64,000 nucleotides of DNA from Comamonas sp. lk (GCA_945865675.1 CAMBFO010000002.1:1-64000); one strand, 5' to 3'; positions 1 through 64,000 are shown, counted from the first letter of the stretch. The notes: generated by a model from the letters alone, not told the origin. Numbers and translations are program-made.

Positions 1-23
1 CGAACCGCAGGTTCGCCTTTTTT
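1..23 (+). terminator. Rho-independent terminator of an upstream gene outside the window
   Basis: CGAACC-GCA-GGTTCG stem-loop followed by CCTTTTTT. Confidence 0.75.
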
Positions 24-44
24 GTGAGTCCCTGGAGATAGCGC

Positions 45-1982
45 ATGTTTGAATTCGTCCGCAAGCACAACAAGATCATGATGTTTGTCATGTTCTTGCT
101 GATCGTTCCCGCTTTTGTGCTGGTGGGTGTGGACGGATACAGCCGAAGCGATGGGTCCGGCTCCACAGTAGCCAAGATCGCCAGTTACAGCATCACCCAA
201 TCCGAGTGGGATGCCGCGCACAAAAATGAGGTGGATCGCCTGCGTGCCTCGCGCCCCGAACTGGATGCCAAGATGATGGACTCGCCAGAGGCCCGCTATG
301 TCACCTTGGAGCGTCTGGTGCGCGAGCGCGTCATGACCGAGGCGGCGGACGCTTCTTTGCTGCCAATTACCGATGCGCGATTGGCCCGTGAGTTGCAGCA
401 GATTCCAGCGATCGCCGAGATGAAAAAGCCCGATGGCAGTTTTGATAAAGAGCGCTATGAACAAATTGCGGCCAGCCAGGGCTTAACCACCGCCGGTTTG
501 GAAGCGCGTATCCGCCAGGATTTGTCTCTGCGGCAGTTGGAGTCGGGTGTGAGTAGCACCGCGTTCGCGCCCAAGGCCGTGGCCGACATGGCCTTAAATG
601 CGTTTTTTGAGCGGCGCGAGGTGCAGGTGGCGCGCTTTAGTTCCGCCGAATTTGCAGCCAAAGTGCAAACCAGTGATGCCGACATCGAGGCCTTCTACAA
701 GGCCAATAGCGCACTTTTCCAGGCGCCCGAGACCGCTGATGTGCAGTATTTGGTTTTCGATTTGGAGGCTGTGAAAAAGTCGATCAGCGTGCCCCAAGCC
801 GATGTGCGTACCTATTACGAGCAAAACATTGCGCGCCTGCAGTCCAAAGAAGAGCGCCGCGCCAGCCATATTTTGATCAACGCTCCCAAAGACATGCCCG
901 CTGCCGAGCGTGCAAAGGCCAAGGCCCAGGCGCAAGATGTGCTGGACAAAGTCAACGCCAAGCCCGATAGCTTTGCCCAGTTGGCGGCCAAGTTTTCGCA
1001 AGACCCCGGCTCTGCTGCCAATGGCGGTGACCTGAATTTTTTTGCGCGCGGGGCGATGGTCAAACCCTTTGAAGACAGCGCTTTTGCGCTGAAAAAAGGA
1101 CAAACTAGTGGATTGGTGGAAAGCGATTTCGGCTACCACATCATCCGTTTGACCGACATTAAAACCCCAGCGGCCCCCAGCTTTGAAAGCATGCGCGAGA
1201 AATTGGAGTCCGAACTCACCACCCAGCAGGCCCAGAAAAAATTTGCCGAGCAGGCTGAAGTGTTTACCAATGTGGTGTACGAGCAGGCAGACAGCTTACA
1301 AGCCGCCGCCGACCGCCTCAAGCTCAGCATTCAAAGCGCTAATGGCCTGCCGAAAACGCCCATCCAAGGCGCAAGCGGCCCCCTGGCCAATGCCAAATTG
1401 CTGGCTGCTTTGTTCAGCGTCGACGTGATCGAGAAAAAACACAATACCGAGGCCATAGAAACCGGCCCCAGCCAGATGGTTGCGGCGCGCATCAGCCAGC
1501 ACTACCCGGCGCGCACTAAACCATTGGACGAGGTGAATGCGCAAGTGAAAGCCCGCTTGGTTCAATCGCGCGCCCAAGAATTGGCCAAAAAAGAGGGGGA
1601 AACTCAACTTGCCGATTGGAAAAAGCAAGCGGATGAAGGCAAGCTTGGCGCCGCCACCGTACTGGGGCGCGACCAGCCCATACCCGGCTTGAGCCAGGTG
1701 CTGATGGATGCCATCCTGCGCGCTGATACTTCTGCACTGCCGGCCTGGCTGGGTGTGGACCTGGGAGCGCAAGGCTATGCGGTGGCCCGCGTGAATAAGG
1801 TCTTGCCCCGCAACGCGCCGCCAGCCGCCGTGGCTGAGCAGGAGCGCGGCCAGATGGCGCGTTGGCTGGCGGGGGCCGAGTGGGATGCGTATTACGAAGT
1901 GTTGAAAAAGCGCTTCAAGGTGCAGATCAAAGTAGCCAAGCCCCAAGCCGATGCCAGTGCGGCGCTTGCCGCTGCGGAGTAA
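45..1982 (+). CDS. ppiD: Periplasmic folding chaperone / peptidylprolyl isomerase PpiD (SurA_N + PpiC rotamase)
   Basis: N-terminal TM anchor (MFEFVRKHNKIMMFVMFLLIVPAFVLVG) and parvulin block RRASHILI...GGDLNFFARGAMVKPFEDSAF...GYHIIRL. Confidence 0.92.
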   Translation: MFEFVRKHNKIMMFVMFLLIVPAFVLVGVDGYSRSDGSGSTVAKIASYSITQSEWDAAHKNEVDRLRASRPELDAKMMDSPEARYVTLERLVRERVMTEAADASLLPITDARLARELQQIPAIAEMKKPDGSFDKERYEQIAASQGLTTAGLEARIRQDLSLRQLESGVSSTAFAPKAVADMALNAFFERREVQVARFSSAEFAAKVQTSDADIEAFYKANSALFQAPETADVQYLVFDLEAVKKSISVPQADVRTYYEQNIARLQSKEERRASHILINAPKDMPAAERAKAKAQAQDVLDKVNAKPDSFAQLAAKFSQDPGSAANGGDLNFFARGAMVKPFEDSAFALKKGQTSGLVESDFGYHIIRLTDIKTPAAPSFESMREKLESELTTQQAQKKFAEQAEVFTNVVYEQADSLQAAADRLKLSIQSANGLPKTPIQGASGPLANAKLLAALFSVDVIEKKHNTEAIETGPSQMVAARISQHYPARTKPLDEVNAQVKARLVQSRAQELAKKEGETQLADWKKQADEGKLGAATVLGRDQPIPGLSQVLMDAILRADTSALPAWLGVDLGAQGYAVARVNKVLPRNAPPAAVAEQERGQMARWLAGAEWDAYYEVLKKRFKVQIKVAKPQADASAALAAAE

Positions 1983-2034
1983 GGGCTGCTTTCAAGGCCT
2001 TGCCAAGGCGAGGCCAGTTTATAATTCTATTTAC

Positions 2035-2111
2035 GGTGGCTGTAGCTCAGTTGGTAGAGTCCAGGATTGTGATTCCTGTTGTCGTGGGTTCGAGCCCCAT
2101 CAGCCACCCCA
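2035..2111 (+). tRNA. tRNA-His (GTG anticodon), CCA encoded
   Basis: GTGGCTG/CAGCCAC acceptor stem, extra G-1 opposite C73, TTGTGAT anticodon loop, GGTTCGAGCCC T-arm. Confidence 0.95.
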
Positions 2112-2127
2112 AGTAAATCATGCACTT

Positions 2128-2155
2128 AGCCCATCCATTACCGGTTGGGCTTTTT
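2128..2155 (+). terminator. Rho-independent terminator after tRNA-His
   Basis: AGCCCATCC-ATTACC-GGTTGGGCT followed by TTTT. Confidence 0.7.
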
Positions 2156-2387
2156 GCTTTTTGGCTTCAGGCTCATGTAGCCACCATGCAGCCACGAGTA
2201 CAGAGTTATTTAGTGAGCAGGGTCTCATCAGCCGAGCCTAAGAACGGGGTCGATTTGTTTTCCTTACCAAAAGTGACGGTAGGAAAGCTCGCACTGGCGC
2301 AGGGGTGGAGGGAATGCGGTGCCCGTAGTTTAAGGACCGGGAACCATAACAATGCCGAACTCTCTACGCAGGTAAATCAAAAACTCG

Positions 2388-2827
2388 CTAAAACGGCGAT
2401 ACGACAGGTTTTTGCACGAACCTTACCGACTGCCAGGGCCACGCTGTACGGATAAAGTACTGATAAGTGATGCTACCAGGCGGTGCTGACGGACAAGCAG
2501 GAACTAGGCTGGGCGGACACCGCGTTGGCTGGTGCTGGTTGAACGTGAAAGGGGGCGGACTTGAACCATTCCTCGGTCTGATGCCGTCATACGCGCTTTG
2601 CTCTGCTAGCCATAGTCGTGCCTCGCCGCAGCCTTCTACACCCCGCCGCGCTTCAATACGCAGGGCCATTTCAGGGGAGATAGCGGCGCGACCATTGAGC
2701 AAACGCGACAGCGCCACACGGGATACATCCAACTGCTTTGCGGCTTCGGTCACATTCAGACCCAGCGCTGGCAGTACGTCATCGCGCAGTGTCAAGCCGG
2801 GATGAGGGGGGTAAACATATGTGCCAT
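2388..2827 (-). pseudogene. higA: HigA-type antitoxin (XRE HTH), frameshifted near its 5' end
   Basis: ATG at 2827 reads MAHMFTPLIPA*. Adding one C to the C6 run (2806-2811) restores MAHMFTPPHPGLTLRDDVLPALGLNVTEAAKQLDVSRVALSRLLNGRAAISPEMALRIEA, a canonical HigA sequence. Confidence 0.75.
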
Positions 2828-2837
2828 GGCAAATCTC

Positions 2838-3116
2838 CTAGTGGTAGTCCTGATAGTCAACCAACACAACGTCGGTGCCTTCAAATGTGAAAGTCATCCT
2901 CTAGTTACCGTTGACCGAGATCGACCAATGGTTTTGCATGTTCTCTTGCAGGGCATGCAAGCCCCAGCCCGGCAGGTTCATATCGCTGTCGCCGGTGGCC
3001 ACGTTGAGCCGGGATAGTTGGCGGGCCGGCTTGGCAGCATGCGCATGGTTTATGCCAGCCTTCGATCCATTCTCAAAAAACAGCTTGAGCCCTTTGTGTC
3101 GGAATGACTTGATCAC
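2838..3116 (-). pseudogene. higB: HigB-type toxin (RelE/HigB family) with in-frame amber codon
   Basis: MIKSFRHKGLKLFFENGSKAGINHAHAAKPARQLSRLNVATGDSDMNLPGWGLHALQENMQNHWSISVNGN-[TAG]-RMTFTFEGTDVVLVDYQDYH*: 93 codons, with TAG (2901-2903) where HigB normally has W. Confidence 0.8.
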
Positions 3117-3384
3117 CCGAAGCGCGATTCCTTAAACACTGGCTGTTGTAGCCTTCTTCATAGACCACTTAATCCTTAGAACTATTTGCTCCCACAGCAC
3201 GAACGTCAAGACGTTTGGCGCTATGGACATTAGATACCCTATGAGGCTCACTAGATGAGCCTGGAGGAACATTCCTAAATGATCGCCTAAGGTCGATAGC
3301 CCCATTGCAAAGTGGCCAGGTTTTTTAGTCGATAAGATTGGTCAGCTACCAAATGCATTTCAACAACCAACATAAGGAAAGACT

Positions 3385-3774
3385 ATGTTCAGTCACGTAA
3401 TGATCGGTGCCAATGACATCGAAGCATCAAGGAAGTTTTATGATGCCGTGCTCGGTACCTTGAATCTATCACCAGGCGTAGCCAATAAAGACAATCGCTA
3501 CTTCTATCGCAGTCCTAAGGGTTCTTTTTCAATCACCAAGCCCCTTGATGGCCAAGCTGCAACCCATGCCAATGGTGGAACGATTGGATTTCTTGCTGAG
3601 ACACCCGAGCAGGTGCAGGCTTTTCATGCTGCTGGTATTGCTAACGGTGGAACTAGCTGCGAAGAGCCGCCCGGCCCTAGGGTAGGGCCATTTGGTGCTT
3701 TATATCTTGCGTATCTCCGTGACCCATCTGGAAACAAGATTTGCGCACTGCATCGGCCATCTGAGCCAGCCTAA
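3385..3774 (+). CDS. VOC family (glyoxalase/bleomycin resistance-like) protein
   Basis: MFSHVMIGANDIEASRKFYDAVLGTL ... YLAYLRDPSGNKICALH. Confidence 0.85.
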   Translation: MFSHVMIGANDIEASRKFYDAVLGTLNLSPGVANKDNRYFYRSPKGSFSITKPLDGQAATHANGGTIGFLAETPEQVQAFHAAGIANGGTSCEEPPGPRVGPFGALYLAYLRDPSGNKICALHRPSEPA

Positions 3775-3924
3775 TGGGAGTTAGCCCTCGGTCGTTTTGT
3801 AGACTGTGCACTTGAAAAGATGCCTAGAGTATGCGTAGGCTATTGAAGTTCGGATATCGAAAAATTAGGCTATCAGCACGAAAAAAAAAATTTCAATTAG
3901 CCCTCATTTTTTTATCTAAATTCT

Positions 3925-4245
3925 ATGCGTGCAAAGCATAACGTCTACGTCGTTGAGTTGTCTAAGGACGTCTTGGATGTGAAAAAATTCGTAAAAGCGA
4001 ATCCAGGCTACGTTACGGGCATGCCGTGCGTCTACGTGGGAATGACAGGTCTAGATCCGGATGTACGCTTTGATAATCATATGGCTGGAATTCGCTCAAA
4101 CAAATACGTCACTCGCTTTGGCGTCCGATTGATGACGCAGCTTTTTGAACACTTAAACCCAATGCCCTATGGCGATGCGCAATATATGGAGGTGGACTTA
4201 GGTATCCGCTTGCGGAAACAAGGCTATGGAGTTTGGCAAGCGTAA
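3925..4245 (+). CDS. GIY-YIG-like small protein of unknown function
   Basis: YVVEL...PCVYVGMTGLDPDVRFDNHMAGIRSNKYVTRFG...AQYMEVDLGIRLRKQGYGVWQA. Confidence 0.55.
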   Translation: MRAKHNVYVVELSKDVLDVKKFVKANPGYVTGMPCVYVGMTGLDPDVRFDNHMAGIRSNKYVTRFGVRLMTQLFEHLNPMPYGDAQYMEVDLGIRLRKQGYGVWQA

Positions 4246-4292
4246 ATCGAGGTACTATCAAAAAGTTTTTGAAACTTCCAGGAACATGCTAA

Positions 4293-5249
4293 ATGGCTGC
4301 ATCTAGTTTGTTGGCTTTGATTGACGATATTGCCATGTTGTTAGATGACGTGGCTACCATGACTAAAGTGGCAGCGCGACAAAGTGCTGCATCTGCAGAT
4401 GATGTAGCGGCTATGACGCAATTAGCTGCAAAAAAAACGGCCGGGGTCTTAGGTGATGACCTAGCCCTCAATGCGCAACAAGTCACAGGTGTCAAGGCTG
4501 ATCGTGAGTTGCCAGTGGTTTGGGCAGTTGCCAAAGGATCATTGCTAAACAAATTAATCTTAGTGCCAGCCGCCATGGTGATCAGCGCCATTGCGCCATG
4601 GATGATCACGCCCTTGTTGATGCTAGGCGGACTTTTTTTGTGTTTCGAGGGCGCAGAAAAGTTGCTTCATACCTACTTGCAAAGTAATGATGACAAAGAA
4701 GCGCACCATCTCCAGTTGGCACAAGCCGTGGCCAATGAAGAGGTTAACCTGTTGGAATTTGAACAAGACAAAATCAAAGGTGCTATTCGAACTGACTTTA
4801 TTTTGTCAGCAGAGATCATTGTGATCACCCTGGGAACTGCTGCTACAGGCAGCTTTGGTCAGCAGTTGGCCGTATTGGTGGGTATTTCTTTAATCATGAC
4901 CGTAGGTGTTTATGGGCTGGTTGGCGCCATAGTCAAGATTGATGATGCTGGTTTGTATCTGATCCAGCAAGGCAATGCAATTTTTAGAGCGGTGGGTCAA
5001 GGGTTGCTGGCCTTTGCCCCATGGCTTATGAAAACCTTGTCCGTTCTGGGAACAACTGCGATGTTCTTGGTCGGTGGCGGCATCTTGCTGCATGGCATCC
5101 CAGCGCTTGGGCATGCAGTAGAAGCTTGGTTTTTGGGAATGGGCTGGATTACGGCTCTATTGAATAACTTGGCTGGCGGAGTGTTAGGACTGGTTGCAGG
5201 TTCCATTGCTGCTGCTGTTTGGCAACTGATTTGTCGATTGAAAAAGTAA
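4293..5249 (+). CDS. DUF808 family (YedI-like) inner membrane protein
   Basis: [66 protein letters not shown] signature and multiple TM segments. Confidence 0.9.
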
Positions 5250-5318
5250 GCCTTGCCGCGCCGCCTTGTATTTTTACTCAGCCTTGCTGGCACAGCGGCG
5301 GTCGCTGAACAAACGACA

Positions 5319-5545
5319 CTAGCCTCTGGCCAGCAACTGAAAAACGCGATCGCAGGAAGCAAGGTACAAGGTAGTGGTCGTAAACGCTCCAGCCATGCCT
5401 GTCACTCTGAGTTTCCCCGGGGCTTCAAGTGAACTTATGCCGTAGGCGTGCGAAAGCCTGGCTATCAATAACAATGCACCCAGGGTATGAAGCATCCAAC
5501 TTGGTCCACCCTGAATTTCCACAAAGGGCCAACAAGAGCAAGGTG
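5319..5545 (-). pseudogene. 3' remnant of a MAPEG-family membrane protein
   Basis: LITLLLLAL-[+1 T]-VEIQGGPSWMLHTLGALLLIARLSHAYGISS...RVTGMAGAFTTTTLYL. MAPEG C-terminal half, N-terminus absent, one apparent frameshift. Confidence 0.6.
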
Positions 5546-5546
5546 A

Positions 5547-6197
5547 TCAGTCAAGAAGATGTCCCGTTTTGACCAGAATGAGGCATCCCTCGATACTGAA
5601 CGGCTGGTGCTGGCTGAGATGCGGACTGCGAATCCAACTCCCCTGTGGGTAACTCCCATGTTCGTCGGAAAACACGCCTTCCACCACATAAATCTCCTCG
5701 CCACCGTAATGACGGTGAAGATTGAAATACGTTTGCGGTGCCCATCGCACCAATGCGGTGTGAATGGTCCCGAATTCAGACAGGGGCATAACCTGTAGCC
5801 CCTCAACCATTCCCTGGAACCAGGGCGATTGCTGGCTATGGACCACAACGCGCTCACTGTCATCGGGTGATAGGTATCTGAGTTTCACAAACAAGGTGCA
5901 CCCGTTCACAGAAAATGGCGCGTGGCTGGACCCTGAGGGATTTTTCAAATAAGTGCCTGGCCCATAGTCCCCAAACTCGTCGCTCAAAGTACCATCGAGC
6001 ACCAGAATTTCTTCGCCAAGCGCGTGCTCATGAAAATCAAACGTTGCACCTGCGTCATACCGCACGATTGAAGTCGCACGGGCTATCTCACCGCCCTCGC
6101 GTTCTAAAAGTCGGCGGTGTACCAGCGGCGCAGGAGATGGCTGCCAAGTTAGGGCGTTGCTATCGACAACGCAGCGTTGCGAAAGAACAGCAAGCAT
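5547..6197 (-). CDS. Cupin-domain protein (ChrR-like, two cupin modules)
   Basis: DAGATFDFHEHALGEEILVLDGTLSDEFGDYGPGTYLKNPSGSSHAPFS and a second module NLHRHYGGEEIYVVEGVFSDEHGSYPQGSWIRSP. Confidence 0.8.
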   Translation of the reverse strand: MLAVLSQRCVVDSNALTWQPSPAPLVHRRLLEREGGEIARATSIVRYDAGATFDFHEHALGEEILVLDGTLSDEFGDYGPGTYLKNPSGSSHAPFSVNGCTLFVKLRYLSPDDSERVVVHSQQSPWFQGMVEGLQVMPLSEFGTIHTALVRWAPQTYFNLHRHYGGEEIYVVEGVFSDEHGSYPQGSWIRSPHLSQHQPFSIEGCLILVKTGHLLD

Positions 6198-7135
6198 TAT
6201 TGACCCAGGAATGTCTGAACTGCAGCCACCGTTGCAGCCGGATCTTCCTCGTGTCCCACGTGGCCCAGCTTTTCAAAAACAATCAGTTGGCTACCCGCAA
6301 TATCGCGGTGAAATTTTTCGGCGTTGTCCGGAGTGATGAGCCGATCAAGACCGCCCCAGAGGATCAAGGTCGGCACCTTTACCTGTTTGATCGCTGATTC
6401 ATTTTGTCCAGGCTTGTTTTGCGCGAACCTTTCGGTGATGGCTTTTCTATTGCCCGCGCGTAGGGCCAAGTCGTAGTAGCGATCAACCAATTCGGCTGTG
6501 ACCTTGGTAGGGTCTGCATAGACGTTTCGAACGCTAGATTCAATGACGCTGCGCGGCAAGATGTTGCTAAGCAGGCGGCTGAGCAGGGGCATTTGCGCAA
6601 GTTTGAAAGCTATAGGCACCGACGTGGCTGTGGTGGCATATCCTGAAGAATCGACCAATATCAACCGTGAAACCCGGTCTGGGTAGGCGACGGTGGTTTG
6701 CCAGCTGACATCGCCACCAAATGAATTTCCCGCTAAAACTGCACGCTTTATTTGCAGCGTGTCCATCAAGGAGTTCATGAAATGGGTGTAAGCGGGCATT
6801 TGGTAATTGCCGTCCTTGGTTGGTCCAGTGAGGCCAAACCCTGGTAAATCCACCCGGATCACCCGGTGTTTGGATTTGAGTGCCTCGGACCAAGCATCCC
6901 AGGTGTGCAAACTGGCGCCAGTACCGTGCAAAAGGATGATGGGTTCCGGGTCATCCCTTGGTCCTTCGTCACGCAAATGCACGTTCATGCCATCAATGGC
7001 GACAAATTGGGAAGGCTGCTGCGCCCAGCGCGCCGTCAAATCCTCTACCGGACGATCAGGCGCCCACACAGCGACCACGCCAATTACCAAGAGCGCGACC
7101 AAGGAAAGCAGCAGATTTCGGACAATTTTTCGCAT
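6197..7135 (-). CDS. Alpha/beta fold hydrolase
   Basis: IILLHGTGASLHTWDAW; nucleophile elbow AGNSFGGD; C-terminal GHVGHEEDP. TAATG overlap with the cupin gene. Confidence 0.88.
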   Translation of the reverse strand: MRKIVRNLLLSLVALLVIGVVAVWAPDRPVEDLTARWAQQPSQFVAIDGMNVHLRDEGPRDDPEPIILLHGTGASLHTWDAWSEALKSKHRVIRVDLPGFGLTGPTKDGNYQMPAYTHFMNSLMDTLQIKRAVLAGNSFGGDVSWQTTVAYPDRVSRLILVDSSGYATTATSVPIAFKLAQMPLLSRLLSNILPRSVIESSVRNVYADPTKVTAELVDRYYDLALRAGNRKAITERFAQNKPGQNESAIKQVKVPTLILWGGLDRLITPDNAEKFHRDIAGSQLIVFEKLGHVGHEEDPAATVAAVQTFLGQ

Positions 7136-7320
7136 ATGGTTGGCTTGTTTGGTCAGGATTCGGGTTTGTCCGGATTATCCAGCGGACCCCGCCTGGGCAT
7201 CGCGTAGGCGCAGCCCCGTACGATACGAACCGAATTTACTCGGCAAACCAAGGCCCCTAAGATAAATCCCATGCTGCTGCCGAGTTCTGGCTGTACACAA
7301 AATGCACATGGAAGTGTTCG

Positions 7321-7860
7321 ATGGAGAGTCCCCTACTTAAATTTCTAACCCGCCGACAGCTTTTCTGCAAAAGTCCGCTTGACATCGTGTGTGTTGAAAG
7401 CATAGGGGGTGGCGCCGTCATTGAGTGCTTTGGCAATGCCTACAGTCAGTTGCGCAAGCCAGGAGTCACGATTGTCAGTGGTTGGCTCGCAGAGCCACGG
7501 CAGAATTCGCACGCCAAGCGCCAATTCACCCAGCATTGGTGGAACTTTGACCAGCACAGCAGCGAATACTTCGACATATCGCCTGGAATTGAAAAGGGCG
7601 CAATTTATATTCTGGACCGTGATATTGCATTGTTCGCCATCGACAACAATGTGCGTCTTTCGAGCTGTGTTTCGCGCTCGGTTGTTTACTCGGGCGGCGA
7701 GTTTTATACCATGGAGTACGCATCAAGCGGCTACGATTTGCAGCCGGCACCAGACTTGTCCACGGAGCGGCTCTTTGCTCCCTTTCTGCAGCCAGCACCC
7801 CAGTTTGCAGCGAACGAGCCGGCGCCTCAGACCAATCTAGGCGTGGGGCTTATCCATTGA
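7321..7860 (+). CDS. Hypothetical protein
   Basis: 179-aa ORF between the hydrolase and the response regulator; no family recognised. Confidence 0.4.
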   Translation: MESPLLKFLTRRQLFCKSPLDIVCVESIGGGAVIECFGNAYSQLRKPGVTIVSGWLAEPRQNSHAKRQFTQHWWNFDQHSSEYFDISPGIEKGAIYILDRDIALFAIDNNVRLSSCVSRSVVYSGGEFYTMEYASSGYDLQPAPDLSTERLFAPFLQPAPQFAANEPAPQTNLGVGLIH

Positions 7861-8434
7861 GCAGGGTGGATCGAATAAGGTCAATCACACTATGTTGCCC
7901 GAGCTTCTCGAGCACCCGAGATTTATGAACCTCTACCGTTCGGGGACTGATCTGTAGCAAGCTGGCAATTTCTTTGTTGCTTTTTCCATCCAACAAATGG
8001 TTGCGAACTTCTGCTTCGCGGGGAGTTAGCTCACCCGGCTGGGGGCTATTTTGCTGCGGTGGTCGGCTGACACGCAGCACCGCTTTCCCAAGGGTATTCA
8101 TCAGTTCCTGGGGATCGTAGGGCTTTTCGATGAAATCGACCGCGCCCAAAAGGAAGGCTTGCCGTGCCGTGCGCACATCGCCATGGGCAGTGATGACAAT
8201 ACAGACCAGATGCGGTGCCCGCTCTTTTACCTGTTCCAACACTTGCAAACCGCTCATGCCCCCAAGGTAAATATCCAAGATGACGCAGCCCGTAGAGTCT
8301 GTGTTGATCACTCGCAGGAAATCTTCGGCGTTGGAAAATACCGATACGGAAGCCCCGGCCATGCTGGTTAAGAGCGCCAAGGCATCGCGAATGGCTGCCT
8401 CGTCGTCAACGATGTAGAGGTTAGTATTTTTCAA
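7850..8434 (-). CDS. Two-component response regulator, FixJ/NarL type (receiver + LuxR HTH)
   Basis: NLYIVDDEAAIRDAL...VILDIYLGGMSG...ITAHGDV...FIEKPY; LTPREAEVRNHLLDGKSNKEIASLLQISPRTVEVHKSRVLEKL. Confidence 0.93.
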   Translation of the reverse strand: MKNTNLYIVDDEAAIRDALALLTSMAGASVSVFSNAEDFLRVINTDSTGCVILDIYLGGMSGLQVLEQVKERAPHLVCIVITAHGDVRTARQAFLLGAVDFIEKPYDPQELMNTLGKAVLRVSRPPQQNSPQPGELTPREAEVRNHLLDGKSNKEIASLLQISPRTVEVHKSRVLEKLGQHSVIDLIRSTLLNG

Positions 8435-10064
8435 GGGCGTTTACATGCGTTGAACTGGCTATTGGCAAGGAAATTCGGAACTTCATGCTGGAATTGGGTA
8501 TCGCCACAATCTCGCCTTGGTGGGCTTCAATGACATCGCGGGCAAGGTGCAGTCCCACCCCCATGCCACCGGATGTCCGAGAATATCCAAAGTCAAAAAT
8601 TTCTTCCACCCGATCTTCGTCGATGAAGGTGCCACTGTCCCAAAAGTCTACATTGCAAGAGGTAGCATCAACCTTTAGCTCAACCCTAAGCCATCTGGCC
8701 GCACCGCGTGCTGCAGCCGAGGTGCCATTGGTCACCAGGTTGCGCAGCGCCAGGCTGAGTTGGGTCATATCGCCCCGGAATTGAATTGCATCTGCCCGCT
8801 CTATTTCGTAGATTTGTACGCCTAGGCTGCTCGCGCGTAGCGTTTCACTTTCTAAGGTTTTGCGAACCAGATCAACGAGATCGAATTCGCTCACGGATAA
8901 GCTGCCTTGCTGATAGAAATCTTTCACCCGGTGGACAATTTTGCGCACCCGAGCGGACTCTGTCACGATCGAGTTGACGGCGCGGCTGAGTTCGGGGTGG
9001 TGCCAGTCGGGTGTGTTGTGGATGATCTGATGGGCTGCCATCGCGTAGGTGCTAATGGAGGTCAGAGGTTGGCTGATTTCATGGGTCACCACCCCGGCAA
9101 TGCGGCCCAGTGTGGATGCCCGCTGGCGGCTGCGCAAGCGCCGCTCTGTCAGAACTTTCTCGTCAATGGTAACGCCGATGGTCAAGGCAACCAGGGAGAT
9201 CACCGTCATGAGTGCCTGTACTTCCAACACCACGCTGTTGGACGAATTGCGGGCCATATAAGCGCTCACCAAAAGCAATTGCGCAGGAAAGGACGCAAGG
9301 ATCACGCCGGACATTCCGTGCCGCACGGCAATCCAGGCCAGCGGCAGCAAAATGAAGTAGCTATAGCGCAGCGGTGTGGTGGTCGCAAAGGACGCCAAAG
9401 CGCCAATCACCATCACAATAACCAGCACAGGCCCGATGAAATTGGCCTGCTGTATCAAGCGCAGGCAGGCGCTGCGGCGCGCAGGGCTGGTAAGGGCAGA
9501 GAGCAAGGGCATGAGTACCAACAACCCAACCAAATCACCCACCGTTAGTTTGATAAACACGTCAACCCATGCGCCTATAGTGACCGCATCGAAGTAATGC
9601 AAGGTCGTTACGGTTAAGCAAGCGTTGAGCAGCACACAGGCAATCAGTGCCGTGAGTCCCACGATCAAGGTTTTGAAGTTGTTAAAGCTATGGAAACCGA
9701 CCGCATAACGCGTGATGGCTGCGCGGGCTCCCAGGTAGCAGGCAACGTTGATCAGCGTCAGGGCGATCGATTGCGCCCCCAATGGGTCGTTGCCCCGAAT
9801 CAGCCAGTCAGAGAGCGACAAGCCTGCTGCGTATGAAAAAACAAAACTGGTGCGTTGGCCAAAGGCAAAAATTGCCAATGCCGGCAGGGGGTTCCAGGCG
9901 GTGACGTTCAGGTTGGCCGTGGGTTGAATAAAGCTAACCCAATCCAAGGCAACCACGCCCAGTACCACCAGTACGTGCCAAAACAGGAGACTGTCAACAA
10001 TCGTGGAAGGTGATGGGCTACGCGGTAGCTGATGGGACAGTAATGGGACCAAAGCGGTTCGCAA
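8421..10064 (-). CDS. Sensor histidine kinase with MASE1-like N-terminal membrane domain
   Basis: Multiple TM segments then GRIAGVVTHEISQPLTSISTYAMAAHQ (H-box), LRNLVTNGTSAA (N-box), SGGMGVGLHLARDVIEAHQGEI (G-box). Overlaps the response regulator ORF by 14 nt. Confidence 0.9.
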   Translation of the reverse strand: MRTALVPLLSHQLPRSPSPSTIVDSLLFWHVLVVLGVVALDWVSFIQPTANLNVTAWNPLPALAIFAFGQRTSFVFSYAAGLSLSDWLIRGNDPLGAQSIALTLINVACYLGARAAITRYAVGFHSFNNFKTLIVGLTALIACVLLNACLTVTTLHYFDAVTIGAWVDVFIKLTVGDLVGLLVLMPLLSALTSPARRSACLRLIQQANFIGPVLVIVMVIGALASFATTTPLRYSYFILLPLAWIAVRHGMSGVILASFPAQLLLVSAYMARNSSNSVVLEVQALMTVISLVALTIGVTIDEKVLTERRLRSRQRASTLGRIAGVVTHEISQPLTSISTYAMAAHQIIHNTPDWHHPELSRAVNSIVTESARVRKIVHRVKDFYQQGSLSVSEFDLVDLVRKTLESETLRASSLGVQIYEIERADAIQFRGDMTQLSLALRNLVTNGTSAAARGAARWLRVELKVDATSCNVDFWDSGTFIDEDRVEEIFDFGYSRTSGGMGVGLHLARDVIEAHQGEIVAIPNSSMKFRISLPIASSTHVNALEKY

Positions 10065-10136
10065 TCAGAGACAGGCCGGTAAAAGAGCTGCAAGATTGGT
10101 GATCTTAACGGGCCAAAGGTTCTCTAGCATGGTGGC

Positions 10137-10180
10137 TAGCCCGTACGGGCTAAGCCCTGAGGGCACTCCGCAGGTGCCCT
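10137..10180. repeat. 16-bp perfect palindrome followed by a 7-bp-stem hairpin
   Basis: TAGCCCGTACGGGCTA (10137-10152), then AGGGCAC-TCCGCAG-GTGCCCT (10160-10180). Confidence 0.6.
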
Positions 10181-10280
10181 TCTGTAGCTCGGATTGAGAC
10201 GGGGCGGGAACTGAAAGTGGTGTGCAAGTGGCTGCGATTTGCCGGGGAAGGCCCCTAGGCCTTTTTAGACAGCCGAGCCA

Positions 10281-10916
10281 TTACCAGCGTAGAAATCGGG
10301 CGCCCAAACCCGCGCCCAAAATTGCGGTCAAGCCCATGCCGACAGAGTACCAAAGGGCGAAGAAGGCAAAACTGTTCTCGGTGCAGTGCAGTGAGTACAG
10401 CATCGCAGCCAGGGCGCCTGCTGCTAAACCGGAGATGGCGCCGGTGAGGGCGGGCCGGGTTGGCGCCATGTCGCGCAGCGTCCATAGCAAAGCGGCCAAT
10501 ACGGGTAGAGCGACGAAAGCGATGCTCAAGGCACACACGTGCCAACTCGTTCCCAAGGCCAAGGCGCTGCGCTGCGCCGCCGGAGCTTGCAAGAGTTGGT
10601 TCATACCTTGCACGCCCATGGATAACATTGCCAAGCCAATAGCCCAAGCTGCCTTACCCATCGGCCGACCTGGGTGCGCGAGGCTATACACCAAGGCTGC
10701 GCTGAAAACGGCTAGCGCAAACAGCCACACCATCTTCAAGCTAAAGACCGAGGTGCTTGCGAATTCACTCAGCTTGGGATTCAAACCCATGGAAAACACC
10801 ATCACGCCACACACGGCCAGGGCCAGCGCCAAACGGCCACCGACTTGCCGGGAAGCAGGGCGCCGCGCCGGGCCGGCATCCTGCGCTAAAAAAGCAATCA
10901 ATTCATCGGTGTTCAT
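10281..10916 (-). CDS. nrsF: DUF1109 / NrsF-like six-TM negative regulator of the ECF sigma factor
   Basis: MNTDELIAFLAQDAGPARRP...; six-TM pattern; CPxxxH-like motifs not checked; directly downstream of the sigF-like gene. Confidence 0.85.
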   Translation of the reverse strand: MNTDELIAFLAQDAGPARRPASRQVGGRLALALAVCGVMVFSMGLNPKLSEFASTSVFSLKMVWLFALAVFSAALVYSLAHPGRPMGKAAWAIGLAMLSMGVQGMNQLLQAPAAQRSALALGTSWHVCALSIAFVALPVLAALLWTLRDMAPTRPALTGAISGLAAGALAAMLYSLHCTENSFAFFALWYSVGMGLTAILGAGLGARFLRW

Positions 10917-11473
10917 GGTGTCTCTCTCCATTGGGTGGCCAAGGCCTTTAAGCCGCGGTGCACATTCACTTTCACGGCCGCTTCGCTTTGTCCGGTCAAG
11001 GTCGCGGTCTCGGTGATCGACAGGCCTTGCAACTTGGTGTGTTCAATCGCCAGGCGCTGTTTGTCGGGCAACAGCGTCAGCATATGGCTCAGGTCCCGAC
11101 GCGAGTCTGCAACTTCGGTCTCGCTGCTGGCGGCCAAGACTTCCGACCAGTCGTCTAAGTCATCATGCAAAGCCTCACGCCGACCATGCGCGCGCAAATG
11201 GTCAATCCATTTGTAGCGTGCGATCGCGTACATCCACGCCGTAAAGGCTTGCTCGGCTTGGTAGGTGTGGCGCTTTTGATGAATGGCCAACAGGGTTTCT
11301 TGCACGAGGTCCTCGACATCACTGGCTTGCGACTGCATACGCCGATTCAGATAGCGCCGCAGGTAGCCACTGATCACCGTCAAAGCGCGCGCATAGCAGG
11401 CGGCGTCACCCTCTTGGGCTTGCAGCCATAGCGCATGCAATTGGAGTTCAATGGTTTGCAGGCTTTCGCTCAT
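10913..11473 (-). CDS. sigF: ECF RNA polymerase sigma factor, SigF-like
   Basis: VEDLVQETLLAIHQKRHTYQAEQAFTAWMYAIARYKWIDHLRAHGRRE ... LLPDKQRLAIEHTKLQGLSITETATLTGQSEAAVKVNVHRGLKAL. Confidence 0.92.
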   Translation of the reverse strand: MSESLQTIELQLHALWLQAQEGDAACYARALTVISGYLRRYLNRRMQSQASDVEDLVQETLLAIHQKRHTYQAEQAFTAWMYAIARYKWIDHLRAHGRREALHDDLDDWSEVLAASSETEVADSRRDLSHMLTLLPDKQRLAIEHTKLQGLSITETATLTGQSEAAVKVNVHRGLKALATQWRETP

Positions 11474-11481
11474 CAAGTCAG

Positions 11482-11507
11482 TTCGCTGGTGGGTTTGAAA
11501 AAGTTAC
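11482..11507 (-). promoter_or_regulatory. Candidate ECF (SigF-type) autoregulatory promoter
   Basis: Minus strand GTAACT-TTTTCAAACCCACCAG(16)-CGAA. Confidence 0.6.
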
Positions 11508-11540
11508 AGATATAAAAAGAAAAAATAATTTCAATTTTCC

Positions 11541-11566
11541 GTAACTTTTCGATGTCGTGCAGCGGA
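11541..11566 (+). promoter_or_regulatory. Candidate ECF (SigF-type) promoter of the bufferin-like operon
   Basis: GTAACT-TTTCGATGTCGTGCAG(16)-CGGA; same spacing as the sigF and thioredoxin sites. Confidence 0.6.
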
Positions 11567-11652
11567 TTACACCATGACAGCGCTTGACAAGTGCCAAGAC
11601 GGCATCAGTCAAAGCGGTCATTTTCAACCTTCATTTCTTCAGGAGATTTTTC

Positions 11653-11982
11653 ATGAAAAAGCAACAACTTCTCGCCATCGCTCTGGGCTCTGCATTTGCC
11701 GTCGTAGGTATTTTGCCCGCTCATGCCGCAGGCAACCCTTTCGCAGCCAAAACCTTGGATGCCGGCTACCAAATCGCCCAAGCCGACATGAAAGCTGACA
11801 TGAAGGGCGAGACCAAAGTCAAAGACGCTAGCTGTGGAGCAGATAAAGAAATGACCAAATCCATGGATAAAAAGAAAGACGGAAGCTGTGGCGCTGGCAC
11901 AAAAGCCGATATGAAGATGGACAGCAAAGCCAAAGACGGTAAGTGCGGCGAAGCCAAGTGCGGTGCCGATAAAAAGAAATAA
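11653..11982 (+). CDS. Bufferin/HvfA-like RiPP precursor (signal peptide + Cys4 repeat core)
   Basis: MKKQQLLAIALGSAFAVVGILPAHA signal peptide; four Cys, each followed by Gly (KDASCGA, KDGSCGA, KDGKCG, EAKCGA); RBS AGGAG; directly upstream of a DUF692 gene. Confidence 0.88.
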   Translation: MKKQQLLAIALGSAFAVVGILPAHAAGNPFAAKTLDAGYQIAQADMKADMKGETKVKDASCGADKEMTKSMDKKKDGSCGAGTKADMKMDSKAKDGKCGEAKCGADKKK

Positions 11983-12025
11983 GCCCTGCCCCTGACACAT
12001 TGATTTTTAAATCTGAGTCTTTCGC

Positions 12026-12931
12026 ATGGCCACGATCGCACTTCACGCTGCAGGCTTGGGTTTTCGCCGCGAGCTGATCCCGACGCTGCAGCAAGAGGTG
12101 CCCTCAGCCGTCCAGTTTTTCGAGCTCGCCCCCGAAAACTGGGCGGGTATGGGGGGCCGCGCTGGCCGCGCTTTGCGGGCCTTTACCGAGCGCTTCCCTT
12201 TTGTCTGCCACGGCTTGACTTTGTCCCTGGGTGGCCCAGGGCCGTTGGACGAATTGTTATTGCGCCGCACCCGTGACTTCATGCGCGAACACGGCATGAA
12301 GCTGTTCACCGAACACCTGTCTTGGTGCGCCGACGACAGCCACTTGTACGAGTTACTCCCCATTCCCATGACCGAGGAGGCGGTGCGCTATACGGCCGAG
12401 CGCATTGCACGGGCGCAAGACATTTTGGGCATGCGCATCGGCGTGGAAAACGCTTCCACCTACATCGCACCACCCGGCGCCGAAATGACCGAACCCGAAT
12501 TTGTGCGTGCCGTGATCGAGCAGGCCGATTGCCTGCTGCACTTGGATGTGAACAATATCTATGTCAACAGCCAGAACTTTGGCTTTGACCAACATGCGTA
12601 CTTAGAGCAACTGCCACTGGAACGCACCTGCTATGTGCATGTGGCCGGTCACTATGTGGAAGCCGACGGGTTGTTGATCGACACCCACGGCAGCGAGGTG
12701 ATCGACCCGGTGTGGCAACTGCTGCAAGCCGCTTACCAGCGTATCGGCCACTCGGTTCCCACCTGCTTGGAGCGCGACTTCAACATCCCCGACTTGCCTA
12801 CCTTGGCGCAAGAGGTGGCCCACATTGCACGCTTGCAAAAAGCCGCCTGGCCTCGTGTTTCAGAGCAGCCTCTTTTGCCCGAAGTGCACCAAGCTTTGTT
12901 TCATGTAGCCTCACCTTGGCAGGTGGCCTGA
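12026..12931 (+). CDS. MNIO family (DUF692) multinuclear non-heme iron oxidative enzyme, BufB/HvfB-like
   Basis: GLGFRRELIPTL...FELAPENWAGMGG...GVENASTYIAPPGAEMTEPEF...LHLDVNNIYVNSQNFGFD...VHVAGHYVEADGLLIDTHGSEVIDPVW. Confidence 0.95.
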   Translation: MATIALHAAGLGFRRELIPTLQQEVPSAVQFFELAPENWAGMGGRAGRALRAFTERFPFVCHGLTLSLGGPGPLDELLLRRTRDFMREHGMKLFTEHLSWCADDSHLYELLPIPMTEEAVRYTAERIARAQDILGMRIGVENASTYIAPPGAEMTEPEFVRAVIEQADCLLHLDVNNIYVNSQNFGFDQHAYLEQLPLERTCYVHVAGHYVEADGLLIDTHGSEVIDPVWQLLQAAYQRIGHSVPTCLERDFNIPDLPTLAQEVAHIARLQKAAWPRVSEQPLLPEVHQALFHVASPWQVA

Positions 12932-13665
12932 TGCTGGCCTTTCAACACTTTCAGCACGCGCTGGCGCAGCATCTGCGCGACCCACACCATACCCGACGTC
13001 CTGCAGGGGTGCCACAACGCCGCACGGCGGTTTACAACGAGCTGGTGTTCACCAATAGCTGCGGTTTTGTGGACAGCTGTTTTCCGGTCTGCCGCCAGTT
13101 GCTGGGCGAGGCCCGCTGGCGCAGGCTGTGCCGCACCTTTGTCCGCGACTGGCCACTGCACACGCCCTGGTTTCGCGAGATCCCGCGTGAGTTTGTGCGC
13201 TACCTGAGCGAACACACTATTGCACAAGCCCTGCCGCGCTGGTTGGCCGAGCTGGCCCATTACGAATGGGCCGAGCTGGCGGTGGACGTGATGGAGGCCG
13301 CGGTCCCTGCACACGACCCTCAAGGCGACATGATGCAAGCGCGCGTGCTGCTCAACCCCGCTCGCGTGGATGTGGCCAGTCAATGGCCGGTGCACCGCAT
13401 CGGGCCGACCTTGCGCCCGCGAAAAACAGAATCTACTTTTCTGGTGGTGTTTCGCGATGCTCAGCTCATAGTGAAATTTACCGAAATCAACGCGGTGACG
13501 GCGCATGTACTGGCGCTCTTGGACAGCGGCCTGAGCGGCCAGCAGGCCTTTACGCAACTGGCGCGTGAAATGGCGCATCCCGACCCAGTGGCCTTACAAG
13601 GCTTTGGCCGAGAACTTCTCACCGGCTTGCGTGAGCAAGGCTTAATTTTGGGTACTCTGACATGA
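12931..13665 (+). CDS. DUF2063 family MNIO partner protein (BufC/HvfC-like)
   Basis: [89 protein letters not shown] overlaps the DUF692 stop (ATGA). Confidence 0.9.
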
Positions 13666-14168
13666 ATTCTGTACGGATCTTTATCCGCCTAGGCCTGAAC
13701 GCACTGGACACCGCAGGCCTGTGGCTTGGCATGCTCAGCCTGCGCCTGCTGTTGGCTTGGGAGTTTGGCGAGGCTGGTTTTGAAAAACTGCAGGGGATTA
13801 ACTGGTTTGCCGACATTCAAGATCAATTTCCCTGGCCCTTCAAGCTGATTTCCGCCGATCTGAACTGGGCCACGGCCACGGGTTTTGAAATCGTGGGCGC
13901 CATCGCCTTGGTCATCGGTCTGGGTACACGCTTCTTTTCTGCTTCGCTGATCGTACTCACTGTCGTCGCGATATTCAGTGTGCATTGGCCCGAATCGTGG
14001 TCTACCTGGGCTGAATTGTTTCAAGGCTATGCATTGACCGATAAAGGCCACGGCAACTTCAAACTACCCGTGATCTATATCGCCATGCTGCTGCCGCTGG
14101 TGTTCATAGGGCCAGGGCGCTTGTCGCTGGACGCGGCGTTGCGAGAGCGCCTGCGAGTGAAAACTTGA
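13662..14168 (+). CDS. DoxX family membrane protein of the bufferin-like operon
   Basis: [34 protein letters not shown]...[37 protein letters not shown]; overlaps the preceding stop. Confidence 0.88.
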
Positions 14169-14260
14169 AAGTGCAAGCCCACTTTCGGTGAAGCGGGAGG
14201 GCCGAAAGCCCCAAAGAGTAGCAAGGCCTCTCATTGCCTTGATGTCAAAAGGAGATCAAT

Positions 14261-15127
14261 ATGAAATTCAATCAATGGGCTTTATCTATCGGTGTGGCGG
14301 CTGCGCTGACAGCCTGTGGCGGGAGCAGTAGCGGGCCATCGCTCAATGTGCAGTTAACCGGGTTGGAAAATCTCGGTGCAGCCTCCGTTTACGAAGGTTG
14401 GCTGATTGTGAATGGGGCACCTAAAAGTGCGGGACGATTCACAGTCAATGACCAAGGCGTGATGAGCCACAACAGTTTTTCGCTAGAGAGTGCGGATATC
14501 GCATCGGCGACGGCCTATGTTCTGACCATCGAGCCGCAAAATGACACCGATCCCGCACCCACCAAGACGCATTTGCTGGCAGGCGATTTTGACGCGGCTC
14601 GCACGCTAGCGACTTTGAGTGTGGGGCATAGCGCAGCTTTGGGTAGTGATTTCACCAATGCCGCCGCCAAATTCTTTTTGGCCACACCCACCAATCCAGG
14701 CACTGATGACCAGGGCATCTGGTGGATCGATCCCAGCTCGGGAAGCATGCAGGCGGGCTTGAGCTTGCCCACCTTGCCTGCGGGTTGGGTGTATGAGGGC
14801 TGGGTGGTGGTGGACGGCAAACCCACCACTACAGGCAGGTTTACCAGTGTGACGGGGGCAGACAGTGATGGTGCAGGACCCACCAAAGGCGCAGGTGCTG
14901 CGCCGCCATTTCCCGGGCAAGACTTCATTAACCCTGCCAAGAAGCTTCCCGGCGGGATGGCTGTGATATCTATTGAGCCAGAGCCGGACAACAGCGCCGC
15001 GCCATTTTTGTTGAAACCCTTGCTGACCAATCCGATCAGCAATGCCACAGGTACGAGCAATTTGCAGACCATGGTCAATCAGGCCAGCAAGGTCAATCCC
15101 AAAGGAACTGTGACCATCGTTCGATGA
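14261..15127 (+). CDS. Lipoprotein with two RskA-like (anti-sigma-K ectodomain-like) repeats
   Basis: Lipobox LTACG; repeats VYEGWLIVNGAPKSAGRFTV and VYEGWVVVDGKPTTTGRFTS. Confidence 0.65.
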   Translation: MKFNQWALSIGVAAALTACGGSSSGPSLNVQLTGLENLGAASVYEGWLIVNGAPKSAGRFTVNDQGVMSHNSFSLESADIASATAYVLTIEPQNDTDPAPTKTHLLAGDFDAARTLATLSVGHSAALGSDFTNAAAKFFLATPTNPGTDDQGIWWIDPSSGSMQAGLSLPTLPAGWVYEGWVVVDGKPTTTGRFTSVTGADSDGAGPTKGAGAAPPFPGQDFINPAKKLPGGMAVISIEPEPDNSAAPFLLKPLLTNPISNATGTSNLQTMVNQASKVNPKGTVTIVR

Positions 15128-15217
15128 TTACAGGGCCGATGTAATCCATGCTTTCAGGAGGTGATTTTCGGATCACCGCCTGCTTTTCGCAGTCAGCACC
15201 TCCAGGCGGCCGTCTTT

Positions 15218-15243
15218 GTAACTTATGACGGCGTCCAAACGAA
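15218..15243 (+). promoter_or_regulatory. Candidate ECF (SigF-type) promoter upstream of the thioredoxin/CcdA pair
   Basis: GTAACT-TATGACGGCGTCCAAA(16)-CGAA; hexamer, spacing and -10 identical to the sigF site. Confidence 0.6.
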
Positions 15244-15325
15244 TTCAACAAAGCCGGACCTTGTGGGCATGCGCGCCCTTGAGCCAAAGCCCTCTTGACA
15301 TTCATTACTTAATAGGAAAACGACC

Positions 15326-15706
15326 ATGAACAGAACACTGACCTTGCTGGCCCTGTCTTTGACCGCCTGGCTGGCTCCGGCCCATGCGCTGGAGATAATG
15401 CCTTACACCGCCCAAGCGCTGATGGGCAAGCAACAAGCGGGTGAAGTGGTGGGTTTACATTTCCATGCGGCATGGTGCCCGACTTGCCGCGTACAGGAAA
15501 AAGTGTTTAACAGTTTCAAAGGGGACGCAGCGGTGCCAGGCACCCTGCTGGTGGTGGACTACGACCAAGAGCGCGAACTCAAGCGTGAACTGGGTGTGCG
15601 CTCGCAATCGACCCTGATTGTCTACAAAGGCAAAGAGCAAAAACACCGCTCCGGCGGTGTGACCGATGCGCAGGCTTTGCGCGGCGCATGGGTGTCTGCT
15701 CAGTAA
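15326..15706 (+). CDS. Secreted thioredoxin-fold protein
   Basis: Signal peptide; VVGLHFHAAWCPTCRVQEKVFNSF active site WCPTC. Confidence 0.9.
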   Translation: MNRTLTLLALSLTAWLAPAHALEIMPYTAQALMGKQQAGEVVGLHFHAAWCPTCRVQEKVFNSFKGDAAVPGTLLVVDYDQERELKRELGVRSQSTLIVYKGKEQKHRSGGVTDAQALRGAWVSAQ

Positions 15707-15733
15707 TCCGATACACAGCAAAAGGGACACCTC

Positions 15734-16462
15734 ATGGATCTGGCCATCAGTCACCTGGGTTTGAGCTTGCTCGCCGGCAGTTTGACCACCCTCTCACCTT
15801 GCGTGTTCCCCATATTGCCAATGGTCTTGGGCGGGGCCGCGCAGGGTAATCGCCTGGCGCCCTTGGCCATGGGCCTGGGCATGGCCTTGTCGTTTGCCGG
15901 TATGGGCGTGCTGATCGGCTCCTTGGGGCCCGTCATCGGTCTGGATGCAGACCATGTGCGCTTGTTTGGTGCAGCTTTGTTGATAGGTCTAGGTCTGACA
16001 ATGTGGGTGCCGGCACTAAATGAGCGTTTTGCCCAATGGATGATGCCACTGGCCAGTGGCGCCAATAATATGTCTTCGCGCATGCAGGGTGACACCCTGG
16101 GCGGGGCCTTGATGTTGGGTGCCGTTTTGGGCTTGGTCTGGAGTCCCTGCTCAGGCCCCTTGCTGGCTTCGGCCTTGACCCTGGTAGCCAGTGAAGGCGG
16201 GGCCGTGCGTGGGGGTATTGTGTTGGGTCTGTTTGGTGTGGGTGCAGCCACACCTTTGGTAGCTGTGGCTTACGCATCGCGCCGGGGCTTTCAGTCAGTG
16301 CGTGACAAAGTCTTGATGCACGGGGATCGGGTCAAAAAAATATTCGGCGGATTGATTTTTCTGGCAGGCCTGGGTATTGCCACCGGCGCCGATAAATGGC
16401 TTGAAGCGCAAGCGGTGGATCGTCTGCCTGAGGTGTGGTTGCGCTGGACCACCTTGTTTTGA
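15734..16462 (+). CDS. CcdA/DsbD-transmembrane-like cytochrome c biogenesis protein
   Basis: TTLSPCVFPILPMVLGG and LGLVWSPCSGPLLASALTL: paired Cys TM helices. Confidence 0.9.
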   Translation: MDLAISHLGLSLLAGSLTTLSPCVFPILPMVLGGAAQGNRLAPLAMGLGMALSFAGMGVLIGSLGPVIGLDADHVRLFGAALLIGLGLTMWVPALNERFAQWMMPLASGANNMSSRMQGDTLGGALMLGAVLGLVWSPCSGPLLASALTLVASEGGAVRGGIVLGLFGVGAATPLVAVAYASRRGFQSVRDKVLMHGDRVKKIFGGLIFLAGLGIATGADKWLEAQAVDRLPEVWLRWTTLF

Positions 16463-16581
16463 AGGCGCGCCATGTTGCGACTTCAGCACCTTACTATCAA
16501 CCAATAGTGTGGCGATTTAAGCCAGGACACCTGGAGTTCAAGCGAAGTACGGATCTTGGCAGGGCGGTCGCAAGGGCGAAT

Positions 16582-17817
16582 CTAGTATTGGTAGCCCATT
16601 CGCAAGCCTAGTGCTTCGCCACTTCCCGGCCGGCGCCGGCCCTCGTAGCCATTAGTTTGGGTGGATCGAGTCCACTGAAGGGCGCTGTAAATGCCTTTGC
16701 CCCACTGACGTCGCCAAGCCATAGTCAAGATGGAGGTGTCCGCGTAGAAGTAGTCATCGGCCTTGAAATTAGCGAATGCGACATCATCCACCGCGGCGTT
16801 AATGCTGAATCTGGACCAACCAAATGAAAAAAGGTCAGTCGATTTCCACTCATAAATCAGTTCCAGGGTTTGCGATTTATTCTGATCCGTGACGACCTGC
16901 ACCCCGTCATAATAGTCACGCGATGCAAACAGCGAAAGGCTGTACCGTGCTCGCAGAGAACTGCGCAAGTAGGTGTCAATGCCCAAGTAGTAGTTGTCAA
17001 GCAAATTACGTCTGTCTCGGTCAATGGGAGTTAACTTGGGGCTGTAAAAACCTGCCTGATCCGAACGCATCATGCCCAGGCGCACTTGCGTTCCGGTGTT
17101 TAAGTGCAAAAAATTCAGCGCTGCGCTGATCTTCTGGTTGGAATTAAAGGTGAAATTAGGTCTCAATGCGGTCGTGTTGAAGCCGAATTCCTTGGTTGCA
17201 TAGTCCAAAATCATCGGGTTGTAAGCACCCAAAATCGCCTGCAATTGGTATTCACCCAGCGCTGTATTTGCGTACACCTGTAGCCCTGGCGCTGCGTTGT
17301 TTATCTTCATGTAGACCCTGGTGCGACAGAATACATCGGGCTCCATGATCCATGGCGAATCGACATCATAGGTTCTGCACCAATTGGTGTTAAAGCTTAC
17401 GACGCCGGCTCGAAAGCCCAATTGCGGCGAAGGGCCCCATTCGACATTGGCCGCATCTAGCTGGATCCCCATCGCCTGGTCCGCCCGCAGTTTGAAGTTG
17501 GCTTCACTGTTTGCACTTAAGCGTATATTGCTTGTAAACCGCATCCAAGGGGAAACCGTTCGGTAATCCCATTGTGTGTCGGCGTCCGGCAAGTACAAAA
17601 AAATATGATCGTTGTAGGCGCTGCCCTCCCTATTTTGCTGACCTGTTGGTTTATCCGGTTGCTTAGGTTCGATCGCCCAGGCATCTAATCCACCGTCAAA
17701 TGCAAAATTGATATTCAACCCTTCAGCTTGCGCCATGGACATGCTAGCCCCAAAGAGCCAAACCCCACAGCGCAGAAAAAAAACACGCGTCCAGCCGCGG
17801 CCCAGCGTCAAAAGCAT
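16582..17817 (-). CDS. Predicted outer-membrane beta-barrel protein of unknown function
   Basis: N-terminal signal-like segment, alternating beta-strand pattern, C-terminal ...LGLRMGYQY ending in an aromatic residue. Confidence 0.6.
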   Translation of the reverse strand: MLLTLGRGWTRVFFLRCGVWLFGASMSMAQAEGLNINFAFDGGLDAWAIEPKQPDKPTGQQNREGSAYNDHIFLYLPDADTQWDYRTVSPWMRFTSNIRLSANSEANFKLRADQAMGIQLDAANVEWGPSPQLGFRAGVVSFNTNWCRTYDVDSPWIMEPDVFCRTRVYMKINNAAPGLQVYANTALGEYQLQAILGAYNPMILDYATKEFGFNTTALRPNFTFNSNQKISAALNFLHLNTGTQVRLGMMRSDQAGFYSPKLTPIDRDRRNLLDNYYLGIDTYLRSSLRARYSLSLFASRDYYDGVQVVTDQNKSQTLELIYEWKSTDLFSFGWSRFSINAAVDDVAFANFKADDYFYADTSILTMAWRRQWGKGIYSALQWTRSTQTNGYEGRRRPGSGEALGLRMGYQY

Positions 17818-18299
17818 GGGGCCAACTGCTCGGTGACTTGCGCCCGATTTAAATAACCTACCGCCGGATGGCGGCGCTTGATGCAGGCTTTCATTTCTTC
17901 TTCGTCTGTGATGCGGTAGAGGTTGTTCCTCGCTATGGAGCTTTTGCGTGCCAAAGCAGAGGATACATCTGCACTTAGACCCAAATCGCGCATGGCTTTG
18001 ACCGTTGTGGGGTCGTTCACCGGCATAAAGCAGGCGGACAAAGGTAGGCCACTGAGCCGCACACTCACCCCGGAGTAAACGTCGATCAGGTCAGTCACCG
18101 AGATTTGAATTACGTCATCGGCGCCGTCTTGATGCGCGAGGGCAAACAAGTCGCCAGCATCGGGGCGGCTGCCCGCCACGTGCTCTGCCATGGGTGCGCG
18201 CGAGCAGTGCCATACCGTGTCAGCCCAGGCGGGCAATACCGGTATGAGCAGTAGCAAAAGACCTACACGCCTTAGACCACGCAAGCAAAATTGGTTCAT
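17808..18299 (-). CDS. Small predicted secreted protein of unknown function
   Basis: Signal peptide (LRGLRRVGLLLLLIPVLPAWA), four Cys in the mature part; overlaps both flanking genes. Confidence 0.6.
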   Translation of the reverse strand: MNQFCLRGLRRVGLLLLLIPVLPAWADTVWHCSRAPMAEHVAGSRPDAGDLFALAHQDGADDVIQISVTDLIDVYSGVSVRLSGLPLSACFMPVNDPTTVKAMRDLGLSADVSSALARKSSIARNNLYRITDEEEMKACIKRRHPAVGYLNRAQVTEQLAPCF

Positions 18300-19408
18300 G
18301 GTGTCCCCATTCGGTCAGCGTTGAACAAGCCCAATGGAATACATCGGGCACATTTTTCAATAGGCAAAGCCGGCCGCACAAACCTGGCCTTGTTGCTTAA
18401 AAAGTCATCGAGGGTTTTGTCTGGGTTGTGCGAAAGCCAAAGCGAAATAAAGCCAGCGACCACAGGTGCCGCGAAACTGGTTCCCACCCCGCTAAAACGG
18501 GCCGAGGAGCGCTCTTTGCCAAAAAAATCCAGCTCATAGGTGGCAACTTTCAATTTATTCACCCCCCATGGCGCATCCGCCGGCAGGGCTGCCCCGCCAC
18601 CGGGGGCGTATACCAGGGTGCGTGGATCAAGCGCGGAGTACACCTCGATTTGATTCTCTGCGTTAATTGACCCAACGGAAATTACCCCGCTGCAATTGGC
18701 TGGCTCGGGTAATGGTTTGTGGAAGTTATTACCCGCTGCCGCAACGAATATTATTTTTTTCTGAACCAGATGGTCGATTAAGACTTGCAACTCAGGGTTG
18801 CACACGGACGAGCCGCCGCCCATGCTGAGATTGATGATTTTGGCGGGATTGGCGTTTTCGGGCACGCCTGGCACTGGGATGCCTGCGGCCCAAGAGATGG
18901 CATCAAGCAAATCTTTACGTGACATGGGGCACGCGCCAAAGACGCGGATCGGTACGACCTTGGCCGCGGGGTTTACGCCGAACACACCTTCGATACCATT
19001 GCCAGCCACCAAACTGGCTACTTCGGTGCCATGGGTTCGGAAGGATTCCGCCATCAAGCGCGACCCGCACTTGGCGCCCCGCTCGTCGGGGCTGAAGTCA
19101 GCAGAGCGCTCTTTGCGCAAATTTTGCGCTGCCGAGACCATGTCATAACCGGGCAATAATTGTCCAACCAAACTGGGGTGGCTCGCGATGACGCCGCTGT
19201 CAATGACGGCAACCACGATGCGATGTGGTCCAGGTCTTTCATTGACCGTGTTGATGGCTGCTGGTGCTTGCACTCGCTTGTCGGTCGCCCCAAGGTGCCA
19301 AGGTGATTCTTGCGCCATGGCCAGCCCGACCCAAAGCAAGGCTCCGCCTATGCGGAGCGCGACGAGGGAGAGTATTCGCATCGTAGGTACAGGAGTGATA
19401 CTATTCAT
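18296..19408 (-). CDS. S8 family (subtilisin-like) serine protease, secreted
   Basis: VVAVIDSGV (Asp), SFRTHGTEVASLVAG (His), GVGTSFAAPVVAGF (Ser) catalytic motifs; N-terminal hydrophobic segment. Confidence 0.92.
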   Translation of the reverse strand: MNSITPVPTMRILSLVALRIGGALLWVGLAMAQESPWHLGATDKRVQAPAAINTVNERPGPHRIVVAVIDSGVIASHPSLVGQLLPGYDMVSAAQNLRKERSADFSPDERGAKCGSRLMAESFRTHGTEVASLVAGNGIEGVFGVNPAAKVVPIRVFGACPMSRKDLLDAISWAAGIPVPGVPENANPAKIINLSMGGGSSVCNPELQVLIDHLVQKKIIFVAAAGNNFHKPLPEPANCSGVISVGSINAENQIEVYSALDPRTLVYAPGGGAALPADAPWGVNKLKVATYELDFFGKERSSARFSGVGTSFAAPVVAGFISLWLSHNPDKTLDDFLSNKARFVRPALPIEKCARCIPLGLFNADRMGTP

Positions 19409-19542
19409 TTTAAAAATTAGTTTAACCGATACTTTTGTCGATAGGTACTGCTCTCTTCGGGTGCTCGCCCTGAAACAGTGCGATATGGTATGTTTTGTAA
19501 TGGAAGCTGTTTTTCACTAATTGCATTGCTTTTGGGGTACAA

Positions 19543-20028
19543 ATGAACAACTGGAAATGCTATGGCTACCTTACTCTTGGCCTGGGCCGGGCGATCACCT
19601 TGATCTCCTTAACTGGGTCATTGACAGCCTGTGTGGTTCCCCAAGAGACAGTGCTCCGAGCGGCCGAGCAATTGCCTGTGCCAGAGCAAGTAACTTGCGC
19701 CGCCAGTGGCGGCACCTGGGACACGAGTAATGCTATTTTGACCAAGGGTTACTGCGCCAAGGGGTCGCCTGGCCAATGCCTGGCCCATGGCGGAACTTGG
19801 CAGCGCGTGTGCATGATGGGCACGCTGGCCTGTGTGCAAGCCTATACCGATGCACAAAAAGCCTGTCGTAGTGGTTCTGATTGCCAAGGCCGGCGATGCC
19901 TGCAAGTACCCGAGGCACGCGCCAATTTGCAGCCTCAAAGCGGGCGTTGCATTGCCAACAACAACCCTTGTTACGGTGGCATCAACCTAGAAAACGGCCT
20001 GCCAGTGCCCACGGCGCAGGCCGATTGA
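19543..20028 (+). CDS. Cys-rich predicted lipoprotein
   Basis: Lipobox LTAC; GGTWDTSNAILTKGYCAKGSPGQCLAHGGTWQRVC..CRSGSDCQGRRC..SGRCIANNNPC. Confidence 0.6.
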   Translation: MNNWKCYGYLTLGLGRAITLISLTGSLTACVVPQETVLRAAEQLPVPEQVTCAASGGTWDTSNAILTKGYCAKGSPGQCLAHGGTWQRVCMMGTLACVQAYTDAQKACRSGSDCQGRRCLQVPEARANLQPQSGRCIANNNPCYGGINLENGLPVPTAQAD

Positions 20029-20107
20029 TGCGGTTCGCAGGCTGGAGCAGTCCTTGCAAGCGAATAGATGAATAATTTGTGCTTTTGACATTTGATGAGG
20101 AGTTTCC

Positions 20108-20857
20108 ATGCGCGCGCGTCATCGTCTCGCTACCCTGACACTTTTGCTGTCCCTGCTGGGCGCCCAAGTGCAAGCGCAATCAGCCTTGGTGAGTCCAGAG
20201 CGGCCTCTCGGTGCAGGGCCGAGCGCGCACTTGAGCGCGTCTGCCACAGCGCAGGTCCAGCAAGACTGGTTGGTAATTCGTTTGACGGTGCAAAAGGAAG
20301 GTGCTAGTGCGCCGCTGGTGCAAACGCAACTCAAAAATGTGCTAAGCGCAGCATTAAGCCAGGCGCAGGTATCAGAGCGGATGCAAAACGAGAGTCCGAG
20401 TCAGGCCTTACAGATCAGTACCGGTCAGCTGCAGGTGTCGCCGCGCTACAACAATGAGGGTAAGAGTAGTGGTTGGGCCGGCGTGGCCGAAATGATGGTG
20501 CAAGGGCGCGACCTAGAGCGCATCACCGCCCTGGCCGGCCGCCTGAGCGGCCTTACCGTAAGCCAAATGGAATGGAAAATCAGCCCCGAACTGCTGGCGC
20601 AAACCGAGGCCAAAGTGCAGGGCCAAGCGGTGGCGCAGTGGCGCGCCAAGGCCGATGCGCTGACCCAGCAACTGGGATTTAAGCGCTACAGCATTGGCGA
20701 AGTGACCCTGGGTTCCCCCGGTAGCGGCCAAAACTTCGGACCGCGCGTGATGGCGATGATGGACGCCAGTGCAGACGCACGCAGCGCACCCATCCCGGTG
20801 CAGGCAGGGCTGGCGCAGGTCACCGTGGTGGTCTCGGGACATGTCTTGCTTCAATAA
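20108..20857 (+). CDS. SIMPL domain (DUF541) periplasmic protein
   Basis: Signal peptide; LSASATAQVQQDWLVIRLTVQKEGA...YNNEGKSSGWAGVAEMMVQGRDLERITALAGRLSGLTVSQMEWKIS. Confidence 0.85.
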   Translation: MRARHRLATLTLLLSLLGAQVQAQSALVSPERPLGAGPSAHLSASATAQVQQDWLVIRLTVQKEGASAPLVQTQLKNVLSAALSQAQVSERMQNESPSQALQISTGQLQVSPRYNNEGKSSGWAGVAEMMVQGRDLERITALAGRLSGLTVSQMEWKISPELLAQTEAKVQGQAVAQWRAKADALTQQLGFKRYSIGEVTLGSPGSGQNFGPRVMAMMDASADARSAPIPVQAGLAQVTVVVSGHVLLQ

Positions 20858-20931
20858 ATTAGCGGGCTGTTCCGCTACAACTGTCGCTGTTTCGTCATCA
20901 TCGGGTAGCACAACCAGGATCACAATGGGGA

Positions 20932-21489
20932 GTGCCCACCCGCTCCATTGATGCCTTGCATATCGACTTTGCACCCTCGCTATGGCTAGGTCGGGTTGGC
21001 ATGTCTGCCTGTCCTGGTGCGGGTGGCGCCATGGCAAGCAGCCAATCGACGGGAAAACTCGCCCAGGATGTGGCGCATATGGCGAGGCAAGGTGTCAAAA
21101 CTGTGATCAGCCTTCTCGATAGCGCCGAATTGCAGCGTCTGGGCGCCACAGGGCTTTCGCTTCTGCTTGCGCAACACGGCATTGCATGGCACCAGTTGCC
21201 GGTGGTGGACTATGGCGTGCCCTCGCAAGCGGTGACCTCGCAATGGAGACGCTTGCTGCCGCAACTGACCCAGGTGCTGCAAACCAGCAACATCTTGATT
21301 CATTGCGCCCATGGCAAGGGGCGCACCGGAACCATGGCCGCCACGCTGTTCAAGTCTTGGGGCTGGAGCAGTGGGGCAGCCATGTACCACGTTCGCCGGT
21401 ACCGCCCAGGGACTATAGAGACGCATAAGCAAGAGGCCTATGTGGAGGCTTTTACTGCGGGCATTCCTAAGCCCTTGGCCACCACCTAG
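20932..21489 (+). CDS. Dual-specificity/protein tyrosine phosphatase-like protein
   Basis: HCx5R loop IHCAHGKGRTGTMAA; start uncertain (GTG). Confidence 0.8.
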   Translation: MPTRSIDALHIDFAPSLWLGRVGMSACPGAGGAMASSQSTGKLAQDVAHMARQGVKTVISLLDSAELQRLGATGLSLLLAQHGIAWHQLPVVDYGVPSQAVTSQWRRLLPQLTQVLQTSNILIHCAHGKGRTGTMAATLFKSWGWSSGAAMYHVRRYRPGTIETHKQEAYVEAFTAGIPKPLATT

Positions 21490-21507
21490 TGGCCAGCGAG
21501 GCTGGGC

Positions 21508-22068
21508 TTAGGCAATGGCTACCTGTTCCATCATGCTGGCGTAATGGGCGAGCGCTGGCGTCACCTGATCAGGTACCTTGGCCAAATCGTCGTAGCGACG
21601 CAGGCGTACCGCTTGCGCGTAATAAGTCAGTTCCTCGAACGCGCGTACCTGCGCATCGTCGAAGCGGCCGCCCTGTAATTCCAGACTGTGCTTGGAAGCA
21701 GGCGACAAGGAATCCCAGTAGAGCGAATCGGTCGCACACAAATAGCGTTTAGCGTCGACGTGCAGTTTGATGGGCTCTAGCACGGCATCCGAAAAGCACT
21801 TGCGCAAAAAGGGCAGGGCTACATACTGGTGCAGGTCGTCTTTGGTCGGTGCCGCCTCCTGGTCGGCCGCCGGCGTCACTGCAGCGCTGAGCATATGCCC
21901 CAGATCGTGCAACAGGGCGGCCACGACTGTTTCTGCAGACTCCTGGGCTTGCTCTGCGAGGTGGGCGCATTGCAGTGCGTGGTGCAGTTGACTCACCGCC
22001 TCTTGGCCATACCAGGTGGTGGCGCGGCTTTCTAAGAGTTGGACGATTTCTGGGATGGATAGGGACAT
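21508..22068 (-). CDS. HD-domain protein of the phosphonate-associated/PhnZ-like family
   Basis: QLHHALQCAHLAEQAQESAETVVAALLHDLGHM ... DLHQYVALPFLRKCF ... EPIKLHVDAKRYLC; adjacent to phnE. Confidence 0.82.
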   Translation of the reverse strand: MSLSIPEIVQLLESRATTWYGQEAVSQLHHALQCAHLAEQAQESAETVVAALLHDLGHMLSAAVTPAADQEAAPTKDDLHQYVALPFLRKCFSDAVLEPIKLHVDAKRYLCATDSLYWDSLSPASKHSLELQGGRFDDAQVRAFEELTYYAQAVRLRRYDDLAKVPDQVTPALAHYASMMEQVAIA

Positions 22069-22113
22069 GGTGTTCTCCGAGTTTGGGGTGCCTTCGCGTC
22101 TGCCTGTGCGGCG

Positions 22114-22989
22114 CTACTGCGCGCGCACGCCGATGATTGAAAAACGGATGCGGGCGCAACAATAATCGATCAGCGATACAGTGGCCAGGATGAGCAAAAT
22201 CACAAACGCCATTTGCTGCAGCTCTAGTGTGCGGATTTGCTCCGACAAAATCAAACCAATGCCGCCTGCCCCGACGATGCCAATGATGGAAGCGCTACGG
22301 GTGTTGGACTCAAACGCATACAGCACCTGGCTCAGTAGCACGGGCAACAGTTGGGGCAAGATGCCAAAACGCACCGCAGAGAAAGACGAACCGCCGGTGG
22401 ACACCACGCCTTCGACGGGTTTGTCGTCCGCCGCCTCTATGGCCTCAGAGAACAGTTTGCCAAAGCTACCCAGGTCTGCCATGAACAGGGCCAGCACGCC
22501 GGCAAATGGCCCCAGGCCCACCACATTGATCCAAATCAGTGCCCAAATCAGAATATCGACACCGCGCAAGCTGTCAAAACTGCGTCTGGCAAAAAATTGC
22601 GTGACGCGGTTGAGCGTGGTGTTACGTGCAGCCAAAAAACCCAGTGGGAAGGCCACGATTGCAGCCATTAAGGTGCCCAGCAATGCAATGGCCAAAGTCT
22701 CCACCATCGCGTAGGCATATACGCCAGCCAGGGACCAACTGCCCGGTTGGGGGGGGAACATGCGTAGCACCATGGCGCCCAGCTCGCCCAGGCCGCCGAG
22801 AATGCGCGCGTAAGACACGTCAAGACTATGCACACCGTAGGCAAACACCACGGCAGCCAAAAGGGCTGCTGAAAACGCCCCCATGCGCCCCCGGTAAATC
22901 GGCTCGAAGTGCGACGGGTAGCGCGTGCGCAGCAGACCATTCTTTTTGGCAAGGTCTGCGGCCGCGATCGGTATAGCTTGCACGCTCAT
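22114..22989 (-). CDS. phnE: Phosphonate ABC transporter permease PhnE (2)
   Basis: LGTLMAAIVAFPLGFLAARN...GPFAGVLALFMADLGSFGKLFSEAIEAADDKPVEGVVSTGGS. Confidence 0.92.
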   Translation of the reverse strand: MSVQAIPIAAADLAKKNGLLRTRYPSHFEPIYRGRMGAFSAALLAAVVFAYGVHSLDVSYARILGGLGELGAMVLRMFPPQPGSWSLAGVYAYAMVETLAIALLGTLMAAIVAFPLGFLAARNTTLNRVTQFFARRSFDSLRGVDILIWALIWINVVGLGPFAGVLALFMADLGSFGKLFSEAIEAADDKPVEGVVSTGGSSFSAVRFGILPQLLPVLLSQVLYAFESNTRSASIIGIVGAGGIGLILSEQIRTLELQQMAFVILLILATVSLIDYCCARIRFSIIGVRAQ

Positions 22990-23843
22990 CCTTGGCGTTC
23001 CTGGCCTAGCAGGCGGTGGCGAACGCGTTCGGTTAGCGCGTCTATCAGCATGACGGTGGTGATAATCAATACCAGCAGGGCGCTCACGTCGGAGTAATAG
23101 AACTTGCGAATCACCTCGAGTAGCGTCTGTCCTATACCGCCTGCTCCCACAAAGCCAAGTACCGCGGCGCCGCGCACATTAATTTCAAAACGCAACAAGG
23201 CGTAGCTGGCAAAGTTGGACGCCACTTGCGGCAGCACCGCGAAGCGCACCTTGTGCAGCCAATTGCCCCCTGTGGCCAGCACGCCGTCTACCGGTTTCAT
23301 ATCCACGTTTTCTACGACCTCAGCAAACAATTTGCCCAAGGCACCGGTGGTATGAATGGCCAGTGCCAAGATGCCCGGAAGTGGTCCCAGGCTAAAGGCG
23401 ACCACAAAAATCAGCGCAAAAACGATCTCGGGCACGGTGCGAGAAAACTCCAGCAGGCGCCGTGTGGCAAAGACCAACCAGGTGCTATGGGTTATGTTAT
23501 TGCTGGCCAGAAAGCACAGCACCAGCGCAGCAAAGGCACCGAGCACGGTGCCCACATAGGCCATCAACAAGGTCTCGCCCATCAGGGCCAACCATTTTTT
23601 CCAGCCCCAAAACCACTCTACCGGGTCGCTGATCACCCACTGCCCGTTGTCCAGGTGGGCGATGCGGTAGAAGTAGCTGGTGAAGCTGCCAATATTGTCG
23701 AGAAACTTGGAAGCCGATATCTCGGCGACGTGTCCTGCGAAGAGGACGGAGACGCCGAGCACCAGCAAACCCAGCCAAATTTGGCGGCGCTTGGCCGCCA
23801 CCGCTTGCGCGTAGGCTTGGCTTCTGGTGCTTGGCGAATTCAC
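22986..23843 (-). CDS. phnE: Phosphonate ABC transporter permease PhnE (1)
   Basis: GPLPGILALAIHTTGALGKLFAEVVENVDMKPVDGVLATGGN; ATGA overlap with the second permease. Confidence 0.92.
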   Translation of the reverse strand: MNSPSTRSQAYAQAVAAKRRQIWLGLLVLGVSVLFAGHVAEISASKFLDNIGSFTSYFYRIAHLDNGQWVISDPVEWFWGWKKWLALMGETLLMAYVGTVLGAFAALVLCFLASNNITHSTWLVFATRRLLEFSRTVPEIVFALIFVVAFSLGPLPGILALAIHTTGALGKLFAEVVENVDMKPVDGVLATGGNWLHKVRFAVLPQVASNFASYALLRFEINVRGAAVLGFVGAGGIGQTLLEVIRKFYYSDVSALLVLIITTVMLIDALTERVRHRLLGQERQG

Positions 23844-23849
23844 GCTTGC

Positions 23850-24749
23850 TTACTTCTTGCGCAGTGCGTCGACGAACTTGTTGAGTTCGACCACGGGCAG
23901 ATACGCTTCATGCGTAACAGGCTGGAAAGGCTCGTTTTTACCAGCCGAGAGTTTCTCGAAGGCGGCTTTGTCCTTTTTAGGTGCGTCAAATATCGCCTGC
24001 TCGATCTTCTTTTTCAGGTCAGCCGGCAGGCTGTCCAGGTAAGCGATCGGCGAGTTCACGATTTGGTCCGACTTGAAGATGATGCGGAAGTCTTCGCGCT
24101 TGACCATGCCCTTGTCGGCCATGCGGATCATTTCGGAGTCGTTTTCGTTATTCCACCAGTTGGCAGCCATGTCAACCGTGCCTTGGTTCAGCGCCATCAC
24201 GGCGTTCACATGGCTACCGCTGTAGACCACTTTGCCGAAGAACTCTTCAGGCTTGATGCCCATTTTGTCCATGGCGTAACGGGGCACGTTGTTACCCGAG
24301 GTGGAATTGGGGTCGACCAAGGCAATGTTTTTGCCTTTGAGGTCTTCGATTTTTTGGTACGACGAGTTGGCCTTCACGTAAAACACCGCGTGGTAGCCTT
24401 TGACGCCGCCCTTGTTCACTTCGATGGCAAACGGCGTTGTCTTCACGCCAATCATGCGGGCGCGGGCGTAGGACGCCGGGCCGTAGTAGGCGACATGGAT
24501 TTGCTCGGCGCGCTGGCCTTCGATCACGGCGGCGTAGTCACCAGCGATGCGCAGCTTGACCGGTACGCCGATTTCGCGCGACAGGTACGCGATGAAGTCA
24601 CCATAGCGCTCGGTCACCATAGCAGCGTTTTCATCAGGAATGCTGGCAAAAACCAACTCAGGGTATTTGGCTTTCCAGTCTTGGGCCTGGGCCGAAGCCA
24701 TCAGGGCGCTGGAGGCGGCCAGTGCGAGGAGTACGCGGCGATTGAACAT
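23850..24749 (-). CDS. phnD: Phosphonate ABC transporter substrate-binding protein PhnD
   Basis: MFNRRVLLALAASSALMASAQAQDWKAKYPELVFASIPDENAAMVTERYGDFIAYLSREIG; RBS AAGGAA. Confidence 0.93.
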   Translation of the reverse strand: MFNRRVLLALAASSALMASAQAQDWKAKYPELVFASIPDENAAMVTERYGDFIAYLSREIGVPVKLRIAGDYAAVIEGQRAEQIHVAYYGPASYARARMIGVKTTPFAIEVNKGGVKGYHAVFYVKANSSYQKIEDLKGKNIALVDPNSTSGNNVPRYAMDKMGIKPEEFFGKVVYSGSHVNAVMALNQGTVDMAANWWNNENDSEMIRMADKGMVKREDFRIIFKSDQIVNSPIAYLDSLPADLKKKIEQAIFDAPKKDKAAFEKLSAGKNEPFQPVTHEAYLPVVELNKFVDALRKK

Positions 24750-24801
24750 GAAAATTCCTTGTAAATAAATGAAGGGGAAGGGGGAATGCGAAATAACTGG
24801 G

Positions 24802-25623
24802 TCATGCGTGTCGCACGAAGGGCACCACAACGCCGACTGCGCTGCTCTGCGGCGCGGCACGGGCGTGTACCTCGGTGGCCTCGATGCCATACAGGGTGTG
24901 CACCAAATCCTCGGTCAGTGCGTCGGGTGCGCCATCAAAGACCACCCGCCCTGCCGACATGCCTACCAAGCGGTCACAGTAGCTGCGCGCCACATCCAGT
25001 GCGTGAAGATTGCACAAGACAGTAATGCCCAACTCTTTGTTGATGCTGCGCAATGCGTCCATGACTAACTGGGTATTGCGTGGGTCGAGCGAGGCAATCG
25101 GTTCGTCAGCCAAAATGATTTTGGGTTCTTGGACCAGCGCGCGGCAAATGGCTACGCGCTGCTGCTGGCCGCCAGAGAGTTGGTCGCAGCGTTGAGCGGC
25201 AAAATCGGCCATGCCAAAGCGATCGAGAGCTTCTAGGGCGGCGAGTTTGTCGGCATCGCTCCATAAGGTGAGCAGGGCGCGCCAGGTCGGCACACTGGTC
25301 AGCCGCCCCATCAGCACATTGGTGAGCACGTCCAAACGACCAATCAGGTTAAATTGCTGAAACACCATGGCGCAGTTACGCCGCCATTGGCGCAGGGCTG
25401 GGCCTTGCAAATCGGTGACCACGGTCGCACCGTAGCTAAGGCTGCCCGAGGAGGGTTCGTTCAGGCGGTTGATCATTCTTAGCAGCGTGGACTTGCCTGC
25501 GCCCGAGCGGCCGATGACCCCAACAAAGCTGCCCGCATCGACGCTCAGTGTGACGCTATCGACGGCAGTGGTACTGCCAAAGCGTTTGCTAAGTTGGTGT
25601 AGAGAAAGTTGCGCCTGCGTCAT
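24802..25623 (-). CDS. phnC: Phosphonate ABC transporter ATPase PhnC
   Basis: GRSGAGKST Walker [28 protein letters not shown]. Confidence 0.94.
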
Positions 25624-25684
25624 AAGGACGCAGCATATGTTTGGGATGTGTCAGAATAATTACGAAATTTGCGATAAATGGTAT

Positions 25685-26854
25685 TTAGACCACCCGCAGC
25701 CCGCCGCGCCAGACTGCCCGTACCACCGGCTGCTGCCGGCCATCGCCCAGTGGGGTCATGCGCACTTGCACCAGATCGGCGCGCAGGCCTATCGAAATAG
25801 AGCCGCGGTCGTGCAGGCCTATGGACTGGGCTGGGTTGCGGCTCACTAGCGCTACGGCCTGCGCCAAACTCAGGCCCGCAGTCTCAGTCAAGCGAATCGT
25901 GGCCGACAGCAAGCTGCCGGGAACATAGTCAGAGGAGACTATGTCCACCAGACCCAAGCGCGCAAGTTCAATGGCGGACACATTGCCCGAGTGCGAACCG
26001 CCGCGCACCACATTGGGCCCGCCCATGATGGTCGCCATAGCGCGCTCGCGCGCGGCTTGCGCAGCGGCAACAGTGGTCGGAAATTCGCATACCGTAGCGC
26101 CCTCCGCAAATGCTTGCTCCACATGCGCGACGGTAGTGTCGTCATGGCTGGCCAGGGCAATGCCATGTTGTTTGCAATAGGCGGTGAAGTAGCTGCGGTG
26201 GGGTTGGGCATAGCGGGCCTGGTGCTCTTTGGACAGGGCTACGCGCTCTTCAAACTTGGCCTGACTCCAGCCCTTTTTGCCGGTGAAGTAAATCCACGCG
26301 TGCTCAATGTTTTCCCACTGCCTTTGGCCCGGAGTATGGTCCATTAAAGAGATCATGCGCACCATCGGGTTGCCGATGAAAGGCGTAAACAAGTCCAGGG
26401 TGTTGGGCGCTGGAAGTTCGCAGCGCACATGCAGCAAATGCTCAGCGCGCAGCACACCGCGCCCAGAAAATTCAGCCAGGCATTGCAGTACCGAATTCCA
26501 TTCACTACCGCGCACGCTATCGGGGTCGGACTCGCCTACCCCCAGGGCATCGAGCACGGTGGTGATGCCCGCCGCGGCAATCTCGGCGTCGTGCGCCAGC
26601 AGGGCCGGCGCGTCGTCCCAGCGCACTTTAGGGCGCGGCATCAGGTGGCGTTCAAAATTGTCGGTATGTACCTCGACCATACCTGGTAAGAGGTAGTCTC
26701 CCTCCAAGTCAATGGCGCCGTGTAGGGCGCTAGGGCCTAAGTCCACCGAGGCGATGGTGCCGTTTTGGCACAGCAGGCTGCCATGCACGACTTCGTCTGC
26801 CAGTACCAGGCGGGCGTTGGTCAATAGAGTGGGGTGTACGCTTGGGCTGTTCAT
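25685..26854 (-). CDS. phnM: Alpha-D-ribose 1-methylphosphonate 5-triphosphate diphosphatase PhnM
   Basis: LPGMVEVHTDNFERHLMPRPKVRWDDAPALLAHDAEIAAAGITTVLDALGVG...ASHDDTT...SSDYVPGSLL. Confidence 0.95.
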   Translation of the reverse strand: MNSPSVHPTLLTNARLVLADEVVHGSLLCQNGTIASVDLGPSALHGAIDLEGDYLLPGMVEVHTDNFERHLMPRPKVRWDDAPALLAHDAEIAAAGITTVLDALGVGESDPDSVRGSEWNSVLQCLAEFSGRGVLRAEHLLHVRCELPAPNTLDLFTPFIGNPMVRMISLMDHTPGQRQWENIEHAWIYFTGKKGWSQAKFEERVALSKEHQARYAQPHRSYFTAYCKQHGIALASHDDTTVAHVEQAFAEGATVCEFPTTVAAAQAARERAMATIMGGPNVVRGGSHSGNVSAIELARLGLVDIVSSDYVPGSLLSATIRLTETAGLSLAQAVALVSRNPAQSIGLHDRGSISIGLRADLVQVRMTPLGDGRQQPVVRAVWRGGLRVV

Positions 26855-26859
26855 AAGAT

Positions 26860-27579
26860 TCAGGAGAGGGGTTGCATGGTCACGGTGCGGCTGGCCACGG
26901 CTTGGGCCACCAGACTGTCGTGAAATATTCCGAGAATGCCCACCCCTTGGGCGCGCGCCTCAGAGATCAGGTCGATCACGGTTTGGGTGTTCTCGGGGTC
27001 GAGCGATGCGGTGGGTTCGTCCAGCAGCAGTAGCGGGCGAGGTTTGATAAAGCTGCGCGCGATGTTGATGCGCTGCTGTTCGCCACCCGAAAAAGTGGCC
27101 GGTGGGAGCTGCCATAGCGAAGGCGCAATGCGAAGCCGCGTAAGCCACTGCGCCGCCACTTCGCGCGCCTGCGCGGCGCTGTAGAGGCTCGCACCACCTT
27201 CGAGCAAGGGTTCTGCCACGATATCAATCGCCGCCACACGCGGTATCACCCGCAAGAACTGGCTCACATAGCCCATGGCCTGGCTGCGCAGGTGCAGCAC
27301 GGTGCGGGCGTTGGCCTGGGTGATGTCAATCGCAGGGCCTTGGGTATCGCGCACCAAAATACTCCCGGTACTTGCGCGGTAATTGCCAAAAGCGAGTTTG
27401 AGCACTGTGCTCTTACCCATGCCAGAGGGGCCACTGAGGCGCACGCATTCCCCCGGCATCAGCTGCAGGTCAAAGTCCTTGAGCACCGCCAGCACGGTGT
27501 TGCTTTGCAGGTGCAATACAAACTGCTTGCTGACTGCCTGCATGTGCAGCAGCGGCGTGGGAGAGGTGCTTGCGTTCAT
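26860..27579 (-). CDS. phnL: C-P lyase ATP-binding subunit PhnL
   Basis: GPSGMGKST; FSGGEQQRINIARSFIKPRPLLLLDEPTASLD; position in phn order. Confidence 0.93.
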   Translation of the reverse strand: MNASTSPTPLLHMQAVSKQFVLHLQSNTVLAVLKDFDLQLMPGECVRLSGPSGMGKSTVLKLAFGNYRASTGSILVRDTQGPAIDITQANARTVLHLRSQAMGYVSQFLRVIPRVAAIDIVAEPLLEGGASLYSAAQAREVAAQWLTRLRIAPSLWQLPPATFSGGEQQRINIARSFIKPRPLLLLDEPTASLDPENTQTVIDLISEARAQGVGILGIFHDSLVAQAVASRTVTMQPLS

Positions 27580-28364
27580 GGTTGCAGTACAGATGACACC
27601 AAGAGCTGGGTGTAGGGGTGCTGCGGGTCGTCCAGCACCTGGTCGGTCAGGCCGGTTTCTACTGCCGTGCCGCCTTGCATGACCAGCATGCGCTGCGCCA
27701 GCAGACGCGCTACTGCCAGGTCATGGGTGACGATGATGGCCGCGAGCCCCATTTGGCGTGTGAGCATACGCAGCATGTCTAATAAGCGCGCTTGCACCGA
27801 CACGTCCAGACCAGAGGTCGGTTCATCCATAAAAACCAGGCGCGGCTGGGTGATCAAATTGCGCGCAATTTGCAGGCGCTGGCGCATGCCACCGGAAAAG
27901 GTATCGGGCCGGTCGTCAATGCGACTGGGACTAATTTCAACCCGTTGCAGCCAGTCGGTAGCCTGCGCGCGCAATTGGCCATAGTGGCGCTGCCCCAGTG
28001 CCATGAGGCGCTCGGCCACGTTGGCGCCGGCTGAGACGTTCATGCGCAGGCCGTCAGCCGCGTTTTGGTGCACAAAACCCCAGTCGGTGCGGGTTAGCAT
28101 GCGCCGCTGGGCTTCCGTCATGGCGTAAATATCTTGCAGATCGCTGTCCTTCAGCGCAAATGCCACCCGGCCCGCAAGCGGCGTGTGGCGTGCGGCCACG
28201 GCATTGAGCAAGGTGCTTTTGCCCGAGCCTGACTCCCCCACGATGGCCAGCACTTCGCCCGGCCAAAGGTCAAAGGAGATGTCGCGCACGACCGTGCGTG
28301 TACCGTAAGCGCAACTCAGATGCCGCACTTGCATCAGCGGTGACAGGGCATCCAAGTGCTTCAT
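27576..28364 (-). CDS. phnK: C-P lyase ATP-binding subunit PhnK
   Basis: GESGSGKST; WGFVHQNAADGLRMNVSAGANVAERLMALGQRHYG; FSGGMRQRLQIARNL. Confidence 0.94.
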   Translation of the reverse strand: MKHLDALSPLMQVRHLSCAYGTRTVVRDISFDLWPGEVLAIVGESGSGKSTLLNAVAARHTPLAGRVAFALKDSDLQDIYAMTEAQRRMLTRTDWGFVHQNAADGLRMNVSAGANVAERLMALGQRHYGQLRAQATDWLQRVEISPSRIDDRPDTFSGGMRQRLQIARNLITQPRLVFMDEPTSGLDVSVQARLLDMLRMLTRQMGLAAIIVTHDLAVARLLAQRMLVMQGGTAVETGLTDQVLDDPQHPYTQLLVSSVLQP

Positions 28365-29278
28365 ACGCTTCCCAGCCCATTGTCCGAACGGCTAGACCTT
28401 GCCAAGGAGGCCGCTTGCCGTTTGCCGCAGTAGTCACTGTCCGAACAGGCAAACATACGTCCCCCTTGGTCGTTCATCAGCACTTCATCCAGATAGCTTT
28501 CATTCGATCCACACAGTTCGCAGGCGTGGTCCCAACGTTGTACCTCAAACGGGTGGTCTTCAAACCCTAGGCTTTCTACCGGCGTGTAGGGCGGCACCGC
28601 GTAAATGCGTTTTTCCCGACCGGCGCCAAATAGCTGCAAGGCGGGGTTGAGATGCATCTTGGGGTTGTCAAACTTGGGGATCGGCGAGGGCGACATGATG
28701 TAGCGGCCATTGACCAAGACCGGGTAGTCATAGGTGGTGGCAATATGGCCATAGTGCGCCAGGTCTTCAAACAGGTTCACATGCATCAAACCGTACTCTT
28801 GCAAGGCGTGCAGCTTGCGGGTTTCAAACTCGCGCGGCTCCAGGCGTTGCATAGGCTCTGGCACCGGCACCTGGTAGACCAATATTTGACCCTCGCGCAA
28901 GGGGGTCTCCGGAATGCGGTGGCGGGTCTGGATGATGCTGGCGGCCAGGGTGTCTGTGCTTACTTGAACGCCGGTGGTACGCTGAAAAAACCGCCGGATG
29001 TTGACTGCATTGACCGTGTCGTCCGAGCCCTGGTCTATCACTTTGAGCACGTCCTGGGGCCCGATCACCGAGGCCGTCACCTGGATGCCACCCGTGCCCC
29101 AACCGTAGGGCAATGGCATTTCGCGCGAGCCAAAGGGCACTTGGTAGCCCGGAATAGCCACCGCTTTGAGAATGGCGCGGCGGATCATGCGCTTGGTGCG
29201 CTCGTCCAGGTAGGCAAAATTGATATGTGGGTCGCGCACCGCGCCCAAGGGCTGGGCCTGGACTTCAGTCGGCTGCAT
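28361..29278 (-). CDS. phnJ: C-P lyase PhnJ
   Basis: MQPTEVQAQPLGAVRDPHINFAYLDERTKRMIRRAILKAVAIPGYQVPFGSREMPLPYGWGTGGIQVTA; Fe-S Cys motif CELCGSNES...FACSDSDYC. Confidence 0.96.
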   Translation of the reverse strand: MQPTEVQAQPLGAVRDPHINFAYLDERTKRMIRRAILKAVAIPGYQVPFGSREMPLPYGWGTGGIQVTASVIGPQDVLKVIDQGSDDTVNAVNIRRFFQRTTGVQVSTDTLAASIIQTRHRIPETPLREGQILVYQVPVPEPMQRLEPREFETRKLHALQEYGLMHVNLFEDLAHYGHIATTYDYPVLVNGRYIMSPSPIPKFDNPKMHLNPALQLFGAGREKRIYAVPPYTPVESLGFEDHPFEVQRWDHACELCGSNESYLDEVLMNDQGGRMFACSDSDYCGKRQAASLARSSRSDNGLGSV

Positions 29279-30359
29279 CGCTAGGTTCCTGGTTGGCAAA
29301 AGCCTGGCGCATCTTGCGCACCAGATCGAGCTCGGACTGGAAGTCCACATAGTGCGGTAGCTTTAAGTGCTGTACAAAGCCCGAGCTCTCCAGGCTGTCA
29401 CTGTGCGACAACACAAACTCTTGCATCTGCGCCGGCGAGCTTACCGCCTCGCCCAAGTCTTCTGCACGTAAGGCGCGGTCTACCAAGCTCATGGCCATGG
29501 CCTTGCGTTCGCTGTGGCCAAAGGCCAGGCCGTAGCCGCGCGTGAACTGTGGCGGCTGCGTTTGGCTGCCTTGAAACTGGTTGATCATCTGGCACTCGGT
29601 CAGTGGCAGGTCGCCAATGGAAATGCTAAATCCCAGTTCCTCGGGGGTAATGCACAGCTCTACCGTGCCAAAGCGGATCTCGCCCACAAAAGGGTGGGTT
29701 TCTGAGTAGCCGCGCTGGGTGGAGTAGGCCATCGCCAGCAAAAAGCCTTCGTCGGCGCGCGCCAAATTTTGCAAGCGTGCCGACCGGTCTGCCGGAAAGC
29801 GCAATGGCTGGCGCGTCAGGTCAAACGGATCGGGGTCGCCGGCCGGTGGTTCCTGGGTTTCCAGCAGGCTTTCTTGGTGCAGCAAGTCCACCACGCGCGG
29901 CGTGGCTTCAGTGCTGGGGGCCTCGAGACGCGCCGAGGCCAGGGTATTGCCGCGGGCCAAGAGGCTGAAATCGAGCAGGCGCTGGGTGTAATCGTAGGTC
30001 GGGCCAAGCACCTGGCCGCCAGGCAGGTCTTTGAAAGCCGCGGATATACGCCGCGCAATCTGCATTTTCCCGGTATCGACGGGCTCGGTGTAACCCAGGC
30101 GTGGCAGGGTGGCGCGGTAGGCGCGCAGCAAAAATATGGCCTCGACCAAATCGCCCGCGCTTTGCTTGATGGCCAGCGCTGCCAATTGCGGGTCGTAGAC
30201 CGAGCCCTCGGTCATCACCCGATCCACGCCTAGGCGCAATTGTTGGCAAATTTGCGCAACGCTGAGCTCGGCCACGGCCGGGTCGCCCCGGCGCTCTTGG
30301 GCCAGCACGTCATAGCTGGCCAAAATAGCAGATTCGCCCCCTTTGACGGCAACATACAT
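29265..30359 (-). CDS. phnI: C-P lyase core subunit PhnI
   Basis: MYVAVKGGESAILASYDVLAQERRGDPAVAELSVAQICQQLRLGVDRVMTEGSVYDPQLAALAIKQSAGDLVEAIFLLRAYRAT. Confidence 0.95.
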   Translation of the reverse strand: MYVAVKGGESAILASYDVLAQERRGDPAVAELSVAQICQQLRLGVDRVMTEGSVYDPQLAALAIKQSAGDLVEAIFLLRAYRATLPRLGYTEPVDTGKMQIARRISAAFKDLPGGQVLGPTYDYTQRLLDFSLLARGNTLASARLEAPSTEATPRVVDLLHQESLLETQEPPAGDPDPFDLTRQPLRFPADRSARLQNLARADEGFLLAMAYSTQRGYSETHPFVGEIRFGTVELCITPEELGFSISIGDLPLTECQMINQFQGSQTQPPQFTRGYGLAFGHSERKAMAMSLVDRALRAEDLGEAVSSPAQMQEFVLSHSDSLESSGFVQHLKLPHYVDFQSELDLVRKMRQAFANQEPSDAAD

Positions 30360-30364
30360 GGCGC

Positions 30365-30982
30365 TTATGCCTCCAATAAGGTGGTGCGTGGCAGGCCCAC
30401 CAAGGACAGGCCATGGGTGAACAAGAAGTCCACGCCGCAAGGAAAGTGCGCTTGCTCGGCCCGCCGCTGGATACAAAAGTCCTGGGTGAGACCGCCTATG
30501 TGCAATTGCCTGCTGCCTGCAATGCCTGGCCCGCGCAGACTCCAGCCAGAACCGTGGGTTTGCAAGCTGTCTACTTGTACAACACAGGTGGCGGACAGGT
30601 CGGGGTATTCGGCGCTGCCTTGCGCGAAGCGGGCTAAGGGCGGTAATTCGGCGGCTTGTGCCACCCACGCAAAGTCGGCCTGCGCCGGGTCTTGCACCAT
30701 CGAGCAGCCGGTGTGAAAGCGCAGCCAGGCCGCGGCGTCGCTGTGGATAAATCCGTCGGACAGCCAGAGTTTGCAGTCTTGGTCGAGCAGGGCCAACAGC
30801 AAGGCCGCTGCCGCTGGGTGCGCACCGCGGGGCGCTTGCATCCCCTTGAGCGGCCCCGACGCATCCATCACCGCAATACGGCCGGGTAAAGAGAGCGCGT
30901 CCATTGCATGGCGAAACACGCTTTGGCTACACAGCGCGGGATCGGCAAAGCCGCGTCCTAGGTCTTTGAGTTGCGCTGGCAT
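30365..30982 (-). CDS. phnH: C-P lyase core subunit PhnH
   Basis: FRHAMDALSLPGRIAVMD...ALLLALLDQDCKLWL...FTHGLSLVGLPRTTL. Confidence 0.93.
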   Translation of the reverse strand: MPAQLKDLGRGFADPALCSQSVFRHAMDALSLPGRIAVMDASGPLKGMQAPRGAHPAAAALLLALLDQDCKLWLSDGFIHSDAAAWLRFHTGCSMVQDPAQADFAWVAQAAELPPLARFAQGSAEYPDLSATCVVQVDSLQTHGSGWSLRGPGIAGSRQLHIGGLTQDFCIQRRAEQAHFPCGVDFLFTHGLSLVGLPRTTLLEA

Positions 30983-31506
30983 CAGGACGTACTTTCTTGG
31001 CTTTGTCCATCGCCGGCTTCGCGCGCCACGGTAAAAAACTCTACCCGCGTGGCCTGCGCTTGGGCGTTCTTTTGCTGCGCTTGGGCGCTTAGCATTTGGT
31101 GCAAAGGTTGCACCAGCAGGCGGTCCCAGTGGGCATGCAGCAGCGGATCTTGCAACAAGGCGTCGGCCAGTGCGGCCAATTGTGCGTGACGGTGCGAGCT
31201 ACCCATCACATAGGCCACGCCCACTTGCTGGCAGCCAGTGCGGACCGGATCAGGCTTGAGCACGCAGCGGGTTACGCTCACTTCCCCCAGGTTGAAGCGT
31301 TGCCCGCTACCGCCGGCGCGCCCTTGAACCATCATCAGGCCAGTCTCCGTGGGCCGCAGCCATTGCAGATCGCCTTCGCATTGGGGGGCTAAATGGGTTT
31401 CTAGCCAAGGCAGCGGGGCACGTGCCAATAAGGCCATCCAGATCGATCGGGCCGCCGAGTCCGAGGGCTTAGTATCGGCAGCGGTGGCGTAATGGGTGTG
31501 CAACAT
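30982..31506 (-). CDS. phnG: C-P lyase core subunit PhnG
   Basis: RSIWMALLARAPLPWLE...LRPTETGLMMVQGRAGGSGQRFNLGEVSVTRCVL...GVAYVMGSSHRHAQLAALADALLQ; start placed at MLHTHY. Confidence 0.9.
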   Translation of the reverse strand: MLHTHYATAADTKPSDSAARSIWMALLARAPLPWLETHLAPQCEGDLQWLRPTETGLMMVQGRAGGSGQRFNLGEVSVTRCVLKPDPVRTGCQQVGVAYVMGSSHRHAQLAALADALLQDPLLHAHWDRLLVQPLHQMLSAQAQQKNAQAQATRVEFFTVAREAGDGQSQESTS

Positions 31507-31583
31507 GGATGGGTTAGCCTTGGGAGGAGAGACTTTAAGACTTTCTTGTTTCTTTTTTGTGACTTCAAGCGCCGCCACTTAGC

Positions 31584-32300
31584 ATGAATGATATTGCCGC
31601 TGCCTACCGCCATGCCGCCTATTTTGCCCCCGCGCCCGACAGTGCTGCTTGGCTTTTGGGCACCCAATGGCTTGGCCGTTGCCCTCGCGGCGGAAAAAAT
31701 TTAGCCCAGCCCGTGCCTGACTCTTGGGAGCCCTCTGTATTTGCGCAGATCACGCGCGAGCCCAGGCGCTACGGCTGGCACGCCACCTTAAAAGCGCCTT
31801 TTGTTCTGGAGAGCGGCTACGCGCCAGCGGACTTGCGCGCGCGTTTTGCGGCCTTGGCGGCAAGCTTCAATCAGGTGTTCAAGCTGGAGGTGGACGTAGC
31901 CCGGGTGGGCAATTTCCTGGCCTTGGTACTCAGGCAGCCTTGCCAGCCTTTGCAAGATGTGGCGCGGGCATGCGTGGAGCAGCTCCATGCTTGCGCTGCG
32001 GCTTTGCCGCCTAGCGAGGTGGCGCGCAGAAGCCGGGGTGGTTTGAGCCCACGCCAGCAAGCAATGTTGGCGCAATGGGGCTACCCCTACGTATTGGAAG
32101 ACTTTGTTTTCCACATGACGCTGACCGGCCCTTTGGATGGCCTATCGGCCGTACAAACGGAGCAGTTGGCTGGACATGCGAGAAACTGGTTTGCGCCCTT
32201 GTTGGCGCAAGGCCTGTATGTGGATGCTGTGTCTTGGTTCTGCGAAGCGCAGGCCGGCGCAGATTTTCATTTTGCAGAGCGCTTTGGGTTTGCGTCATGA
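31584..32300 (+). CDS. DUF1045 phosphonate metabolism-associated protein
   Basis: RYGWHATLKAPFVLESGYAPADLRARFAALA...EDFVFHMTLTGPL: 2H-phosphoesterase-like H-x-T/H-x-T pattern, typical phn neighbour. Confidence 0.85.
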   Translation: MNDIAAAYRHAAYFAPAPDSAAWLLGTQWLGRCPRGGKNLAQPVPDSWEPSVFAQITREPRRYGWHATLKAPFVLESGYAPADLRARFAALAASFNQVFKLEVDVARVGNFLALVLRQPCQPLQDVARACVEQLHACAAALPPSEVARRSRGGLSPRQQAMLAQWGYPYVLEDFVFHMTLTGPLDGLSAVQTEQLAGHARNWFAPLLAQGLYVDAVSWFCEAQAGADFHFAERFGFAS

Positions 32301-32890
32301 CGGTCGGCGTCATCTATGTGATGGGCCCCTCAGGCGTGGGCAAAGATAGCTTGCTGAATTGGCTGCGCGCCCATGTTCGGGCTTTGCCCAGCCCGCCGGC
32401 GCTGCGTTTTGCCCGACGCGCTATCACGCGCGCTGCAGGTGCCTCCAACGAAGACCACGAGCCCCTTGCGGTGGATGCCTTCTTGCAACTTGAACAGTCT
32501 GGGGCTTTTGCGCTGCATTGGCAGGCCCATGGCCTGCACTACGGTGTGCGCCACACAGAGTTGCAGGGCCCTGGATGGCTTATGGTCAATGGTTCACGCG
32601 CTTATGCCCCGCAGGCGCGTACACGCTTGCCGGGGCTTACGGTGCTGCATGTGAGCGCACCCGATGTACTGGTGGGCCAGCGCCTGGCCGCGCGCCAGCG
32701 CGAAACGCCAGATCAGGTACAAGCCCGCTTGGACAGGGCAAAGGCGCAAAGTGTCGCTATGGAACCGGGCGATTTGCACATTGAGAACGCCGGCAGCTTG
32801 CAGGACACCGCATTGGCGCTGTGCCAGCTGTTGCAAGCCAGAACCGGCTTGGCTTTGCTCCAAGCCGATGCATCACTATCGGCTGGCTGA
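32297..32890 (+). CDS. phnN: Ribose 1,5-bisphosphate phosphokinase PhnN
   Basis: VIYVMGPSGVGKDSLLNWLR...FARRAITRAAGASNEDHEPLAVDAF...FALHWQAHGLHYG; ATGA overlap with DUF1045. Confidence 0.93.
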   Translation: MTVGVIYVMGPSGVGKDSLLNWLRAHVRALPSPPALRFARRAITRAAGASNEDHEPLAVDAFLQLEQSGAFALHWQAHGLHYGVRHTELQGPGWLMVNGSRAYAPQARTRLPGLTVLHVSAPDVLVGQRLAARQRETPDQVQARLDRAKAQSVAMEPGDLHIENAGSLQDTALALCQLLQARTGLALLQADASLSAG

Positions 32891-32929
32891 GATCGAGCCG
32901 GACGCATCCATCGCCCAGCCAAGCCGACC

Positions 32930-35230
32930 TTAAATCACGGTTACCGCAATGCCAGACTGGACAAACACTTCCAGTCCCAAGGCCTGGTTGAAATACGCGT
33001 TGTACATCTGCCCGTCCAAGCTCAGCTGGCCATGGGCCAACCAGCTTTGGTCGTTTGAACCGCCCCATTGCTTGCTCAGTGTGAGTTTGTCCGCACTGTC
33101 GCCATCGATGCGCATTTGTAGGTGGTCTTTAAAGGTGTCGGCAAAGGAAAAACTGTTTTGCACCCCTAACGCCAACACGTCTGCGATGGACACCTTGAGT
33201 GTTTGCGCTCCATTGCCCCGCATGTCCAGGTGGTTGATCGCACCTTGGCCGTCGCGTGCAGGCGTGAGGGTATAGAGCGACGACAGATCCAAGGTCTGGT
33301 CGTTCGCCAAAGCATATTTACCGACAGACCCCACCAATTTACCGGGCTCAAAGGCGCCGGAATCAATAGACGAGGTGGTCAATAAAGAAATATTTCCCGT
33401 CAAGTTTCCGAAGTCCCAAGCCTGGGTATTGGTTTTAAGCCATTCGTTACCCGCCTTGTCTACGAAACGGATGCTGAACTCACCAGGTTCAAAGTGGTTT
33501 TTACCGTTCAAGTTCAAACTGCCCGTGGTCTGGGTAATTCCATTGAAGGAGTAAACCCCTTGTTCGTCGGCGATAAAGCTCATTTCGGTGAAGTCCGATG
33601 TGCCGGCTTGAACAACCTTGGCCGCATTGGCAACCGTTGGCGCGCGCAAATCGATGGTGAATGCCTGGCTGCTGGCGCCCATCTGGTTTCCGGCCATATC
33701 CACAATGTAGGACTTGAGTACATAGCTGGTCGCGACCCCCTGGGTTCCCAATGGGACTGAGCTGCTGTCAAAGGCCCAGTCGCCGGCGCCAGAGGGTGTC
33801 AGATATTGATACGTCACGATTTTGCCCCTGCTGTCCAGGACCTCGGTTAGCACTTGGCCGGTGCCGGTGTCAAAGCCACCCGTTCCGGCACTGCGCGTTA
33901 CCGTGCCTGTAAATGTCAGCAGTCGGTCGTTGCTAAGAAAGTCCGCTGTGCTAGTGCCCGTATCGGTTTGTAACAGGCCAATGTTCGGAACAAAAGCGGC
34001 GTTGGGATCGACTTGCCCATCCCATTTTTTTTGTGGCTGGGTATCGACGGTTACTTCACGCGTCAACGCCGTGGCAGACAGCATATTGCCGGCGGTATCT
34101 GTCAATTGCGCTTTCAGGGTGTATTTCCCGTCAGCCAGCGGCAGCGCAGCACCCAACCATGTCCAAGTCCAACTACCTGCGGTTTGAACCGGTTTGATGT
34201 ATTGACTGGCCACAATGAGCGACTGTGCATCCAGCAGTTTTACTTGTAGCCAGTCATCGGGATTGAAGGCGGCACTGCTTGTATTGAGTGTGCCAGCCCA
34301 AGTCAGGGTGTTATCGCCCGTCAGAAAGTCCGCAGCGTCAAATCCCGTATCCTGGCTGATCGTGTCGATACGCAGGCCCACGTTCTGGCTGGAACTGCTG
34401 ATGCTGGTGTCCAGGGTGAAGGTTCCGTCTGCGCTCGCGCTATTGCCTGCAGCGTCCGTTACGGTCACTTTGTAGTTCTGCACATTACCAAGCAGTACCT
34501 CGGTGATGGGGATCAGGAATTGGCCTTGCGGGTCGGCCCTGCCTTCATAGACCTTGCCACCAATGGCAATTTTGACGATCGCATTGGCTTCGGTTGTACC
34601 CGAAATGCGAGGTTTGTCATTGCTGGTGATATGGTCTGAATTACTCTGTCCAGTGTCATCGGCGCCGTAGAGTTGTGCCTGCTTGATCGTAGGCAGCCTG
34701 ACTTCGGCGGCGCTTGTACCACCGCCTGCCAGTGCACCAACTAACAGCACAGGCGCTGCCAATAAGGGGTTGAGGCCAGCAGCAGCCACTAAGCCACCGA
34801 GGGCGGCAGGCTCTATAAATTCTTCGACGAGGATCTGCCCTGCACCCAAGGCCATGCCAGTGGAGGGGCTGCCATCGCCCATTTGCCCCAGGCTGCTCGA
34901 CCATTCGCCGGACTCGGGAATGTAGGCGTAATAGACCCCAACTTGCAGCTCGCCAATTAAATCACTTTGCGATGCGCCGCTTGGGCTGTAGAAGTCTGTG
35001 ATGATGAGATCGGCCTGCTCTCGGCCATCGAAGCTAACCCGCAGATCCCGACCCTTTCGAATGACGCGAATAGTGTCCGGCGCAAGACCGGTACTGTTGT
35101 CTATGAGTTGAAAGCGCATACCGGGCAGGCCATTGACTGTCGTAGCGCCCAAGGATGTCGATGTATTCATCTCGACGAGGGTGGCAACCCCTTGGTCAGG
35201 GAGTATTTTGACTTTGTATGACTTTTTCAT
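32930..35230 (-). CDS. BapA-prefix / Ig-like repeat surface adhesin-type protein, putative type I secretion substrate
   Basis: MKKSYKVKILPDQGVATLVEMN prefix; repeated Ig-like blocks (KPRISGTTEANAIVKI...VTVTDAAGNSASADGTFTLD); C-term INHLDMRGNGAQTLKVSIADVLALG...MRIDGDSADKLTL...VFVQSGIAVTVI. Confidence 0.75.
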   Translation of the reverse strand: MKKSYKVKILPDQGVATLVEMNTSTSLGATTVNGLPGMRFQLIDNSTGLAPDTIRVIRKGRDLRVSFDGREQADLIITDFYSPSGASQSDLIGELQVGVYYAYIPESGEWSSSLGQMGDGSPSTGMALGAGQILVEEFIEPAALGGLVAAAGLNPLLAAPVLLVGALAGGGTSAAEVRLPTIKQAQLYGADDTGQSNSDHITSNDKPRISGTTEANAIVKIAIGGKVYEGRADPQGQFLIPITEVLLGNVQNYKVTVTDAAGNSASADGTFTLDTSISSSSQNVGLRIDTISQDTGFDAADFLTGDNTLTWAGTLNTSSAAFNPDDWLQVKLLDAQSLIVASQYIKPVQTAGSWTWTWLGAALPLADGKYTLKAQLTDTAGNMLSATALTREVTVDTQPQKKWDGQVDPNAAFVPNIGLLQTDTGTSTADFLSNDRLLTFTGTVTRSAGTGGFDTGTGQVLTEVLDSRGKIVTYQYLTPSGAGDWAFDSSSVPLGTQGVATSYVLKSYIVDMAGNQMGASSQAFTIDLRAPTVANAAKVVQAGTSDFTEMSFIADEQGVYSFNGITQTTGSLNLNGKNHFEPGEFSIRFVDKAGNEWLKTNTQAWDFGNLTGNISLLTTSSIDSGAFEPGKLVGSVGKYALANDQTLDLSSLYTLTPARDGQGAINHLDMRGNGAQTLKVSIADVLALGVQNSFSFADTFKDHLQMRIDGDSADKLTLSKQWGGSNDQSWLAHGQLSLDGQMYNAYFNQALGLEVFVQSGIAVTVI

Positions 35231-35252
35231 GGTGAGGGGATGTGCGAGTTGG

Positions 35253-36350
35253 TCAATTTCTGGCGCCGTACACAATGATTTCAACGCGCCGATTGGGCGC
35301 GTGACACAATTTGCTGGCGGGTGTTAGCTTCTTGGGGCAAGTGGTTTTGAGTAAGGAGTCCTCACCCTGCCCTTCCACTTGAAAGCCCTTGAGCGCTTTG
35401 ACGCCGCGATCTCGCAGTTGGCGGGCCACTACCTCCGCTCGCGCTAATGACAAAGCGCGGTTCGCTTTGGGTTTTCCTATGGAGTCGCTGTGACCCACCA
35501 CCCGGATACGTTCTACTTGCTGGAAGTCGCTGATCAGTTGCTGGGCCATTATTTCGATGCTGTTGTAGCCTGAAGTCTTCAATTCGGTTTTGCCAAATTC
35601 AAAGAGTGCGTCACTTTGGAGTGCATAGGCGCGTGGCGCAGCGGTCTTGCGCGTCGCTGCCGGGGTGAGGCTCGCCGGGTCTGCAGGAACTGGCAGCTTT
35701 GCGGTCAGCCCGGGTGTCACCGGTGCGGACAGCACTGGCGCTGCGGTTTGAACGGGGGCACACGATTGGGCCGCAGGTGCGCGTGAAAGCACATGGGTTT
35801 GTTGGGCGGTACGCGCGAGTTCTTGTTGCGCTGGTTCCGCTGCGACTTCAACGAGTTTCATGTCGGCAGGGTTGGCTTCGTTGACGCGCAAATACAGCGT
35901 CTGACCCGCTTGCAGTGCCCAAGATTGTCCGGGTGATTCTTTGGTCTGGTGCATTTTTTTCGCATCGTCGTAGCCGGTTTGAATGGCGATAGCCCCCGGT
36001 GCAGCGCAAAACTCGGAATAGCCACCACCGAGCAAGGCGGTGTGAAAACGGCTGTCAAGGTAGATGTTGACCGGGTTGGTGTAGGCGGTAACTGCTTGGC
36101 GGTAAACAAAAATTCGGGCCTGCCGCTCCGGTGCAGCCATTGCAGTTTGGAACTTGTTCCCGAATTTGGAGATAGGTACGGGTCCTGCGTTGCTTGCTGG
36201 CATTCCCGGCGCTACGCTGGTCTGGGCCTGTAAGCCAGCACCGCTTACCAAGGTGCCAGTGACAAAAACTGTCCAAAAGACCCCGCGCCGCAATGTCCGA
36301 AAAACGGATGTAGAAAGGCTCGGTGGCTGCGAGTAAATTTGTTGGATCAT
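35253..36350 (-). CDS. OmpA-family protein
   Basis: ALFEFGKTELKTSGYNSIEIMAQQL...IRVVGHSDSIGKPKANRALSLARAEVVARQL...APNRRVEIIVYG. Confidence 0.85.
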   Translation of the reverse strand: MIQQIYSQPPSLSTSVFRTLRRGVFWTVFVTGTLVSGAGLQAQTSVAPGMPASNAGPVPISKFGNKFQTAMAAPERQARIFVYRQAVTAYTNPVNIYLDSRFHTALLGGGYSEFCAAPGAIAIQTGYDDAKKMHQTKESPGQSWALQAGQTLYLRVNEANPADMKLVEVAAEPAQQELARTAQQTHVLSRAPAAQSCAPVQTAAPVLSAPVTPGLTAKLPVPADPASLTPAATRKTAAPRAYALQSDALFEFGKTELKTSGYNSIEIMAQQLISDFQQVERIRVVGHSDSIGKPKANRALSLARAEVVARQLRDRGVKALKGFQVEGQGEDSLLKTTCPKKLTPASKLCHAPNRRVEIIVYGARN

Positions 36351-36488
36351 TACTGATTATCAATTTAAATATTAAATATTATTTCCATAATTGTATATAT
36401 AAATGAATACTGCATCTATGGGAAAGACGGTCAAGCCCAAGGTGGCCGACAATGCGCGCTTTATCAACCCCCGCAATTGAGGCTTGTG

Positions 36489-38279
36489 ATGCGGCAAAAA
36501 TTCACCCCTTGGCGTGGGCTCGTGTTGCTTTTGGGCGCATGCGTCTGCTTGGTGCACCCTAGCTCGGCGGCTGACAAGGCCCGTCCCAACATCGTCATTT
36601 TGGTGGCCGATGATTGGGGCTTTAGCGATGTGGGTGCCTTTGGCGGAGAAATCGCCACGCCGCATCTCGATGCCCTGGCCGCAAAGGGCAGCCGTTTTTC
36701 TAACTTTCACGTGGCCGCTACCTGTTCGCCGACCCGTTCCATGTTGCTCACTGGGGTGGACCACCACCGTAACGGCGTGGGCAATATGCCCGAGACCACG
36801 CCGCCCGAGCAAGAAGGCAAACCGGGCTATGCCGGCGTGCTGGCGCCCGATACCGTCACCCTGGCCACGATGCTGCGCGATGTGGGCTACCACACCTATA
36901 TCGCGGGCAAGTGGCATGTGGGCAAAGCGCCCGCAAACCTTCCCGGTCGGCGTGGTTTCGAGCGCTCGTTTATCCAGGCCGACAGCGGCACCGACAACTG
37001 GGAAAACCGGCCTTACATGATGCTCTACGATAAAACTTATTGGTTTGAGCAAGACCGCGCGGCGCAATTGCCTAAGGACTTTTATTCCTCACGCTTTTTT
37101 GTCGATAAGACCATAGGTTATATCCGCGAGCAGGCGGCAGATGGCAAGCCATTTATGGCCTACGTCGGGTTTCAGGCCAACCATATTCCGATCCAGGCTC
37201 CAGCGGATTTTGTTGCCAAATACCGTGGCCGGTATGACCAAGGTTGGACCGTTTTGCGCCAGGCCCGGCGCGATGGTGCGATACGGGCAGGCGTGATGCC
37301 CGCGGGCATGCCGATGAGCACGCTGCCCAGCACCGTGCCCTGGGACAGCCTGGCGCCGGATAAGCAGCGCCAGCAGGCGCGCCGCATGGAGGTCTATGCC
37401 GGTATGGCCGAGGCTATGGATGCCGAGGTGGGCCGCCTCGTGCAGCACCTTAAATCGAGCGGCCAGTATGACAACACGGTGTTCGTATTTTTGTCTGACA
37501 ACGGGTCTGACCCAGCCGATCCTTTCAATATACCCAGCGCCAATGCCTGGGTACGTATGAACTACCAGGTGGATGCAGACCCGATGGGCGGCAAGGACAC
37601 GTTTTCGGCCAACGGACCGAGTTGGGCCAGCGCCACGGTAGGGCCATTGCGAGGCTATAAATACTTTGCCAGCGAGGGCGGATTGCGGGTGCCGCTGATC
37701 GTCTCAGGCTTGCCAGGCGTGGCCGGTGGACAGGTGGTTGCAGCGCTGACGCATGTGAACGATATTGTGCCCACTTTACTCGAGGCCGCCGGTATTGCAC
37801 CGCACCAGGGGCAGTATGCGGGGCAGACAGTACAGCCCTTGAGCGGTCGCAGCCTCTTGCCTTTGTTACAAGGCAAAGCCGATTACGCCTACCGCCCTGA
37901 CGAAGCCCTGGGCTATGAGCTAGCTGGCAGCGCAGCGCTTTTTTTGGGCGACTACAAGCTAGTGAAAAACATAGCGCCGCTGGGCGATGGCCAGTGGCGC
38001 TTGTTTAACCTGCACCAGGATCCCGGCGAGACCTTGGACTTACAGTCCGCCCAACCGGTGGTGTTTGCCTCTATGCGGGCCGCCTATGACAAATACGCGC
38101 AAGACTACGGCGTGCTGCCGGTACCCGAGGGCTTTGACCTGCAAAAAGCCGCTATGCATTACGCGATCCACCACTATTTCCTGCCTAAATTGCGCGCGGC
38201 CTGGCCTGGGTTCTTGGCGCTGGCCGGTGCGGCGCTGGGTTGGGCGTACTGGCGCAGGCGCCGCAAGGCTATTTCTTGA
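36489..38279 (+). CDS. Arylsulfatase (C-type, formylglycine motif)
   Basis: RPNIVILVADDWGFSDVGAFGGEIATPHLDALAAKGSRFSNFHVAATCSPTRSMLLTG (CSPTR). Confidence 0.93.
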   Translation: MRQKFTPWRGLVLLLGACVCLVHPSSAADKARPNIVILVADDWGFSDVGAFGGEIATPHLDALAAKGSRFSNFHVAATCSPTRSMLLTGVDHHRNGVGNMPETTPPEQEGKPGYAGVLAPDTVTLATMLRDVGYHTYIAGKWHVGKAPANLPGRRGFERSFIQADSGTDNWENRPYMMLYDKTYWFEQDRAAQLPKDFYSSRFFVDKTIGYIREQAADGKPFMAYVGFQANHIPIQAPADFVAKYRGRYDQGWTVLRQARRDGAIRAGVMPAGMPMSTLPSTVPWDSLAPDKQRQQARRMEVYAGMAEAMDAEVGRLVQHLKSSGQYDNTVFVFLSDNGSDPADPFNIPSANAWVRMNYQVDADPMGGKDTFSANGPSWASATVGPLRGYKYFASEGGLRVPLIVSGLPGVAGGQVVAALTHVNDIVPTLLEAAGIAPHQGQYAGQTVQPLSGRSLLPLLQGKADYAYRPDEALGYELAGSAALFLGDYKLVKNIAPLGDGQWRLFNLHQDPGETLDLQSAQPVVFASMRAAYDKYAQDYGVLPVPEGFDLQKAAMHYAIHHYFLPKLRAAWPGFLALAGAALGWAYWRRRRKAIS

Positions 38280-38694
38280 TGCGATCGGCCAGCATTTTGT
38301 AGCCGTTGTCATTGGGTGTCATCCCATCGTCTTCGGTGCGGCTGATGGGCAGCACGATGTCCTCGTTTTCTTCTGCGATACGCCGGATGATTTTTTGCGT
38401 CTTGCTGATGTTCACCTGATATTTCGGATCATTACCGGCGGGTAATACCCAATACACCTTGTCCGCCTCGGTCAGCTTTCGCAGCACCCGCAGTTCGGTT
38501 TCGGTAAATACATAAAAATGGTCGTAGGTGCCCAGGCTGATGATCACGCGCTTGGCGACCAGCGGCGTCTTTTTCATGAACTCCTTGTTCCACTTTTGCG
38601 AACTCAGACCTTCTTTGCTATAGGTTTTACATTCGGGCCGCATCTCGGCCAAGCCCGCTGCAATGCCATCTCCAACAATCAAACACTCCAACAT
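38269..38694 (-). CDS. SGNH-hydrolase-like small protein
   Basis: CLIVGDGIAAGLA...VIISLGTYD...VYWVLPAGNDP...DDGMTPNDNGYKMLADRI. Confidence 0.5.
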   Translation of the reverse strand: MLECLIVGDGIAAGLAEMRPECKTYSKEGLSSQKWNKEFMKKTPLVAKRVIISLGTYDHFYVFTETELRVLRKLTEADKVYWVLPAGNDPKYQVNISKTQKIIRRIAEENEDIVLPISRTEDDGMTPNDNGYKMLADRIKK

Positions 38695-38770
38695 AGCTTT
38701 TCCTTTTACGTGGCGCTATTGCGGCCTGGGCTCCCGCCCAGTGGACGCTTGGCGGCAAGCCTGGTTGCAC

Positions 38771-39565
38771 TCACCAAAAAACCTGCTGCGACGAGCACGC
38801 AAGTATGGCCGGAAATGTGACCAGCCAAGCCCAAAAAAAGCGATTCAGACCGAAAAACCAGAAAACCAGGAAATGAAACACCATCGCGATAGCGCAATAA
38901 GCCAAAGCCACCAGCGGGTGCAGCAGGGCCAGGGGTGCGGCACATTCCCAACCAATGAAGGCCCAGGCGCCCAGGCGGGCCACCCAGGGCTTGCGCAAAA
39001 CGCTGGCCGGCAGCAGCGGGCCGTAAACGGCAGCATTCAGAAAAATAGTCATAGCCTGGCCGCTGCGCCATTCGGGCTGCATCAGCTTGACCCAGCCAGA
39101 CATAAAGTAAGAGGTAATGGATTGCAAACAGATGTACCACAGGCCCGCGCGCCAAGCCAAGTGGGAGTCGCCGCCGAGCTGAACCAATTCTGCCAAGAGC
39201 AGCCCAGTCAGCGCCACCAGCGTCATGAAGTCGCTGCCGCCGTTAAATGCGCCGCGCCAGCGGATCAGCATCGATACATGGCTGACAAATAGAAATAGCG
39301 CCAGTGCCAGGTTACTACCCTGCCAGGCCAGCAAGAGCAAGACGGGCAGGCGCAGCAGCAAATGGACCTGCATGGCGCTGTCTGCAAACAGCAAGTCCAG
39401 CAATTTTTGCACCGGGCCCGGGGGAATGTCGGCGCGCTGCACCGGCCAGGCCCATAAGCCCTGCACCGTCAAGGCCAGGCGTATGCGCAAATATTCCAGG
39501 GTTTGCAGCAATATGCTCAAGGCCAGCAAGACCTCCAGCGCGCGGGCCGCGCCGCTTACCGGCAT
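38771..39565 (-). CDS. HTTM-like multi-TM membrane protein
   Basis: Many TM segments; SYFMSGWVKLMQPEWRSGQAM pattern. Confidence 0.55.
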   Translation of the reverse strand: MPVSGAARALEVLLALSILLQTLEYLRIRLALTVQGLWAWPVQRADIPPGPVQKLLDLLFADSAMQVHLLLRLPVLLLLAWQGSNLALALFLFVSHVSMLIRWRGAFNGGSDFMTLVALTGLLLAELVQLGGDSHLAWRAGLWYICLQSITSYFMSGWVKLMQPEWRSGQAMTIFLNAAVYGPLLPASVLRKPWVARLGAWAFIGWECAAPLALLHPLVALAYCAIAMVFHFLVFWFFGLNRFFWAWLVTFPAILACSSQQVFW

Positions 39566-40077
39566 GGCAGCACCGGCGAGCGCATCATGGTGTCTTCTTC
39601 TATCAAGCCTGAGGTGCCATCTAGCACCATGCGCAGCTCAAATTGCCCGTGGGTACAGCCTGGCTGCTGGGCTAGCAGACTTTGGCAGACCAGGCGCGAA
39701 ACCAATTGGTAGCTGACCAGGGCACGCGCGTCTGCGTCTGCCGCCATGTGGTTGAGGTCGGCGGCCAGATGCTCCACCAGGTTTTGCTGTACCAGGGCCA
39801 AATTGGTATCCGCGTTATGGAACAAATGCAGCACCCGGCGCGGGCGCCGCGGGAAGATGGGGCTCCAGTCCGACCATTGCAGTGCGTCTGAGGGCAAGGT
39901 GTGGGGCAGCGCCCAGCGCGCATAAAGATGCGGCACATTGCCGGTGGCGTGAAAAAACTTCCAATTGGGGAAAAAAGCCCGAAGCAAAAATAGCCAAGGC
40001 CCCGTCACGATGCGGCTTTTAAACACCAGGGTCGCCAGCAGCACCAAAAAGTACAGCAGAAAAAGTGCTTCAAGCAT
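39556..40077 (-). CDS. Hypothetical protein, overlapping the HTTM-like gene
   Basis: 173-aa ORF with N-terminal hydrophobic segment; stop overlaps the next start. Confidence 0.5.
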   Translation of the reverse strand: MLEALFLLYFLVLLATLVFKSRIVTGPWLFLLRAFFPNWKFFHATGNVPHLYARWALPHTLPSDALQWSDWSPIFPRRPRRVLHLFHNADTNLALVQQNLVEHLAADLNHMAADADARALVSYQLVSRLVCQSLLAQQPGCTHGQFELRMVLDGTSGLIEEDTMMRSPVLPCR

Positions 40078-40335
40078 GGCGGCCCACTACCCTGGGACAA
40101 AGGGGTGAGAAGTCCACCATGCCTGACGGTTCACTCGGCTCCATGGCACATCGCTCCAACAATAGCAGTGCAAAGATTGTAGTGAGCGCCTGCCTGGCTC
40201 AGACCCAAGCCCCGGTCTTGGACGAAGGGTAGGGCTAAGGGGGCGGATCGGGCTTGGGACTTGGGTTTTTGCGCTAGATCAAGGCAGCGGTTAATATCCG
40301 AAGCTTCGCTGAATCATTTTTTTGGAGTTTTGCTC

Positions 40336-40929
40336 ATGAGCCAAATATTGCAATCCCTGCACAAAACGCTGCTGGCCGGTCTGGTCCTGCTGATCGCTAT
40401 CGTCTTAATTGCTGGTGCGGTATCGGGTAGCCCAATAGAACTGACCCCCGTGTGGTGGAGTTTCCTCTTTCGCTGGCTGCACGTTACTTGCGGCGTGATG
40501 TGGATTGGTCTTTTGTGGTATTTCAACTTCGTCCAAATCCCCAGCATGCCCAAGATTCCCGATGAGCAAAAGCCCGCGATCAGCAAGGTGATTGCACCGA
40601 CCGCACTGTTTTGGTTCCGCTGGGCGGCATTAGCTACCGTGGTCACTGGCTTGGCAGTGGCGGGCCTGCAAGGCTACTTGCACGCCGCCCTGCGCCTGCA
40701 AGTGGGCTTTGCCGCCATTGGTATTGGCATGTGGCTGGCCTTGATCATGGCCTTTAACGTCTGGTTCATCATCTGGCCTAACCAGAAGAAAGCCCTGGGC
40801 ATTGTCCAGGTAGAGCCGGCTGAAAAAGCTGCCGCCGCCCGCCTGGCTATGCTGGTGTCACGCACCAATACCATGCTCTCTATTCCCATGCTCTACATGA
40901 TGTCGGCCCAGTCTCACGGCGGGCTGTAA
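40336..40929 (+). CDS. Urate hydroxylase PuuD-like membrane protein
   Basis: WWSFLFRWLHVTCGVMWIGLLWYFNFVQIPSMPKIPDEQKPAISKVIAPTALFWFRWAALATVVTG; ATG preceded by GGAG. Confidence 0.8.
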   Translation: MSQILQSLHKTLLAGLVLLIAIVLIAGAVSGSPIELTPVWWSFLFRWLHVTCGVMWIGLLWYFNFVQIPSMPKIPDEQKPAISKVIAPTALFWFRWAALATVVTGLAVAGLQGYLHAALRLQVGFAAIGIGMWLALIMAFNVWFIIWPNQKKALGIVQVEPAEKAAAARLAMLVSRTNTMLSIPMLYMMSAQSHGGL

Positions 40930-41099
40930 GTAATTACCCGTAGGGCGATTCCGGCCGCGCCCTTGTATTTGCAAGACGCGGCGTTTTGCGACTGAAATAT
41001 GCGCTACCCTCAGGGCAGCGAAGCATTAGAATTTGCGCCGCTGTCCAGCCCTCGGGCCTTAAGCAAATTTTCTCAATAATTAAATGGAGTTTGACTGTC

Positions 41100-42239
41100 A
41101 TGAAACTGAAAACCCTCGCAGCCGCCGTACTGGCACTGTCTACCGGAATGGCTATGGCACAAAGCGTTGTGACCATCGCCCACGTCGGCCCTACCAGCGG
41201 TGCTATTGCCCACTTGGGCAAAGACAATGAAAACGGCGCCATCATGGCCGTAGAAGAACTCAATGCAGCCGGCGTTACCATCGGCGGCAAAAAAGTCACT
41301 CTTAAGTTGATGACCGAAGACGACGGCGCGGATCCTAAGCAAGGCACCGCAGTGGCGCAAAAGCTGGCCGATGCCAAAGTCGTTGGTGTGGTCGGACATT
41401 TGAACTCTGGCACCTCCATCCCCGCTTCCAAAATCTACAGCGATGCGGGCATCCCCCAAATCTCTCCTTCTGCTACCAACCCCAAGTACACACGCCAAGG
41501 TTTCAAAACCACCTTCCGCGTAGTGGCTGATGACACCCAATTGGGTGGCACTTTGGGTAAGTACGCTGTCAACACGCTCAAGGGCAAAGCCATTGCAGTG
41601 ATCGATGACCGTACCGCTTACGGCCAAGGTGTGGCTGAAGAGTTCAGCAAAGCGGTTGTGGCAGCGGGAGGCAGCGTTGTTGCCAAAGAGTTCACTACCG
41701 ACAAAGCAACTGACTTCAATGCCATCTTGACCACCATCAAAGGTAAAAAGCCCGATGTAGTGTTCTTTGGCGGTATGGACGCTGTTGCAGGCCCGATGCT
41801 GCGTCAGATGAAATCCTTGGGGATCAATGCCAAATTCATGGGTGGCGACGGCATCTGCTCGGCAGAGTTGGTCAAGCTCGGCGGTGACGCGATCGCGGAT
41901 AACCAGGTCTATTGCGCGGAAGCTGGCGGCGTAGAGAAGGGCAGCAAATACGAAAAATCCAAAAACGAATTTGAGGCTAAGTTCAAGGCCAAGTTCAATG
42001 CGGATGTTCAAGTCTATGCACCCTACGTGTATGACAGCGTGAAGTTGATGGTCGCCGCTATGGTTAAGGCTGGTTCTTCCGATCCGGTGAAGTACCTGCC
42101 CGTTTTGGCCGCAACCAAGAACTTCGAGGGCGTTACGGGCGCAATTTCCTTTGACGCCAAAGGCGACATTTTGAATGGCGCATTGACCATGAAGACAGTG
42201 CGCGGTGGCAAGCTAGACACCATCGCGGTTATCCGTTAA
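41100..42239 (+). CDS. Branched-chain amino acid ABC transporter substrate-binding protein (LivJ/LivK-like)
   Basis: Signal peptide; VTIAHVGPTSGAIAHLGKDNENGAIMAVEELNAAGVTIGGKKVTLKLMTEDDGADPKQGTAVAQKL. Confidence 0.92.
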   Translation: MKLKTLAAAVLALSTGMAMAQSVVTIAHVGPTSGAIAHLGKDNENGAIMAVEELNAAGVTIGGKKVTLKLMTEDDGADPKQGTAVAQKLADAKVVGVVGHLNSGTSIPASKIYSDAGIPQISPSATNPKYTRQGFKTTFRVVADDTQLGGTLGKYAVNTLKGKAIAVIDDRTAYGQGVAEEFSKAVVAAGGSVVAKEFTTDKATDFNAILTTIKGKKPDVVFFGGMDAVAGPMLRQMKSLGINAKFMGGDGICSAELVKLGGDAIADNQVYCAEAGGVEKGSKYEKSKNEFEAKFKAKFNADVQVYAPYVYDSVKLMVAAMVKAGSSDPVKYLPVLAATKNFEGVTGAISFDAKGDILNGALTMKTVRGGKLDTIAVIR

Positions 42240-42260
42240 ACACGGATAGCTAGGACAAAG

Positions 42261-42286
42261 AACCGGCCTTTGGGCCGGTTTTTTTT
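42261..42286 (+). terminator. Rho-independent terminator after the substrate-binding protein gene
   Basis: AACCGGCC-TTTG-GGCCGGTT followed by TTTTTT. Confidence 0.85.
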
Positions 42287-42301
42287 ACGCCTGCCAATGT
42301 C

Positions 42302-44602
42302 CTATTTGCGCTGCAATAAGCGGTAGGGCGGCAGGCCTTGCAGCATGCGCCGGCCATAGGCCTGTTCGCTCAGGCGCTTGTCGTAGCAAATCACTTGCGC
42401 GCGGTCTTCTTCGGTGCGGATGGCGCGGCCCGTCCATTGCAGCAGCTTGATGCCAGTGGCAGGGATGACGAGTTCATTAAACGGGTCGCGCCCCATGCGG
42501 CGCAGCCATTCAGCCCGCGCCTCGTCTACCGGTTCGGATGGCGGTGCAAACGGCAGCTTGGTAATGAACACCGTTTCGCACAGAATGCCCGGCAAATCCA
42601 GGCCCTCACCAAAGGATTGCAAGCCAAAAATAATGGAAGGCAGACCCGCCTCCACCCGCGCCATATGCGCGGCCAGCAAGCGCGTGCGTGAACTGCTGCC
42701 TTGCACCACTACGCTTTCCAGTAGCCGGGCGGGAATCGCGTCGGTGGCGGCGCGCATTTGCGCCCGCGAGGTGAATAAGACCAAGGCGCCATGCTGCACT
42801 TGCGCCAAGTCTTGCATCAGGTATTCCACCACTTCGCCGGTATAGGCCTGCACGTTTTTCGCGTCGGCCATGGTGTGCACCACGGTGAGCGTACCTTGCG
42901 TGGCGTAGTCAAAAGGGCTGGAGACTTCCAGCGCCTGAACCTCCGGCTTGCCCGAGAGTCCGCATTCCTGCAAAAAATAGTCAAAGCTGCCGCAACTGGT
43001 GAGCGATGCCGAGGTCAGAATGACCGCGCGGGCCTGGCTCCAGACAAACTGGCGCAGCAAGTCGCCCGGCACCATCGGGCAGGCATGGGCGCTGACGAGC
43101 AAAAAGTTGCCTTCACTTTTGCATTGCAGCCATTTGGCCAGCGGCTGCTCGCCGTGCTCTAGCAAGAGGCTGGCTGTCGATGTGAGCGCGCCCAAACGCG
43201 GTGCCAGTGGCCCCAGCTTGGCGTATTGCTGGCTGCATTGCAGCGCTTGCATCGGGTCATCCTTGGCGATTTGTTTAATTTGCGTGCCCAGGGCGTCCAG
43301 CGCCTGCGCCAAACCGGTGGCCTGCGCCAGCACTTGCGCCATTGGCGCGACCAGGGCCTCGGGCAGCACGCCGTGGGCAAAGCGCAGCGTGCCGTCCTGG
43401 CCCTGGGTGCTTGCGTGCACTAAGTCCAGTACCATGCGCGCCGATTGGTTCAGCGTGGTTTTGAGTTGGCTGCTGACGGTGCCCACATCAGGGTCCAGGT
43501 CCAACTGCAGCGCATTGCTGACCTCTTGCAAGACCTTGGGCAAGCGGTCTAGCCAGCGCAGGCTGGCCAGCTCCATAGCGCTGCTGAATTGGTCCAGGGC
43601 GACTGCGGGCAAGTGGTGCGCCTCGTCAAACACCAGCAGGCAGTTATTTAGCTCGGGCAAGGTTTTCATGCCCAGCGAAGCTAGCACCAGGTCATGGTTG
43701 GCAACAATCACTTGCGCTTCTGCCAGTCGGTTACGCGCCTGGTAATAGCTGCAATCCTTAAATCGTGGGCAATGCCGCACGGTGCAGCTGTGCCGTTCGG
43801 CGGCCACGGTGGCCCAGTCCTGCGGCTCGGGCGACTCGTTCAGGCTGTCGCGGTCGCCGTCCCAGCGCCCCGTCGCAAGTGTGGCGGCCATATGTTCATA
43901 CAGCCGAAAGCGGCGCTCTTCTAAGGCTTCTTGCGAGGCCGTGCCCAGCGCCACCGCTGGAAAATCGTCTTCAAAAAAATCATCCTCTGCGCCGCCGCTG
44001 CCCACCAGGCGCTCCAGCTTGAGCTTGCACACATAGCGACCGCGCCCTTTGGCCAGCGCAAATGCAAACGGCTGCTCCATGCTGGCGCCCAGGGCGGGCA
44101 GGTCTTTTTGCATCAGTTGCTCTTGTAGCGCAACCGTGGCAGTGGAAATCAGCACCCGGGTTTTGCGCTGCAAGGCCATGGCAATGGCGGTGCTGGCATA
44201 GGCTGCCGATTTGCCCACGCCGGTTCCCGCCTGGATGACGGCGATTGCGCGTTGTGGCTCTTCGCAATCGCCCAGGTCGGCGCGGCTTAAGGTTTCGGCT
44301 ACGCATTGCGCCATGGCGATCTGGCCTTCGCGCTGGCGAAAGCCCGGCGTGGCTTGCAGCACATGGCTAAAAGCCGCAAAAGCATCTTTCGCCCAGGTGT
44401 GCGGGTTACTGGGGGCGGCCTCGGGGGCTTGGGTTGCAGGGGACAAGGAGATGGGTCTCAGTGAGGTCAGGCATACATGGCCGGCGCGTGATGCGCCACA
44501 CGAGGCGGTGCACCGGCAAAGCAGGCCTGAAATATACCTGTTGCAGCAGTGATAATCCGCCCGCCGCCAATTCCGAGATTGACGCCGCACAGGCGTGGCC
44601 AT
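42302..44602 (-). CDS. dinG: ATP-dependent DNA helicase DinG (start uncertain)
   Basis: AGTGVGKSAAYASTAIA, LLVFDEAHHLP, LDLPGILCETVFITKLPFAPPSEP. Confidence 0.9.
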   Translation of the reverse strand: MATPVRRQSRNWRRADYHCCNRYISGLLCRCTASCGASRAGHVCLTSLRPISLSPATQAPEAAPSNPHTWAKDAFAAFSHVLQATPGFRQREGQIAMAQCVAETLSRADLGDCEEPQRAIAVIQAGTGVGKSAAYASTAIAMALQRKTRVLISTATVALQEQLMQKDLPALGASMEQPFAFALAKGRGRYVCKLKLERLVGSGGAEDDFFEDDFPAVALGTASQEALEERRFRLYEHMAATLATGRWDGDRDSLNESPEPQDWATVAAERHSCTVRHCPRFKDCSYYQARNRLAEAQVIVANHDLVLASLGMKTLPELNNCLLVFDEAHHLPAVALDQFSSAMELASLRWLDRLPKVLQEVSNALQLDLDPDVGTVSSQLKTTLNQSARMVLDLVHASTQGQDGTLRFAHGVLPEALVAPMAQVLAQATGLAQALDALGTQIKQIAKDDPMQALQCSQQYAKLGPLAPRLGALTSTASLLLEHGEQPLAKWLQCKSEGNFLLVSAHACPMVPGDLLRQFVWSQARAVILTSASLTSCGSFDYFLQECGLSGKPEVQALEVSSPFDYATQGTLTVVHTMADAKNVQAYTGEVVEYLMQDLAQVQHGALVLFTSRAQMRAATDAIPARLLESVVVQGSSSRTRLLAAHMARVEAGLPSIIFGLQSFGEGLDLPGILCETVFITKLPFAPPSEPVDEARAEWLRRMGRDPFNELVIPATGIKLLQWTGRAIRTEEDRAQVICYDKRLSEQAYGRRMLQGLPPYRLLQRK

Positions 44603-44788
44603 TTGTGAAAGTGACCAGCCGCATACACACCCAAAACAAAAACCGTTTGCAGGACTGCACGCAAAAATCTACGCGCGCTGAATCGGCCGCTGCTTTGGGG
44701 CAATGGACGCGCCCGGAGGCGCGCAGCGCCTGGACGCTTATGTGTCAGACGATTTCCGCTACCGCATCAGCGCCAAGGAAATTGCCGC

Positions 44789-45706
44789 TCAAATCAGTGG
44801 CAGGGGCAGCAGGCGCTGCGCACTTTCAAACGCCATGCGTCGCCCACTAAGCGGGTCTTCAAAGACCAGGCTTTTTGCCAGCAATTGCAGTGGTTTGGAA
44901 GTGTCGCTGGCGCCTTCTGGCGTGAGCTGCGGATAAATGCCATCGTTCAGGATGGGTAGGCCCAGCGCCAGCATGTGCACACGCAACTGGTGGCGCTGAC
45001 CGCTTAAAGGTCGCAAGCGGTAGCGCGCCCAGGGTCCACATACTTCCAGCACATCGATGTCGGTAATTGCATTCACCGGCCCCGGTACTTCGGCCTGCTG
45101 CATAAAGTGCGCGCCTACCCGAATACGGCTTTCGCGTCGCTGCGGCATAGCGAGCGTCGCATCGAAAGGCGCAATGGCTTCATAGGTTTTCTCCACCCGC
45201 CGTTCTCTGAATAATGCGCTATAGGCGTCGCGACTGGCCGCTTGCAGTGAAAACAACACCAACCCGGCCGTGTCGCGGTCGATACGGTGGATAGGCACCA
45301 GGTCGGGCACGTCTACGCTTTGTTTTAAGCGCAACAACAAGGTGTGCTGCAAATACTTGCCTGAGGGGATAACGGGCAAAAAATGTGGCTTGTCCACCAC
45401 CAACAAGTGCGCATCGCGGTACAGCACCTGGTGCCTAAAAGGGATCGCCGTTTCGCTTTCGACAGCCCGGTAGTAATACAGCCAGCCGCCGTCTATGGCC
45501 GGCGTGTCGGCTTGCAATGGCTGCCCATCGGCGCCGAGCACCAGGCCTTGGGCCAAGCGCTGTTGCCAATCCTCTGCGCTGATATGCGGGAAGCGGCCCA
45601 CCAAAAAATCCATCACGCAGGCCCACTGACCGGGTGGGATGACAACCCGGCTGGCCCCTACGCCATCACGCGCGGGCAAGTCGCGCAGCGCACTGGCTAA
45701 TCGCAT
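44789..45706 (-). CDS. RluA-family pseudouridine synthase
   Basis: LLVVDKPHFLPVIPSGKYLQHTLL...VPIHRIDRDTAGLVLFS...RLRPLSGQRHQLRVHM. Confidence 0.9.
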   Translation of the reverse strand: MRLASALRDLPARDGVGASRVVIPPGQWACVMDFLVGRFPHISAEDWQQRLAQGLVLGADGQPLQADTPAIDGGWLYYYRAVESETAIPFRHQVLYRDAHLLVVDKPHFLPVIPSGKYLQHTLLLRLKQSVDVPDLVPIHRIDRDTAGLVLFSLQAASRDAYSALFRERRVEKTYEAIAPFDATLAMPQRRESRIRVGAHFMQQAEVPGPVNAITDIDVLEVCGPWARYRLRPLSGQRHQLRVHMLALGLPILNDGIYPQLTPEGASDTSKPLQLLAKSLVFEDPLSGRRMAFESAQRLLPLPLI

Positions 45707-45709
45707 ACC

Positions 45710-46456
45710 TTAGCGCCGCAGGCAGACCACATCCCACACACCATGGCCGAGCTTGAGCCCCCGGTTTTCAAACTTGGTCAATGGCCGGTAGTCCGGCTTG
45801 GGCGCGTAGCCCTGCAAAGCGGGGTGCGCGCTGCGCGCCGGGTTGTTTAGCAGTGGCTCAGCTTCCAGCACTTCCAAAATTTGTTCGGCATAGGGTTGCC
45901 AGTCAGTGGCGCAATGCAAATAACCGCCGGGTTTGAGACGCTGCGCTAGTTTCTCGACCAGCGGCGTTTGTATCAAACGGCGTTTGTTGTGCTTGGTTTT
46001 GTGCCAGGGGTCCGGAAAAAATATATGGATGCCGTCCAGGCTGGCCAGGGGCAGCATATGGTCAATCACTTGCACCGCGTCATGCGCGCAAATACGAATA
46101 TTGCCCAAGCCGTTTTCCCCAATACGCTTGAGTAAGGCGCCCACGCCGGCTTGGTGTACCTCGCAGCACAAAAAGTCGGTGCCAGGCAAGGTGGCGGCGA
46201 TCTGGGCCGTAGCCTCGCCCATGCCAAAGCCGATTTCCAGCACCACAGGCCTTGTGCTGCCCGGTGCCTGGCTGCTGCCAAATGCCTCGGACCAGGTGAT
46301 GAGTGCCGGGCGGTAAGGCAGCAAAAATTGCGGCCCCAGTGTCTCAACCGCCTTGGCCTGGCCATGGGTTACCCGGCCTGCGCGCAAAACATAGCTTTTG
46401 ACGGTGCGCATAAACACCGGTGGGGCGTCAGGTTCGGGGGAATGATGGTTGTGCAT
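45710..46456 (-). CDS. trmB: tRNA (guanine-N7-)-methyltransferase
   Basis: [37 protein letters not shown]; start placed at MHNHHS. Confidence 0.93.
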
Positions 46457-46512
46457 GTAGGGTGATGCGCATGGCGCACAGGGGGCCGCTTGCTGGCCTG
46501 AAGCGCGCAATT

Positions 46513-47424
46513 TTAGGTGGCGGGCAATTGCTGCTCGGGCCGCACCCAAGCCTGCGCCCAAGCTGCCGTCCAAACGGGTAGCGCTTGCTCCACGCCGCCC
46601 GACTGCGCGGGCAGGCCCAGGGCGGCGGCGGCTTGGTTCAAAGCCTGCAGCGGCTGGCCGATGTCGATGGCTTGCGCGCCGTTTTGCTTGGACAATTTTT
46701 CACCATTGCCGCCCAGTACCAGCGCGGTATGCAGGTACTGCGGCGTGGGCAGTTGCAGGCTTTGTTGCAGCCGGATTTGGCGCGCGGTGTTATCCAGCAG
46801 GTCCGCGCCGCGCACCACATGGCTGATACCTTGATCGGCGTCATCCACCACCACGGCTAACTGATATGCAAAGCAGCCATCGGCGCGCTGCAGCACGAAG
46901 TCGCCCACCGCGTCTTGCACATCTTGCGCTTGTGGCCCGGCGGCGCGGTCTTGCCAGTGGATAGCGGCGCCCTCGGTGCGCAAGCGCCAGGCCCGCGCCG
47001 CTTTGCCGTGCAGGCCGGTGCGGCAGGTACCGGGGTAGCGCAGTTCCGCGTGGCGCGGGCGGGGCACGTCGGCGGCGATGGCGTTTTCAATGTCCTTGCG
47101 CGAACAGCCGCAGGGGTAGGCCAAAGCGCCCGCCACCAATCGGTCTAACGCGGCGCGGTACAGCGCGGTGCGCGTGCTTTGCCACACGGGTGGCGCGTCG
47201 GCATGCAGGCCGCAGGCGGCGAGTTGCGAAAGTATCAAGCGGTCCGCGCCGGGCACGGTGCGTGGGCTATCGACGTCTTCGATGCGCACCAGCCACTGGC
47301 CGCGATGTGCGCGGGCGTCTAGCCAACTGGCCAGCGCAGCCACCAGCGAGCCCGCATGCAAGGAGCCGGTGGGCGAGGGCGCAAAGCGGCCCCGGTAGTA
47401 CGAAAACTTGTCAGGCGGCTGCAA
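46513..47424 (-). CDS. gluQ: Glutamyl-Q tRNA(Asp) synthetase (start uncertain)
   Basis: [56 protein letters not shown]. No ATG near the N-terminus; TTG at 47424 suggested, overlapping the upstream gene. Confidence 0.88.
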
Positions 47425-48460
47425 GCGCCAGTTCCAAGCCCGACACGAATGCGTTCTCCACCCGGTGGCCCAGGCACCAGTCGCCGCACAAGCCGATGCC
47501 GGATTTGGCGTCCCACATATGGCTCTGGCCCAAGGGCTTGTCGGTTTTAGCGTACAGCCAGCGGTGCGCTTGCACATAGGCCGGTTGGGCGCGGATGCCA
47601 GTGACTTCGGCAAAGGCTTTGAGCAATTTGCCTTGCGCGCGCGCTACATCGTCGTGGATATGTTCTTGCGACCAATCCGCGCTGGCCTGTACCGTCCAGC
47701 GCTCCACAATGCCGCGCCCTGGTTTACTCGATTCGCGCGCCAGCCAGGCGATGCGGTGGTGGGTGCTGCGCGCAGCGTTCCATTGCGGGCCCAGCGTGGT
47801 CAGGCCCGGCTGCACCGCTTGCGGAAAGGCCAGCATCAGTGTCCAGCAAGGCTGCACGGTGACGCCCTGCAGCGCTTGCGACATTGCTGCGCCGCCTCTG
47901 GTCTTGGCGGGCAGGGTGCGCAGCAAGGCCGCCGCCTGCGGATGCGGGATGGCCAGCAGCACATGGTCAAAGCCGCCGTGTACACCGCTGCTGTCATCGC
48001 TGCCACGCGTGCGTAATTGCCATTGGCCTTTGTGCAGCGCGTCTGTTTCGATCGCCATGACGCAGGTTTCCAGGTGGATATGCTCAGAAATCGGTGCGGC
48101 CCAGGCGACAGCCAGGTCGCGCATGCCCGGCCCCGGCACCCAATGGGGCTCGCGAGCAGGCAGGCCGGCTGCAGCGACGCGGCCGTGCTGGTCCAGCACC
48201 TGCACCATGGTCACGCTCCAGGGGCGGCACACGCCGGGGGCGGTTTCCAAAGCCTGGGCAAAGCGCGGGTCGCGCACAGTGAAGTACTGTGCGCCATGGT
48301 CAAAGGTGCCAAAGGGGCTGCGCCGCGTTGACATGCGTCCGCCCACGCCTTTGCTCTTTTCAAAAAGGGTGACGCGGTGACCGGCTTGCAACAGCGTGCG
48401 TGCGCAGCTGATAGCGGCCAGTCCGGCGCCGACGATGGCAATATTTTTGGGCCTTTGCAT
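47411..48460 (-). CDS. NAD(P)/FAD-dependent oxidoreductase (renalase-like)
   Basis: [44 protein letters not shown]-terminal [25 protein letters not shown]. Confidence 0.9.
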
Positions 48461-48531
48461 GCGTGGTTCTCCTTGGCGTTTTTCACTCTCGCCGCTTTCG
48501 GCATGCTGGCTACTGTACACCCGCTGCCGTA

Positions 48532-49461
48532 TCAGGGTGCCAGCAGTGCTTTGCGCGTGGCCTCGTTCTCTAATTGGTCCAACCACCATTGCAAGGCCCG
48601 CCCTGGCGGCGCCGCTTTGGTGCCGCGCCAAGCGTAATGGATGTGGGCCTGGCGCACGGCCTGCTCGGTTCGCTTGGCCACTAGCCGCCCGCTCGCAATA
48701 TGGGGGGCGGCCATCGGTAGGGGCAGGTTGCCGCTACCCATGCCGCGCAGCTGTGCATCGAGCTTGGCATGCATACTGCCGACCGTGAAAACTTCTTGCC
48801 CTTGAAATAGGCCAAAACTCATGCCACTGCCCCGCTGCACCGAATCGGCCACCGCCACAGCGCGGTGCCGCTGCATCATGGCACTGCTTAAAGGCTCGGG
48901 CGCTGCAGCCAGTGGATGTCCTGGCGCAACCGCAAAGACGAAGGAAACCGAACCCAAGGCTTTGATGTGAATGCCGGTCTGCCCTTGCACATCGGGCCCC
49001 ACGCCGATCGACAGATCGGCTTGGCCAGCAATCAAGCAGCCCATGGTGCCGGATAAGGCTTCGTCGCGCAGGCGCAGGCGGGTCGGTGGTGACAGGCTAA
49101 AAAAGTGTTCGCACAAGTCCATGATGGTGGAGCGCACGATGATGGTGTCTAGCGCGATCGTGAGTTGCGACTCCCAGCCAGTGGCCACGCGCTTGACCCG
49201 GTTGGCTACCGCGTCGATGTCCTCCAGCAAGCGCGCGCCCTCGCGCAGCAACTCCGCGCCGGCCGGGGTGAGCTTGGCCTGGCGCGAATTGCGGTCGTAC
49301 AAGAGCACGTCCAGTGCTTCTTCAATCTGGCGCACCCGGTAGGTGAGCGTGCTGGGCACCAGTTTGAGGGCACGCGCTGCAGCGGCAAAGCTGCCTTGCT
49401 CGGCAATGGTTTGCAGCATGGACAGGGTGTCGGGAGTGAGGTAATCGCGAGCAGATTGCAT
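48532..49461 (-). CDS. LysR family transcriptional regulator
   Basis: LSMLQTIAEQGSFAAAARALKLVPSTLTYRVRQIEEALDVLLYDRNSRQAKLTPAGAELL. Confidence 0.93.
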   Translation of the reverse strand: MQSARDYLTPDTLSMLQTIAEQGSFAAAARALKLVPSTLTYRVRQIEEALDVLLYDRNSRQAKLTPAGAELLREGARLLEDIDAVANRVKRVATGWESQLTIALDTIIVRSTIMDLCEHFFSLSPPTRLRLRDEALSGTMGCLIAGQADLSIGVGPDVQGQTGIHIKALGSVSFVFAVAPGHPLAAAPEPLSSAMMQRHRAVAVADSVQRGSGMSFGLFQGQEVFTVGSMHAKLDAQLRGMGSGNLPLPMAAPHIASGRLVAKRTEQAVRQAHIHYAWRGTKAAPPGRALQWWLDQLENEATRKALLAP

Positions 49462-49548
49462 CTGAAGTGCCTTTAGGTTCGAAATATTTGAATGATGCCA
49501 TCAATTTCCTTGGCTTCAACAGCCCATGGTTTCCCTTAGCATCCAGCC

Positions 49549-50250
49549 ATGATGTATTTACGCAAATCCGCTGACCGAGGCTATGCCGACCATGGTTGGC
49601 TCAAGTCCTTCCATAGTTTTTCCTTTGCGGGCTATTACGACCCGGCTTTCATGGGCTGGGGCAATTTGCGGGTGGTCAACGAAGACCGGATCGCGCCGGG
49701 CACCGGTTTTGGCACGCACGGGCACCGAGATATGGAGATCATCAGTTATGTGCTGTCGGGCAATCTGGCGCACAAAGACAATATGGGCAATGTCAAAGGC
49801 ATACCGCCAGGCGATGTGCAGCGCATGAGCGCAGGCACTGGCGTGCAGCACAGCGAGTTCAACCACGCGCCCAATGCGACCACCCATTTCCTGCAAATCT
49901 GGATCGAGCCCGATGTGCGTGGCATCGCACCGTCTTACGAGCAAAAAACTTTTGCTTCCGCCGAAAAAGACGGCGTGCTGCGATTGGTAGCCGCACCGGG
50001 CGGTGCGCAGGGCGCGGTGCAAATCCATGCGGATGCGCGCATGTATGCCGCCTGCTTTGGCGGTAGTCAATGTGCCACTTTGGAATTAGACCCTGCCCGC
50101 AAAGCCTATGTGCAGGTGCTGCGCGGTGCTTTGTCGGCTAACAATCAGGCATTGGGCCAGGGCGATGCGCTGCTCTTGCAGGGCGAGAGCCGCTTGGTTT
50201 TTGACCAGGCCCAAGCTGCTGAAGTGCTGGTGTTTGACCTCACGCCTTAA
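49549..50250 (+). CDS. Pirin family protein
   Basis: RGYADHGWLKSFHSFSFAGYYDPAFMGWGNLRVVNEDRIAPGTGFGTHGHRDMEIISYVLSGNLAHKDNMGN. Confidence 0.95.
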   Translation: MMYLRKSADRGYADHGWLKSFHSFSFAGYYDPAFMGWGNLRVVNEDRIAPGTGFGTHGHRDMEIISYVLSGNLAHKDNMGNVKGIPPGDVQRMSAGTGVQHSEFNHAPNATTHFLQIWIEPDVRGIAPSYEQKTFASAEKDGVLRLVAAPGGAQGAVQIHADARMYAACFGGSQCATLELDPARKAYVQVLRGALSANNQALGQGDALLLQGESRLVFDQAQAAEVLVFDLTP

Positions 50251-50275
50251 GATTTTTTACTAGGAGTTTTTATAA

Positions 50276-50686
50276 ATGACAGATCGTTTCCAAAATGTAT
50301 TTGCCCTGCTGGCCCGTGTGCTCTTGGCTGCCTTGTTTCTGCCGGCGGGCATTAGCAAGATTGCAGGCTTTGCGGGTACTGCAGCCTATATTGCCTCGGT
50401 CGGATTACCCTTGCCTGAACTGGGCGCGGTCATTGCTGTCGTGGTCGAAGTCGGAGGCGGTCTCGCCTTGCTGGCCGGCTACCAAACGCGCTTGGTCGCT
50501 CTGCTCATGGCCATTTTTACCGTGGTAGCGGGCGTGTTTTTTCACGCATTCTGGACTGCTGCACCCGAGCAATTAATGGTGGAACAAATCATGTTCATGA
50601 AAAATATTGCTATCGCCGGTGGCTTGCTGGCCTTGACCGCTTTCGGTGCTGGCGCACTCAGCCTGGATGCGCGTCGCCCACAGTGA
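50276..50686 (+). CDS. DoxX family protein
   Basis: LARVLLAALFLPAGISKIAGFAGTAAYIASVGLPLPELGAVIAVVVEVGGGLALLAGYQTR. Confidence 0.92.
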   Translation: MTDRFQNVFALLARVLLAALFLPAGISKIAGFAGTAAYIASVGLPLPELGAVIAVVVEVGGGLALLAGYQTRLVALLMAIFTVVAGVFFHAFWTAAPEQLMVEQIMFMKNIAIAGGLLALTAFGAGALSLDARRPQ

Positions 50687-50800
50687 GTGCTGCGCAGCGG
50701 CGCTAAGTGTCGCCTGATTTTTGTTAGTGCAGCGCGCCAGGCGTAGTTGCTGACGGTTTCTCTCTGTATCCCTGGCCTTTTTTTCTTGGAAACTTTTACT

Positions 50801-51334
50801 ATGACATCGACAGTTGTGATTTAACACTCCGGCTACGGCCATACCCAACGCCTGGCCCAGCAAGTGGCCGAGGGCGCAGATGCCGAGCTCATTGCCATTG
50901 ACGCCGAAGGCAATATCACCGAAGCCCAATGGGCTGCACTCGACGCGGCAGACGCCATCATCATGGGCTCGCCCACCTATATGGGCTCGGTGTCCTGGCA
51001 GTTCAAGAAATTTGCCGATGCCTCGTCCAAACGCTGGTTTGCCAGTGCCTGGAAAGACAAGGTCGCCGGTGGGTTTACCTGCTCAGGCTACCCCAGCGGT
51101 GACAAGCTCTCCACCTTGCAAAGCATATTGACGCTGGCGATGCAACACGGCATGGTCTGGGCGGGCCTCAACATCATGGGTAACGAGAGCATTAACCGGC
51201 TCGGTTCGAGCATCGGCGTGATGGCCCATGCGGGTAACACCACTGCGGCCGACGCCATGCACCAGGGTGACTTGGCTACCGCCAAAGCCTATGGTGCACG
51301 GGTAGCGCAGGTGGCGGCGAAGCTGCGGGCTTAA
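50801..51334 (+). pseudogene. Flavodoxin / NAD(P)H:quinone oxidoreductase-like gene with in-frame ochre codon at codon 8
   Basis: MTSTVVI-[TAA 50822-50824]-HSGYGHTQRLAQQVAEGADAELIAIDAEGNITEAQWAALDAADAIIMGSPTYMGSVSWQFKKFADASS. One reading frame throughout apart from the stop. Confidence 0.8.
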
Positions 51335-51424
51335 CTCGATTTGCGGGCCTGGTGTCTGCGCAGCGCCCTCCAATTGCGGCGTGGGTGACAATCCAAGTTC
51401 ACTCGTGCCGCTTTTTATTTCCTG

Positions 51425-53212
51425 ATGCACCCCTTAAGCAAACTCCTGCGCTACGCCAGCGCTTACCGGCGCGATTTCAAATTAGCTGCGCTGTATTCGG
51501 TATTGAATAAGTTTTTTGACATCTTGCCCGAGGTGTTGATCGGCGCGGCGGTGGATGTGGTGGTGAAGGGGGAAGAGAGTTTTCTCGCGCGTAATGTGCT
51601 GGGCGCGGTCGGCATCACCAACACCTGGGAACAATTGCTGGCGCTGGCATTGTTTAATGTGGTGGTGTGGGGTGGCGAGTCTTTGTTTCAGTATTTGTAC
51701 GAAGTGAAGTGGCGCCAGCTCGCGCAAAACCTGCAACACGATATGCGCCTGGACACCTACCGCCATGTGCAGCGCCTGGATATGGCGTATTTTGAGAACC
51801 AGCGCACTGGTAATTTGATGGCTATCCTGAACGATGACATCAACCAGATGGAGCGCTTCTTAAATGGCGGGGCCAACCAGATCATCCAGGTGTTTTTCTC
51901 TTCGCTGATGGTCAGCGCCGTGTTTTTTGCTTTGCAAAAAGAGATCGCGCTAATTGCTTTGCTGCCGGTGCCTTTGATTTTGCTGGGCGCGTTCTGGTTT
52001 CAAAACCGGCTGGCGCCGCGCTACACCAAAGTGCGCGAGGCGGCGGGCGATGTGGGGGCGCGGCTCAATAACAATTTGCTGGGCCTGGCCACCATCAAAG
52101 CCTTTGCCACCGAGGGTTTCGAGGCGGGGCACATCGAGGAGGCGAGCAACCGCTACCGCCAGACCAATGCCGCCGCCATCCGCATCAGTGCGGCCATCAC
52201 GCCGGTTATCCGGATGGCCATTCTGGCTGGCTTTACCGCCACACTTTTGTACGGCGGCTGGCTGACTTTGCACGGGCAATTGGCGGTAGGCGCGTTTTCG
52301 GTGTTGGTGTTTTTGACGCAGCGTCTGCTCTGGCCGCTGACCGGTCTGGCCGAGGTGGCCGATATGTACCAACGTTCCATGGCCGCCATCGAGCGTGCCA
52401 TGGGTTTGTTGGACACACCGATTAGCATCGCCTATGAAGGCAAGCACTTTGCCAAAGAGGCGATCCAAGGGGACATCCGCTTTGAAAACCTGACTTTTTC
52501 CTATGCCAGCGCAGGCGAGGCGCCCACGCTGCAGGGCATCAATCTGACCATACCGGCGGGCCAAACAGTGGCCTTTGTGGGCTCTACTGGCTCCGGAAAA
52601 TCTACCCTGGTTAAGTTGTTGTTGCGCTTTTATACGCCGCAGCAAGGGCGTATCTTGCTCGATGGCCAAGCGATTGACGGCCTGAATTTGCAAGATCTGC
52701 GCCGCGCTATCGGCTATGTGGCGCAGGACGCATTTTTGAGCGATGCCAGCGTGGCCGACAACATCGCTTACGGCGAGCAAGACCGCGCTGGCGTCAGCGA
52801 TGCGGCCATCGCTGCCGCAGCGCGCGCCGCCGAGGCTACGGAATTCATCGAAAAATTACCCCTTGGTTTTGCCACCCGGCTGGGCGAGCGCGGACAAAAA
52901 CTCTCAGGCGGACAGCGCCAGCGCCTGGCTTTGGCGCGCGCAATTTTGAAAGACCCGCCTATTTTGGTGTTGGACGAAGCCACCAGCGCGGTGGATAACG
53001 AAACCGAAGCGGCCATCCAGCGCTCGCTAGAGGTGGTTAGCCAGGGCCGCACTACCATTGTCATCGCCCACCGCCTGTCCACGGTGCGCCAGGCCGATTG
53101 CATCCATTTGATGGACGCTGGACGCATTTTGGAAAGCGGCACCCATGATGAACTGCTAGCGCAAGGCGGCGCCTATGCCGCGCTGTGGCGATTGCAGACG
53201 GGGGAGCGCTAA
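51425..53212 (+). CDS. ABC transporter permease/ATPase (ABCB/Atm1-like)
   Basis: TM domain; GSTGSGKSTLVKLL; KLSGGQRQRLALARAILKDPPILVLDEATSAVD. Confidence 0.93.
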   Translation: MHPLSKLLRYASAYRRDFKLAALYSVLNKFFDILPEVLIGAAVDVVVKGEESFLARNVLGAVGITNTWEQLLALALFNVVVWGGESLFQYLYEVKWRQLAQNLQHDMRLDTYRHVQRLDMAYFENQRTGNLMAILNDDINQMERFLNGGANQIIQVFFSSLMVSAVFFALQKEIALIALLPVPLILLGAFWFQNRLAPRYTKVREAAGDVGARLNNNLLGLATIKAFATEGFEAGHIEEASNRYRQTNAAAIRISAAITPVIRMAILAGFTATLLYGGWLTLHGQLAVGAFSVLVFLTQRLLWPLTGLAEVADMYQRSMAAIERAMGLLDTPISIAYEGKHFAKEAIQGDIRFENLTFSYASAGEAPTLQGINLTIPAGQTVAFVGSTGSGKSTLVKLLLRFYTPQQGRILLDGQAIDGLNLQDLRRAIGYVAQDAFLSDASVADNIAYGEQDRAGVSDAAIAAAARAAEATEFIEKLPLGFATRLGERGQKLSGGQRQRLALARAILKDPPILVLDEATSAVDNETEAAIQRSLEVVSQGRTTIVIAHRLSTVRQADCIHLMDAGRILESGTHDELLAQGGAYAALWRLQTGER

Positions 53213-53404
53213 GGCGTCCTAGCGCATACTGGCAGCCGCTAAGTCCTGCTACTTGACACTGGCGCCTAAAACGAGAACTATGTGCGCTTTGGACATCCGG
53301 TGTGCTCGCAGGGGCGAGCCCTCGTCGCTTGCCTGGCCAAGGCGCGGATCAATAAAAGTGCAGCCACTGCCCGGACTGCCAAGACTTCAGAGAAGGAGCG
53401 TTCC

Positions 53405-54484
53405 ATGAGCAAAATGGAAGAGCTGTTGCGCCAGCAAGCGCAGATTGCTGCCGCCATAGAGGCGGAAGTGATACGTTCCAGGGACGAGGCAGCCAGAGGT
53501 GCGGCCCAGGGCCAGTACGAGATGGCGGTGCTGATGCACTTTGCGCGCGGCGTACCCAAAAACTACCCCGAAGCCATGAAGCTCTACAAATTGGCCGCAG
53601 CCCAGGGGCTGAGCGAGGCGCAACTCAACCTGGGCCTGATGTTTGAAAACGGGCAGGGTACTTCCGAAGATTTTGTGCAGGCCCTCCATTGGTACAAACA
53701 AGCGGCGACCCATGGCAATGCAGAGGCGCAATGGCGGCTGGGCGTCTTGTGTGAAGAAGGAAGGGGCGCCAAGCAGGACTTTCAGGCCGCCATGCAGTGC
53801 TACAAAATGGCCGCGGCCCACGGCCTGGCCCAGGCGCAGTTCGCCATCGGCCTGATGTATGAAAACCACCACGGGGTGGAGCGCGACTATGCCAAGGCGG
53901 CCGATTGGTACAAACAGGCCGCAGCCCAGGGCCATGCCGAGGCCCAAACCCGGCTGGGCCAGATCTATGAACGCGGTGTGGATATCAAACAGGACTTTGC
54001 GCAGGCCATGCATTGGTTTCGCAGCGCAGCCGATGCGGGGCACACACCTGCGCAACTGCATGTGGGCTTGTTATATGAACACGGGCAGGGTGTGAAAGAG
54101 GATGTGCACCAGGCGCTGCACTGGTTCAAACTGGCTGCCTCCCAAGGCCACGCCGATGCCCAGACCAAGATGGGCTTTATGTACAGCAATGGCCGGGGCG
54201 TCAAGCAAGACTACCACCAGGCCATGGACTGGTACCGGCTGGCTGCCGAAAAAGACCATGCCGGTGCCTTGTCCAACCTCGGATTTATGTACGAGCATGG
54301 GCAGGGCGTAGAGGAAGACGAGGCCCGCGCGCTCACCTATTACGTTCGGGCGGCTAAGAAAGGCGATGCCTATGCCATAAAGAACCGCGACCTGATACTG
54401 GCACATCGCGCAAAACACGAGGCACAGCAGGCTGCTCTGGAAGCACAAAACGCAGCGCAGGAGGCACATAAGCCCGCCAAGTAG
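53405..54484 (+). CDS. Sel1-repeat (SLR) protein
   Basis: Tandem ~36-aa units, e.g. EAQLNLGLMFENGQGTSEDFVQALHWYKQAATHGN, TPAQLHVGLLYEHGQGVKEDVHQALHWFKLAASQGH. Confidence 0.93.
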   Translation: MSKMEELLRQQAQIAAAIEAEVIRSRDEAARGAAQGQYEMAVLMHFARGVPKNYPEAMKLYKLAAAQGLSEAQLNLGLMFENGQGTSEDFVQALHWYKQAATHGNAEAQWRLGVLCEEGRGAKQDFQAAMQCYKMAAAHGLAQAQFAIGLMYENHHGVERDYAKAADWYKQAAAQGHAEAQTRLGQIYERGVDIKQDFAQAMHWFRSAADAGHTPAQLHVGLLYEHGQGVKEDVHQALHWFKLAASQGHADAQTKMGFMYSNGRGVKQDYHQAMDWYRLAAEKDHAGALSNLGFMYEHGQGVEEDEARALTYYVRAAKKGDAYAIKNRDLILAHRAKHEAQQAALEAQNAAQEAHKPAK

Positions 54485-54578
54485 TTTGCGCTTCGCTCCA
54501 AGGGGCTAAGGCTCAATAGGCCAGAATAGGGTTGGCGTTTCAATGCGTCGACCAATACACAAGCCTTTGGAGATTTCG

Positions 54579-55910
54579 ATGGACACTCAGGCCCAAACCA
54601 ATCAATTTGCACTTCTCGGGCAGCGCCGTTTTGGCCCCTTTTTCTGGACGCAGTTCAGCGGCGCGGGCAATGACAATGTATTCAAGTTCGCTTTTACGGT
54701 GATGGTCACCTACCAGTTGCAGGTGGCTTGGCTGCCGCCTGCGCTGGCTGGTTTGGTGATAGGTGCTTTGTTCATCCTGCCCTATCTATTGTTTTCTGCC
54801 ACCAGCGGACAGATTGCCGACCGTTGGGACAAAGCCCGGCTGATGCGCCTGGTCAAAAACCTGGAAATCGCCATCATGCTGCTGGCAGCATACGGCTTCG
54901 TGGCGCAACAGGCCGGGGTATTGCTGGCCTGTACGTTTTTGATGGGTTGCCATTCCACCTTATTCGGTCCGGCCAAGTTTGCGTATTTACCGGAAGTCTT
55001 GCAAGAGCGCGAACTGGTGGGCGGCAACGGCATGGTGGAGATGGGTACTTTTGTCGCCATCTTGTTGGGCAATATGGTGGGCGGCCTGTTGGTTGCCATC
55101 CCCGACATCGGACAGTCAGCAGCGGCAGCAGCTTGCGTGCTTTTTGCGGTCTTGGGGCGAATCGCCGCAGCGTTCATTCCGGCCACCCCAGCGCATCTGC
55201 AAGGCCAAGCCATGAATTGGAACCCGTTTACCGAAACCGCCGCCAATTTGCGATTGGCTGCGGCGGACCCCGTGGTCTTTCGTTCCATGCTGGGCATTAG
55301 CTGGATGTGGTTTTTTGGCGCCGTATTTCTCAGCCAGTTCCCTTCGTTTGCCAAAACCGTGCTGCATGGCGATGAGCAAGTTGCGTCGCTGCTGCTGGTT
55401 GTGTTTTCGGTGGGCGTGGGCATCGGTGCGCTGCTGTGTGAAAGCCTCAGCCGCAAAGGTGGGGGCCTGGGGCTGGGTCTGGTGCCGCTGGGTGCGGCGG
55501 GCATGAGCGTATTTGCGGTAGATTTGTATTTCGCATCGCGCAGCCTTGCGCCTTCGGCTTTGATGGGCGTCAGTGACTTTGTAGCCCAAAGCGTGCATTG
55601 GCGCGTGATGGCTGATTTGCTGTTTATGAGCCTCTTCACCGGCCTGTTCAGCGTGCCCATGTACGCGCTGATCCAACAGCGCAGCCAGGTCACACACCGC
55701 GCCCGCATCATCGCGGCCAACAATATTCTCAATGCGCTGTTTATGGTGGTCAGCGCCGTGCTGGCCGGGGCCTTGCTGAGTGCGGGCTTGACGATTCCGG
55801 ATGTGTTTTTGCTGACAGGCCTTGTAAACGCCCTGTTTGCGACCTATGTATGTGTCAAGGTGCCTGCGTATGGGCAGGATTTGCGTGCCATGCTGGGTCG
55901 GACCTCCTAG
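54579..55910 (+). CDS. MFS transporter (LplT-like)
   Basis: FALLGQRRFGPFFWTQFSGAGNDNVFKFAFTVMVTYQLQ...ATSGQIADRWDKARLMRLVKNLEIAIMLLAAYGF. Confidence 0.88.
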   Translation: MDTQAQTNQFALLGQRRFGPFFWTQFSGAGNDNVFKFAFTVMVTYQLQVAWLPPALAGLVIGALFILPYLLFSATSGQIADRWDKARLMRLVKNLEIAIMLLAAYGFVAQQAGVLLACTFLMGCHSTLFGPAKFAYLPEVLQERELVGGNGMVEMGTFVAILLGNMVGGLLVAIPDIGQSAAAAACVLFAVLGRIAAAFIPATPAHLQGQAMNWNPFTETAANLRLAAADPVVFRSMLGISWMWFFGAVFLSQFPSFAKTVLHGDEQVASLLLVVFSVGVGIGALLCESLSRKGGGLGLGLVPLGAAGMSVFAVDLYFASRSLAPSALMGVSDFVAQSVHWRVMADLLFMSLFTGLFSVPMYALIQQRSQVTHRARIIAANNILNALFMVVSAVLAGALLSAGLTIPDVFLLTGLVNALFATYVCVKVPAYGQDLRAMLGRTS

Positions 55911-55936
55911 GCGCAGATGAAATCGGAAATTTAGTT

Positions 55937-56215
55937 ATGCAATGGTTGTTTCGTGCTTTTTTGTTGATACTTGGCCTGGGTTTTATGCTGGCCTTGCTCT
56001 GCATGGCGGCACTGATGTTTGTTTTCTCACTGCTGCGTTGGCTGTTTACCGGGCGCAAACCGCAGGTGGTCCTCATCATGGACAGCTACAAAAGATGGCA
56101 GCAAAAAGCCCCCTGGCAGGCGCGGCAACAAGATAACGCGGACATCATCGACGTGCAGGGGCGAGATATTGAGCCCAGCCAGGCGCGTTTGCCACCGACC
56201 GACAAAAAAGACTGA
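55937..56215 (+). CDS. Small membrane protein of unknown function
   Basis: MQWLFRAFLLILGLGFMLALLCMAALMFVFSLLRWLFTGRKPQ. Confidence 0.6.
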   Translation: MQWLFRAFLLILGLGFMLALLCMAALMFVFSLLRWLFTGRKPQVVLIMDSYKRWQQKAPWQARQQDNADIIDVQGRDIEPSQARLPPTDKKD

Positions 56216-56242
56216 ATTGCGCGCCCGGGCTACGCAAAGGCC

Positions 56243-56995
56243 TTAGAAACCATCGCCTTGCAATGGCATGGGCTGCAAATCCGGCCCCACCACGCGGCGT
56301 TCGTCAAATACAAAGCAGCCGCCTTGGTAGTGTTTGGCATCGGTTTCCTCAAAGTATTTGAGGATGCCGCCTTCGAGCTGATAAACATGCTCCAGCCCTT
56401 CCTCGCGCATCAAGATGGCGGCTTTTTCGCAGCGTATGCCGCCGGTGCAAAAACTGACCACCGTCTTGTCTTGCAGCGATGCTTTGTGCGCCCGAAAGGC
56501 GTCGGGGAATTCGGTGAACTTGTGGATGCGCCAATCCAGCGCACCGCTGAAAGTGCCTTCGTCCACTTCAAACGCATTGCGCGTGTCCAGGGTGACCACC
56601 GGGCGACCCGCATCGTCCACCCCAGCCTCTAGCCAGCGCCGTACGGTGGCGGCACTGACCGCAGGCGCGCGGCCCGCCGCCGGTTGAATGGCAGGGTGGT
56701 TCATGCGGATGATCTCGTTTTTTACCTTCACCAGCATTTTTTTGAAAGGCTGCTCTTCGGACCAACTCTCTTTGGGCGCCAGCGGTGCAAAGCGTGCGTC
56801 GCTTTGCAGCTGCGCCACAAAGCTGCGCACCTGTTCGGCCTGCCCGGCCAGAAACATATTGATGCCTTCATGGGCCAGCAATACCGTGCCCTTGAGCTGC
56901 AAGCCCAGCGCGCGGCTATGCAAGGTCTCGCGCAGCGCCGCCGCATCGGGCAGCGGCGTAAACAGGTAGGCAGAGATATTGAGGATGCTGGGCAT
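56243..56995 (-). CDS. trhO: Rhodanese-family tRNA hydroxylation protein (TrhO/YceA)
   Basis: GTVLLAHEGINMFLAGQ...VVTLDTRNAFEVDEGTFSGALDWRIHKFTEFP...VVSFCTGGIRCEKAAILM. Confidence 0.93.
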   Translation of the reverse strand: MPSILNISAYLFTPLPDAAALRETLHSRALGLQLKGTVLLAHEGINMFLAGQAEQVRSFVAQLQSDARFAPLAPKESWSEEQPFKKMLVKVKNEIIRMNHPAIQPAAGRAPAVSAATVRRWLEAGVDDAGRPVVTLDTRNAFEVDEGTFSGALDWRIHKFTEFPDAFRAHKASLQDKTVVSFCTGGIRCEKAAILMREEGLEHVYQLEGGILKYFEETDAKHYQGGCFVFDERRVVGPDLQPMPLQGDGF

Positions 56996-57064
56996 GGGTA
57001 TAGGGTTGGCGCCGAGAAATGCTGACGCTACCTGTATTTTCGGTTATGCGCGCAGATGGTGCGC

Positions 57065-57967
57065 TTAAGTACCCGGCTCGGCCTTGGAGTCCGAGCGACG
57101 CAGCATATCCAGCGGGTTGACATTCGACACCAGCAGGCAAGCCAGCACGATCAATCCGCCGCCTACGGCCATGGCCAGGCTGGTGGCTTCCCCTAGTAGC
57201 AGTACCGACCAGAGCACGCCAAAGCCGGTGCTCATAAAGTTGGCCGTCATCGACGCCATGGGCGGCACATGCTGCATGATGCGCATAAACATCCAATAGG
57301 CCAGGCCCGAAGTGGCGATACCCAGCACGCTGACAGCGGCCAGGGCGCTTAGGGTGAAATGGGCTTGCGGAAAATCATATACCGCGCCGGGCAGCAGCAT
57401 GAGCACCGAAGCGGCATGCATGCCGGCCGTGATAGCCAGCGGCTCCATGCGCGTGGTGGCGCGTTTGAGGTAGGGCGTGGCGATGCCCGATAGCGCTGCC
57501 GCGCCCAAACAGGTCAGGGCCGAGAGCATCAGCTCTGCGCTGGGGTGGACCGGCCCCAGCCGCACCACCAGTGCTGCGCCGGCCAGGCCCAGCAGGCATC
57601 CGGCTAATTTTCCGCGCGTCAACACTTCTTCGCCCAACCAGGCTGAGGCAAACGCGCCAAATAACACTGAGGTGACGGATATCAGCGCGCCATAGCCACC
57701 GGGCAAAAACAAGGCGGCTTGCGAATACAAGGCGTGCGGCCCGGCCACGGCCAGAAAGCCGATAAACATCAACTCCTTCCAATGCTCGGTGGGCCAGCGG
57801 TGCTTGAGCGCGCGCATGATGATCGCCAGCATCATGGTGCCCAAACTCATGCGTAGCCAGGGCGAAAAATTCGGCCCCAGTTGGGGCACTGCAATGCGGG
57901 TCAGGATGAAGGAGGCGCCCCACAGCGCAGAGAGGCAGGTCAGTTGCAGCAGGTATTTGGCTTGCAC
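57065..57967 (-). CDS. EamA/DMT family transporter
   Basis: SALWGASFILTRIAVPQLGPNFSPWLRMSLGTMMLAIIMRAL; about 10 TM segments. Confidence 0.88.
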   Translation of the reverse strand: MQAKYLLQLTCLSALWGASFILTRIAVPQLGPNFSPWLRMSLGTMMLAIIMRALKHRWPTEHWKELMFIGFLAVAGPHALYSQAALFLPGGYGALISVTSVLFGAFASAWLGEEVLTRGKLAGCLLGLAGAALVVRLGPVHPSAELMLSALTCLGAAALSGIATPYLKRATTRMEPLAITAGMHAASVLMLLPGAVYDFPQAHFTLSALAAVSVLGIATSGLAYWMFMRIMQHVPPMASMTANFMSTGFGVLWSVLLLGEATSLAMAVGGGLIVLACLLVSNVNPLDMLRRSDSKAEPGT

Positions 57968-57997
57968 GGCGCTTGCCTAGGCGTGGCTCATCGCCAA

Positions 57998-59290
57998 TTA
58001 GGCCGCCTGCGCACGCAAACTCTCTAGCGCTTCGTCCAGCGCTGCAGCATCGTTCACCGAGGCAATAAAGCCTTGGCAGGCGGGCAATGCGCTGGCACCC
58101 CCAGCCTTCAGTTGGGCCATCACTTGCGCCGCCTCTTTCGGGTTGGCAAAGCCGGTGCTTTGCAAGAGCAGCGCGCCTTTTGCATCGAGCAGTTTGAAGT
58201 AAAACTGACCATCGGCTTCGCGGTATTGCTTGAAGGCCGCGCTGGCAGTTTTGGCCGCTTTAGCAGGGCCGCCAGTGCTTTGCGCAGCCAAGCCGCGCAG
58301 GCCCACGGCCTGGCGCAAGCGCGCCATAAAAGGCGTGGCCACGGCGCGCGCTTTCATGGCGCCTTGCAGCAGCAGGGCTTCCACCTCTTGCGGATGCTCC
58401 ATCAGGTGCTGGTAGCGTGCGCGCATGGGCGCAATCTCTTGGTCGATGCGCGCATACAGTTTTTCTTTGGCAGCGGCCCAACTGATGCCTTGGGCAAATT
58501 CCTGCGCAAAAGCGGTGGTCTCTTGTGGGCTGGCAAAGGCTTGGTAAATCTGGAACAGGGCGGAGCCTTCGGTGTCTTTGGGCTCGCCCGGCGCGCGCGA
58601 ATCGGTTTTGATATTGGCTATCAGTTTTTGCAATTGCGCGCTGCTAGCAAACAGCGGGATGGTGTTGTCATAGCTCTTGCTCATCTTGCGGCCATCCAAG
58701 CCCGGCAAGGTGGCTACGCTTTCTTCGATGGCCGCCTGCGGGGCCACGAAATATTCGCCATAGCGGTGGTTAAAACTATGCGCCATGTCGCGCGCCATTT
58801 CGATGTGCTGTACCTGGTCGCGCCCCACCGGCACATGGTGGGCGTTGAACATCAAAATGTCCGCACCCATGAGCACCGGGTACATAAACAGGCCGGCGCT
58901 GACATCGGTGTCCGGGTCGGTACCGGCGGCGGTGTTTTTGTCCACCGAGGCTTTGTAGGCATGCGCTCGGTTGAGAATGCCTTTGCCGGTTACGCAGGTT
59001 AAAAACCAGGTCAGCTCGGGGATTTCCGGGACGTCAGACTGGCGGTAAAACACCACGCGCTGCGGGTCTAAACCAGCAGCCAGCCAACTAGCGGCAATTT
59101 CCAGCGTGCTGCGCTGGATGCGTGCCGGCTCGTCAATTTTGATGAGCGCGTGGTAGTCGGCCAGAAAGTAATAGCTCTCCACACCGGGCCGCAAGCTCGC
59201 TTGCACCGCGGGGCGTATGGAGCCCACGTAGTTACCCAAGTGCGGCGTACCCGAAGTAGTGATGCCGGTTAAAAAACGAACAGTGCTCAT
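57998..59290 (-). CDS. trpS: Tryptophanyl-tRNA synthetase
   Basis: RFLTGITTSGTPHLGNYVGSIRPAVQ; GRKMSKSYDNTIPLF. Confidence 0.95.
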   Translation of the reverse strand: MSTVRFLTGITTSGTPHLGNYVGSIRPAVQASLRPGVESYYFLADYHALIKIDEPARIQRSTLEIAASWLAAGLDPQRVVFYRQSDVPEIPELTWFLTCVTGKGILNRAHAYKASVDKNTAAGTDPDTDVSAGLFMYPVLMGADILMFNAHHVPVGRDQVQHIEMARDMAHSFNHRYGEYFVAPQAAIEESVATLPGLDGRKMSKSYDNTIPLFASSAQLQKLIANIKTDSRAPGEPKDTEGSALFQIYQAFASPQETTAFAQEFAQGISWAAAKEKLYARIDQEIAPMRARYQHLMEHPQEVEALLLQGAMKARAVATPFMARLRQAVGLRGLAAQSTGGPAKAAKTASAAFKQYREADGQFYFKLLDAKGALLLQSTGFANPKEAAQVMAQLKAGGASALPACQGFIASVNDAAALDEALESLRAQAA

Positions 59291-59318
59291 GGTGTTTTAG
59301 ACAAAAAGGCCCAACAAT

Positions 59319-60005
59319 CTAAATCGGAGCGCCGCCGCTTTGCAGCAGGGCGCGCAAGGGGCTCAGCAGCAGCTGCAGGGCTTCAAAGCTCAGGCCCATC
59401 AAAGGCAGCATCCAAAACGTATTGATGACCTTGGTCAGCACCAGCGCCATCACAATAAAAAATCCCCAGGGCTCCACGCGCGAAAGCCAATAGGCCTGGC
59501 GCATGGGCAGCAGGCCTACCAGTATGCGTCCGCCATCGAGTGGCGGCAGCGGGAAAAGATTGAACACACACATCACCACATTGACCAGCACGCCGCCCTG
59601 GCACATTTTCAGCAAAAAAGGCTCGCTGACGCCGGCACCTTGTAATACAAACAGGCCCGCTCCCCAAACAAGGGCTTGCGCGAAATTAATCGCCGGGCCG
59701 GCCAGCGCCACCCAGACCATATCGCGCTTGGGGTGGCGCAGCTGCCCAAAGTTCACCGGCACTTGTTTGGCATAGCCAAACAAAAACGCGCCCGAAGTGC
59801 TGAAATACAGCAGCAGTGGCAGCAAGATAGTACCCACCGGATCGATGTGCTTCAAGGGGTTGAGCGAGATACGGCCCAGCATCCAAGCGGTGTTGTCGCC
59901 AAAGTAGCGCGCCGCATAGCCATGCGCGGCTTCGTGCAGGGTGATAGAAAAAATCACCGGTATCGCGTACAGGCTAACGGTTTGAATCAGTTGGGCAATA
60001 TCCAC
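59319..60005 (-). CDS. Site-2 protease (M50) family protein
   Basis: ITLHEAAHGYAARYFGDNTAWMLGRISLNPLKHIDPVGTILLP; FPLPPLDGGRI. Confidence 0.93.
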   Translation of the reverse strand: MDIAQLIQTVSLYAIPVIFSITLHEAAHGYAARYFGDNTAWMLGRISLNPLKHIDPVGTILLPLLLYFSTSGAFLFGYAKQVPVNFGQLRHPKRDMVWVALAGPAINFAQALVWGAGLFVLQGAGVSEPFLLKMCQGGVLVNVVMCVFNLFPLPPLDGGRILVGLLPMRQAYWLSRVEPWGFFIVMALVLTKVINTFWMLPLMGLSFEALQLLLSPLRALLQSGGAPI

Positions 60006-60038
60006 GTGCTGGCTTTCAAAAAATCGGGGGCTTGTGCG

Positions 60039-60701
60039 TTAAAGGCCCAGCCGGGCTGGGTCGCCCCGGCCCAGGCGCACCACCTCGGCGTCGCCCGTGC
60101 TCAGGTCGATCACCGTGCTGGGCTCTAGCGCACAGGCACCGGCTTCGATCACACCGTCTATCTGGTGCTCAAAGCGTTCACGTATGTCGGCGGCATCGTT
60201 GAGGGCCTGACTTTCACCGGGGGGAATCAAGGTGGTAGCCAGCAATGGCGCGCCATGGAGTTCCAGCAGGGCTTGCAGGCATGCGTGCTCTGGCAGGCGC
60301 AGCCCTATAGTTTTACGCGAAGGGTGGCTAAGGCGGCGCGGCACTTCTTTGCTGGCCTCCAGAATGAAGGTAAACGGCCCGGGCGTGGCGGACTTGAGCA
60401 GACGAAATTGCCGGTTGTCCACGCGGGCGTAACTGGCCAGCTCGCTCAGGTCGCGGCACAAGAGCGTAAGGTGGTGTTTATCGTCCACCCCGCGAATCTG
60501 GCGCAGCCGGTCAGCAGCGGCTTTGTCGTCCAGGTGGCAGACCAGTGCGTAACTCGAATCGGTGGGCACCGCCAGCACGCCGCCTTTGTGCATCAAGGCC
60601 ACCGCTTGCTTAAGCAGGCGTTGTTGCGGGTTGTCCGGGTGGACCTCAAAAAACTGTGCCACTGCGTCGCTTACTGTATGCGCGCGGCCAGCAATTCCCA
60701 C
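60039..60701 (-). CDS. Sua5/YciO/YrdC family protein (start uncertain)
   Basis: GGVLAVPTDSSYALVCHLDDKAAADRLRQIRGVDDKHHLTLLCRDLSELASYARVDNRQFRLLKSATPGPFTFILEASKEVPRRL. Confidence 0.9.
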   Translation of the reverse strand: MGIAGRAHTVSDAVAQFFEVHPDNPQQRLLKQAVALMHKGGVLAVPTDSSYALVCHLDDKAAADRLRQIRGVDDKHHLTLLCRDLSELASYARVDNRQFRLLKSATPGPFTFILEASKEVPRRLSHPSRKTIGLRLPEHACLQALLELHGAPLLATTLIPPGESQALNDAADIRERFEHQIDGVIEAGACALEPSTVIDLSTGDAEVVRLGRGDPARLGL

Positions 60702-61525
60702 ACCGGTGTCAAACCGCCGGGCAGGTAAGGCAGAGTGCCTAGCTCTGTGTGGCTTTCTAAGGGGCTGTGAAAGTCGCTGCCGCGTGAGGCAGCCAGCCCA
60801 AATTCTTGTGCCGTGGCAGCATAAGTGACATATTCCGCAGCCGAATGGCTCCCAGTCACCACTTCCACACCGCGCCCGCCATGGCCTTTGAATTCGGTAA
60901 ACAGCGCGAACTCTTCGTTGGGGGTAAATTTGTAGCGCGCCGGATGCGCCACCACCGCCATGCCACCGGCGCCGGTAATCCAGCCCACCGCGTCTTTGAG
61001 CGTGGCCCAGCGGTGCTCCACATAGCCGGGCTTGCCCTCGGTCAGGTATTTGCGAAATACCTCGTTGGTTTCTTTGCAGACGCCGGTCTCGACCAAGTGC
61101 CGGGCGAAATGGGTACGGGAAATCAGGTCGGGGTTGCCCACGTATTGCAGCGCGCCTTCAAACGCACCCTTGATGCCCACTTTGGCCAAGCCGTCGGCCA
61201 TGTCCTGTGCCCGCAGCCTGCGTCCGCCGCGGGTCTGCTCTAGGCCTTCGCGCAAATCCGCATTGTCGGTGTCGATGCCCAGGCCCACGATGTGGACGGT
61301 TTTGCCCAGAAAAGTGACCGAAATTTCCACGCCCGTGATGTAGCGCATGCCTACCGCCTTGGCTGCGGCTGCGGCGCGGGCCTGGCCGCCAATCTCGTCA
61401 TGGTCGGTCAACGCCCACAGCTCCACGCCGTTGGAGGCGGCACGCTCGGCCAAGGCTTCAGGGGTCAGGGTGCCGTCCGAGACCACAGAGTGGCAGTGCA
61501 GGTCGGCGTTGAGGATGGAGATCAC
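60671..61525 (-). CDS. PHP domain protein (TrpH/RNase AM-like)
   Basis: ADLHCHSVVSDGTLTPEALAERAASNGVELWALTDHDEIGG...GVEISV...SHSAAEYVTYAATAQEFGLAASRGSDFH. Confidence 0.92.
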   Translation of the reverse strand: MISILNADLHCHSVVSDGTLTPEALAERAASNGVELWALTDHDEIGGQARAAAAAKAVGMRYITGVEISVTFLGKTVHIVGLGIDTDNADLREGLEQTRGGRRLRAQDMADGLAKVGIKGAFEGALQYVGNPDLISRTHFARHLVETGVCKETNEVFRKYLTEGKPGYVEHRWATLKDAVGWITGAGGMAVVAHPARYKFTPNEEFALFTEFKGHGGRGVEVVTGSHSAAEYVTYAATAQEFGLAASRGSDFHSPLESHTELGTLPYLPGGLTPVWELLAARIQ

Positions 61526-61579
61526 TGCGGCATTTTAGGCGCTGGGGATGGGGTTGGGGTTTGGCGGCTGTGGCTTGGT

Positions 61580-61601
61580 GGGTTGACTGGGTTGGGTCGG
61601 G
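61580..61601 (+). other. Putative G-quadruplex motif in the spacer upstream of the PHP gene
   Basis: GGG-TTGACT-GGG-TT-GGG-TC-GGG, preceded by GGGGATGGGGTTGGGG. Confidence 0.45.
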
Positions 61602-61810
61602 AATTTGCTGGGTATTGGCCAGGGCATGGTTTTTTTCAGCGCAAGGTCTAAATTGGTCGGTGGACCGATGATTTCGGAAGGTGGTTGACTGGCCGCTTCC
61701 TAGCCAAAGGGGTCTCAAATGTCCCCAAAGTTGTCGGCCCAAAGCGGACAGGTCTAAGGCGACTTCTGACCTGCCGCAATCGCCTGAAATCAAGGGAAAG
61801 CCGCTGCGCT

Positions 61811-62713
61811 ATGCTCCCGTTGATGCAGTCCCGCTTTGATAGCCCCACCACGCGCGCCGCCGGCTGGATGGCCGGCTGGCTGACGCTGATGGTGGTAATC
61901 GCCGTCGCCGGGCGTGAGGCCGCGCGCGAACTGTCGGTGTTCCAGATCATGCTGCTTCGCTCTACGCTGGGAATGTTCATGCTATGGCCGCTCGTACGCG
62001 CAGCAGGCGGTCTTATCGCGGTACGGACCGAACGGCTGCCTCAACACGCGCTGCGTAATGCGGTGCACTATGCCGGGCAGTATGGTTGGTTTGTAGCCCT
62101 GACACTGATCCCGCTCGCAGAGTTGGTTTCCATTGAATTCACCATGCCGATATGGTCGGCGGCCCTGGCCGTAGTCTTTCTCGGTGAGCGAATGGGTGCT
62201 CGTAAGTGGTTCGCGGTGCTGCTAGGTCTCGTGGGTGTGGCAGTGATCGTGCGTCCCGGCGCAGGCGCGATAGACAGCGGGCAGATCATTGCGCTTGCCT
62301 CAGCCCTCGGGTTCGCAGTCTCCGTCGTGCTGGTGAAGTCCCTTACCCGCATGGATGCAGCAGTGGCGATAAGTTTCTGGATGCTGGTGGTACAAAGCGC
62401 GATCGGGCTGGTGCCGGCGCTTATCGTCTGGCAATGGCCCTCTGTCCACACCTGGGGTTGGGTAGTTGTGGTGGCGTTTTGCGGAACCTACTCGCATTAC
62501 TGCTTCGCCAGGGCGATGCAGCTTGCAGATGCCACCGTTGTCGTACCGATGGACTTCCTGCGTGTGCCCTTGACCGCGCTGGTTGGCTGGTTGGCTTACT
62601 CGGAAAGATTGGATCTATTTACGTTGTTAGGCATTGGCCTGATTCTGACTGGGAACGTTCTGAACCTGGCTCGCCTGCCAACGGATGATGAGCGGGTCCA
62701 GCCCAAGGAGTGA
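61811..62713 (+). CDS. EamA/DMT family transporter
   Basis: MLPLMQSRFDSPTTRAAGWMAGWLTLMVVIAVAGREAARELSVFQIMLLRSTLGMFML...; DMT repeat architecture; start uncertain. Confidence 0.88.
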   Translation: MLPLMQSRFDSPTTRAAGWMAGWLTLMVVIAVAGREAARELSVFQIMLLRSTLGMFMLWPLVRAAGGLIAVRTERLPQHALRNAVHYAGQYGWFVALTLIPLAELVSIEFTMPIWSAALAVVFLGERMGARKWFAVLLGLVGVAVIVRPGAGAIDSGQIIALASALGFAVSVVLVKSLTRMDAAVAISFWMLVVQSAIGLVPALIVWQWPSVHTWGWVVVVAFCGTYSHYCFARAMQLADATVVVPMDFLRVPLTALVGWLAYSERLDLFTLLGIGLILTGNVLNLARLPTDDERVQPKE

Positions 62714-63031
62714 GGTGCCGTCTATTTCGGACGAGGCTGTGAGCACCGGTTTGCGACCCGTACTTGTACGCTTGTTGGCCACCCAGTGTAAAGAATCGAA
62801 CGGCACGTAAGCTGACATTGGCCCCTGATCGCAGATTGCTAAACGCCGTCTTTGCCACCAGCACATTGTCATTTTTTATTGAGTAATTCCGCGTTGAGCA
62901 CCTCGATAGCATCTGCCCCAACGACGCAATTTCACAAGCGACAACACCTCAAAAATTACGGTGATCAAAAGCACTTTGAAGTACACGTCAGGTTCGAGCT
63001 TGCGCGCAAATCCAGCTAGCAAGCCCAGTAT

Positions 63032-63739
63032 TTAAAAATCCGCCGGACACTCCCAGTGCATGGGCATGCCAGTCTGCGGGTGCACCAGCGATAGCCCGCA
63101 GGCGTGTAAAAGCAGGCGCGGGGCCATGGCCTGTACCTGCGCTGGCGCGTACAAAGCATCGCCCAAAATGGCGTGCCCCAAGGCTTGCATGTGCAAGCGC
63201 AGTTGGTGGCTGCGGCCGGTCAGCGGTTCAAGTTCCACCCGGCTGCTTTGGTTTTGCGCATCCTGCGCTACGCAACGCCAGCGGGTTTGGCTGGCTTTGC
63301 CATCGGCCTGGATAACGCGCAAGGGGCGGCGCGGCCAATCGACGGCTATTGGTAAGTCGATAGTCCGCCAAATTCCGTCAGGATCCAAGAGGCCTGCCAC
63401 TTGCGCTACATAGCGTTTTTGAACCAGGCCGTTGGCGAATGCATGGTTGATAGTGCGCTGGGCATCGGCGCCGCGCGCCATCAGCAACAGGCCCGAGGTC
63501 GCCATGTCCAAGCGGTGTACCACTAGCGCGTCCGCAAGGTGCGCTTGTACGCGGGCGCTCAAACAGTCTTGCTTGTCCGCGCCGCGCCCCGGCACTGACA
63601 ACAGCCCTGCCGGTTTGGTCAGCACCAGCAGCGCATCGTCTTGGTACAGCAGTGTGATGTCTGCAAGCGCTGATTTATCGGGGGTGCACATTGCCGTGTT
63701 GATGGGTGCGCGTGTCTGCGCGTTCTTGGCCGAGTTCAT
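63032..63739 (-). CDS. RluA-family pseudouridine synthase
   Basis: LLVLTKPAGLLSVPGRGADKQDCLSARVQAHLADALVVHRLDMATSGLLLMARG; LEPLTGRSHQLRLHMQALGHAILGD. Confidence 0.92.
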   Translation of the reverse strand: MNSAKNAQTRAPINTAMCTPDKSALADITLLYQDDALLVLTKPAGLLSVPGRGADKQDCLSARVQAHLADALVVHRLDMATSGLLLMARGADAQRTINHAFANGLVQKRYVAQVAGLLDPDGIWRTIDLPIAVDWPRRPLRVIQADGKASQTRWRCVAQDAQNQSSRVELEPLTGRSHQLRLHMQALGHAILGDALYAPAQVQAMAPRLLLHACGLSLVHPQTGMPMHWECPADF

Positions 63740-63984
63740 CGGCGCTGCTGCGGGTCGCGCACGGCTTGCACTTGCAATTCGCTGATGGCTGCGGCTTGAT
63801 TACCCCAAGCGCTGCGGGAATAAGTGAGCACCTGGGCGATCTGCGCATTGCTTAGTTCCAGCATAAAAGGCGGCATGCCAAAAGGCCGGGCATTGCCTTG
63901 CGTGGAAGGCGCAAAGCCACCGTAGAGCACACTGAGCACTGCGTTGTTGGGCTTGTCCATCAGCAGCGCGTGGTTGCCTACCAT
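63736..63984 (-). CDS. C-terminal part of a probable c-type cytochrome (likely continues beyond window end)
   Basis: VLYGGFAPSTQGNARPFGMPPFMLELSNAQIAQVLTYSRSAWGNQAAAIS, cytochrome c-like C-terminal motif. Confidence 0.6.
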   Translation of the reverse strand: MVGNHALLMDKPNNAVLSVLYGGFAPSTQGNARPFGMPPFMLELSNAQIAQVLTYSRSAWGNQAAAISELQVQAVRDPQQRR

Positions 63985-64000
63985 TGCGGGATAGATGCCT

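Follow-up and report, generated by a model that had tools for sequence, protein, structure and literature searches.

The present data place a putative copper-binding peptide operon of the freshwater bacterium Comamonas sp. lk, within the 64,000-nucleotide stretch of DNA analysed here (the window), in a single SigF regulon that probably couples copper chelation by a thiooxazole-bearing peptide to the repair of periplasmic thiols and methionines. Membership of this regulon was assigned by a shared promoter motif, and the function proposed for its thioredoxin-DsbD (Trx-DsbD) pair is a predicted one.

Gene content and family assignment

Reading of the window, together with a protein scan against NCBIfam and Pfam, recovered all six genes that a sequence-only reading had described at 10281-14168, in the positions and directions described and with the start/stop overlaps it had noticed (1 nt between the MNIO gene and hvfC, 4 nt between hvfC and doxX). 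These six genes and the lipoprotein gene behind them are as follows.

10281..10931, minus strand: nrsF, six-transmembrane anti-sigma factor (DUF1109); PF06532, 179 bits (cut-off 26.8)
10913..11473, minus strand: sigF, ECF sigma factor with sigma-70 regions 2 and 4; likely ATG start at 11473
11653..11982, plus strand: hvfA-like precursor, 109 aa, four Cys; NF050137 KCGExKCG_twice, 22.5 bits
12026..12931, plus strand: hvfB-like MNIO; PF05114, 325 bits; NF003818 HvfB, 386.8 (cut-off 360); 3bww, E=1.6e-72
12931..13665, plus strand: hvfC-like DUF2063/RRE partner protein; NF050145, 264.5 (cut-off 142); PF09836 and PF22106
13662..14168, plus strand: hvfX/DoxX membrane protein; NF050144, 146 (cut-off 80); PF07681
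14261..15127, plus strand: lipoprotein with two RskA_C-like stretches; PF10099, 52.5 bits over the two stretches

The sigF gene was listed as 10913-11476 from a TTG start at 11476, although the ATG at 11473 is likelier. All three maturation proteins (HvfB, HvfC and HvfX) exceed the curated Hvf-family cut-offs, and the enzyme and its partner match the MNIO (PF05114) and DUF2063 (PF09836, NF050145) models, which upholds the original assignment to the HvfA-like branch of MNIO/DUF2063/DoxX RiPP loci. The MNIO scored 250 against the BufB model, below the cut-off of 310, and a methanobactin MbnB identity is not supported, as TIGR04159 gave 40.9 bits against 325 and the partner is a DUF2063 protein rather than MbnC. 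The active-site set of His, Asp, Glu and Asn is kept across 81 aligned sequences.

A scan of species genomes for this MNIO yielded 80 loci, mostly from Limnohabitans, other Comamonadaceae and Rhodocyclales (Azonexus, Dechloromonas, Zoogloea), with a precursor homologue, recognized by sequence, ahead of the MNIO gene in 78. Among 100 sampled genomes of the window's own genus, the same MNIO was found in one other (94% identical); the remaining MNIOs there are about 40% identical or below. The full gene set recurs in identical order in 20 loci of related genomes (SigF 64-95%, full-length NrsF 47-88% identical), and the arrangement is therefore not due to chance. The RskA_C-like lipoprotein is present in six of the 80 loci, lying between doxX and trx in some relatives, which hints weakly that it belongs with the locus.

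Class of the precursor peptide

The precursor combines a Sec signal peptide (assigned by eye), a conserved NPFAAKTLDAGYQIAQAD leader that is near-invariant in the alignment of relatives (NPFAAKTLDAGYQ.AQAD), a Met-rich spacer, and four Cys in the contexts ASCG, GSCG, GKCG and AKCG, so that two are of KCG and two of SCG type. The number of Cys in precursors of relatives ranges from two to twelve, and EGKCG/DGKCGEAKCG repeats, variable in number and context, hold most of them; in the window and the loci closest to it (L032, L033, L036), Met-rich spacers are found and SCG replaces two KCGEAKCG repeats. Because the precursor passes the KCGExKCG_twice domain model (cut-off 19.5), fails the HvfA equivalog NF050188 (25.9 bits against a cut-off of 95), and has no match in the Pfam scan and hence no DUF2282, the locus is assigned by sequence to the EGKCG/oxazolin type, whose precursors are now named captophorins. 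It accordingly does not warrant the bufferin label of the sequence-only reading in the strict sense: a Buf1 bufferin would carry DUF2282, and a Buf2 bufferin six or 12 conserved Cys rather than four. Three features of the captophorin group are represented, namely an HvfB/FonB-type MNIO, an HvfC DUF2063/RRE partner (PME type 1) and a Sec-exported KCG-repeat precursor.

The modification of captophorins has been reassigned to 5-thiooxazole (PMC12668002, PMC13419390), and HvfB-HvfC of characterized relatives produce copper-binding 5-thiooxazoles (PMC13419390, PMC12668002). By analogy, conversion of Cys to 5-thiooxazole (-4 Da each) and copper binding are predicted for the precursor in this organism, and the metal-handling role proposed at the outset, likely for copper, is supported to that extent. 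It counts against this assignment that the precursor lies below the HvfA cut-off and that two of its four Cys stand in SCG, a context that has been less tested in substrates.

The SigF-NrsF regulator

The regulator carries an NrsF domain with two conserved Cys, C133 and C183, that match C131 and C181 of Caulobacter and are kept in 25/25 and 23/25 aligned relatives, respectively, and GTAAC-N16/17-CGAA promoters precede sigF and the target operons. NrsF scored 128 against the NCBIfam NrsF equivalog, below its cut-off of 300, and no second NrsF was found in this genome. SigF-NrsF adjoins the operon throughout a Limnohabitans-like clade (L032-L048, L050, L067), and divergent copies do the same in L055 and L066; L040 was scored NrsF-negative solely on account of a contig end that cuts its nrsF. 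No NrsF was found at the other EGKCG loci examined, many of which have a different ECF sigma class. In the sigma tree, SigF of the clade is sister (support 88) to SigF encoded beside trx-dsbD without an MNIO (L171, L173), and both lie close to SigF of loci encoding MNIO-DUF2063 fusions, a placement that would fit a transfer of the regulatory module from one operon type to another, in a direction that the tree does not give.

SigF-NrsF regulation of the locus had been proposed from Caulobacter, where SigF uses GTAACC-N16-CGAA and the NrsF Cys are required (PMC3511200). The pair and its promoters are indeed present, but the Caulobacter precedent concerns DUF2282-type (Buf1) operons (PMC3511200), and a landscape study names the sigma factor and NrsF for Buf1, not Buf2; its text does not mention them in connection with EGKCG loci (PMC12452194). 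The pairing seen here therefore differs from the cited precedent.

Promoters and the SigF regulon

Although the six genes at 10281-14168 stand as described, the unit is larger than that extent, as the promoter is also found before trx-dsbD and further genes. The three promoters and the trx-dsbD pair, which the earlier reading had passed over, are located as follows.

11482..11507, minus strand: sigma-F-type promoter of sigF, GTAACTTTTTCAAACCCACCAGCGAA; in the same place in 20 relatives
11541..11566, plus strand: sigma-F-type promoter of the precursor operon, GTAACTTTTCGATGTCGTGCAGCGGA; motif in 18 of 20 relatives
15218..15243, plus strand: sigma-F-type promoter of trx-dsbD, GTAACTTATGACGGCGTCCAAACGAA, a motif match of the form GTAACTT-N15-CGAA
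15326..15706, plus strand: exported thioredoxin with a WCPTC motif; PF00085, 32.9 bits (cut-off 23.5); signal peptide by eye
15734..16462, plus strand: DsbD transmembrane domain/CcdA-like protein, 242 aa, two Cys; PF02683, 68.5 bits (cut-off 27.1)

The sigF and precursor promoters are two facing GTAACTT-N15-CGRA sites in the intergenic region, at a distance kept in relatives; the -10 box of the former stops 8 nt ahead of the ATG, and GTAAC-N17-CGRA lies at -110 to -119 of the precursor operon in those 18 relatives. The trx-dsbD match sits 83 nt upstream of the thioredoxin gene and recurs in eight of the 11 SigF-bearing relatives that have the pair. In the three others (L035, L036, L040) trx lies directly behind doxX, from which read-through would serve it.

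Within the window, at least three matches to a loose form of the motif arose in 8 of 100 shuffles, and in 9/20 SigF loci the fetched flanks contain no trx-dsbD. Both observations would suit an ordinary captophorin operon under SigF-NrsF with trx-dsbD as a chance neighbour and a coincidental motif. This explanation is nevertheless improbable: the trx promoter is kept in most relatives as described above, it is absent at all 13 trx loci without SigF-NrsF, and the unlinked genes that carry a promoter of this kind make up a coherent group. The absence of Trx-DsbD near roughly half of the SigF loci does mean that the module is not obligatory.

A strict motif search of 16 whole genomes (G333 and G408 are seemingly one genome) returned 33 matches, of which 14 precede sigF, seven a VTT-domain/FAD disulfide-oxidoreductase fusion (VTT-FAD) encoded elsewhere in the genome, six trx-dsbD, two an exported MsrB, one the precursor and one MsrP. 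Thus 31 of the 33 precede one of these genes, and of the 32 matches whose surroundings were read, a single one lies ahead of an unrelated gene. The raw count was not above that of a reversed-pattern control, which gave a similar or larger number, and weight is therefore placed on the position of the matches rather than on their number. The motif upstream of VTT-FAD was absent in all 29 other genomes of the genus examined, five of them with a Buf-type SigF-NrsF, and that of the exported MsrB was present in 4/4 genomes with its closest homologue. MsrP was rejected as a general member of the regulon, since its motif, found in one of ten genomes, may be due to chance.

Distribution and possible role of Trx-DsbD

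Beside EGKCG operons, trx-dsbD occurs in several layouts, following doxX or, immediately, hvfC, or divided so that the operon lies between its two genes. Buf-type MNIO operons at L167 and L186 (a DUF2282 precursor is encoded at L186) are further neighbours of the pair, as is SigF alone, without an MNIO, at L171 and L173; together with L184, these loci represent independent associations with MNIO operons or SigF. An obligate linkage of trx-dsbD to the MNIO was rejected, as a DsbD homologue is present in 25 order-level genomes and in most of these is encoded away from MNIO genes. Among NrsF-negative loci, one of them L040, two have both DoxX and Trx-DsbD, 23 DoxX only, 11 Trx only and 18 neither (Fisher p=0.012). 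Strict exclusivity was likewise rejected: the two to three phylogenetically independent pairs that differ in both traits all do so in opposite directions, which is not significant. The landscape study linked unrelated genes only when at most 10 bp apart (PMC12452194), a joining rule that would miss trx-dsbD, and thioredoxin or DsbD goes unmentioned in the main text, supplementary tables aside, of both that paper and the captophorin paper (PMC12668002).

As 5-thiooxazole bears an alkylatable thiol, for which disulfide aggregation was suspected (PMC12668002), the task of Trx-DsbD may be to hold the exported peptide in reduced form or, in a wider role, to reduce periplasmic thiols and Msr enzymes; sequence alone does not separate the two roles. 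Tentatively, the SigF captophorin loci could possess a dedicated periplasmic reducing path (DsbD-TM to exported Trx, and the VTT-FAD disulfide reductase) that keeps 5-thiooxazole thiols reduced and copper-competent, a place that DoxX may fill in other captophorin loci. It is a somewhat stronger possibility, if still short of even, that captophorin and trx-dsbD are co-regulated but serve separate targets, the peptide buffering copper while Trx-DsbD, by reducing MsrB or similar enzymes, serves the general repair of periplasmic disulfides and methionine sulfoxide after hypochlorite or metal stress. This would agree with the pair standing beside SigF without an MNIO (L171, L173) and away from MNIO genes across most of the order, with MsrB under the same promoter in relatives, and with the control of both MsrAB and the hvf cluster by Haemophilus RpoE2 under hypochlorite (PMC7907618). 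Against this, at several Rhodocyclales loci lacking NrsF the pair takes the position of DoxX and immediately follows hvfC, suggesting that it may be tied more closely to the peptide.

A model of the regulon

The model proposes that a metal or oxidant attacks the two periplasm-facing Cys of NrsF, as suggested by Caulobacter, whereupon SigF would be released and would act at GTAACTT-N15-CGRA promoters to transcribe sigF and nrsF themselves, as well as the precursor/HvfB/HvfC/DoxX operon, the downstream trx-dsbD pair, the unlinked VTT-FAD fusion and, in some relatives, the exported MsrB. In the cytoplasm, HvfB-HvfC would then turn precursor Cys into 5-thiooxazoles; once exported via Sec, the peptide would bind Cu(I). 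In the periplasm, DsbD-TM would feed Trx, which may keep the 5-thiooxazole thiols, and perhaps other thiols and Msr enzymes, reduced. Alternatively, peptide and regulon may respond to chromate, cadmium, gold or hypochlorite, with copper binding being incidental, as Caulobacter SigF was characterized using chromium and cadmium (PMC3511200) and Haemophilus RpoE2 answers hypochlorite (PMC7907618). That the characterized EGKCG peptides oxazolin and fontiphorin bind copper (PMC13419390, PMC12668002) argues for copper, and the alternative is rather unlikely.

Comparison with known systems

EGKCG captophorins are widespread, and the link to trx-dsbD bears on how they survive in the oxidizing periplasm and on the role of DoxX; the conserved promoter shared by the pair and the peptide operon points to a candidate reductant. 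The locus shares a Sec-exported GKCG precursor, an HvfB MNIO, an HvfC RRE partner and an HvfX DoxX protein with those of oxazolin (hvfABCX of Haemophilus influenzae), fontiphorin and gonophorin, but differs in having only four Cys, two of them SCG, a Met-rich spacer and a linked Trx-DsbD, and in its SigF-NrsF, where theirs is an ECF sigma factor with a small zinc-type anti-sigma. Buf1 and Buf2 bufferins and gigPABT of Cupriavidus likewise combine MNIO, DUF2063 and DoxX proteins in a copper stress role, whereas the precursor described here has neither DUF2282 nor the six-Cys Buf2 pattern. The Caulobacter SigF-NrsF regulon (CC3252-CC3257, CC2905-2907, CC2748) also places sigF-nrsF beside an MNIO/DUF2063/DoxX operon, with GTAAC...CGAA promoters and two conserved NrsF Cys; however, its precursors are of the DUF2282 (Buf1) type, its redox member is YedY/MsrP-like, and Trx-DsbD, the VTT-FAD fusion and MsrB are not listed. 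Neisseria SigE-MseR and Haemophilus RpoE2-HrsE similarly have an ECF sigma factor that governs a DUF692/DUF2063/DoxX cluster together with periplasmic sulfur repair by MsrAB (Trx-MsrAB in Neisseria), although these are ECF13 factors with small ZAS-type anti-sigmas, and the Trx domain is fused to MsrAB in place of a free Trx and DsbD-TM. The pairing of this operon type with MsrAB is thus already known from the SigE and RpoE2 regulons, and what is new here is the presence of the SigF-NrsF class at an EGKCG operon, together with an unfused Trx, DsbD-TM and the VTT-FAD fusion. Two unrelated sigma/anti-sigma classes would thereby have converged on the pairing of a copper-binding peptide with periplasmic sulfur repair.

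Regulatory genes and the sigF promoter

The ATG of sigF lies about 8 nt past the end of the promoter -10 box, both in the window (11473-11507) and throughout the clade (loci L032-L050 and L067), a gap so short that the sigF transcript may have little or no 5' leader. A pair of further regulatory genes adjoins nrsF in the window; relatives do not keep these genes beside the operon:

7850-10064 (-), MASE1-type histidine kinase and FixJ-like response regulator

Rhodocyclales EGKCG-type operons (L049, L058, L065, L105) are accompanied by a second ECF sigma class and lack NrsF, and no anti-sigma adjoining this sigma class was identified at these loci.

Associated and fused genes

A lipoprotein gene follows doxX:

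14261-15127, lipoprotein carrying two stretches that resemble RskA_C (anti-sigma-K periplasmic)

The sigma-binding part is absent from this protein. Some relatives (L032, L038, L041, L042, L046, L067) have a copy that is 77-95% identical, with doxX on one side of it and trx on the other. In same-genus genomes (L179, L180), a single protein of about 580-610 aa, checked with Pfam in L180, apparently joins MNIO and DUF2063 and adjoins SigF-NrsF and DoxX. A different fusion gene occurs elsewhere in the window's own genome:

L198 (contig C77) 862-3914, VTT-domain (TVP38/DedA-like) and pyridine nucleotide-disulfide oxidoreductase fusion, followed by a DUF3047 gene

A sigma-F-type promoter (GTAACTT-N15-CGRA) stands in front of both, and a comparable fusion in L169 lies close to a trx-dsbD pair.
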